Shown here piece by piece: positions 1-37,004 of a DNA stretch of 37,004 nucleotides. The DNA lies in contig NZ_CABPSK010000008.1 of NCBI RefSeq assembly GCF_902459645.1, positions 1 to 37,004 on the forward strand. The letters run 5' to 3'. The DNA is from Pandoraea pneumonica (GTDB taxonomy: Bacteria; Pseudomonadota; Gammaproteobacteria; Burkholderiales; Burkholderiaceae). Position numbers and translations under genes: made by a program. Under the pieces are notes generated by a model. It saw only the letters and a list, made by a program, of their open reading frames with translations, was not told the DNA's origin and did not search any database. Each line of letters begins with the position of its first letter. The first letter of the stretch is position 1.

Positions 1-180
1 ACGGACGTGACCGGTTCGATCAGCCTGCCGGAAGGTAAGGAAATGGTCATGCCGGGCGACAACGTGTCGATCACCGTTAAGCTGATCGCCCCGATCGCCA
101 TGACCGAAGGTCTGCGCTTCGCAATTCGCGAAGGTGGCCGTACCGTCGGCGCCGGCGTGGTCGCTACGATCATTGCTTAA
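1..180 (+). CDS. tuf: Elongation factor Tu, C-terminal end (partial)
   Basis: The window opens inside this gene in frame 1 and shows only its last 59 codons, ending TAA. The translation contains the EF-Tu domain 3 signatures MVMPGDN and [19 protein letters not shown]-Tu delivers aminoacyl-tRNA to the ribosome as a GTPase; the GTPase domain lies outside the window. It is followed by a hairpin, tRNA-Trp and secE-nusG, the usual betaproteobacterial position of the tufB copy. A second tuf begins at the right edge of the window, so the genome carries at least two copies. Confidence 0.97.
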
Positions 181-207
181 GCCGGTACCTTAACGGTCCG
201 CGCTAAC

Positions 208-233
208 GGGGTCAGCTTTTGGCGGCTGGCCCC
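208..233 (+). terminator. Hairpin between tuf and tRNA-Trp
   Basis: A 9-bp stem, GGGGTCAGC at 208-216 with GCTGGCCCC at 225-233 (one G-T pair), has an 8-nt loop. A weak T stretch (tgtttt) follows only 5 nt later, ending just before the tRNA. It could be a leaky terminator or an RNA-processing signal in a tuf/tRNA/secE transcript. The sequence shows the hairpin; the role is inferred. Confidence 0.45.
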
Positions 234-244
234 TCTGCTGTTTT

Positions 245-320
245 AGGGGTATAGCTCAACTGGCAGAGCGTCGGTCTCCAAAACCGAAGGTTGGGGGTTC
301 GATTCCCTCTGCCCCTGCCA
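245..320 (+). tRNA. trpT: tRNA-Trp (anticodon CCA)
   Basis: A full 76-nt cloverleaf can be folded. The acceptor stem AGGGGTA pairs with TGCCCCT, the D stem is GCTC/GAGC, and the anticodon stem TCGGT/ACCGA encloses loop CTCCAAA with anticodon CCA at 278-280. The T stem GGGGG/CCCTC carries the TTCGATT loop. Discriminator G and CCA are encoded. It reads UGG codons. The location between tuf and secE is standard for Burkholderiales. Confidence 0.97.
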
Positions 321-342
321 AACAACTGTCTGCAAGCTGGAA

Positions 343-723
343 ATGGCGAATTCTCCCGTAGAAACTGTACGTACGACTGGCGACAAGCTGCTGCTGGCTC
401 TGGCTGGGCTGCTGGTGATTGCTGGTGTCGTGGCGTTCTACGCTTTGGAGCAACAGGCACTCTACGTGCGCGTTGCTGCCATCGTCGTCGTTCTGGCCAT
501 TGCCGCAGGTGTTGGATTGGCATCGCAAACCGGTAAGGGCTTTATGGCCTTTGCTAAGGATGCGTATCGGGAAGTGGGTAAGGTCGTTTGGCCGACCCGT
601 AAAGAGGCCGCCCAAACGACCGCGATTGTCTTCGCGTTCGTCATCATCATGGCGCTGTATCTGTGGATCAGCGACAAGACGATCGAGTGGGCAGTGTTCT
701 CTTTAATTCTTGGCTGGAAGTGA
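343..723 (+). CDS. secE: Preprotein translocase subunit SecE
   Basis: This 126-aa inner-membrane protein stabilises SecY in the SecYEG channel. Three hydrophobic segments can be seen, at about residues 16-35, 40-62 and 95-120. The conserved SecE amphipathic stretch [13 protein letters not shown] lies at about residues 77-89, just before the last membrane segment. It is the long three-helix form known from proteobacteria, not the single-helix form. The ATG start follows the tRNA by 22 nt. nusG begins 1 nt after its stop codon, so the two are almost certainly cotranscribed. Confidence 0.96.
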
Positions 724-724
724 T

Positions 725-1282
725 ATGTCTGATACCGGGGCTGCACCGAGTAAGAAGCGCTGGTACGTCGTTCATGCGTATTCCGGCATGGAAAAGAGCG
801 TAGCCAAGGCGCTGCGCGAACGCATTACGCGTGCGGGCATGGAAGATTATTTCGGCGAGATCTTGGTCCCGACCGAAGAAGTTGTAGAAACCAAGGGTGG
901 CCAAAAGTCGGTCACCGAACGTCGTTTCTTCCCCGGCTATGTGCTGTGCGAGATGGAAATGACGGATGAGACGTGGCACTTGGTGAAAAACACCGCCAAG
1001 GTCACCGGCTTCGTCGGCGGCACGGGTAACCGTCCGACGCCGATTCGTCAGGTCGAGGTCGACAAGATCATGTCTCAAATTAAGGACGGGGTGGAAAAGC
1101 CGCGTCCCAAGACGTTGTTCGAAGTGGGCGAGCTGGTTCGAGTCAAGGATGGTCCTTTCACGGACTTCAATGGCTCGGTGGAAGAAGTGAACTACGAAAA
1201 GTCCCGCCTACGTGTTTCCGTCACCATTTTTGGACGGGCAACTCCGGTAGAACTGGAGTTCGGACAAGTCGAAAAGATCTAA
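725..1282 (+). CDS. nusG: Transcription termination/antitermination protein NusG
   Basis: NusG is a 185-aa transcription factor that binds RNA polymerase through its NGN domain, and Rho or ribosomal S10 through its KOW domain. The NGN domain starts at [14 protein letters not shown] and the C-terminal KOW motif is at [15 protein letters not shown] chose ATG 725 ([11 protein letters not shown]) over an in-frame TTG at 710 that lies inside secE, because the N terminus then matches the family. It lies 1 nt after the secE stop and is followed by a strong terminator, which closes the secE-nusG unit. Confidence 0.96.
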
Positions 1283-1291
1283 GAATAAAAT

Positions 1292-1319
1292 GCGCCGGCG
1301 CGACGTCCGGCGCGTTTTT
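1292..1319 (+). terminator. Rho-independent terminator after nusG
   Basis: GCGCCGG at 1292-1298 pairs with CCGGCGC at 1307-1313 around an 8-nt loop. A run of five T residues follows (1315-1319). It ends the secE-nusG transcript and separates it from rplK. Confidence 0.88.
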
Positions 1320-1389
1320 GCGTTGGTGACAGCCGTCGCCGAGGAGCGTCAGTAGCCCGTTTTGGTGAACGCGCGCTATGACTCAACCC

Positions 1390-1410
1390 CGAATATGCGC
1401 CACATATTCG
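1390..1410 (+). promoter_or_regulatory. Perfect hairpin in the rplK leader, next to the ribosome binding site
   Basis: CGAATATG at 1390-1397 and CATATTCG at 1403-1410 form a perfect 8-bp stem with loop CGCCA. It ends 3 nt before the GGAG ribosome binding site (1414-1417) of rplK. In E. coli the L1 protein represses the rplK-rplA mRNA by binding its leader. This hairpin is in the right place for such control, but its resemblance to an L1 site was not established. Confidence 0.5.
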
Positions 1411-1424
1411 TTCCGGAGTAAACC

Positions 1425-1856
1425 ATGGCAAAGAAAATCATCGGCTTTATCAAGCTGCAGATTCCTGCAGGTAAAGCCAATCCGTCGCCCCCCGTGGGCC
1501 CGGCACTGGGTCAACGCGGCCTGAACATCATGGAGTTCTGCAAGGCGTTCAACGCCCAAACGCAGAGCCTCGAACCGGGTCTGCCGATTCCGGTGGTGAT
1601 CACCGCCTTCGCGGACAAGAGCTTCACGTTCGTCCTGAAGACCCCGCCGGCAACCGTGCTGATCAAGAAGGCTGCCAAGCTCGACAAGGGCTCGGCCAAG
1701 CCGCACACCGATAAGGTGGGCAAGATCACCCGCGCACAAGCGGAAGAAATCGCGAAGACCAAGATGCCTGACCTTACCGCTGCCGATCTGGAAGCCGCGG
1801 TTCGCACCATCGCTGGCAGCGCACGTTCGATGGGCATCACGGTGGAGGGTCTGTAA
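1425..1856 (+). CDS. rplK: 50S ribosomal protein L11
   Basis: L11 (143 aa) binds 23S rRNA in the GTPase-associated centre and is needed for RelA-dependent stringent signalling. The N-terminal domain with the proline-rich segment ([21 protein letters not shown]) and the C-terminal rRNA-binding domain ending KTKMPDLTA...GSARSMGI are intact. The length is normal for the family. The ATG follows GGAG by 7 nt. The stop codon overlaps the rplA start (TAATG), indicating translational coupling. Confidence 0.97.
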
Positions 1857-2551
1857 TGGCTAAGATCTCGAAGCGTCAACAAGCACTGGCCGCTAAGGTC
1901 GACCGCAACAAGCTGTACCCGGTCGGCGACGCTCTGGCCCTGGTCAAGGAATGCGCAAGCGCCAAGTTCGACGAGTCGATCGACGTCGCCGTTCAACTGG
2001 GCGTGGATGCAAAGAAGTCGGACCAAGTGGTTCGCGGTTCGGTCGTTCTGCCGGCTGGTACCGGTAAGTCGGTTCGCGTCGCCGTTTTCGCCCAAGGCGA
2101 AAAGGCTGAGCAAGCCAAGGCTGCCGGCGCTGAAATCGTCGGTATGGAAGACCTGGCTGAGCAAATCAAGGCCGGCAACATGGACTTCGACATCGTGATC
2201 GCTTCGCCGGACACGATGCGCGTCGTCGGTACGCTGGGTCAGATTCTCGGCCCGCGCGGCCTGATGCCGAACCCGAAGGTTGGCACGGTGACCCCGGACG
2301 TTGCTACGGCTGTGAAGAACGCCAAGGCAGGTCAGGTGCAATTCCGCGTCGACAAGGGCGGCATCATTCACGCCACGATCGGCCGTGCTTCGTTCGAAGC
2401 CGCATCGCTCCAGCAGAACCTGAAGGCTCTGCTCGAAGCCCTGACGAAGGCCAAGCCGGCCTCGAGCAAGGGTGTCTACCTGCGCAAGATCGCCCTGTCG
2501 AGCACGATGGGCGTTGGCGTGCGTGTGGACCAAGCATCGCTGTCGGCCTAA
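1856..2551 (+). CDS. rplA: 50S ribosomal protein L1
   Basis: L1 (231 aa) forms the mobile stalk at the ribosomal E site and is the usual autogenous repressor of the L11 operon. The signature [15 protein letters not shown] lies near residue 130, followed by the conserved C-terminal [20 protein letters not shown]. Its ATG shares one base with the rplK stop, so it is coupled to rplK. A 342-nt structured region separates it from rplJ. Confidence 0.97.
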
Positions 2552-2893
2552 ACGGCAGACGCGAGCGGCACTGCAAAGTATCGCAATCGCAGGGTGATGG
2601 CGTCCCCTGCGATGGCTTCAGATCCTCGAGATCGATAGCCAGCAGCAAAAGACTTTGGGCGGGAGCGAATTCTTCGGAAAGCGCTTCCGGTTATCAAAGA
2701 CCGTTGGCGGGAATGGGCATTTACTGACGCTCCCTTAATACGCCAGCCAACGCAGATGGCGAACCCGAACAAGTTATGCAGTCACATCATGGCGCACGGA
2801 TTTCCGGGCGCGGTGATAGAAACTCCAGACATGTCGGTAAGCCGTTAGTGGAACGGCATCACCATGAGGTGATGTCAATTTTGGAGGTTAACC
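2552..2893 (+). promoter_or_regulatory. rplA-rplJ leader region with stacked hairpins (L10-leader-like)
   Basis: No gene is visible in these 342 nt. Two consecutive hairpins sit just before the rplJ ribosome binding site. The first is GCCGTT/AACGGC (2841-2846 with 2852-2857). The second is ATCACC/GGTGAT (2858-2863 with 2868-2873). GGAGG follows at 2883-2887. A longer-range 7-bp pairing, GGGAGCG (2661-2667) with CGCTCCC (2728-2734), lies upstream. In many bacteria L10-L7/L12 binds the rplJ leader to repress translation, and the position fits. I could not identify the kink-turn binding site or a convincing promoter by eye. Confidence 0.55.
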
Positions 2894-3391
2894 GTGGCAC
2901 TTAATCTTGATGATAAGAAAGCCGTCGTGGCAGAAGTTTCGGCGCAAGTCGCCGGTGCTTCGACCATCGTTGTGGCTGAATATCGCGGAATCACGGTTGG
3001 CGATCTGACGAAGCTTCGCGCTAGCGCGCGTCAGCAAGGCGTCTACCTGCGCGTTCTGAAGAACACGCTGGCACGCCGCGCGGTGGAAAACACCCCGTTT
3101 GCTGACCTGGCTGAACAGATGACCGGTCCTCTGATCTACGGTATCTCGACGGATCCCGTAGCCGCTGCGAAAGTCTTGAACGACTTTTCGAAGGGCAACG
3201 ACAAGTTGATCTTGAAGGCCGGCTCGTACGACGGCAAGGTGATGGACAAGGCTGGCGTGCAAGCGCTCGCTTCCATCCCGAGCCGCGACGAACTGCTCGC
3301 GAAGTTGCTGGGTGTTATGCAAGCGCCGGTTTCCGGCTTTGCTCGCGTCCTGGCTGCCGTGGCCGAGAAGAAGCAAGCGGAAGCTGCTTAA
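2894..3391 (+). CDS. rplJ: 50S ribosomal protein L10
   Basis: L10 (165 aa) anchors L7/L12 dimers to the ribosomal stalk base. The N-terminal rRNA-binding part carries the family features [16 protein letters not shown] and [14 protein letters not shown]. The C-terminal helix that holds L7/L12 ends in [14 protein letters not shown]. The start is GTG, set by GGAGG at 2883-2887. The GTG start and the hairpins directly upstream fit translational feedback control by the L10-L7/L12 complex. rplL follows after 60 nt. Confidence 0.96.
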
Positions 3392-3451
3392 TTCTCGTCC
3401 CGGTTACACGATCGCTGACTTCGGTCCGAACACAATCTAGGAGTTTTACAA

Positions 3452-3829
3452 ATGGCAATCACGAAAGACGAAATCATCGAAGCCGTAGGCGCGATGTCGG
3501 TTATGGAATTGAACGACCTGGTTAAGGCGTTCGAAGAAAAGTTCGGCGTGTCGGCAGCTGCCCTGGCAGTGGCTGGCCCGGCTGGCGCAGGCGGTGCTGC
3601 TGCTGCTGCTGAAGAGCAAACCGAATTCAACGTCATCCTGGCAGAAGTTGGTGCGAACAAGGTCGGCGTCATTAAGGCCGTCCGCGAAATCACCGGCCTG
3701 GGCCTGAAGGAAGCCAAGGATCTGGTTGATGGCGCTCCGAAGGCTGTCAAGGAAGGCGTCGACAAGGCTGCTGCTGACGAAGCCAAGAAGAAGCTGGAAG
3801 AAGCCGGCGCCAAGGTCGAAGTTAAGTAA
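3452..3829 (+). CDS. rplL: 50S ribosomal protein L7/L12
   Basis: L7/L12 (125 aa) is the multi-copy stalk protein that recruits translational GTPases. The N-terminal dimerisation domain (about residues 1-32) is followed by an Ala/Gly-rich hinge ([16 protein letters not shown]). The C-terminal domain has the classic [23 protein letters not shown] helix-turn-helix that binds factors. AGGAG at 3439-3443 precedes the ATG. A terminator-like hairpin after the stop would lower readthrough into rpoB, as in the classical rplJL-rpoBC layout. Confidence 0.97.
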
Positions 3830-3848
3830 TTCGACTCTGCGCGTAGGG

Positions 3849-3880
3849 AAGGCTGGCGACGAAAAGTCGTCAGCCTTTTT
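3849..3880 (+). terminator. Attenuator/terminator between rplL and rpoB
   Basis: GGCTGGCGAC (3851-3860) pairs with GTCGTCAGCC (3866-3875) with one G-T pair and loop GAAAA. Five T residues follow. In E. coli a partial terminator at this place reduces rpoBC expression relative to the ribosomal genes. The same function is inferred here because rpoB must be reached by readthrough or by a promoter in the following 400 nt. Confidence 0.85.
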
Positions 3881-4280
3881 GTGCTTTCAGGAGATGCAAA
3901 ACCCTAAACCTGGGTGCGGTATTCGAAAGCCGGTGCTGCTTAGCGCCAAGTAGTTGAAGTCAAACAGATTTTCATGATGGCCGTGTGAACTGCTGCGTTT
4001 GAAACGCGCGTTACACACACAGAGAGGCCAAAGAAAAGATCGCGCCGAGTGATGGCTTGGCGGTTCTTCTCTTTGTCTTCTGAAGCGACTGCAGAAGGCA
4101 AGTTTGGTCGGGCGACGGGCAACACAGGCATCCGTCGCCGTCAGCCAGCGGTTGGTAGCGGCCAACCACCAAGCTCGTTGCTCCATGGCAAGCCCGCCGT
4201 GGAGGACGTCTGGTCTCAGTCGATGAACACCCGTTGGCGATGCCTGCCGTCGTCGTCAGCGTAGTGATTCGGAGATCGTA
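3881..4280 (+). promoter_or_regulatory. rpoB leader region
   Basis: These 400 nt hold no convincing gene. Two hairpins are visible. GGCGACGG (4111-4118) pairs with CCGTCGCC (4132-4139), giving 8 bp. GGTTGG (4150-4155) pairs with CCAACC (4162-4167). The counterpart region in E. coli contains an RNase III processing hairpin; whether these hairpins are cleaved is unknown. GGAG at 4271-4274 is the rpoB ribosome binding site. I could not call a sigma70 promoter with confidence. Confidence 0.45.
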
Positions 4281-7200
4281 ATGCACTATTCCTTCACCGA
4301 GAAGAAACGCATTCGCAAGAGTTTTGCGAAGCGTCCGACCGTGCACAAGGTGCCGTTTTTGCTGGCCACCCAGCTCGCCTCGTACACATCGTTCTTGCAA
4401 GCCGACGCGCTTGCATCGGAGCGGAAACCGGAGGGTCTGCAAGCGGCCTTCTCCTCCATTTTCCCGATCGTTTCTCACAACGGGTTCGCACGCCTTGAGT
4501 TCGTCAGCTATTTGCTCGGTACTCCCGCGTTCGATGTTAAGGAATGTCAACAGCGCGGCCTGACTTTTTGCTCGGCTCTGCGCGCCAAAGTTCGTCTGGT
4601 GATCCTGGATAAGGAATCGCCGAATAAGCCCGTCGTCAAGGAAGTCAAGGAACAGGAAGTCTACATGGGCGAAATTCCGCTCATGACCTCCACGGGTTCC
4701 TTCGTCATCAATGGCACGGAGCGTGTCATCGTCTCGCAGCTGCACCGTTCGCCGGGCGTGTTCTTCGAACACGACAAGGGCAAGACGCACAGCTCGGGTA
4801 AGTTGCTGTTCTCTGCACGTATCATCCCCTACCGCGGCTCGTGGCTGGACTTCGAATTCGATCCGAAGGACATCCTGTACTTCCGCGTCGACCGCCGTCG
4901 CAAGATGCCGGTCACGATCCTGCTCAAGGCCATTGGTCTGACGCCGGAACAGATCCTCGCGAACTTCTTCGTGTTCGATAACTTCAAGCTGATGCCGGAA
5001 GGCGCGCAGATGGAGTTCGTGCCGGAGCGTCTGCGTGGTGAAGTGGCTCGTTTCGACATCACCGATCGCGAAGGCAAGGTCATTGTCCAGAAGGACAAGC
5101 GCGTCAACGCCAAGCACATCCGTGACCTGGAGAACGCCAACACCAAGTTCATCTCGGTGCCGGAAGACTACCTGCTCGGCCGTGTGCTCGCGAAGAACGT
5201 GATCGATGGCGATACCGGCGAAGTGATCGCCAACGCCAACGACGAAATCACCGAAAGCGCGCTGGTCAAGCTGCGTGAATCGGGCGTGTCGGATATCCAG
5301 ACGCTGTACACGAACGATCTGGATCAAGGTCCGTACATCTCGGCCACGCTGCGTATCGACGAAACCGCTGACCAAACGGCCGCGCGTATCGCGATCTATC
5401 GCATGATGCGCCCGGGCGAGCCGCCGACCGAAGATGCGGTCGAGGCCCTGTTCAACCGTCTGTTCTACAGCGAAGAAGCGTACGACCTGTCGAAGGTGGG
5501 TCGTATGAAGTTCAACCGTCGTGTCGGCCGCGATGAAGTACTCGGCCCGATGACGCTGGAAGACGACGACATCCTCGCGACGATCAAGATCCTCGTGGAT
5601 CTGCGTAACGGCCGTGGCGAAGTGGACGATATCGACCACTTGGGTAACCGTCGTGTGCGTTGCGTCGGCGAACTGGCTGAAAACCAGTTCCGTGCCGGTC
5701 TGGTGCGTGTCGAGCGCGCTGTGAAGGAACGTCTGGGTCAGGCCGAGTCGGAAAACCTGATGCCGCACGACCTGATCAACAGCAAGCCGATCTCGTCGGC
5801 CATTCGCGAGTTCTTCGGTTCGTCGCAGCTGTCGCAGTTTATGGACCAAACCAACCCGCTGTCGGAAATCACGCACAAGCGTCGTGTTTCCGCACTGGGC
5901 CCGGGCGGTCTGACGCGTGAGCGCGCCGGCTTCGAAGTGCGCGACGTGCACCCGACGCACTACGGTCGCGTGTGCCCGATTGAAACGCCGGAAGGTCCGA
6001 ACATTGGTCTGATCAACTCGCTGGCACTGTACGCCCGCCTGAACGAATACGGCTTCCTCGAGACGCCGTACCGCAAGGTGGAAGACGGCAAGGTCACCGA
6101 CCAGATCGACTACCTGTCGGCCATTGAAGAAGGCCGTTACGTGATCGCTCAGGCGAACGCGTCGATCGGTGCCGACGGCTCCCTCACCGACGAACTCGTG
6201 TCGTCGCGTGAAGCCGGCGAAACGCTGATGGTCACGCCGGACCGCATCCAGTACATGGACGTGGCTCCGTCGCAGATCGTCTCGGTCGCTGCCTCGCTGA
6301 TTCCGTTCCTTGAACACGATGACGCGAACCGCGCATTGATGGGCTCGAACATGCAGCGCCAGGCCGTGCCTTGCCTGCGTCCGGAAAAGGCGGTTGTGGG
6401 TACGGGTATCGAGCGCACGGTTGCGGTCGACTCGGGCACCACCGTGCAGGCATTCCGTGGCGGCGTGGTCGATTACGTCGACGCTGGCCGTGTGGTGATT
6501 CGCGTGAACGACGATGAAGCCGTCGCCGGTGAAGTCGGCGTGGACATCTACAACCTGATCAAGTACACGCGTTCGAACCAGAACACCAACATCAACCAGC
6601 GCCCGATCGTAGAAGTGGGCGACAAGGTGGCGCGCGGCGATGTGATCGCCGACGGCGCATCGACCGATCTGGGCGAATTGGCGCTGGGTCAGAACATGCT
6701 GATCGCGTTCATGCCGTGGAACGGCTACAACTTCGAAGATTCGATCTTGATCTCGGAGCGTGTCGTTGCGGAAGACCGTTACACGTCGATCCACATCGAA
6801 GAGCTGAACGTGGTCGCTCGCGACACGAAGCTCGGACCGGAAGAAATCACGCGCGACATCTCGAACCTGGCGGAAGTGCAACTGAGCCGTCTGGACGAGT
6901 CGGGCATCGTGTACATCGGCGCGGAAGTCGAAGCCGGTGACGTGATGGTGGGCAAGGTCACGCCGAAGGGCGAAACCCAGCTCACGCCGGAAGAAAAGCT
7001 GCTGCGCGCGATCTTCGGCGAGAAGGCTTCGGACGTGAAGGATACGTCGCTGCGCGTGCCCTCGGGCATGAGCGGCACGGTCATCGACGTGCAAGTGTTC
7101 ACGCGTGAAGGTATCCAGCGCGACAAGCGCGCTCAACAGATCATCGACGATGAACTGAAGGGCTACCGTCTGGACCTGAACGACCAGCTGCGTATCGTGG

Positions 7201-8387
7201 AAGGCGACGCGTTCCAACGTCTGGAGCGCTTCCTGGTGGGCAAGACCGCGAACGGCGGTCCGAAGAAGCTCGTCAAGGGCACCAAGATCACCAAGGAATA
7301 CTTGGCCGATCTGGATCGCTACCACTGGTTCGACATTCGTCTGGCCGAAGACGAAGGTGCGCAACAGCTCGAGCAGATCAAGGAATCGATCGAGCAGAAG
7401 CGTCACTCGTTCGATCTGGCTTTCGAAGAAAAGCGTAAGAAGCTCACGCAAGGCGACGAACTGCCGCCGGGCGTGCTGAAGATGGTCAAGGTGTACCTGG
7501 CCGTGAAGCGCCGTCTCCAGCCTGGCGACAAGATGGCCGGCCGTCACGGTAACAAGGGTGTGGTCTCGAAGATCGTGCCGATCGAAGATATGCCGTACAT
7601 GGCCGATGGCCGTCCGGCAGACATCGTGCTCAACCCGCTCGGCGTGCCGTCGCGGATGAACGTGGGTCAGATTCTCGAATCGCACCTCGGCTGGGCAGCG
7701 AAGGGTCTGGGTTGGCGTATCGGCGAAATGCTGCAAGCGCACACCAAGGTCCAGGAAGTTCGCAAGTTCCTGACGAAGATCTACAACGAGAGCGGTCAGC
7801 AAGAAGATATCGAGAGCCTGTCGGACGACGAGATCATGTCGCTGGCGCGCAACTTGCAGAACGGCGTGCCGTTCGCAACGCCGGTGTTCGATGGTGCGCA
7901 TGAAGACGAAATCCGCCGCATGCTGGATCTGGCTTTCCCGGATCACATTGCGAAGGATCTCGGCATGACGCCGTCGAAGAACCAGGTCACGCTGTTCGAT
8001 GGTCGTACCGGCGAAGCCTTCGAGCGTCCGGTCACCTGCGGCTTCATGCACATGCTGAAACTGCACCACTTGGTCGACGACAAGATGCACGCGCGTTCGA
8101 CCGGTCCGTACTCGCTGGTGACGCAGCAGCCGTTGGGCGGTAAGGCCCAGTTCGGTGGTCAGCGTTTCGGTGAAATGGAAGTGTGGGCACTGGAAGCTTA
8201 CGGCGCATCGTATGTGCTGCAAGAAATGCTGACGGTGAAGTCGGATGACGTGACGGGCCGTACGAAGGTGTACGAGAACCTCGTCAAGGGCGATCACATG
8301 ATCGATGCCGGCATGCCGGAATCGTTCAACGTGCTGGTCAAGGAAATCCGTTCGCTCGGTATCGATATCGACCTGGAGCGCGGTTAA
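4281..8387 (+). CDS. rpoB: RNA polymerase beta subunit
   Basis: The 1368-aa beta subunit forms half of the catalytic cleft of RNA polymerase. The length is that expected for Burkholderiaceae. The rifampicin-binding cluster around residues 512-545 ([21 protein letters not shown]) looks wild type at the classical resistance positions. The motifs [17 protein letters not shown] (about 1075-1090) and [19 protein letters not shown] near the C terminus are conserved active-site and clamp contacts. ATG follows GGAG by 6 nt. rpoC follows after 27 nt in the same transcript. The long open frame on the opposite strand is a codon-bias shadow. Confidence 0.98.
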
Positions 8388-8414
8388 TCGCGTTCAGGCA
8401 AATAGGAGAAAGCA

Positions 8415-11400
8415 ATGAAAGCTTTGCTCGATCTATTCAAGCAAGTCCAGCAGGACGAACAGTTCGACGCGATCAAGATCGGTCTGGCTTCGCCGGACAA
8501 GATCCGCTCGTGGTCGTTCGGCGAAGTTAAGAAGCCGGAGACGATCAACTATCGAACGTTCAAACCCGAGCGCGACGGTCTGTTCTGCGCAAAGATCTTC
8601 GGTCCGATCAAGGATTACGAATGCCTTTGCGGTAAGTACAAGCGCCTGAAGCACCGTGGCGTGATCTGCGAGAAGTGCGGCGTGGAAGTCACGCTGGCGA
8701 AGGTGCGTCGCGAACGCATGGGCCACATCGAACTGGCCTCGCCGGTTGCGCACATCTGGTTCCTGAAGTCGCTCCCGTCGCGTCTGGGCATGGTGCTCGA
8801 CATGACGCTGCGCGACATCGAACGCGTGCTGTACTTCGAAGCGTATGTGGTTCTCGAACCGGGCATGACGCCGCTCAAGCGGTGCCAGATCATGACCGAA
8901 GAGGATTACTACAATAAGGTCGAAGAATACGGCGACGAATTCCGTGCCGAAATGGGCGCGGAAGGCGTGCGCGAGCTGCTGCGCTCGATCGACATCGATT
9001 CGGAAGTCGAGCGTCTGCGCGCCGAGCTGCAAGCCACGGGCTCGGAAGCCAAGATCAAGAAGTACGCCAAGCGCCTGAAAGTGCTCGAGGCATTCCAACG
9101 TTCGGGCATCAAGCCTGAATGGATGGTGCTCGAAGTGCTGCCGGTGCTGCCGCCCGAACTGCGCCCGCTGGTGCCGCTCGACGGTGGCCGCTTCGCGACC
9201 TCGGACCTGAACGATCTGTATCGCCGCGTCATCAACCGTAACAACCGTCTGAAGCGTCTGCTCGAGCTGAAGGCACCGGACATCATCGTGCGCAACGAAA
9301 AGCGCATGTTGCAAGAGTCGGTGGATTCGCTGCTCGATAACGGCCGCCGCGGTAAGGCGATGACTGGCGCGAACAAGCGTCCGCTCAAGTCGCTGGCTGA
9401 CATGATCAAGGGTAAGAGCGGTCGTTTCCGTCAGAACTTGCTCGGTAAGCGCGTCGACTACTCGGGCCGTTCGGTGATTACCGTGGGCCCGACGCTCAAG
9501 CTGCATCAGTGCGGTCTGCCGAAGCTGATGGCGCTCGAACTCTTCAAGCCGTTCATTTTCCACAAGCTGGAAGTGATGGGCGTGGCCACGACGATCAAGG
9601 CTGCGAAGAAGGAAGTCGAGAACCAGACGGCTGTGGTGTGGGACATCTTGGAAGAGGTGATCCGCGAGCATCCGATCATGCTGAACCGCGCACCGACGCT
9701 GCACCGCCTGGGTATTCAGGCGTTCGAGCCGGTGCTGATCGAAGGCAAGGCAATTCAGCTTCACCCGCTGGTTTGCGCGGCGTTCAACGCCGACTTCGAC
9801 GGTGACCAGATGGCCGTTCACGTGCCGCTGTCGCTCGAAGCGCAGATGGAAGCGCGTACCCTGATGCTGGCCTCGAACAACGTGTTGTTCCCGGCTAACG
9901 GCGATCCGTCGATCGTGCCGTCGCAGGATATCGTGCTGGGTCTGTACTACGCGACGCGCGACAAGATCAACGGCAAGGGCGAAGGCCTGTCGTTCATCGA
10001 CGTGTCGGAAGTGCTGCGTGCGTACGACAACAAGGAAGTCGAACTGGCTTCGCGCGTGAACGTGCGTATCACTGAGTACACGGTTGACGCAGAAACGGGC
10101 GAGAAGACGCCGAAGATCACGCTGTACCCGACGACTGTCGGCCGCGCGATTCTGTCGGAAATTCTGCCGCCGGGCCTGCCGTTCTCGGTGCTGAACAAGT
10201 CGCTCAAGAAGAAGGAAATCTCGAAGCTGATCAACACGGCGTTCCGTCGTTGCGGTCTGCGCGAGACGGTGATTTTCGTCGACAAGCTGATGCAGTCGGG
10301 CTTCAAGCTCGCTACGCGTGCCGGTATCTCGATCTGCGTCGACGACATGCTCGTGCCGACGAAGAAGGAAGAGCTCATCGGCGAAGCATCGAAGAAGGTC
10401 AAGGAATACGACCGTCAGTACATGTCGGGTCTGGTCACGGCGCAAGAGCGTTACAACAACGTCGTGGACATTTGGGGTGCTACCGGTGACGCCGTGGGTA
10501 AGGCGATGATGGAGCAGCTCTCCAAAGAGAAGACGACCGATCGCGATGGCAACACCGTGGATCAAGAGTCGTTCAACTCGATTTACATGATGGCCGACTC
10601 GGGTGCTCGTGGTTCGAGCGCTCAGATTCGTCAGCTCGCCGGTATGCGTGGCCTGATGGCCAAGCCGGACGGCTCGATTATCGAGACGCCGATTACCGCG
10701 AACTTCCGCGAAGGCCTGAACGTGTTGCAGTACTTCATCTCGACCCACGGTGCACGTAAGGGTCTGGCGGATACGGCACTGAAGACGGCTAACTCGGGTT
10801 ACCTGACGCGTCGTCTGGTCGACGTGACGCAGGATCTGGTCGTGGTCGAAGACGATTGCGGCACGAGCAACGGCGTGGCAATGAAGGCGCTGGTCGAGGG
10901 CGGTGAAGTGGTCGAAGCCCTGCGTGACCGTATTCTGGGTCGCGTGGCCGTGTCGGATGTCGTGAATCCGGAAACGCAAGAGACGGTGTATGAATCCGGC
11001 ACGTTGCTGGACGAAGACGCGGTCGAAATGATCGAAACGCTGGGCATCGACGAAGTGCGCGTGCGCACGCCGCTGACCTGCGATACGCGTTACGGTCTGT
11101 GCGCACTGTGCTATGGCCGTGACCTGGGTCGCGGTTCGCGTGTGAACGTCGGCGAAGCCGTCGGCGTGATCGCAGCACAGTCGATCGGTGAGCCGGGCAC
11201 GCAGCTGACGATGCGTACGTTCCACATCGGTGGTGCGGCATCGCGTGCGGCAGTGGCCTCGTCGATCGAAGCCAAGTCGAACGGTACGGTTCGCTTCACG
11301 GCAACGATGCGTTACGTGACGAACGGTCGCGGCGAGCAGACGGTGATTTCGCGTTCGGGTGAAATCCTGATCACGGACGATCACGGTCGCGAGCGCGAGC

Positions 11401-12626
11401 GTCACAAAGTGCCGTACGGCGCGACGCTGCTGCAACTGGATGGCGCACAGGTCAAGGCCGGTACGCAACTCGGTACGTGGGATCCGCTGACGCGCCCGAT
11501 CATTACCGAACACGGCGGTTTCGCCAAGTTCGAGAACGTCGAGGAAGGTGTCACGGTTGCCAAGCAGATCGACGATGTGACGGGTCTGTCCACGCTGGTC
11601 GTGATCGATCCGAAGCGTCGTGGTCCGGCGTCGAAGAACGTGCGTCCGCAGGTCAAGCTGCTCGACGAGAATGGTGTGGAAGTGAAGATCCCGGGTACCG
11701 ATCACGCTGTGACGATCGGCTTCCAGGTGGGCGCACTGATCACCATCAAGGACGGTCAGCAAGTGCCGGTGGGTGAAGTGCTCGCACGTATCCCGACCGA
11801 AGCGCAGAAGACTCGCGACATTACCGGGGGTCTGCCGCGTGTGGCCGAACTGTTCGAAGCGCGTGCACCGAAGGACGCCGGCATTTTGGCCGAAGTCACG
11901 GGTACCACGTCGTTCGGTAAGGACACGAAGGGCAAGCAGCGTCTGGTCATTACCGATCTGGACGGCAACCAGCACGAGTTCCTGATTCCGAAGGAAAAGC
12001 AGGTGCTGGTGCACGACGGTCAGGTGGTGAACAAGGGCGAAATGATCGTGGACGGCCCGGCCGATCCGCACGACATTCTGCGCTTGCAGGGTATCGAGGC
12101 ACTGGCGCGTTACATCGTCGACGAAGTTCAGGACGTGTACCGTTTGCAGGGTGTGAAGATCAACGACAAGCACATCGAGGTGATCGTTCGCCAGATGCTG
12201 CGTCGTGTGCAGATCACCGACAACGGCGATACGCGCTTCATCATCGGCGAACAGGTCGAACGTTCGGACATGCTCGACGAGAACGATCGTATGAACGCTG
12301 CGGACAAGCGTCCGGCGCAGTACGAGAACGTGTTGCTGGGTATTACGAAGGCGTCGCTGTCGACGGACTCGTTCATCTCGGCCGCATCGTTCCAGGAAAC
12401 GACGCGCGTGTTGACCGAAGCCGCCATCATGGGCAAGAAGGACGACCTGCGTGGCCTGAAGGAAAACGTCATCGTCGGCCGTCTGATCCCGGCTGGTACG
12501 GGTCTGGCGTATCACAAGGCCCGCAAGGCCCGCGAAACGTCGGATCGCGAGCGTCACGACCAGATCGCTCTGGAAGAGGCGTTTGCCCCGATCCCGACCT
12601 CGGTGGAAGAACCGACGGCAGAGTAA
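8415..12626 (+). CDS. rpoC: RNA polymerase beta' subunit
   Basis: The 1403-aa beta' subunit carries the active-site magnesium motif [12 protein letters not shown] at about residue 458. The N-terminal zinc finger is [20 protein letters not shown] (about 70-90). The second zinc site CGTS...[13 protein letters not shown] lies at about 815-900. The trigger-loop/bridge-helix region ([28 protein letters not shown]) is intact. AGGAG at 8404-8408 sets the ATG. A strong terminator lies about 75 nt after the stop, so transcription ends here and does not run into the accessory region. Confidence 0.98.
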
Positions 12627-12694
12627 GGTGGCCGGCGGCGCTAGCGAAAGCCAGCGCCGCATTCACCGAATCTGTTGCGACAGCAGTAGAAATG

Positions 12695-12730
12695 AAAAAC
12701 GGCACCCTTTGCGGGGTGCCGTTTTTTTTT
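12695..12730. terminator. Bidirectional terminator between rpoC and the TonB receptor gene
   Basis: CGGCACCC (12700-12707) pairs with GGGTGCCG (12714-12721) around a 6-nt loop. Nine T residues follow on the plus strand. Five A residues precede it, which read as T on the minus strand. The convergent fecA-like gene ends at 12764, so one hairpin can stop both transcripts. Confidence 0.92.
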
Positions 12731-12763
12731 GCCTGCGCGATTCGCTTGGCGACTACACGGGGA

Positions 12764-14965
12764 TCAGAACCCGAAGTGGCCTTGCACGTAGACCATGCGC
12801 GGCGCGCCCACCATGATGCCGCCGTTCTGGTCGGTGTTGCGCGTGTAGAAGCGCTTGTCGAACACGTTGTTCACGCCCACCGTGACATCGGCGTTCTTGT
12901 AGAACGGCAGCTTGTACATCGCTTGCAGATTCCACACGCGGTAGCCCGGCACTTTGCCGTTCGTGCCGTCAGCCGACTGCGCTTCGGTGTTCGCCAGATC
13001 GGAGTACTGCGAGCTCTGGTGCGTGGTCGAGACGTTGAACGTCCACTGACCGATCGCATAACGTGCGCCGAGCGTATCGGTAAAGCGCGAGTAGAACGGC
13101 ACGTCGAGACCGGCCGTCGTGCCCGACTTCTGAATGGCGCGCACATACGTGAAGTTTGCGTACAGGTTCAGGCCGCGCAGCGCGCTGTCTTGATCGAACG
13201 TGTAGTCGAGGGCGGTTTCGATGCCGTCGTGGTTCGTCGCACCGATGTTCTGGAAGGTCGCCGGGCTGACGTTCGGCACTTGCAGAATCTGGTTGTCGAA
13301 CTTCATCTTGAAGGCCGTCAACTCGGCGCGCCAGCGGTTGTCCGTCCAACGCGTACCAATTTCATAGGTGCGCGCCACTTCCGGCTGGAGCGGGTTCGAC
13401 GCCGACATCGAGTTCAACTGCGTGTTCTGCACCGGACCGAACGACGTGCTGTAGTCCGCGAAGATCGTCCACGCGCTGTTCACCAGATACGACAGGTTCA
13501 CCGACGGCAACGGCTTGTTGTTGTCGGTGCGGTAGGTGCTGCCCGAGGCCTTGTCGACGCGCTGCGAGGCGATCATTTCATAACGAACGCCCGGCGTGAA
13601 ACGCCAGTTGCCCCACGCCATGCGGTCGTCGATATAGAACGCGTTCGCGCTGGTGTAGTTGTAGAACGTGGTCGTCGCCGAGTTCTTGCCGGTCGCCAGG
13701 TTCGTGCTGAAGTTGTTGTCGTCCCCGCGCTCGCGAATAAAGCGATAGCCGACTGTCACGTCGTGCGCCGTCGGTCCGAGGAACAGGCGCTGCGTGTAGC
13801 GCGGCTCGATGCCGAACGTTTGATAGTTACGCGGCTGATGCGTGGTCGCGAGCGGTGCCACCGACAAGTTAGTCAGCGAGCTCTGACGGTAGCTCTCGTT
13901 GTAGAACGTGCGAATCTCGAATTCCTGCGTGTCCGAGATCGTGTTCAGGTACCCGAAGTCGAGCCCGGTGCGATTGCCGCTCCAGTAGTCGTTCGGGCGC
14001 GTGTTCTGGAACGGATCGGCGTTGTATTGCGCGGCAGTGAGGCCGCCCGGCGTCTTCGACTTGGCATCGAAGTACGAGAGCTTCCCGTAGACCTGTTGGC
14101 TCGGCGAGATGTCGTAACGCCACTTCAACGCGAGGTCGTTCACATTCTCGTTACTGCCCGTGCGCCAGTCGCGGCCCACCATGCCCGAATAGAGCAGCGC
14201 GAGGCCCAGCCCGTTATCCATCTGCGTGCCGAGGAACAGGCCGTATTGCGTGTTCGCGCCGCCGCCGGTCGTGTACATGTTCTCGCGCACGGTAGCGTCG
14301 CCGACGAGGCCCGGCGTATTCGGGATCGAGCGCGTCTTGAAGTTGATCACGCCACCGACGTTCTGCGGGCCGTAGCGAACCGCACCGCCGCTGCGCACCA
14401 CGTCGATGGTTTCGATGTTGAACAGGCTGACCGGGGCGAACGACAACTGCGGCTGGCCATACGGCGCCACAGCGAGCGGAATGCCGTCGAGCAGCACGGT
14501 CGAGCGCGGGCTGAAGCGACCGGCCAGGCCGCGCACCCCGATGTTCAACGAGATGGCACTGCCGGCGCTGCTGGAGTTGTCGGTGGCCTGCACGCCCGGC
14601 ACACGACGCAGCACATCACCGATGCTCGATGCGCCCGACGCTTCGATCTGGTCCTTCTTCACGACCGTGCGCGCGCCCGGGAACGTCTTCGCGCTGTTAT
14701 CCAACCCGGTGCCCAGCCAATCGCCCGACACGTTGACCGTACCGAGTTCGACATCGGCGCGGGCTTCGTCCGCCGCACGAACCGTACTCGCGGAGCTGGC
14801 GGCTGCCGTGGCGTCGGCGGCTTGCTGCGCATGGGCGACACCGAGCGTGGCCATGAACAACGTGGCGGCGCAGGCAGTCGCACGGGGCAAACGGGAGGAG
14901 GGCATGACAGCGGCGGTGCGCAGAGCAGCCTGCGCCGTCGCGCGGCGACGTACGGACATCTTCAT
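12764..14965 (-). CDS. fecA: TonB-dependent receptor, FecA (ferric dicitrate) type
   Basis: This is a 733-aa outer-membrane beta-barrel with N-terminal plug. A Sec signal peptide ends near residue 46 (FMATLGVAHA-QQ). The plug closely follows FecA wording: SGDWLG, PGARTVVKKDQI, VLRRVPGVQ, SLNIGVRGL, SPRSTVLLDGIP, APYGQPQLS and VRYGPQNVGGVINF. The barrel ends with aromatic residue F (HFGF), the BamA recognition end. Only about 30 residues separate the signal peptide from the plug, so the periplasmic signalling domain that FecA of E. coli uses to talk to FecR is missing. No fecI/fecR pair is nearby. A Fur-like box overlaps its promoter, suggesting direct iron repression. Family is sure; ferric citrate as ligand is likely but not proven. 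An internal ATG at 14905 is a less likely start. Confidence 0.88.
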   Translation of the reverse strand: MKMSVRRRATAQAALRTAAVMPSSRLPRATACAATLFMATLGVAHAQQAADATAAASSASTVRAADEARADVELGTVNVSGDWLGTGLDNSAKTFPGARTVVKKDQIEASGASSIGDVLRRVPGVQATDNSSSAGSAISLNIGVRGLAGRFSPRSTVLLDGIPLAVAPYGQPQLSFAPVSLFNIETIDVVRSGGAVRYGPQNVGGVINFKTRSIPNTPGLVGDATVRENMYTTGGGANTQYGLFLGTQMDNGLGLALLYSGMVGRDWRTGSNENVNDLALKWRYDISPSQQVYGKLSYFDAKSKTPGGLTAAQYNADPFQNTRPNDYWSGNRTGLDFGYLNTISDTQEFEIRTFYNESYRQSSLTNLSVAPLATTHQPRNYQTFGIEPRYTQRLFLGPTAHDVTVGYRFIRERGDDNNFSTNLATGKNSATTTFYNYTSANAFYIDDRMAWGNWRFTPGVRYEMIASQRVDKASGSTYRTDNNKPLPSVNLSYLVNSAWTIFADYSTSFGPVQNTQLNSMSASNPLQPEVARTYEIGTRWTDNRWRAELTAFKMKFDNQILQVPNVSPATFQNIGATNHDGIETALDYTFDQDSALRGLNLYANFTYVRAIQKSGTTAGLDVPFYSRFTDTLGARYAIGQWTFNVSTTHQSSQYSDLANTEAQSADGTNGKVPGYRVWNLQAMYKLPFYKNADVTVGVNNVFDKRFYTRNTDQNGGIMVGAPRMVYVQGHFGF

Positions 14966-15075
14966 CTTTGCTGACCTTCGAAACTACGTATGAGTGGCGA
15001 GCGCGGCCTTCGCTCTTGGCGAGCCCCCGGCGCGGTCGATTGTTGTTGGTAATGCGATGTAATAAAACGTCGCGG

Positions 15076-15104
15076 ATTATAAATGCAAATCACTCTCATT
15101 TTTG
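15076..15104 (-). promoter_or_regulatory. Fur box within the promoter of the TonB receptor gene
   Basis: Read on the minus strand, a perfect TATAAT -10 element lies at 15081-15076. The 19 bases upstream (plus strand AATGCAAATCACTCTCATT, 15082-15100) form an imperfect palindrome with AATG/CATT ends resembling a Fur box. The box fills the spacer towards a weak -35, so Fur binding would block RNA polymerase. It lies about 110-135 nt before the receptor start. The match is by eye. Confidence 0.7.
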
Positions 15105-15356
15105 ATGGGGATTGCTAACCGTGAATCGGTATTGGTGGATTGGCAGCGACGAGATGCGACGACAGGGGCGAGAACGGGCACAATGCTCGAAAAAAGCCTA
15201 TAAAAGCGAAGAAATACGCGAAGAAGGACGACACGCCGATTGCCGTTCGGGAATCTCAACGGGTAGTTGAGCGTGTGGCTGCATTGCGACAGTAGGGTCT
15301 TTGGCGGGCGGCGATGATCGGCGGTGGGCCGCAGCGGATGGTGGCAGGCCGCTGAC

Positions 15357-15407
15357 GATTATCCAGTTTTGCTTATGAATCGCCCAAAATCGATTGATTG
15401 TTCCGCA
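15357..15407 (+). promoter_or_regulatory. 51-bp conserved operator, copy A (upstream of the meta-cleavage operon)
   Basis: This block is repeated in inverted orientation at 25388-25438 with 47 of 51 identical bases and no gaps. Differences are at 15364, 15370, 15376 and 15383. It contains the dyad AATCG-N8-CGATT (15378-15395) and the self-complementary AATCGATT (15388-15395). It ends 93 nt before the hydratase start. A TATAAT-like AATAGA occurs at about 15424-15429, so the block would lie roughly at -80 to -30, the usual footprint of LysR-type activators. The repeat is seen directly; LysR binding is inferred from the second copy lying beside a lysR gene. Confidence 0.75.
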
Positions 15408-15500
15408 GGCGCCGAGCCGCAAGAATAGAGCGCATCGAGACAAGAACCGCGCTGCCCGATCGCCCCCGTGGCGGCCATGTCGGCGCTATGGAGACAAACG

Positions 15501-16304
15501 ATGCTGGATGCGTCGATTCATCAAGCGCTGGCTCGCGAGTTGCACGACGCCGAGCGCAATCGCACGCCGGTCATGCAGTTCTCGCGCCGGTATCCCGACA
15601 TGACGGTGGCCGACAGCTACGCGATTCAACAAGCGTGGCTTGCGCTGAAATACGCCGAAGGCCGCCGCGTCATCGGCCACAAGATCGGCCTCACGTCGCG
15701 CGCGATGCAAGTCGCCGCGCAAATCACTGAACCCGATCACGGCACGCTGCTCGACGACATGCTTGTCGCCGATGGTGCAACGCTCGAAGCGGGCCGCTTT
15801 ATCGTGCCGCGACTTGAAGTCGAACTGGCTTTCATTTTGGCCAAACCGCTCAAGGGCCCGGGCGTCACGTTGTTCGACGTGCTCGATGCCACTGCATGGG
15901 TGACTCCGGCACTGGAACTGATCGACGGCCGCATCGAACTGTTCGATCGCGACACGCAGACACCGCGCAAGGTCTTCGACACGATTGCCGATAACGCGGC
16001 CAACGCCGCCATCGTGCTGGGTGGGCGTCCCGTCAAACCGGATGCCATCGACTTGCGCTGGACGGGCGCGCTGCTCTATCGCAATGGCGTGATCGAGGAA
16101 TCGGGGTTGAGTGCCGCCGTGCTGAATCACCCGGGCAACGGCATTGCGTGGCTCGCCAATAAGTTGGGCGCGTTCGACGAAGGTTTGCAGGCGGGTGAGA
16201 TCGTGCTCGCCGGGTCGTTCACGCGGCCGGTGGCCTGCAAAGCGGGCGATGTCTTTCATGCCGATTACGGTCCGCTGGGCGCGATCGGCGTGCGCTTCGT
16301 TTGA
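15501..16304 (+). CDS. hpaH: 2-oxohept-3-enedioate (2-hydroxyhepta-2,4-dienedioate) hydratase
   Basis: This 267-aa enzyme adds water to the dienol intermediate of the homoprotocatechuate meta-cleavage pathway, giving 4-hydroxy-2-oxoheptanedioate. It closely resembles HpcG/HpaH of E. coli along its length ([52 protein letters not shown]). The metal ligands appear as Glu106, Glu108 and Glu139. I chose ATG 15501 because GGAG lies at 15490-15493 and the N terminus then matches the family; an upstream ATG at 15468 has no ribosome binding site. It is the first gene of a six-gene operon and lies downstream of the 51-bp operator. Confidence 0.93.
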
Positions 16305-16382
16305 CGCCGCCGAATGCTGCCGAATGCCCCCTGAAGGCGCCCGCCATGCGGTGCGCCGTCATCCCTATCTCGGACTGACACC

Positions 16383-17159
16383 ATGAAAACGCCCCCGAAT
16401 CTCTTCAAGCAGGCGCTGGCTAACCGGCAGCGTCAGATCGGTCTGTGGATGGGACTCGCTACGCCGTACGCCGCCGAGCTATGTGCGGGTAGCGGCTTCG
16501 ACTGGATCGTGATCGACGGCGAGCATGCGCCGAACGATCTGCGCTCGATGCTCGCCACGCTTCAGGCAGTGGCGCCGTATCCGTCGCACGCCGTCGTGCG
16601 GTTGCCGCACGGCGATGCGGCCCTCATCAAGCAGGTGCTCGAAATCGGCGCGACGACGCTGCTCGTTCCGATGGTCGAGTCCGCCGAAATGGCGGCGGCG
16701 CTGGCGAGCGCCACGCGGTATCCGCCGCAGGGCACGCGCGGTGTGGGGAGCGGGCTGGCCCGCTCGTCACGCTGGAATCGCTATGAAGATTATTTGCACG
16801 CCGCAAACGACAGCACATGTCTGCTGGTGCAAGTCGAGACTGCCGACGCGCTCGCGCAAGTCGATGCCATTGCGGCCGTCGATGGCGTAGACGGCGTGTT
16901 CATCGGCCCGGCGGATCTGGCCGCATCGATGGGCTATCTCGGGCAAGCGACCCATCCTGAAGTGCGTAAAGCCATCGAAGCGGGCATCGCGAGGATTCGC
17001 GCGGCGGGCAAGCCTGCCGGCATCCTCTGTGTCGACGAGGCGCTGGCTCGCCATTACCTCGACCTTGGCGTGACGTTCATCGCCGTGGGCATCGATACGT
17101 CGCTGCTCGCGAACGCCAGCCGCGCGCTCGCTGCGAAGTTCGCGCCGTCGGCCGACTGA
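16383..17159 (+). CDS. hpaI: 4-hydroxy-2-oxoheptanedioate aldolase
   Basis: This 258-aa class II pyruvate aldolase cleaves 4-hydroxy-2-oxoheptanedioate to pyruvate and succinic semialdehyde. It follows E. coli HpaI closely ([51 protein letters not shown]). The catalytic residues appear as His48, Arg73, Glu152 and Asp178, each three positions after the E. coli numbers. The ribosome binding site is weak and the gap from the hydratase is 78 nt. Together with the hydratase it forms the lower end of the pathway. Confidence 0.93.
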
Positions 17160-17194
17160 TTTCCCCCATTCCCATACCCCCAACGAGGCAAGGC

Positions 17195-18670
17195 ATGAGC
17201 GCTTCCCGTTTTGACGTCGCCGGCATTTCGGTGTCGCCGGATCACTTTATCGACGGACGACGCGTCGCGTCCTCGGACACCTTCGAGTGCGTTTCCCCCA
17301 TCGACCAGACGCTGCTCGGACACATCGCCAGCGGCAATCTCGCCCACGTCGACGCCGCAGTGACGTCGGCGGCGCAGGCGTTTCCCGAATGGGCGGCGCT
17401 GGGTGCCGCAGCACGTCAGCCGTATCTGCAACGCTTTGCCGACGCGATCGGTCGGCGCGCCGAGGCCTTCGCCACGCTGGAGAGTCACGACGCGGGTGTG
17501 CTGCGCTCACGGATGGCACACGGCGTGGTGCCCCGCGCCATGCAGAACATCACGTGGTTTGCAGAACACGCCCTCACGCTGCAAGACCGCGTGATCGAGA
17601 CGCCGCAGGCCCGCCATCTCGTGCGGCACGATCCGGCGGGCGTGGTGGCGATCATCACGCCGTGGAATTCGCCGCTGATGTTGGCCACATGGAAGATCGG
17701 CCCGGCGCTGGCATCGGGCAACACGGTGGTGTTGAAAGCGCCGGAGTGGGCACCGCTGACGTCGTCGCTGCTGGCCGATTGTGCTGAAGAAGCCGGGCTG
17801 CCGCCGGGGGTGTTCAATCTGTTGCAGGGCTCGGGGGCGGTGACCGGGGCCGCGCTCGTGAGCGATTCGCGTCTGGCACGCATCTCGTTCACCGGATCGG
17901 TGGCGACGGCCAAATGGATTGCGAAAACCGCGGCGACCAATCTGGTGCCGTGCAGCCTTGAGCTGGGTGGCAAGTCGGCGTTCATCGTGCTGGCCGACGC
18001 CGATCTGGAAGCGGCTGCGGCCACGGCAGCGCTGATGTATCGCAATGCCGGGCAAGTGTGTCTTGCCGGGACGCGTCTGCTCGTACACGCCGATGTTGCG
18101 CCGCGCTTCACCGAGATGTTGCGCACGTTGGTCGAAAGCCTGGTCGTGGGCGATCCACGCGAGGCCGCGACGGAAGTCGGTCCGATCATTCATCCGCGTC
18201 AGTTGGAGCGCGTGGAAGGGTTTGTCGAGCGTGCCGTCGCGGGCGGCGCGCGTGTGTTGTGGGGCGGCAAACGCCATGCATTCGGTGCGCAGTATTTCGC
18301 GCCGACGTTACTGACCGACCTGCGCCAGCGCGACGAGATCGTGCAGCAGGAAGTGTTCGGGCCGGTGCTGACCTTGCAAACGTTCAAGAGCGATGACGAG
18401 GTCGTCGACATGGCGAACGGCACCGATTACGGGCTGGGCGGCGTGTGTTACGGCGACGAATCGCATGCCATTGCCGTGGCGCAGCGCGTGCGCACGGGCT
18501 TCATCTGGGTCAACAGCTTCGGTATTCGCGATCTCGCCGCGCCGTTCGGCGGCATCAAGCGCTCGGGCGTGGGGCGCGAAGGCGGAGAGTGGAGTTTTGA
18601 ATTCTTCTGCGACGTGAAGGACGTGGTCGTGCCGAAACAACCGTTCAAGGCGAGCTTCAGCCATCGCTGA
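17195..18670 (+). CDS. hpaE: Aldehyde dehydrogenase, 5-carboxymethyl-2-hydroxymuconate semialdehyde dehydrogenase type
   Basis: This 491-aa NAD(P)-dependent aldehyde dehydrogenase has all catalytic parts: TPWNSP with Asn158, Lys181 of the cofactor pocket, FTGS (232-235), Glu256 in LELGGK and nucleophile Cys289 in NAGQVC. By context it oxidises the semialdehyde ring-cleavage product made by the dioxygenase encoded next. The sequence alone would also allow a betaine-aldehyde or general semialdehyde dehydrogenase. GAGG at 17185-17188 precedes the ATG. It is 35 nt from the aldolase gene and 61 nt from the dioxygenase gene. Confidence 0.8.
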   Translation: MSASRFDVAGISVSPDHFIDGRRVASSDTFECVSPIDQTLLGHIASGNLAHVDAAVTSAAQAFPEWAALGAAARQPYLQRFADAIGRRAEAFATLESHDAGVLRSRMAHGVVPRAMQNITWFAEHALTLQDRVIETPQARHLVRHDPAGVVAIITPWNSPLMLATWKIGPALASGNTVVLKAPEWAPLTSSLLADCAEEAGLPPGVFNLLQGSGAVTGAALVSDSRLARISFTGSVATAKWIAKTAATNLVPCSLELGGKSAFIVLADADLEAAAATAALMYRNAGQVCLAGTRLLVHADVAPRFTEMLRTLVESLVVGDPREAATEVGPIIHPRQLERVEGFVERAVAGGARVLWGGKRHAFGAQYFAPTLLTDLRQRDEIVQQEVFGPVLTLQTFKSDDEVVDMANGTDYGLGGVCYGDESHAIAVAQRVRTGFIWVNSFGIRDLAAPFGGIKRSGVGREGGEWSFEFFCDVKDVVVPKQPFKASFSHR

Positions 18671-18731
18671 AGCGCTGTCGTCCACATTGTCGAAAAGCAG
18701 CGACACGAAAAGAGAGATTGAGGAGAGCACC

Positions 18732-19625
18732 ATGGGACAAATCGTCGGCGCGGCATTGGTGTCGCACCATCCCGGCTTGATGCAGTGTGAAGAATTCCGC
18801 GTATTGCAGGGCGCGGGGGCAGATTCGGATTTGATCGCGGGATACGCGCGGTTACGCGAACGCATTGCGGCGGCGAAGCCGGATGTCGTGCTGATTTTCG
18901 ATTCGCACTGGTTCACGACCGGCTATCACCTGATCGACGGTGGCGCGCATTACTCGGGGATGTACATCTCCGACGAAATGCCGTGGTATCTGCATGGCGT
19001 GCCGTACGACTATCGGGGGCATCCGGAATTGGCGCTGGCCGTCGACGCGGTGGCGCGCGAGAAGGGCGTGCGTGCACGTGCCGTGCAACACCCCGATCTG
19101 CCGCGTCACTACCCGACGATTAACGTCATCAAACAGATGCGGCTCGACGCATGGCCGATCGTGACGGTGAGTTCGTGCCAGAACTGCGAGACGGAACACT
19201 TCCTGCAATCGGGCGAGGTGATTGGCGAGGCGATTCGCCGCAGCGATCTGCGTGTGGTGATGCTGGCGTCCGGCGCGTTGAGCCACAAGTTCAACGGCAT
19301 CGACTGGAAGCCCACGCATCCGCGTATTTTTCATGAGAGCAACGTGTCGCGCCCGGAAAACATCGAAAGCGACAAGCGCGCGATCGAGGCGTTTCGCGAG
19401 GGGCGTCACGATCAAATTTTGGCGGACTGGGACAGCGATTACCGCAAGCGTCCGTGGGAGGCGCACGGTGCGCACTATCTGCAAATGGTCGGTGCTCTGG
19501 GTGGTGCTGCTTGCCGTAGCAAGGGCGTGGTGCTCTCCGATTACGAAAACGCGCGCGGGACCGGCAACGTGCATATCTGGTTCGACGCCGACGGCGGTGT
19601 GAGCAACGCCGCGCGTCAGGCTTGA
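18732..19625 (+). CDS. hpaD: Class III (LigB-type) extradiol ring-cleavage dioxygenase, homoprotocatechuate 2,3-dioxygenase-like
   Basis: This is a 297-aa Fe(II) enzyme of the LigB/HpcB superfamily that opens a catechol ring next to the hydroxyl pair. Likely metal ligands are His12 or His13 (SHHPG), His59 (DSHW) and a Glu in WEAHG near residue 247. Other family stretches are GMYISDEMPW, YRGHPELA and ASGALSHKF. Resemblance to E. coli C HpcB is clear but moderate, and the segment DLPRHYPTINVIKQM differs from it, so the true catechol may not be homoprotocatechuate. I chose ATG 18732, which has AGGAG at 18721-18725, over an in-frame ATG at 18687. Confidence 0.78.
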   Translation: MGQIVGAALVSHHPGLMQCEEFRVLQGAGADSDLIAGYARLRERIAAAKPDVVLIFDSHWFTTGYHLIDGGAHYSGMYISDEMPWYLHGVPYDYRGHPELALAVDAVAREKGVRARAVQHPDLPRHYPTINVIKQMRLDAWPIVTVSSCQNCETEHFLQSGEVIGEAIRRSDLRVVMLASGALSHKFNGIDWKPTHPRIFHESNVSRPENIESDKRAIEAFREGRHDQILADWDSDYRKRPWEAHGAHYLQMVGALGGAACRSKGVVLSDYENARGTGNVHIWFDADGGVSNAARQA

Positions 19626-19637
19626 AGGAGCAAGACG

Positions 19638-20585
19638 ATGGATTTCGAATTTCCGTTGCGTGAACTACCGGCGGTGATGCGCGGCCCGCGTGTCGAGCGT
19701 CGCCGCATCTTGCTGGGCGGCAGCGCGTTCTGGGGCACGATGATTGAAGATGGCGCGCAACGCGGCCAACTGAGGCTCGACGACGGGCGCGTGATCGACC
19801 CGCAAACGGTGGCGCATCTGCCGCCGGTCGACCCGTCGAAGATTATTGCGGTGCATATCTCGTATCGCTCGCGCAGCATGGAGACCCGCAACAAGCCCAA
19901 GCCGACCGATACGCCGACCTATTTCACCAAACCGCCGACGTCGCTCAATGGTCACGGCGGGCAGATTCTCAAGCCCGCCGATTGCAAGTATCTGAACTAC
20001 GAGAGCGAGTACGCGGTGGTAATCAGCCGGACGTGCCGCAACGTGTTGCCCGACGAGGCGTGGGATTACATCGAAGGCTTGTGCCCTGCGCTCGATATGG
20101 GATTGCAGGACTTCCGCGATACCGATCAGGGATCGATGCTGCGGGTGAAGGGCGCGGACACGCTGCTGCCGATTGGGCCGGGCATCGTGCGTGGTGTGAA
20201 TTTGTTCGAGCAGACGTTGCGCACGTATCGCAACGGCTTGGTGGTGCAAGAGGCGCATATCGGTGACGAGACGATTTGGGGGCCGCATTACGTGATTGCG
20301 GATATCGCGCGGCACATTACGCTGATGCCGGGCGACGTGATTCTGATGGGCACGCCGTGTCATTCCCGCTCGGTCGATGCGGGCGATTTGGTGGAGTGCG
20401 AGATCACTGGGCTGGGGCGGTTGTCGGGGCGCGTGGTCAGCGTCGAAGCGCCGCGTGCGGCGGCACTTGGCGTTGGACACGCACCGACCGATAGCCCCGA
20501 AGTGCGGCGTGTGGCGCTGGGTTTCGATGAGCGTGTGCCGGAGCATTTCAAAGAAAACTATCGACGTGCCGCCAACAAGGCGTAA
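19638..20585 (+). CDS. Fumarylacetoacetate hydrolase-fold protein (HpaG-like decarboxylase/isomerase)
   Basis: This 315-aa protein has one FAH domain at about residues 65-275, with metal ligands Glu122, Glu124 (YESEYAVVI) and probably Asp153. The usual C-terminal signature is present (LMGTPCHSRSVDAGDLVECEITGLGRL). An N-terminal extension of about 65 residues and a C-terminal tail of about 40 are present. In E. coli HpaG two FAH domains share decarboxylase and isomerase work; here there is a single domain, so it may do one step or both. AAGGAG overlaps the dioxygenase stop, 12 nt before the start, indicating coupling. Hydrolase activity on a different acylpyruvate cannot be excluded. Confidence 0.75.
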   Translation: MDFEFPLRELPAVMRGPRVERRRILLGGSAFWGTMIEDGAQRGQLRLDDGRVIDPQTVAHLPPVDPSKIIAVHISYRSRSMETRNKPKPTDTPTYFTKPPTSLNGHGGQILKPADCKYLNYESEYAVVISRTCRNVLPDEAWDYIEGLCPALDMGLQDFRDTDQGSMLRVKGADTLLPIGPGIVRGVNLFEQTLRTYRNGLVVQEAHIGDETIWGPHYVIADIARHITLMPGDVILMGTPCHSRSVDAGDLVECEITGLGRLSGRVVSVEAPRAAALGVGHAPTDSPEVRRVALGFDERVPEHFKENYRRAANKA

Positions 20586-20628
20586 ATGACGTAGGCTTTG
20601 GTGATATCCGAAAGTAGGGAGTCGATGA

Positions 20629-21618
20629 ATGAAGGTAGCGATCGTTGGTGCGGGCGCCATTGGCGGCTTGATCGGAACGAAGCTTGCCGCGACGGGCGAG
20701 GCGCAAGTGAGCGCGTTGGCTCGTGGCGCGACGCTGGCGGCGCTGCGTGAGCGCGGCTGGCGCGTGAAGCAAGGCGAGTCGCTCGCGGCGGCACCCGTTG
20801 CGGCAGCACATCCGCTGGAAGACGCGGCGAAGCTCGGTGTGCAGGACGTGGTGGTGATCGCGGTGAAGGGGCCGGCGCTCACGCAGGTGGCCGCATCGAT
20901 TGGACCGCTGCTCGGGCCGGACACGATCGTGTTGCCCGCCATGAATGGCGTGCCGTGGTGGTTCTGCAAGGGCATCGCGCCGTTTGGTGATGAACCGCTC
21001 ACGAGTGTCGATCCGGGCGGCGCGATTGGGGCCGCCATTCCGCTGGCGAACGTGGTGGGATGCGTGGTGCATGCGAGCGCAGCGACGCCGGAGCCCGGGC
21101 TGGTCGATCACAAGATGGGCCGCGGGCTGATTCTCGGCGAGCCGGGCGGCGGTGTGAGCGAGCGTGTGCAGAAGCTGGCGGCGCTGTTGGAGCGCGCGGG
21201 CTTTGAAGCGAAGGCATCGGAGAATGTGCGGCAGGACATCTGGTACAAGCTCTGGGGCAATCTCACGATGAATCCGGTGTCGGCGATCACCGGCGCGACC
21301 ATCGACCGCGTGCTCGATGACCCGCTCGTGCGTGCATTCTGCTCGGCGGCGATGACGGAAGCGGCGACGATCGGCGGGAAGATCGGCTGCGTGATCGATC
21401 AATCGCCGGAAGACCGGCACGCGGTGACGGCGAAGCTCGGTGCTTTCAAGACCTCGATGTTGCAGGACGTGGAAGCTGGGCGGCCGATTGAGCTCAATGC
21501 GCTCGTGAGCGTGGTGCGAGAGATGGGGCAGAAGCTGTCGATCGCGACACCGAACATCGACGCGCTGCTGGGCTTGGCTCGGTTGTTCGGGCGGGTGAAG
21601 GGGTTGTATCCGCAGTGA
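20629..21618 (+). CDS. 2-dehydropantoate 2-reductase (PanE/ApbA) family oxidoreductase
   Basis: This 329-aa NAD(P)-dependent reductase of 2-oxo acids starts with the Rossmann motif GAGAIGG (residues 7-13). It has the family residues Asn106 (PAMNGVPWW) and Lys207 (DIWYKLWGNLTMNP). Being last in a catabolic operon, it is more likely to reduce or oxidise a pathway 2-oxo acid than to make pantoate; this is inference. GGGAG at 20617-20621 sets the ATG. A strong terminator follows and closes the operon. Confidence 0.8.
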   Translation: MKVAIVGAGAIGGLIGTKLAATGEAQVSALARGATLAALRERGWRVKQGESLAAAPVAAAHPLEDAAKLGVQDVVVIAVKGPALTQVAASIGPLLGPDTIVLPAMNGVPWWFCKGIAPFGDEPLTSVDPGGAIGAAIPLANVVGCVVHASAATPEPGLVDHKMGRGLILGEPGGGVSERVQKLAALLERAGFEAKASENVRQDIWYKLWGNLTMNPVSAITGATIDRVLDDPLVRAFCSAAMTEAATIGGKIGCVIDQSPEDRHAVTAKLGAFKTSMLQDVEAGRPIELNALVSVVREMGQKLSIATPNIDALLGLARLFGRVKGLYPQ

Positions 21619-21633
21619 CGCGGTGGCAGATAT

Positions 21634-21671
21634 AAAAAACGGCGGGCTCCATTGCGGAGTCCGCCGTTTTT
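21634..21671. terminator. Terminator of the meta-cleavage operon (probably bidirectional)
   Basis: CGGCGGGCTCC (21640-21650) pairs with GGAGTCCGCCG (21656-21666), 11 bp with one G-T pair and loop ATTGC. T residues follow at 21667-21671 and six A residues precede. The flanking genes converge, so it can serve both. Confidence 0.92.
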
Positions 21672-21715
21672 GTTTGTGTCGACCGTCATGCGTGGGCGAA
21701 CCGGGATATCGATCG

Positions 21716-22501
21716 TTATCGAAGCACGGCGAGCGATACCGATGCGGCATGCGCTGGCGGGATCGCCGAGGAGACGTGATCGATGCCGTCGTTTGGCGCG
21801 TCAAACGAGCTCAGCGAATGTACCAAACGACCGAGGCCTACGGGGGGCGAAACACGGGGGGAGGATATTGTTGCTAACCGCAGGTGGTCGTCGGCTCGTG
21901 CTATCGAATGGGGTGCATCTTCCGCGCTATTGGGCGCTTCGAGGCCAAGCGACGCCAAGATGCGCCGGTTGAACGATGTTTCGTTATCGGCGCCGTCAAT
22001 GGTCAATGTGCTCTCTTTAGGTGTGCCGTCTACGAGGCGATAGGACGCGGCCGCACTCAGATTCATCTTGTCGCCATCGACGATTTTGTATGTGTAGATC
22101 ACGGCGACATTGTTGCCTTGTTTGTCGCTGACGCTTCGGAAAATGTGATGGTTATCCTGACGGTCTTGGCTTCTCATTTCATCGAAAGCGCGCCTGTACG
22201 ACCACCTTTCAAAAAAATTCCCGGAAGGACTTTCCCGCTGTTTATCGTCGATGTCCTTTAGTGTTCGATGTAGATCGTTCCCCAGACTGCCATTGGCGAT
22301 GTCCTTCATTAACCACGGGGCTTTGGCGCGAGCTTCGTTAATCGCACGGCCTATCTCGCTGAGCCTGCGTAGTGCCCTTTTTCCCATCCTTTCAGCGTGA
22401 TGTCCGTTCGGGGCGTTAGGGAAATCTATGCCTAACGCGTCGTGAAGCTCGTTGACGACTTGCACGTACTCGGCTTGAGTGCCGTTGGTGGCATGAGCCA
22501 T
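21716..22501 (-). CDS. Orphan hypothetical protein of lower GC content
   Basis: This 261-aa protein matches no family I recognise. I chose ATG 22501 (MAHATNGTQAEY), which has GGAG at 22513-22510 on the minus strand; the open frame extends upstream to 22684 without a better start. It has no signal peptide or membrane segment. The first half is charged and probably helical (ERMGKRALRRLSEIGRAINEARAK). The middle looks like beta strands (NVAVIYTYKIVDGDKMNLSAAASYRLVDG). The C-terminal 70 residues are Ser/Pro/Ala rich. Base composition is visibly less GC-rich than the flanks, for example 22080-22260. This suggests horizontal acquisition. A secreted effector is one possibility, without direct evidence. 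Confidence 0.65.
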   Translation of the reverse strand: MAHATNGTQAEYVQVVNELHDALGIDFPNAPNGHHAERMGKRALRRLSEIGRAINEARAKAPWLMKDIANGSLGNDLHRTLKDIDDKQRESPSGNFFERWSYRRAFDEMRSQDRQDNHHIFRSVSDKQGNNVAVIYTYKIVDGDKMNLSAAASYRLVDGTPKESTLTIDGADNETSFNRRILASLGLEAPNSAEDAPHSIARADDHLRLATISSPRVSPPVGLGRLVHSLSSFDAPNDGIDHVSSAIPPAHAASVSLAVLR

Positions 22502-22697
22502 TTCGATATCTCCAGATCGTTTCAAGGAAGGCCGCGATGCCGACAATCGGATCGCTGGCCCGCCTACTCTGCGCCTCGATTTCTGAATCACTCGACACTT
22601 CAGAAACGATCTGTGAATTGGCACACCGCTTGGGGGATAAAGCTGAAGGCAATTCTTATGAAATGACTCCGGCCACCGGTGCAAGCTCTAGACGACG

Positions 22698-23996
22698 TTA
22701 CCGAACCCCCGTATGCCGATAAATCTGACTCAACGCCGCAAGCCCAATCGCTGCCGCCGCCATCATGTAGAAGCTCGGTGCCAGCTTGCTGCCGGTGACG
22801 TTGATCAGCCACGTCAGGATGAACGGGGCGAAGCCGCCGAAGAACGTTACCGACAGGTTGTACGAGAGCGATAGGCCCGTCGTACGCGTCTTCACCGGGA
22901 AGATTTCGGACGCCAGCGCAGGCAACGGGGCAAAGTACACCGTCATCAACACGCCCAGCACCGTTTGCAGCGCAAGCATCATGCCGAAGCTCGGATACGT
23001 GGACAACATCCAGAACATCGGCCAGATCAGCACCAGCAGCGCAGCCGCCGCGATCATCATCGGCTTCGCGCGCCCGGCGCGGTCCGACCATGCGCCCACC
23101 ACCGGCGACAAGAACATCTGCACCAGCCCAGTCGCCACCGTTGCCGCGAACGCCACCGACGCGGGCAAGCCCAATTGCTTGATCGCATACGTCGGCATGT
23201 ACAGCACGAGGTACGTCGATACAGTGGCCACGATGACCGCGCCCACCGCCAGCAACAGACGCATCTTCTGATCGGCCAGCGTGTCGCGCAGCGGTGTCTC
23301 GGTCGGCTCCGCTTGCAGAAACTCAGGCGTCTCGTCCACGTGGCGACGGATGTAATACGCCACCGGCCCGATCAACAGCCCGAACAGGAACGGCACGCGC
23401 CAGCCCCAGCTTTGCATCTGATCCGGCGAGAGCGTGCTCGTGAGCAACGCGCCAAATCCGGCGGCCAGCAGCGTCGTCAGCCCCTGACTTGCCACCTGAA
23501 AGCTCGCGAAGAAGCCACGACGTTGCGGTGCATGCTCCGCGAGAAACGCCGTCGCGCTGCCGAATTCGCCGCCCGCCGAGAATCCCTGAATCATCCGCGC
23601 CAACACGATCCCGATCGGCGCGAGCACGCCAATGGACGCATACGTTGGCATGAACGCAATGATCGCCGTGCCGACCATCATCATCAGAATGGTCAGCGTG
23701 AGCGCCGCGCGCCGGCCCTGCTTGTCGGCATACACCCCGATCACGATGGCGCCCAGCGGCCGCATGAAGAACGACACGCCGAACGTGCCCAGCGTGAGCA
23801 GCAACGATGTCGTGTCGTCGTGCGTGGGGAAGAACAACTTCGAAATGGTGACGGCGAAGAAGCCGTACACCACCAAATCGAACCATTCGAGGGCATTGCC
23901 GATGGACGCAGATATCACAGCGCGCCAAGGGTGTTTGGCGACGTGGGTGCCTTCACGGGCGTTAGCGCCCGCTCCGGCGGCGGTAGCGGTTGTCAT
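22698..23996 (-). CDS. MFS transporter, metabolite:H+ symporter (MHS) family
   Basis: This 432-aa inner-membrane protein has about 12 hydrophobic segments. The MHS signature GNALEWFDLVVYGFFA lies at residues 33-48 and the MFS loop motif GVYADKQGRRAAL at about 87-99. GEFGSATAFLAEHAPQRRGFFAS is typical of the KgtP/ProP/ShiA group, which imports organic acids or related compounds with protons. GGAG lies 7 nt before the ATG. It starts 81 nt after the aminotransferase gene on the same strand, so the two probably form an operon and the transporter likely imports a substrate of that enzyme or of the meta-cleavage pathway. Confidence 0.88.
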   Translation of the reverse strand: MTTATAAGAGANAREGTHVAKHPWRAVISASIGNALEWFDLVVYGFFAVTISKLFFPTHDDTTSLLLTLGTFGVSFFMRPLGAIVIGVYADKQGRRAALTLTILMMMVGTAIIAFMPTYASIGVLAPIGIVLARMIQGFSAGGEFGSATAFLAEHAPQRRGFFASFQVASQGLTTLLAAGFGALLTSTLSPDQMQSWGWRVPFLFGLLIGPVAYYIRRHVDETPEFLQAEPTETPLRDTLADQKMRLLLAVGAVIVATVSTYLVLYMPTYAIKQLGLPASVAFAATVATGLVQMFLSPVVGAWSDRAGRAKPMMIAAAALLVLIWPMFWMLSTYPSFGMMLALQTVLGVLMTVYFAPLPALASEIFPVKTRTTGLSLSYNLSVTFFGGFAPFILTWLINVTGSKLAPSFYMMAAAAIGLAALSQIYRHTGVR

Positions 23997-24077
23997 GGTG
24001 TCTCCTGTCGACGCGATGTCGTGTTGTCGTTATCGATTCCGCATGCGTTTGGCGAGGGGCATGCGCCCTCGTTAGCT

Positions 24078-25277
24078 TCAGCGGGGCGTGAGCACCTGGG
24101 CGATGGCACTCGCCACCGTGCCGACGTTGCGCGTATTGAGCCCAGCCACGCACATGCGGCCCGAGCGCAGGATGTAGACACCATGCGTCTCGCGCAGCGC
24201 GTCGGCTTGTTCTGCCGACAATCCCGTATAGGTGAACATGCCGCGTTGCGCGAGGTAGCGCGCTCGCATCTCGTCGCTCACATGCGATGCCAGTCGTGCG
24301 TGAATTTCTGTGCGCATTGCGGCGATGCGCGTGCGCATACCATCGAGTTCGGCTTCCCACGCGCGGCGCAGGGCAGGTGTCGTGAGGACTTGGGCAACGA
24401 GCCGCGCGCCGTGCGTCGGCGGATTGCTGTAGTTCGCGCGCACCGTGCCGGTGAGTTGTCCGAAGACATGCGACGCTTCTTGCGCCGACGAACACACGAT
24501 CGACAACGCGCCACAGCGCTCGCCGTACAGCGAGAAGTTCTTCGAGAACGAGTTCGCCACCACGCTCGGCACGCCGGCGTCGGTGAGGGCGCGCACGGCG
24601 AAAGCGTCGGCGTCGAGGCCGTCGCCAAAGCCCTGATAGGCCATGTCCACGAAGGCAATCAGACCGCGCTCGCGCAGCACCGGGATCAAGGCGTTCCACT
24701 GCGCCGGGGTGAGGTCGACGCCCGTCGGGTTATGGCAGCACGCATGCAACAGCACGATGCTGCGGGGCGGCAGCGCGGCGATGGCCTCGAGCATGGCGTC
24801 GAACCGCAGACCACCCGTGACGTCGTCGTAGTACGGGTATGACTGAACCGGAAAGCCCGCGCTCTCGAAGACGACGCGGTGGTTGTCCCAACTCGGGTCG
24901 CTGATCCATACGGTCGCGTCGGGGAAATAGCGCTTGAGGAAGTCGGCACCTACGCGCAATGCGCCGCCGCCGCCGAGCGTCTGCAAGGTGGCGATGCGTT
25001 GCTCGCGCCGGGCGGCGCTGTCTTCACCGAAGACAAGGGCCTGCACCGCGTCGCGATAAGCCGCAGTCCCGGCCATGGGGAGATACGGGCGCGGGCCGAT
25101 GTCGGCGAGTACACCGGCTTCCGCCTCTCGCACCGCGCCCATGACGGGCAGTCGGCCAGCATCGTCGAAATAAATGCCGATCGACAGATTGACCTTGTGC
25201 GGCCGGGCGTCTTGCCCAAACGCTTCGTTCAAGCCAAGGATGGGGTCGCCAGGGTAGGCGTCAACGTGAGAAAACAT
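24078..25277 (-). CDS. Aromatic/aspartate-type aminotransferase (class I, PLP-dependent)
   Basis: This 399-aa enzyme belongs to the AspC/TyrB subgroup. PLP-site residues appear as Trp130, Asn183 (HNPTG), Asp211, Tyr214, Lys246 (NSFSKNFSLYGER) and Arg254. Arg280 in VRANYSNPP corresponds to the arginine that binds the distal carboxylate in AspAT/TyrB. The C-terminal Arg in GLNTRNV binds the alpha-carboxylate. It therefore accepts dicarboxylic and probably aromatic amino acids. It is divergent from lysR, and its upstream region holds the second copy of the 51-bp operator pointing at it, which links it to the ring-cleavage operon. Confidence 0.88.
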   Translation of the reverse strand: MFSHVDAYPGDPILGLNEAFGQDARPHKVNLSIGIYFDDAGRLPVMGAVREAEAGVLADIGPRPYLPMAGTAAYRDAVQALVFGEDSAARREQRIATLQTLGGGGALRVGADFLKRYFPDATVWISDPSWDNHRVVFESAGFPVQSYPYYDDVTGGLRFDAMLEAIAALPPRSIVLLHACCHNPTGVDLTPAQWNALIPVLRERGLIAFVDMAYQGFGDGLDADAFAVRALTDAGVPSVVANSFSKNFSLYGERCGALSIVCSSAQEASHVFGQLTGTVRANYSNPPTHGARLVAQVLTTPALRRAWEAELDGMRTRIAAMRTEIHARLASHVSDEMRARYLAQRGMFTYTGLSAEQADALRETHGVYILRSGRMCVAGLNTRNVGTVASAIAQVLTPR

Positions 25278-25387
25278 GGGGCCTCGCGGGGTGTCGATAC
25301 CAAATTCGATGCCAAAGGGCTAATCGGAAATCGGAATAAAGGGAAATGCGGGGAATTTTTTGAAATCGATTGTGGGCGACGACCCTT

Positions 25388-25438
25388 TGCGGAACAATCA
25401 ATCGATTTTGGTCGATTCGTAAGCGAAACTTGATAATC
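25388..25438 (-). promoter_or_regulatory. 51-bp conserved operator, copy B (lysR/aminotransferase intergenic)
   Basis: Read on the minus strand, this block matches 15357-15407 at 47 of 51 positions. It lies 110 nt upstream of the aminotransferase start and ends only 8 nt before the lysR ATG on the other side. Bound regulator could activate the aminotransferase-transporter pair and repress its own gene, the usual arrangement for LysR-type regulators. The core AATCGATTGATTGTTCCGCA is identical in both copies. Confidence 0.75.
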
Positions 25439-25446
25439 CAAACCTC

Positions 25447-26379
25447 ATGCCCCTGACCCGCGTCACGCTGCGCCAGTTCGAAGCGCTAGTCGCCATTGCC
25501 GAGTTGCACAGCTTTGCCGAGGCCGGTAAGCGCCTCGGTCTCACGTCGTCGGCGGTGAGCCAACTCGTGGCCGAACTCGAATCGGTTCTGGGCTTCCGGA
25601 TATTCGACCGCACCACGCGGCGCGTAGCGCTCTCCAGCGCCGGGCGCGATTTTCTGGCGTCGGCCGAATCGGTGTTGCGCCATGTGCAGGCCGCAGAGAA
25701 AACGGCCGACGATTTGCGCAATCGCGCCGCTGGCATCGTGCGTGTGGGGGCGCCGCTGGTGCTCGCTGGCATGGCGTTGCCCGCCGCCATTCGCGACTAC
25801 GCGGTGTTGCGTCCGAAAGTGGTCGTGCGCGTCGTCGATACGCCGGTCGATGCGCTCATCGATCATGTGGCGAATGGCGACCTCGATCTGGCCATCGGTC
25901 CCAATCGCGCTACGGGCGCGCATGTCGCCGGTGCGCCTGCGTTCGATAGTCCGTGGGTGTTGTGGTGTGCGCCTTCGCATCCGCTCGCCAAACGGAAGCG
26001 GTTGCGCTGGCAGGATCTGCGCGATACGCCACTTGTCGCGGCGGGGCGCGATCACGAGCGAAGCGTCGAGCAAATGCGCGCGAGCGCACCGCCCGACGCG
26101 CGTATTACCCCCATCGATGTCGTCGATAACGTGACCACTGCGCTGGGTATCGCCGCACAGGGGCTCGCGTCGACGCTCACGCCCGGCTATGTGGCGGCGC
26201 TCGCGAATACGTTTGGCCTCGTCATGCAGCGGGTCACCGCACCCGAGACGATTCGTCAGGTGTGCGTGTACCGGCCCGTGTCGCGCGCGGCATCGCCCGC
26301 CGCCGAAGGCTTTGCGCAGTTCCTGCTCGACTGGCTGCCGCAGTGGAACGAACGCATCATGTCGGCGTCGCGCGATTGA
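25447..26379 (+). CDS. LysR-type transcriptional regulator
   Basis: This 310-aa protein has an N-terminal winged helix-turn-helix at about residues 4-63 (LRQFEALVAIAELHSFAEAGKRLGLTSSAVSQLVAELE). A linker helix and the two-lobed co-inducer domain follow (about 90-300). There is no obvious ribosome binding site, and the 51-bp operator stops 8 nt before the ATG, so its mRNA leader must be short or start inside the operator. By position it should regulate itself and the divergent aminotransferase. The identical operator before hpaH suggests it also controls the ring-cleavage operon. The co-inducer is unknown. Confidence 0.93.
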   Translation: MPLTRVTLRQFEALVAIAELHSFAEAGKRLGLTSSAVSQLVAELESVLGFRIFDRTTRRVALSSAGRDFLASAESVLRHVQAAEKTADDLRNRAAGIVRVGAPLVLAGMALPAAIRDYAVLRPKVVVRVVDTPVDALIDHVANGDLDLAIGPNRATGAHVAGAPAFDSPWVLWCAPSHPLAKRKRLRWQDLRDTPLVAAGRDHERSVEQMRASAPPDARITPIDVVDNVTTALGIAAQGLASTLTPGYVAALANTFGLVMQRVTAPETIRQVCVYRPVSRAASPAAEGFAQFLLDWLPQWNERIMSASRD

Positions 26380-26468
26380 GCGGATCGATCGCGCATACGC
26401 ACAACGCGTTTGGCATTTAGCGGGCGGCCGCGCCGGATTGTCGTTGCTTACCGTTGCCTACTGTCTCG

Positions 26469-27002
26469 TTATCGGCGCTTGGCGTCGGCAGACGAAGGCG
26501 CAGGCAGTGCGGCGAGATCCTCACTCAACTGCGCACGCAACGTCGTGATCGCCGCATTGGTATCGGACGGCTTCAACTCCTCACGCGCGATGGCTTCACG
26601 CAAGTGATGCCGCAAAAGCGGATCGCGCGTCTGCGACAACGTCTCGCGATAGAACGGCAGCACGTTATCGGGATGACCACCCACGCGGTACAGATGGGCA
26701 ATTTCGTCGATGGTGCGCATGGCGGCGAACGCCGGACCTGCCGGCGCGTGGGGGCCCATCGGTCCGGGGCCGCCGGGGCCTTGCGGACCATGCGGGCCAG
26801 CACCCGGCGGCGGGGGCGGCATGCCGGTGCCTTGCGGCCCGTTCTGTGCGAGGGCGATCTGGGGCGGCGTATCGGGAGTAACGGGAGTAACGGGAGTAAC
26901 GGGAGTAACGGGCGGCGCGGCATGCGCAATGTTGACGACGCTGCCGAACAGCGCGATCGTCAGTGCCGTGGCCGCAGCAAGGTATTGGCGTGTGATCTTC
27001 AT
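26469..27002 (-). CDS. Secreted Pro/Gly-rich hypothetical protein with a PVT repeat
   Basis: This 177-aa protein has a clear signal peptide (residues 1-28, ending NIAHA). A short repeat region PVTPVTPVTPVTP follows, then a Pro/Gly-rich stretch to about residue 90 and a helical C-terminal part (about 93-165). That part contains IDEIAHLYRVGGHPDNVLPFYRETLSQTRDPLLRHHLREAIAREEL. It is probably periplasmic. GGAG lies at 27014-27011 before the ATG. I recognise no family; it is alone on its strand. Another open frame on the plus strand here is a shadow. Confidence 0.7.
   Translation of the reverse strand: MKITRQYLAAATALTIALFGSVVNIAHAAPPVTPVTPVTPVTPDTPPQIALAQNGPQGTGMPPPPPGAGPHGPQGPGGPGPMGPHAPAGPAFAAMRTIDEIAHLYRVGGHPDNVLPFYRETLSQTRDPLLRHHLREAIAREELKPSDTNAAITTLRAQLSEDLAALPAPSSADAKRR
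26873..26912 (+). repeat. 9-bp tandem repeat inside a secreted-protein gene
   Basis: Four exact copies of CGGGAGTAA run from 26873 to 26908, followed by a partial CGGG. In the minus-strand gene each unit encodes one Pro-Val-Thr triplet. Gain or loss of units keeps the frame, so length variation between strains is expected. Confidence 0.93.
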
Positions 27003-27300
27003 CCTATGGACTCCTTAGCAAAGACGTTCATTGAAATATCGAACGCGTTTGCGAAGCGTATCGCGCGACACGGGCCGCAATGGCCGGTGGTAACGGCTTG
27101 TAAGGCGCTAGCAAGGGGTGTGTTGGGAGCGTGCAAAGGGGGGCGATAAGGGATGGGCGAAAGGCGCTCGCGGCAGACGTGCTTCGACGCGCCGGGCGTG
27201 GCAGACTCTTGAACATCGAGCGTTCGTCGGGCGATGCTGCCGCGTCACGGGGTGATGGGGGCAGCGTGCGGCGATACACCCACTGCGAGTAGGAGGTCCC

Positions 27301-27708
27301 ATGAGTACCGAATTCGTTCGTCCGGTCGCCGTCACGTCGCTGCGCAGCCCGCTGGACTTCTATGCCACGCTCACCCGCGTGATCGACGCGCTGAAGCAGC
27401 ACGGCATGACGATCTTTGCCGACATCGATCAGAGCGCTGCGGCCGAAGCGGCGGGGGTGTCGCTCAGGCCCACACGCCTACTGCTGGTCGGCAACCCGAA
27501 GGGCGGCACGCCGGTCATGGCGGCGAATCCGCACGCAGGGCTGGAACTGCCACTCAAGGTGATGGTGTGGGCGGCGGCAGCCGACGAAGTGTGGGTCGAT
27601 TTTCTGAACCCAGGCCCCGCGTTGAGCGCGCTGTACGGGATCGATGCGGCGCAGGTTGCGGGCTTCGGCGGCGTGGCGAAGTTGCTGGAAGGCGCGCTCA
27701 AGGCGTAG
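27301..27708 (+). CDS. DUF302 domain protein
   Basis: This 135-aa protein shows the DUF302 pattern: LKQHGMTIFADIDQSAAAEAAGVSLRPTRLLLVGNPKGGTPVM, then LPLKVMVW and VWVDFLNP. The domain is widespread and its biochemical role is not established. No signal peptide or membrane segment is seen, so it is probably cytoplasmic. A good AGGAGG at 27291-27296 precedes the ATG. It stands alone between a minus-strand gene and a 313-nt gap, so the context adds little. Confidence 0.85.
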   Translation: MSTEFVRPVAVTSLRSPLDFYATLTRVIDALKQHGMTIFADIDQSAAAEAAGVSLRPTRLLLVGNPKGGTPVMAANPHAGLELPLKVMVWAAAADEVWVDFLNPGPALSALYGIDAAQVAGFGGVAKLLEGALKA

Positions 27709-28021
27709 TTGGGCCGATTGCAGGGCTGGCAGGGCGGATAGCGGGGCGGGTTCAGCCGGTAAAACGGCATGCGCCGCCCAGCACGCCGCCTCGGGGCGCC
27801 GGGCACGCGAGTCCACCGCCGCGTGCCCCGGGGGCATGCGCAAAGCCTTATGCCACGGGCGTGAGCACGTTCGGTGCGTGTCGCGAAAAGTGCCTATACT
27901 GATCCGGCCTTTCTGTGCGCGAGCGCCGTCGTCAGGCGCGGCTGTTCCCCACGGCCGCCGGTGCGCAAGTTTGCCGGTCGCGAGCGCAGGCATTTCCCCT
28001 ATTTCCTCAGGAGTGACTCCC
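27709..28021 (+). other. Intergenic region with a GC-rich hairpin before the dienelactone hydrolase gene
   Basis: No gene is supported here. A perfect 9-bp inverted repeat GGGCACGCG (27801-27809) / CGCGTGCCC (27820-27828) could end the DUF302 transcript, but no T run follows. A TATACT at 27895-27900 is a possible -10 without a good -35. A ribosome binding site (CAGGAG, ending at 28012) serves the next gene. Confidence 0.5.
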
Positions 28022-28732
28022 GTGTCGAACAGTCAATGGATCCGCGTCGAAACCGTCGACGGCACCTTCGATGCCTATCTGGCATTGCCGCCGTCGGGCA
28101 AGACGGCTAACGCCCCCGGCATCGTGCTCGTGCAAGAGATCTTCGGTGTGAACGAGCATATTCGTAGCGTGGCCGACCAGTACGCGTCGGACGGCTACGT
28201 CGTGATCGCACCCGATATCTTCTGGCGTGCGGCCCCGCGCGTCGAACTGGGCTACTCGGGCGACGACATGGCCCGCGCGATGGAATTGCGTAAGTCGGTG
28301 GACGTCGAGAAGGCGGTTGCTGATGTCGGGGCTTGCGTGACAGCGCTGCGCGGCAAACTCGACGCGGGCGCGAAAGTGGCTGCCGTCGGCTACTGCTTCG
28401 GTGGTTTGGTGTCGTACATCGCCGCCGCGCGCGGTCTGGTCGACGCAGCCGTGCCGTATTACGGCGGTGGCATTCACAACTACCTTGGCGAAGCCCCCAA
28501 CCTCAACGTGCCGACGCAATTCCACTACGGTGCGCTCGATAGCCACATCACGCCCGATATCGTGACTGCCGTCAGCGAGGCCGTGAAGTCGCGCCCGAAT
28601 ACGGAAGTCTTCGTGTACCCGCAAGCCGATCACGGTTTCAACTGCTGGGCGCGCGGCTCGTACCATCAGCCGTCGGCAGCGCTGGCGCATGGCCGTGCGC
28701 TCGCGTTCCTGGCGCAATGGTTGTCGAAGTAA
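28022..28732 (+). CDS. Dienelactone hydrolase family protein
   Basis: This 236-aa alpha/beta hydrolase has the dienelactone hydrolase set: Glu39 (QEIFGVN), nucleophile Cys125 in GYCFGG, Asp173 (GALDSH) and His204 (DHGFNCW). Enzymes of this family open dienelactones or related esters, for example in chlorocatechol breakdown. Here no ortho-cleavage genes are adjacent, so the substrate is unknown. I chose GTG 28022 because a ribosome binding site (GGAG near 28010) lies at normal distance; the open frame runs further upstream but without support. A terminator follows. Confidence 0.87.
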   Translation: MSNSQWIRVETVDGTFDAYLALPPSGKTANAPGIVLVQEIFGVNEHIRSVADQYASDGYVVIAPDIFWRAAPRVELGYSGDDMARAMELRKSVDVEKAVADVGACVTALRGKLDAGAKVAAVGYCFGGLVSYIAAARGLVDAAVPYYGGGIHNYLGEAPNLNVPTQFHYGALDSHITPDIVTAVSEAVKSRPNTEVFVYPQADHGFNCWARGSYHQPSAALAHGRALAFLAQWLSK

Positions 28733-28810
28733 GGCCGCGCGTGACGGTCGCACTCCCCGACTGCGATCGAAGGCAACGGTGATCGGACGACGCCGTTGTC
28801 AAAGGGAAAC

Positions 28811-28845
28811 AAAAAGCCCGCCCCAACTTCTTGGGCGGGCTTTTT
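28811..28845. terminator. Terminator after the dienelactone hydrolase gene
   Basis: GCCCGCCC (28816-28823) pairs with GGGCGGGC (28833-28840), flanked by five A residues before and five T residues after. It works for the plus-strand gene and could also stop minus-strand transcription. Confidence 0.92.
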
Positions 28846-28861
28846 GTTGTCAGACTGTGCT

Positions 28862-28890
28862 AAAAAAGCCCGTCGCCAAAAGCGACGGGC
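28862..28890 (-). terminator. Terminator of the DUF4148 gene (minus strand)
   Basis: GCCCGTCGC (28868-28876) pairs with GCGACGGGC (28882-28890), 9 bp with a 5-nt loop. Six A residues at 28862-28867 read as a T run on the minus strand. It lies about 195 nt after the stop of the DUF4148 gene, leaving a long structured 3' untranslated region. Confidence 0.88.
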
Positions 28891-29084
28891 AAAGTCCTGT
28901 GCGTTGAACCACTACGCACAGCGACAGGAGTCTGCGGAGGTGTCGGGTCGTCGGTGAACCACCGAGCCCGGCGAGGGTGACCGGAGAACACGCTGGGCGC
29001 CGCGAGAGGCGGACGCGTCGTTATGCGCAGAACGCGCGCCGCGCCGCCATCCCGTCAAAGGGACGTGCGGCGCGGCGATTTAGC
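28891..29084 (-). other. Long structured 3' UTR of the DUF4148 gene
   Basis: No gene is visible. On the minus strand two hairpins display a shared loop motif GTGGTTCA. One has stem TGTGCGT/ACGCACA (28898-28904 with 28914-28920). The other has stem TCGGT/ACCGA around 28950-28965. A third copy of the motif lies in the coding sequence (29200-29215). The region ends at the terminator and might yield a small RNA. Confidence 0.4.
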
Positions 29085-29393
29085 TTACGAACCGAAGTAG
29101 GTCGAACCGGCGCGTTGCGAGCCGCCAACCGAACCCATGCTGATCGGGGCGTTGCTCGACACCGGTTGGGCGCTCGGGGCAGCCTTCGGGTACACGCTGT
29201 CGTGTTGAACCACGAGGCCGGCCTTCTGGGCTTGAACCAGTTCTTGACGAACCTGAGCACGGCTCAGGGCGCTGGTTTGCGGCACCCACGAAAATTCCGA
29301 GGGACCGTCGAATGCATCGCTGGCGAAGGCCGAACCGGCCGACGCGGCCAACATGGCGGAAATCAGGGCAGAGGTAATAAGAGTGCGCTTCAT
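29085..29393 (-). CDS. DUF4148 family secreted small protein
   Basis: This 102-aa protein has a signal peptide (residues 1-24, ending GSAFA-SDAF). The DUF4148 motif SRAQVRQELVQAQKAGL follows at about residues 43-59. This family of small periplasmic or exported proteins is abundant in Burkholderiales and has no known function. GGAG lies at 29405-29402 before the ATG. It has its own terminator about 195 nt downstream. Two direct TTGTCAA repeats lie about 95-115 nt upstream. Confidence 0.85.
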   Translation of the reverse strand: MKRTLITSALISAMLAASAGSAFASDAFDGPSEFSWVPQTSALSRAQVRQELVQAQKAGLVVQHDSVYPKAAPSAQPVSSNAPISMGSVGGSQRAGSTYFGS

Positions 29394-29542
29394 GATGTTT
29401 TCTCCTGTCTTTTGAAGGGGGCGATGTGTAACTCATCGTCGACAGTTACAGTCTATTGATGCGCGCTCTGGTGATAAAGCCGACATTTGTCAAACAACTC
29501 TTGTCAATTAAGAAATAATCGAAGACGACTGAGGAGACAGCG

Positions 29543-29944
29543 ATGCTTTACCTGTGGATCAAGGTGGTGCATTTGGTTGCGGTGATTTCGTTGATCGCCG
29601 GGCTGGTGACGATGTCGTTCGGCGGGCGCTTGGCCCAGCCGGAATGGCGCCGGATTGCGCGGCAGGCCGACTATCGGCTGGCATCGCCCGCCCTCATCGT
29701 CGTGTGGTTGAGCGGCCCGACGCTGGCCGTGATGGCGAATTGGTGGAGTGCCCCGTGGCTGATGGCGAAGCTGGTCTTCGTGATCGTGGTGTCGGCGTTG
29801 CACGGCCGCTTGTCGGGCACGTTGCGTCGGCTCGAGCGCGATGGCGTGACGGGGCCGTCGCCTTCGCTGTTCCAGCGCGCCTTGCCGATCACCCTGATTT
29901 CGATGGCGGTGATCGTGGTGCTGGTCATCGTCAAGCCGTTTTGA
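29543..29944 (+). CDS. CopD/HemJ-like four-helix membrane protein
   Basis: This 133-aa protein has four hydrophobic segments, at about residues 5-27, 47-65, 70-88 and 111-131. It starts MLYLWIKVVHLVAV, with a Lys and His10 placed as in the HemJ/CopD group, and has KLVFVIVVSALHG in the third helix. HemJ is a haem-binding protoporphyrinogen oxidase, while CopD-domain proteins are linked to copper uptake; I cannot decide between them. GAGGAG at 29531-29536 precedes the ATG. It is a single gene on the plus strand. Confidence 0.7.
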   Translation: MLYLWIKVVHLVAVISLIAGLVTMSFGGRLAQPEWRRIARQADYRLASPALIVVWLSGPTLAVMANWWSAPWLMAKLVFVIVVSALHGRLSGTLRRLERDGVTGPSPSLFQRALPITLISMAVIVVLVIVKPF

Positions 29945-29976
29945 GCAAGCGGGCGGCGAGCCACGCTGCGCCACCC

Positions 29977-30008
29977 TAACGCTGTAATGGCGTAACGCTG
30001 CAACGGCG
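29977..30008 (+). repeat. 16-bp direct repeat upstream of the araC-type gene
   Basis: TAACGCTGTAATGGCG (29977-29992) is followed at once by TAACGCTGCAACGGCG (29993-30008), 14 of 16 identical. A partial third copy, TTACGCTGGCG, lies at about 30045-30055. AraC-family proteins commonly bind direct repeats near their own promoter, so this may be an autoregulatory site. The role is inferred. Confidence 0.6.
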
Positions 30009-30034
30009 TAAGGCAATCGGCTTGGAGCCCACGG

Positions 30035-30877
30035 GTGGGCGATGTTACGCTGGCGCCATCGCCTATAACGCCTAACAATGGCCCGATGCCGATCTCAAGT
30101 GCGGTAACCCTGGACGACCCAGGTCACGACCGCCCCGTCGGCGCGCTGGCGAAAGATTATCCGGACGGCTTTATCGTGACGCCGCACAGCCACCGGCGCG
30201 CGCAATTGATGTACGCACGCGCTGGGATCATGGAAGTGCGCACGGACACGTCGTTCTGGGTGATACCGCCGCAACGCGCGTTGTGGATTCCGGGGAATGT
30301 CACGCATGAAGTGCGAATGCGGGGCAAAGTCGAAATGCGCACGCTCTACGTCGACGTGGCGCGCTGCGGAATGAGCGCACCCGAAACGGCGGTGGCCATC
30401 CGTGTCTCCCCCTTGCTGCGAGAACTGATTCTGCGCGCTATGACGCTGCCTAAGGACTGGGCCGCCGATGGCAAGGACGGGTTGGTCTTCGCGCTGCTGT
30501 TGCAGGAAGTCGAGTGGAAAAGCGACTCGCCGCTGCATTTGCAGGTGCCCGCCGACGCGCGTCTGCGCAAAATATTCGATGCCTATCTGGCGGCACCGGC
30601 CGACATGCGCAGCTTGCAGGACTGGGCGGCCGAAGTCGGTGCGTCGAGCCGCACGCTGGAGCGCCGGTTCATGACGGAATTCGGGTTGCCGTTCAGGGAA
30701 TGGCGGCAGCACATGCGCCTGCTCGGGGCGTTGCCGCTACTGGGGGCCGGGCGGCCCATCACGCAGGTGGCGCTCGAAGTGGGCTACGACACGCCGAGCG
30801 CGTTCTCCACCATGTTCCGCCGACTTATGGGCGTGACGCCAAGCGAGTACCTGTCGCGCGACCAGCACCCGGATTGA
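30035..30877 (+). CDS. AraC-family transcriptional regulator with N-terminal cupin
   Basis: This protein of 280 aa (263 aa if ATG 30086 is used) has an N-terminal cupin-like sensor domain (PHSHRRAQLMYARAGIMEVRT...PPQRALWIPGNVTHEV). The C-terminal half carries a double helix-turn-helix, with ERRFMTEFGLPFREWRQHMRL and ITQVALEVGYDTPSAFSTMFRRLMGVTPSEY. GTG 30035 has a reasonable GGAG 7 nt upstream; ATG 30086 does not, yet it gives the more usual N terminus, so the start is unsure. Its 3' end overlaps the convergent HAD gene by 53 nt. The target genes are unknown. Confidence 0.85.
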   Translation: MGDVTLAPSPITPNNGPMPISSAVTLDDPGHDRPVGALAKDYPDGFIVTPHSHRRAQLMYARAGIMEVRTDTSFWVIPPQRALWIPGNVTHEVRMRGKVEMRTLYVDVARCGMSAPETAVAIRVSPLLRELILRAMTLPKDWAADGKDGLVFALLLQEVEWKSDSPLHLQVPADARLRKIFDAYLAAPADMRSLQDWAAEVGASSRTLERRFMTEFGLPFREWRQHMRLLGALPLLGAGRPITQVALEVGYDTPSAFSTMFRRLMGVTPSEYLSRDQHPD

Positions 30878-31580
30878 GCCAGTGCATGGCCTCCCACATA
30901 TCGTCGTAGACCGGCACGCCCTCGGCGTAGAGTGGCGAGCGTTGGCGTTTCGAGCCGATGCCCACGAAGTCGATGCCGAGAGTGCGCGCCACCTTCAGAT
31001 CCCACATGCCGTCGCCGATCGACACGATCGCGCGCGGCTTCGCAATGCCGTAACCCGCCTGCGCCCGCTTGATGGCCTCGCTCACCAGTTGTTCTCGCGA
31101 ACTGTACTCGGACGCGGTGATGAGCATGGCGTCGGTGTAATCGATCGCCACTGAGCGCAGCTTGCGATGGCTCACCTGCCGGATGCCGCCAGTGGCGAAC
31201 ACGACGCCCCAGCGCGAACGGTGTGCCGCCTCGACGAAGGCGCGTGCGCCCGGAATTTCGGCGAGTCCGTGGGCGTTGAGCAGTGCGGTGAAGCGCTCGT
31301 CGATCTCATGCTCGAAGCGCGCGAGGTCGTGCGGCTGCGGCAGCGCGCGGCCATTCTCGGCGTGGGCGTGGATCAGAATCCCGGTATCGGTGTGATGCGG
31401 GTAGCTGCCCCAGTCGGTGTTCAGTTCCTCGAACGCCAGCGACTCCATCGCGCCCAGCAACGCCCGTTGGTGGATGCGCACCGAATCGGTGAGCGTGCCG
31501 TCGACGTCGAGAACCAGAATGCTGTCTTTTTCGAAACTCGCCTGCATGGGAGGTATGGGAGTCGGGGAGGGAGAAGTCAT
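30825..31580 (-). CDS. HAD-superfamily hydrolase (phosphatase type)
   Basis: This 251-aa protein has HAD motif I DVDGTLTDS with Asp25 and Asp27 as nucleophile and acid, motif II Thr in FATGG, and motif IV GDGMWDLKVA. A helical cap lies between motifs I and II, as in phosphoglycolate phosphatase-like enzymes. The substrate is unknown. The start is uncertain: ATG 31580 and ATG 31547 both lack a ribosome binding site. Its last 53 nt overlap the end of the araC-type gene on the other strand. A perfect FNR-type box lies about 105 nt upstream. Confidence 0.82.
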   Translation of the reverse strand: MTSPSPTPIPPMQASFEKDSILVLDVDGTLTDSVRIHQRALLGAMESLAFEELNTDWGSYPHHTDTGILIHAHAENGRALPQPHDLARFEHEIDERFTALLNAHGLAEIPGARAFVEAAHRSRWGVVFATGGIRQVSHRKLRSVAIDYTDAMLITASEYSSREQLVSEAIKRAQAGYGIAKPRAIVSIGDGMWDLKVARTLGIDFVGIGSKRQRSPLYAEGVPVYDDMWEAMHWLNPGAGRATGTRLASRP

Positions 31581-31685
31581 TACAGACGAAGTCTCGGAGT
31601 GTACGAATTCGCGGCGTCAAATAAAACGCGTCGAGTGACACCGGATACGCCGTTTGCGACACACTCGGCTACGGTATTTGACAGG

Positions 31686-31699
31686 TTGATGCGCATCAA
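31686..31699. promoter_or_regulatory. Perfect FNR/ANR-type box upstream of the HAD gene
   Basis: TTGATGCGCATCAA is a 14-bp perfect palindrome matching the FNR consensus TTGAT-N4-ATCAA at every fixed base. It lies in the region upstream of the minus-strand HAD gene. No well-placed -10 element was found on either strand, so function is open. Confidence 0.5.
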
Positions 31700-31709
31700 G
31701 AGGGCGCGA

Positions 31710-31729
31710 GGCACCGGTGCCGCTTTTTT
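31710..31729 (+). other. GGCACCGGTGCC palindrome followed by a T run
   Basis: A perfect 12-bp palindrome (31710-31721) is followed by GC and six T residues (31724-31729). It looks like a plus-strand terminator, but the stem is short (4 bp plus a CCGG loop) and no plus-strand gene ends nearby. Confidence 0.3.
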
Positions 31730-31861
31730 GTGCATTTTTTGCGTGGCGTCAACCGAGCCTCTAGTGCGATGTCAGGCGATTGAACCGCGCCGACCGCCGC
31801 CGCGTAAGCGTCTTGCACGAGCGGCGGGCATCGGAGGATGACGCCCGCCCCCGCTGCCGGG

Positions 31862-33256
31862 TCAGACGACCGCAGCGTGAATGCTTGGCGGCGCTTCGCC
31901 CAACAGCGTCTTGAGTCGCCGCAGGGCGCTGCCAAGACGCTCTGGGTCGCGTACCCCGCCCAGCGAGATCCGAATCGCGTTGGGGGCTTCGGGGCTCAGG
32001 CAGAACGCATCGGCTGGCGTGACCGCGAGGCCCTCGGCGCGTGCGGCCATCGTCAACTCACGAGCCGTCCAGGGGGCGGGCAACGACTGCCAGAGGTGAA
32101 TCCCCTGTTCCGGCGCGGCTCCCGGTTCGCCCAGCACGTCGGCGGCAATCGCCTGACGCTGCGCGGCGGCGCTTCGGACTCCGGCGAGAATGCGATCGGC
32201 CATGCCGTTGTGAATCCACTGGGTCGCCAGCCCCGTCATCAGGGGCGGGGCCATCAGCGCGAAGGCATTGAGTGTGCTGAGGAACAGGTCGCGCCGCCGA
32301 ATGTCGGCCAGCCGCAGGTAAGCGGTGCGCAGACCCGGCGTGAGGCACTTGGACAGCGTGGCGATGTAGTGCACGCGGTGCGGCGCGAGTCGCGCGAGCG
32401 GCGGCGGTGCCCGGTGCGCAAGGCGCCAGTAGGGATCGTCTTCGATGATCGTCAGGTTCAGTGTCTCGGCGACGTCGAGCAACTGGCGCCGACGGGTTTC
32501 CGGCATGGTCCGTGTGGTCGGGTTTTGCAGCGTCGGGTTCAGGTAGACGACACGGGCGCCATGCTCGCGTACCGCTGCGCTCAGGGCGTCGGGCAGCATG
32601 CCGTCGTGGTCGGTCGGCACGGCGACGAGCTTGCGTTCCAGCGTACGGGCGGCGCTGCGAAGGCCCGGATAGACGATGGGCTCGCACAGGACGGTCTCGT
32701 CTCGCGACGTTTCGGTGAGCAGCAACGCGGCTAGCGTGGCTTGTGCGCCCGGACATACGCAAACTTGCGACGCGTCGAGTTCGCCCAGCATCGGCGCGAG
32801 CCACAGCGCACCCGCTTGCCGGTCGGCAATGCCGCCGTCGCCGAGTTGATACGCCATGAGCATCGAGGCGTCGGTGTGCTTGAGCACCTCGTCGATGCCC
32901 TGTTGAAGCAACTCTCCGAGAAAGAGATCGGCCGGGGCGGGCGGGATGTTCATGCCAAGATCGAGCACTTGCTCAAACGTCACGCGCGGCGTGCTGACGA
33001 ACGTGCCCAGCGGTCCGCGGCCCTCGATGGCGTTGCGCTCGCGCGCCCGGTTGTAGGCGCGCGTCACCGTGGTGAAGTCGATGCCCAGCCACGACGCGAG
33101 CTCGCGTTGCGCCGGCAAGCGGTCGCCGGGCCGCAGTCGGCCGTCGGCCACCGCCTGCTCGATGAAGCTGGCCAGACGAAGGTAGCGCGGGCCTTTACCG
33201 GCCGTCAGCGCCGGTTTCCAAAAGGTGGCGCGCAAGGTGTCGTGGGAGGCGTCCAT
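31862..33256 (-). CDS. MocR-type regulator (GntR DNA-binding domain fused to aminotransferase fold)
   Basis: With ATG 33256 the protein has 464 aa. The N-terminal GntR winged helix lies at about residues 20-85 (YLRLASFIEQAVADGRLRPGDRLPAQRELASWLGIDFTTVTRAYNRARERNAI). An aminotransferase class I-like domain follows, with Asn245 (LQNPTT), EDDPYW near residue 273 and the PLP lysine Lys303 (ATLSKCLTPGLR). Such proteins use PLP as co-effector and regulate genes for amines, amino acids or vitamin B6. The open frame runs upstream to 33424 but those residues look non-native. It is divergent from the rpsL operon, an unusual partner. An inverted repeat upstream may be its operator. Confidence 0.88.
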   Translation of the reverse strand: MDASHDTLRATFWKPALTAGKGPRYLRLASFIEQAVADGRLRPGDRLPAQRELASWLGIDFTTVTRAYNRARERNAIEGRGPLGTFVSTPRVTFEQVLDLGMNIPPAPADLFLGELLQQGIDEVLKHTDASMLMAYQLGDGGIADRQAGALWLAPMLGELDASQVCVCPGAQATLAALLLTETSRDETVLCEPIVYPGLRSAARTLERKLVAVPTDHDGMLPDALSAAVREHGARVVYLNPTLQNPTTRTMPETRRRQLLDVAETLNLTIIEDDPYWRLAHRAPPPLARLAPHRVHYIATLSKCLTPGLRTAYLRLADIRRRDLFLSTLNAFALMAPPLMTGLATQWIHNGMADRILAGVRSAAAQRQAIAADVLGEPGAAPEQGIHLWQSLPAPWTARELTMAARAEGLAVTPADAFCLSPEAPNAIRISLGGVRDPERLGSALRRLKTLLGEAPPSIHAAVV

Positions 33257-33305
33257 GGCTGATGTCGGGAGTATGTATGGAGATTTGCCATTAATTGGCG
33301 TCGCA

Positions 33306-33323
33306 ATGCAGTTTAGTCTGCAT
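33306..33323. promoter_or_regulatory. Inverted repeat upstream of the MocR gene
   Basis: ATGCAG (33306-33311) and CTGCAT (33318-33323) form a perfect inverted repeat with a 6-bp spacer. It lies about 50-67 nt before the MocR start. It overlaps a possible minus-strand promoter (TTGCGG, 17 bp, TAAACT), so it may be an autoregulatory site. Both are calls by eye. Confidence 0.4.
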
Positions 33324-33460
33324 ACATGCCCGCCGCAATGCCGGTGTCCTGCTGCCGATATCGAAGCGAGTCGCTCGGATGCCCTCGGTCGGGCCTCGGC
33401 AGGTTGCCAATGAGCCGTTAACAATCAACGACTTACCTGCTGAAAACGCTCGCGACTGCA

Positions 33461-33489
33461 TTGACACTTGCATAGGTCCCATGTATAGT
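33461..33489 (+). promoter_or_regulatory. Strong sigma70 promoter of the rpsL-rpsG-fusA-tuf operon
   Basis: A perfect -35 TTGACA (33461-33466) is separated by exactly 17 bp from TATAGT (33484-33489). Transcription should start near 33496, giving a leader of about 160 nt before rpsL. The leader has hairpins CCGG-TTTTT-CCGG near 33498-33510 and TGTCA/TGACA (33623-33627 with 33634-33638) just before the ribosome binding site. The rest of the 33257-33654 gap holds no gene. Confidence 0.88.
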
Positions 33490-33654
33490 CGCAGGCTCCG
33501 GTTTTTCCGGCGGTAGGCGCGTGCCCAACCCAAAATGCTTTCGCATCAAGCGGTTAGGTGCGGGTAATCCGCAGGAGTGGCCGGAGGGAGTGCAGTAAAT
33601 CTGCATGGTGGCCCGCCTTGGCTGTCATGCTTTTGACACATTTAGGAAATCACA

Positions 33655-34029
33655 ATGCCAACGATTAACCAATTGGTCCGCAAGCCGCGCACCTCTGCTC
33701 AAATCAAGAGCAAGAGCCCGGCACTGCAGGACTGCCCGCAGCGTCGCGGCGTGTGCACCCGTGTGTACACCACGACGCCGAAGAAGCCTAACTCCGCTCT
33801 GCGTAAGGTTGCCAAGGTGCGCCTGACCAACGGTTTCGAGGTCATCTCGTACATCGGCGGTGAAGGCCACAACCTGCAAGAACACTCGGTCGTGCTGATC
33901 CGCGGCGGTCGTGTGAAAGACTTGCCGGGTGTGCGTTACCACATGGTGCGCGGTAGCCTCGACACGCAAGGCGTCAAGGACCGTAAGCAAGCCCGTTCGA
34001 AGTACGGCGCGAAGCGTCCGAAGGCCTAA
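33655..34029 (+). CDS. rpsL: 30S ribosomal protein S12
   Basis: S12 (124 aa) lines the decoding centre of the small subunit. The sequence is collinear with E. coli S12 ([47 protein letters not shown]). Lys43 and Lys88, whose changes give streptomycin resistance, are wild type. ATG follows AGGA at 33644-33647. It is the first gene of the str operon, with rpsG 126 nt downstream. Confidence 0.98.
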
Positions 34030-34155
34030 GCGGCCAGACGGACATACGTTCGGTGATGGTGGTACATCGTCACTGAGTAAGTGGTCACTCGGCCCAAGAA
34101 GGGCTAGTAGGTGGCCTGGAGCCTGGCTCCGACTGAATCAATTAAGGAAGAAATT

Positions 34156-34626
34156 ATGCCGCGTCGCCGCGAAGTCCCCAAGCGCGAAGTGTTGCCCGAT
34201 CCGAAGTTCGGCAACGTTGATGTCGCTAAATTCATGAACGTGTTGATGCTTGCCGGCAAGAAGTCGGTTGCAGAACGCATCGTTTATGGTGCTTTCGAGC
34301 AGATCCAAACCAAGGCGGGCAAGGATCCGCTGGAAGTCTTCAACACCGCTCTCGGTAACGTGAAGCCGGTGGTTGAAGTCAAGAGCCGCCGTGTTGGCGG
34401 TGCAAACTATCAAGTTCCGGTCGAAGTGCGTCCGTCGCGTCGTATGGCATTGGCGATGCGTTGGTTGCGTGAGGCCGCGAAGAAGCGTAGCGAAAAGTCG
34501 ATGGCTCTGCGTTTGGCTGGTGAGCTGATCGAAGCCTCGGAAGGCCGTGGCGGCGCCATGAAGAAGCGTGACGAAGTTCACCGCATGGCCGAAGCCAACA
34601 AGGCTTTCTCGCACTTCCGCTTCTGA
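34156..34626 (+). CDS. rpsG: 30S ribosomal protein S7
   Basis: S7 (156 aa) nucleates assembly of the 30S head and contacts the E-site tRNA. The N terminus [19 protein letters not shown] and the core [24 protein letters not shown] are typical. I chose ATG 34156 with AAGGAAG at 34144-34150; an in-frame ATG at 34111 adds 15 unlike residues. In E. coli S7 is the translational repressor of this operon, acting in the rpsL-rpsG gap. Here that gap is 126 nt, which leaves room for a similar site. Confidence 0.97.
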
Positions 34627-34743
34627 CGCTGGCAGGCAGTACCTAGAGCAGAAACCGGGGCGGGTGCGCATGAGAAATTGCGCCTCGCCCGTTTGTGTTA
34701 GTAGCCCCCTCAAAAATGGCGGCTACATTGAAAGAGGCTTAAA

Positions 34744-36846
<2,103 letters not shown>

Positions 36847-36858
36847 ATTCGTTTTGAA

Positions 36859-36887
36859 GGGCGTCTGCATCATGTGATGCAGCGCCC
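36859..36887 (+). other. Strong hairpin between fusA and tuf
   Basis: GGGCG and CTGCATC (36859-36863, 36865-36871) pair with GATGCAG and CGCCC (36876-36882, 36883-36887). This gives a 12-bp stem with one bulged T and a 4-nt loop. No T run follows directly. It may be a processing or stability element that separates fusA and tuf mRNA levels rather than a terminator. Confidence 0.6.
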
Positions 36888-36901
36888 GACTCTCTGTTTA
36901 A

Positions 36902-37004
<103 letters not shown>

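Follow-up and report, generated by a model that had tools for sequence, protein, structure and literature searches.

A 51-bp block that occurs twice in the 37,004-nt stretch of Pandoraea pneumonica DNA analysed here (the window) very probably serves as operator for a LysR-type regulator, whose gene lies at 25447-26379 on the plus strand. The first-pass annotation had read the block in the same way, and this reading is supported by the presence of only two sites in the genome, their co-occurrence with lysR, the fixed spacing of the site and its conservation. One copy faces a ring-cleavage operon and the other faces an aminotransferase-transporter pair while abutting lysR itself, and comparison with related genomes points to the aminotransferase transcript as the main client of the second copy.

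Two copies of the block in the genome

Copy A, at 15357-15407 on the plus strand, faces the hydratase operon, and copy B, at 25388-25438 on the minus strand, faces the aminotransferase gene and abuts lysR. Direct comparison gave 47 identities in 51 positions without gaps, as first annotated, against a best chance match of 25-28 of 51 in 30 simulated dinucleotide-Markov windows; the runner-up match to copy A inside the window reached 26/51. The distances reported earlier hold as well, with 93 nt from copy A to the hydratase ATG (15501), 110 nt from copy B to the aminotransferase ATG (25277) and 8 nt from copy B to the lysR ATG (25447). In the whole genome (5.85 Mb), BLAST, a pattern search allowing up to 3 mismatches and a sequence model were concordant in finding two copies. 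By BLAST against its own genome, the second copy of the block had an E value of 1.1e-14 (75 bits) and the next match 30 bits, and with the sequence model, built from 32 sites, the copies scored 55.8 and 55.3 bits and the next best candidate 13.4. The own-genome search with this model scored 150 of 827 first-look candidates and, as whole-genome model searches score part of such candidates, a weak third site may have escaped. Many unrelated copies, the outcome named beforehand as speaking against a LysR operator, were looked for genome-wide, and the finding of only two sites rules out a dispersed repeat. The short palindrome pattern AATCGAYYRATT has 7 strand matches in the genome, two of which are the copies, and is uninformative alone.

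The earlier statement that identity stops at the block edges stands for the comparison of copy A with copy B, where similarity is at background on both sides, but fails within each set of orthologs, which also conserve a -10-like box 13 nt beyond the block. The core common to both copies comprises columns 1-45 (15357-15401 in copy A and 25394-25438 in copy B). Across Pandoraea, the majority fraction at copy A is 0.42-0.54 in the 60 nt before the block and on average 0.97 in the 45-column core, and at copy B it is 0.93 before the block, 0.97 in the core and 0.96 in the 30 nt after it. Conservation is thus high on both sides of copy B, and the edges are visible by conservation at copy A only. 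Columns 8 and 27 differ between the two copies in every genome, which indicates that the copies arose long ago and undergo no homogenisation. The copies are inverted and flank both the operon and the aminotransferase-transporter pair, as would the ends or remains of a mobile or invertible element enclosing the 10-kb segment, but we give this origin next to no credence: the gene order and orientation are constant in 22 of 22 genomes that have the whole segment, which rules out an invertible or mobile segment, the two differing columns are found in every genome, and outside Pandoraea the site is single and tied to lysR and to promoter spacing.

Genes at the two copies

The 310-aa product of lysR has PF00126 (HTH_1, N-terminal) and PF03466 (LysR_substrate, C-terminal) above their gathering scores, and its residues 5-303 match OxyR-type LysR structures such as 6g4r; as lysR co-occurs with the site, its product is the presumed cognate regulator. 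The presumed operon downstream of copy A, on the plus strand, starts with a hydratase gene (15501-16304; TIGR02312, HpaH, 431.8 bits) and an aldolase gene (16383-17159; TIGR02311, HpaI, 380.2 bits), both above equivalog cut-offs. These are followed by genes for an HpaE-like aldehyde dehydrogenase (17195-18670), a LigB-type, HpaD-like extradiol dioxygenase (18687-19625; PF02900; TIGR02298 at 135 bits against a cut-off of 316), an HpaG-like protein of the fumarylacetoacetate-hydrolase (FAH) family (19638-20585) and, as the last gene, a PanE/ApbA-family reductase assigned by domain and family matches (20629-21618). A homoprotocatechuate (hpa) cluster, hpaG1G2EDFHI, has been described in Burkholderia xenovorans LB400 with hpaR adjacent (PMC3053370, available text). 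The hydratase, aldolase, dehydrogenase, extradiol dioxygenase and isomerase/decarboxylase are related between the two clusters, but the regulator next to the LB400 genes is the HpaR repressor in that text whereas here it is of the LysR family. The operon also departs from hpa in that its dehydrogenase, dioxygenase and FAH-family (isomerase/decarboxylase) proteins fall below the HpaE, HpaD and HpaG cut-offs, so that its enzymes are not all equivalogs, and it would encode a pathway similar to homoprotocatechuate meta-cleavage.

On the minus strand, copy B faces an aminotransferase gene of the aromatic-amino-acid family (24078-25277; NF006719, 565.9 bits, above cut-off), with the gene for an MFS metabolite/H+ symporter, assigned by domain and family matches, downstream of it (22698-23996). 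A 322-aa minus-strand open reading frame at 21716-22684, between the PanE gene and the symporter gene, has no Pfam match, and the PanE-symporter spacing differs among Pandoraea genomes. Downstream of lysR, a tandem array at 26869-26912 holds 4.9 copies of the 9-mer GTAACGGGA, and a 16-bp inverted repeat at 28808-28848 (AACAAAAAGCCCGCCC), perhaps a terminator, follows a dienelactone-hydrolase-family gene (27644-28732).

A TonB-dependent receptor gene (12764-14965, minus strand; PF00593 and PF07715), absent from the first-pass annotation, is divergent from the hydratase operon and starts 391 nt from copy A. A divergent homolog adjoins copy A in all 27 genomes, the match covering as much of it as the fetched stretches contain, and weaker site-like sequences precede uptake genes elsewhere (a TctC gene in locus L066 and an MFS gene in locus L144), which would be in keeping with control of the receptor by copy A and hence with three promoters plus lysR in the regulon. 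We find this unlikely given the length of the interval, which also varies (about 190 nt in L091 and L108), and the poor conservation of the 60 nt before copy A noted above. The 760-aa plus-strand open reading frame that overlies the receptor gene (12692-14974) matched nothing in Pfam or NCBIfam and is probably its shadow.

Co-occurrence of the site and lysR

Among 32 Pandoraea genomes, 27 have a lysR ortholog (88-100% identity) and the same 27 have a hydratase ortholog (91-100%). The block is found in these 27, with two copies in 23 and one in 4, and in none of the 5 genomes without lysR, and a reversed-pattern control gave 0 matches in all 32; the co-variation with lysR that had been proposed as a check is therefore seen throughout the genus (27/27 against 0/5). 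Ten of the 27 also carry a lysR paralog of 48-50% identity, yet have no third block. Gene order is identical in the gene maps of all 27 (26 fetched regions and the window).

A contig search returned 45 loci, 28 of them outside Pandoraea, with flanks of up to 10 kb. A hydratase gene lies divergently from lysR in 23 of the 28, and within these 28 loci and flanks the search matched no gene akin to the window's aminotransferase or symporter. With a matrix built from Pandoraea only, the site ranked first in the entire locus in 23 of the 28, in each case directly upstream of lysR and pointing away from it; it ranked second in L064 and third in L078, and no site was found near lysR in L072, L079 and L081, the last of which is a truncated lysR match. 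Of the 23 first-ranked sites, 21 face the hydratase gene and one (L069) an HpaE homolog, while L070 has no matched window gene. Their log-odds are above zero in 15 and zero or below in 8, with a lowest value of -30, so that these 8 stand out by rank and place and not by absolute score. The dyad and promoter boxes described below were analysed in 25 sites, that is the 23 first-ranked ones with L064 and L078, leaving out L072, L079 and L081; alignment A1 leaves out L064, for its second rank, and the three loci with no site near lysR. Weaker, tentative site-like sequences precede a PanE gene (L064), LigB homologs (L067 and L072), the TctC gene of L066 and other genes in L061, L073, L075 and L078.

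In a sample of 299 genomes of the family, 55 have the site at E<=0.01 and 48 have lysR at E<=1e-98, and all 48 of the latter have the site. Co-variation thus extends beyond the genus: in 21 of 21 genomes outside Pandoraea with the lysR ortholog, one of which may be related to a training row of the model, the site is present and lies 5-30 nt from the lysR match. Seven of the 251 genomes below the lysR threshold also have a site match, with about 3 chance matches at E<=0.01 expected in 299 genomes. Four of the seven sites are weak (E above 0.001), and in G170 and G244 the lysR gene next to the site either gives a weaker match or is split. G121, with a site at E 5.7e-6 and no lysR matched in 18 kb, speaks against the operator reading. 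In G244 the lysR ortholog (locus L150, 8840-9770) is matched in two parts, at 71% and 61%, and may be broken, with the site present.

The facing genes change outside Pandoraea, where regions were inspected in 17 of the 28 genomes with the site. In genus g20, 14 genomes have lysR and 12 of these have an aminotransferase of 69-72% identity adjoining the site; no dioxygenase was matched at E<=1e-30 in those 12. A PanE homolog follows the aminotransferase gene in five inspected g20 genomes, with a class II aldolase between them in the two that were scanned. In the two other g20 genomes the site faces a hydratase gene (G185) or an MFS gene (G249, with a more distant lysR of 57%). In both G185 and G144 the site faces the hydratase gene and the dioxygenase is present, in G144 on another contig; G144 has two aminotransferases of 71-72% on contigs other than that of lysR, which goes against a strict picture. 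These dioxygenase and aminotransferase searches covered 19 genomes, drawn from the 28 non-Pandoraea genomes with the site (15) and the 5 Pandoraea genomes lacking lysR (4), and left out the genomes with a more distant lysR (G116, G174, G206, G249, G282 and G285). Outside Pandoraea, then, one site faces a ring-cleavage operon, an aminotransferase operon or, beside a distant lysR, other genes.

Near-identical site-like sequences (GATTAACAAGTTTG...) from two genera, at 12274-12344 of L144 and 9274-9343 of L148, were also seen; that of L144 precedes an HpaX-like MFS gene and that of L148 has no lysR matched near it, and they are perhaps the site of a related regulator. A separate lysR group (L149 and L152-L156; 100/100 in the lysR tree) has a kindred site. 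In L153-L156 this site faces an MFS gene, with a GlcD-like FAD oxidase gene next in line in L153 and L154 (the two scanned); in L149 it faces an MmgE/PrpD-family gene.

Internal layout of the block

Columns 1-25 form an imperfect dyad that we presume to be the recognition site (15357-15381 on the plus strand in copy A; 25414-25438 on the minus strand in copy B). The dyad is that of the non-Pandoraea sites, in which the centre at column 13 is 57% self-complementary against 8-35% at 45 other centres (25 sites), with ATCAAGCGGTGCTTGAT in L056 as an example. About half of it is retained in Pandoraea (6 of 12 pairs), copy A keeping pairs 1-4, 9 and 10 and copy B pairs 2-4 and 8-10. Columns 32-45 (AATCGATTGATTGT; 15388-15401 on the plus strand in copy A, 25394-25407 on the minus strand in copy B) lie beside the -35-like box, show no variation in Pandoraea among the 27 A copies and the 23 intact B copies, and would be the activation site.

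Weak -35-like boxes, TTGTTC, are found at 15398-15403 (plus strand) for the hydratase operon and at 25392-25397 (minus strand) for the aminotransferase transcript. The hexamer reads TTGTTC in 17 of 27 A copies and in every one of the 23 intact B copies, and TTGTNN otherwise, TTGT being present in all 27 A copies. The -10-like boxes lie 17 nt after these. For the hydratase operon the box is AAGAAT (15421-15426, plus strand), kept at this exact distance in 25 of 27 A copies; for the aminotransferase transcript it is CACAAT (25369-25374, minus strand), kept in all 23 intact B copies. A -10-like NANACT is found at the same distance as the CACAAT of copy B in 21 of the 25 non-Pandoraea sites; L080 and L083 have a box one base off, L062 has CACAAT and L082 has GACAGT. 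Numbering set by the -10-like box (columns 65-70) places the centre of the dyad at about -64 and the block at about -76 to -26. LysR-type proteins are described, in the available text of PMC8407307, as having a recognition site near -65, a bound region of 50-60 bp and an activation site at -35/-10. The 45-column core and a dyad centred at about -64 from a start deduced from the sequence, although the dyad is imperfect in Pandoraea, fit a promoter activated by a LysR-type protein. A consensus scan for terminators and sigma-70 promoters found neither at copy A or copy B; the lack of a consensus promoter is as expected of an activator-dependent promoter, though no proof of one.

A T-N11-A box is doubtful as the recognition box. 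T11 and A23 are invariant in the 27 A and 23 B copies of Pandoraea, yet they are off the dyad centre, and outside Pandoraea no pair of columns reaches 12 of the 25 sites and the box is at no fixed column. The lack of a fixed T-N11-A outside Pandoraea and the imperfect dyad within it are what could be expected if the block were the operator of another, for instance global, regulator, with lysR as a passenger target. We hold this to be quite improbable, as a global regulator would have more than the two sites found, no genome of the genus that lacks lysR has the site and, in the 21 sampled genomes outside it, the site stays beside lysR while the facing gene changes.

On the strand of lysR, GATAAT at 25432-25437 lies inside the dyad of copy B, 9 nt before the lysR ATG, and is probably the lysR -10 box, which suggests that the lysR mRNA is leaderless or nearly so. 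The gap between block and lysR ATG is 8 nt in 21 of the 23 intact B copies and 3 nt in the other two, as found by a simple CAT search.

Decay of copy B and possible autoregulation

The aminotransferase and symporter genes adjoin lysR in 22 of the 27 Pandoraea genomes with lysR and are missing in G008, G010, G011, G024 and G029; MFS orthologs of at least 88% identity are confined to the 22 genomes with the pair. Copy A is retained in all 27. Copy B is intact in 22 of 22 genomes with the pair (46-51 of 51 positions against copy B of the window, which itself counts as 51), while among the five lacking the pair three have a degenerate copy B (40, 40 and 39/51), one has none and one, G010, has an intact copy (46/51). 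The model detects degenerate copies weakly (E 0.0046 in G008 and 0.0011 in G029). In a seven-protein tree, made by a quick method and with a weak backbone, the missing pair takes three changes, with the three degenerate genomes in one clade and G024 and G010 separate. From the comparison with genus g20, we infer that these changes are losses and not gains. Copy B has decayed in two of the three inferred losses, which points to the aminotransferase-transporter transcript as the one that it would mainly serve. Against a strict picture, G028, a Pandoraea genome without lysR, has an aminotransferase of 73% identity.

Autoregulation of lysR is plausible from the position of copy B. It may also be that copy B serves the aminotransferase-transporter promoter only and that its overlap with the start of lysR is positional. 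In the genomes without the pair, lysR stays open in all five while copy B is degenerate or absent in four, and decay in two of three losses is in line with a regulon lacking autoregulation. On the other hand, the GATAAT box of lysR is in the dyad, the site keeps its 5-30 nt distance from lysR in 21 of 21 other genomes, and an operator that overlaps a divergent regulator promoter is the usual arrangement for negative autoregulation (PMC8407307, as far as its available text goes). A regulon without autoregulation thus seems to us somewhat unlikely, though deserving of consideration.

Relation to known systems

The CatR, BenM, ClcR and AphT systems likewise have a lysR gene divergent from a catabolic operon with the operator between them and a small regulon, according to the available part of PMC6449761. 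The motif given there for the CatR/BenM/ClcR group, AkACC-N5-GGTAT, conforms to T-N11-A, whereas the idealised dyad of our sites is ATTATCAAG-N5-CTTGATAAT and T-N11-A is not conserved outside Pandoraea. The genes also set our system apart from these four, as they encode a homoprotocatechuate-like meta pathway and an aminotransferase. The AphT-linked operon includes a COG3971 hydratase in the same text but, unlike the system described here, has a dioxygenase of the COG3485 class and a CatR-like motif. The comparison of Betaproteobacteria in that source also predicts LysR control of related pathways, through another motif, and may hold more. In the literature searched, including the available text of PMC6449761, PMC3053370, PMC9115942, PMC8407307 and PMC11739112, we found no description of this regulator, motif or regulon, nor did we find in the literature searched a paper on duplication of a LysR-type operator. 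The kind of system is textbook, and this regulator is apparently undescribed.

Proposed regulation and history

We propose that a LysR tetramer binds columns 1-25, over the imperfect dyad, and columns 32-45, beside a poor -35 box, and that, given an inducer, it would switch on two weak promoters that share one layout. The first would drive the hydratase-aldolase-dehydrogenase-dioxygenase-FAH-PanE operon and the second the aminotransferase-transporter transcript, while LysR bound at copy B, which covers the probable lysR -10 box, would hinder its own transcription. The inducer is presumably common to both transcripts. Genus g20, where the regulator and the aminotransferase are found without the dioxygenase, argues for a metabolite on the aminotransferase side and not a ring-cleavage product; the inducer may thus lie upstream of ring cleavage, as the amino acid or its 2-oxo acid.

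A midpoint-rooted tree of 44 LysR proteins places the aminotransferase type in one group (100/99) and joins Pandoraea to the aminotransferase-type proteins together with G165 (98/96); the remaining rows are mostly of the hydratase type. The simplest history would start with an ancestor that had one operator between lysR and the hydratase gene. The aminotransferase operon would then have come beside lysR before Pandoraea and its sister genus g20 diverged, with two operators in Pandoraea and ring cleavage being lost in most of g20.

More broadly, a portable promoter-operator of about 70 bp and one regulator may have been re-wired among partner operons, serving ring cleavage alone in Comamonadaceae and others, an aminotransferase without dioxygenase in g20 and both through two copies in Pandoraea, with the spare copy eroding once its transcript is lost and the inducer lying upstream of cleavage; we see the case for and against this whole picture as evenly balanced. 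Gene clusters for which the literature searched gave us no earlier account of this kind thereby gain a predicted regulator, binding site and small regulon. The natural series of sites that face one operon, the other or both, or that remain after the loss of one of them, would be a trace of how bacterial operators are gained and decay.
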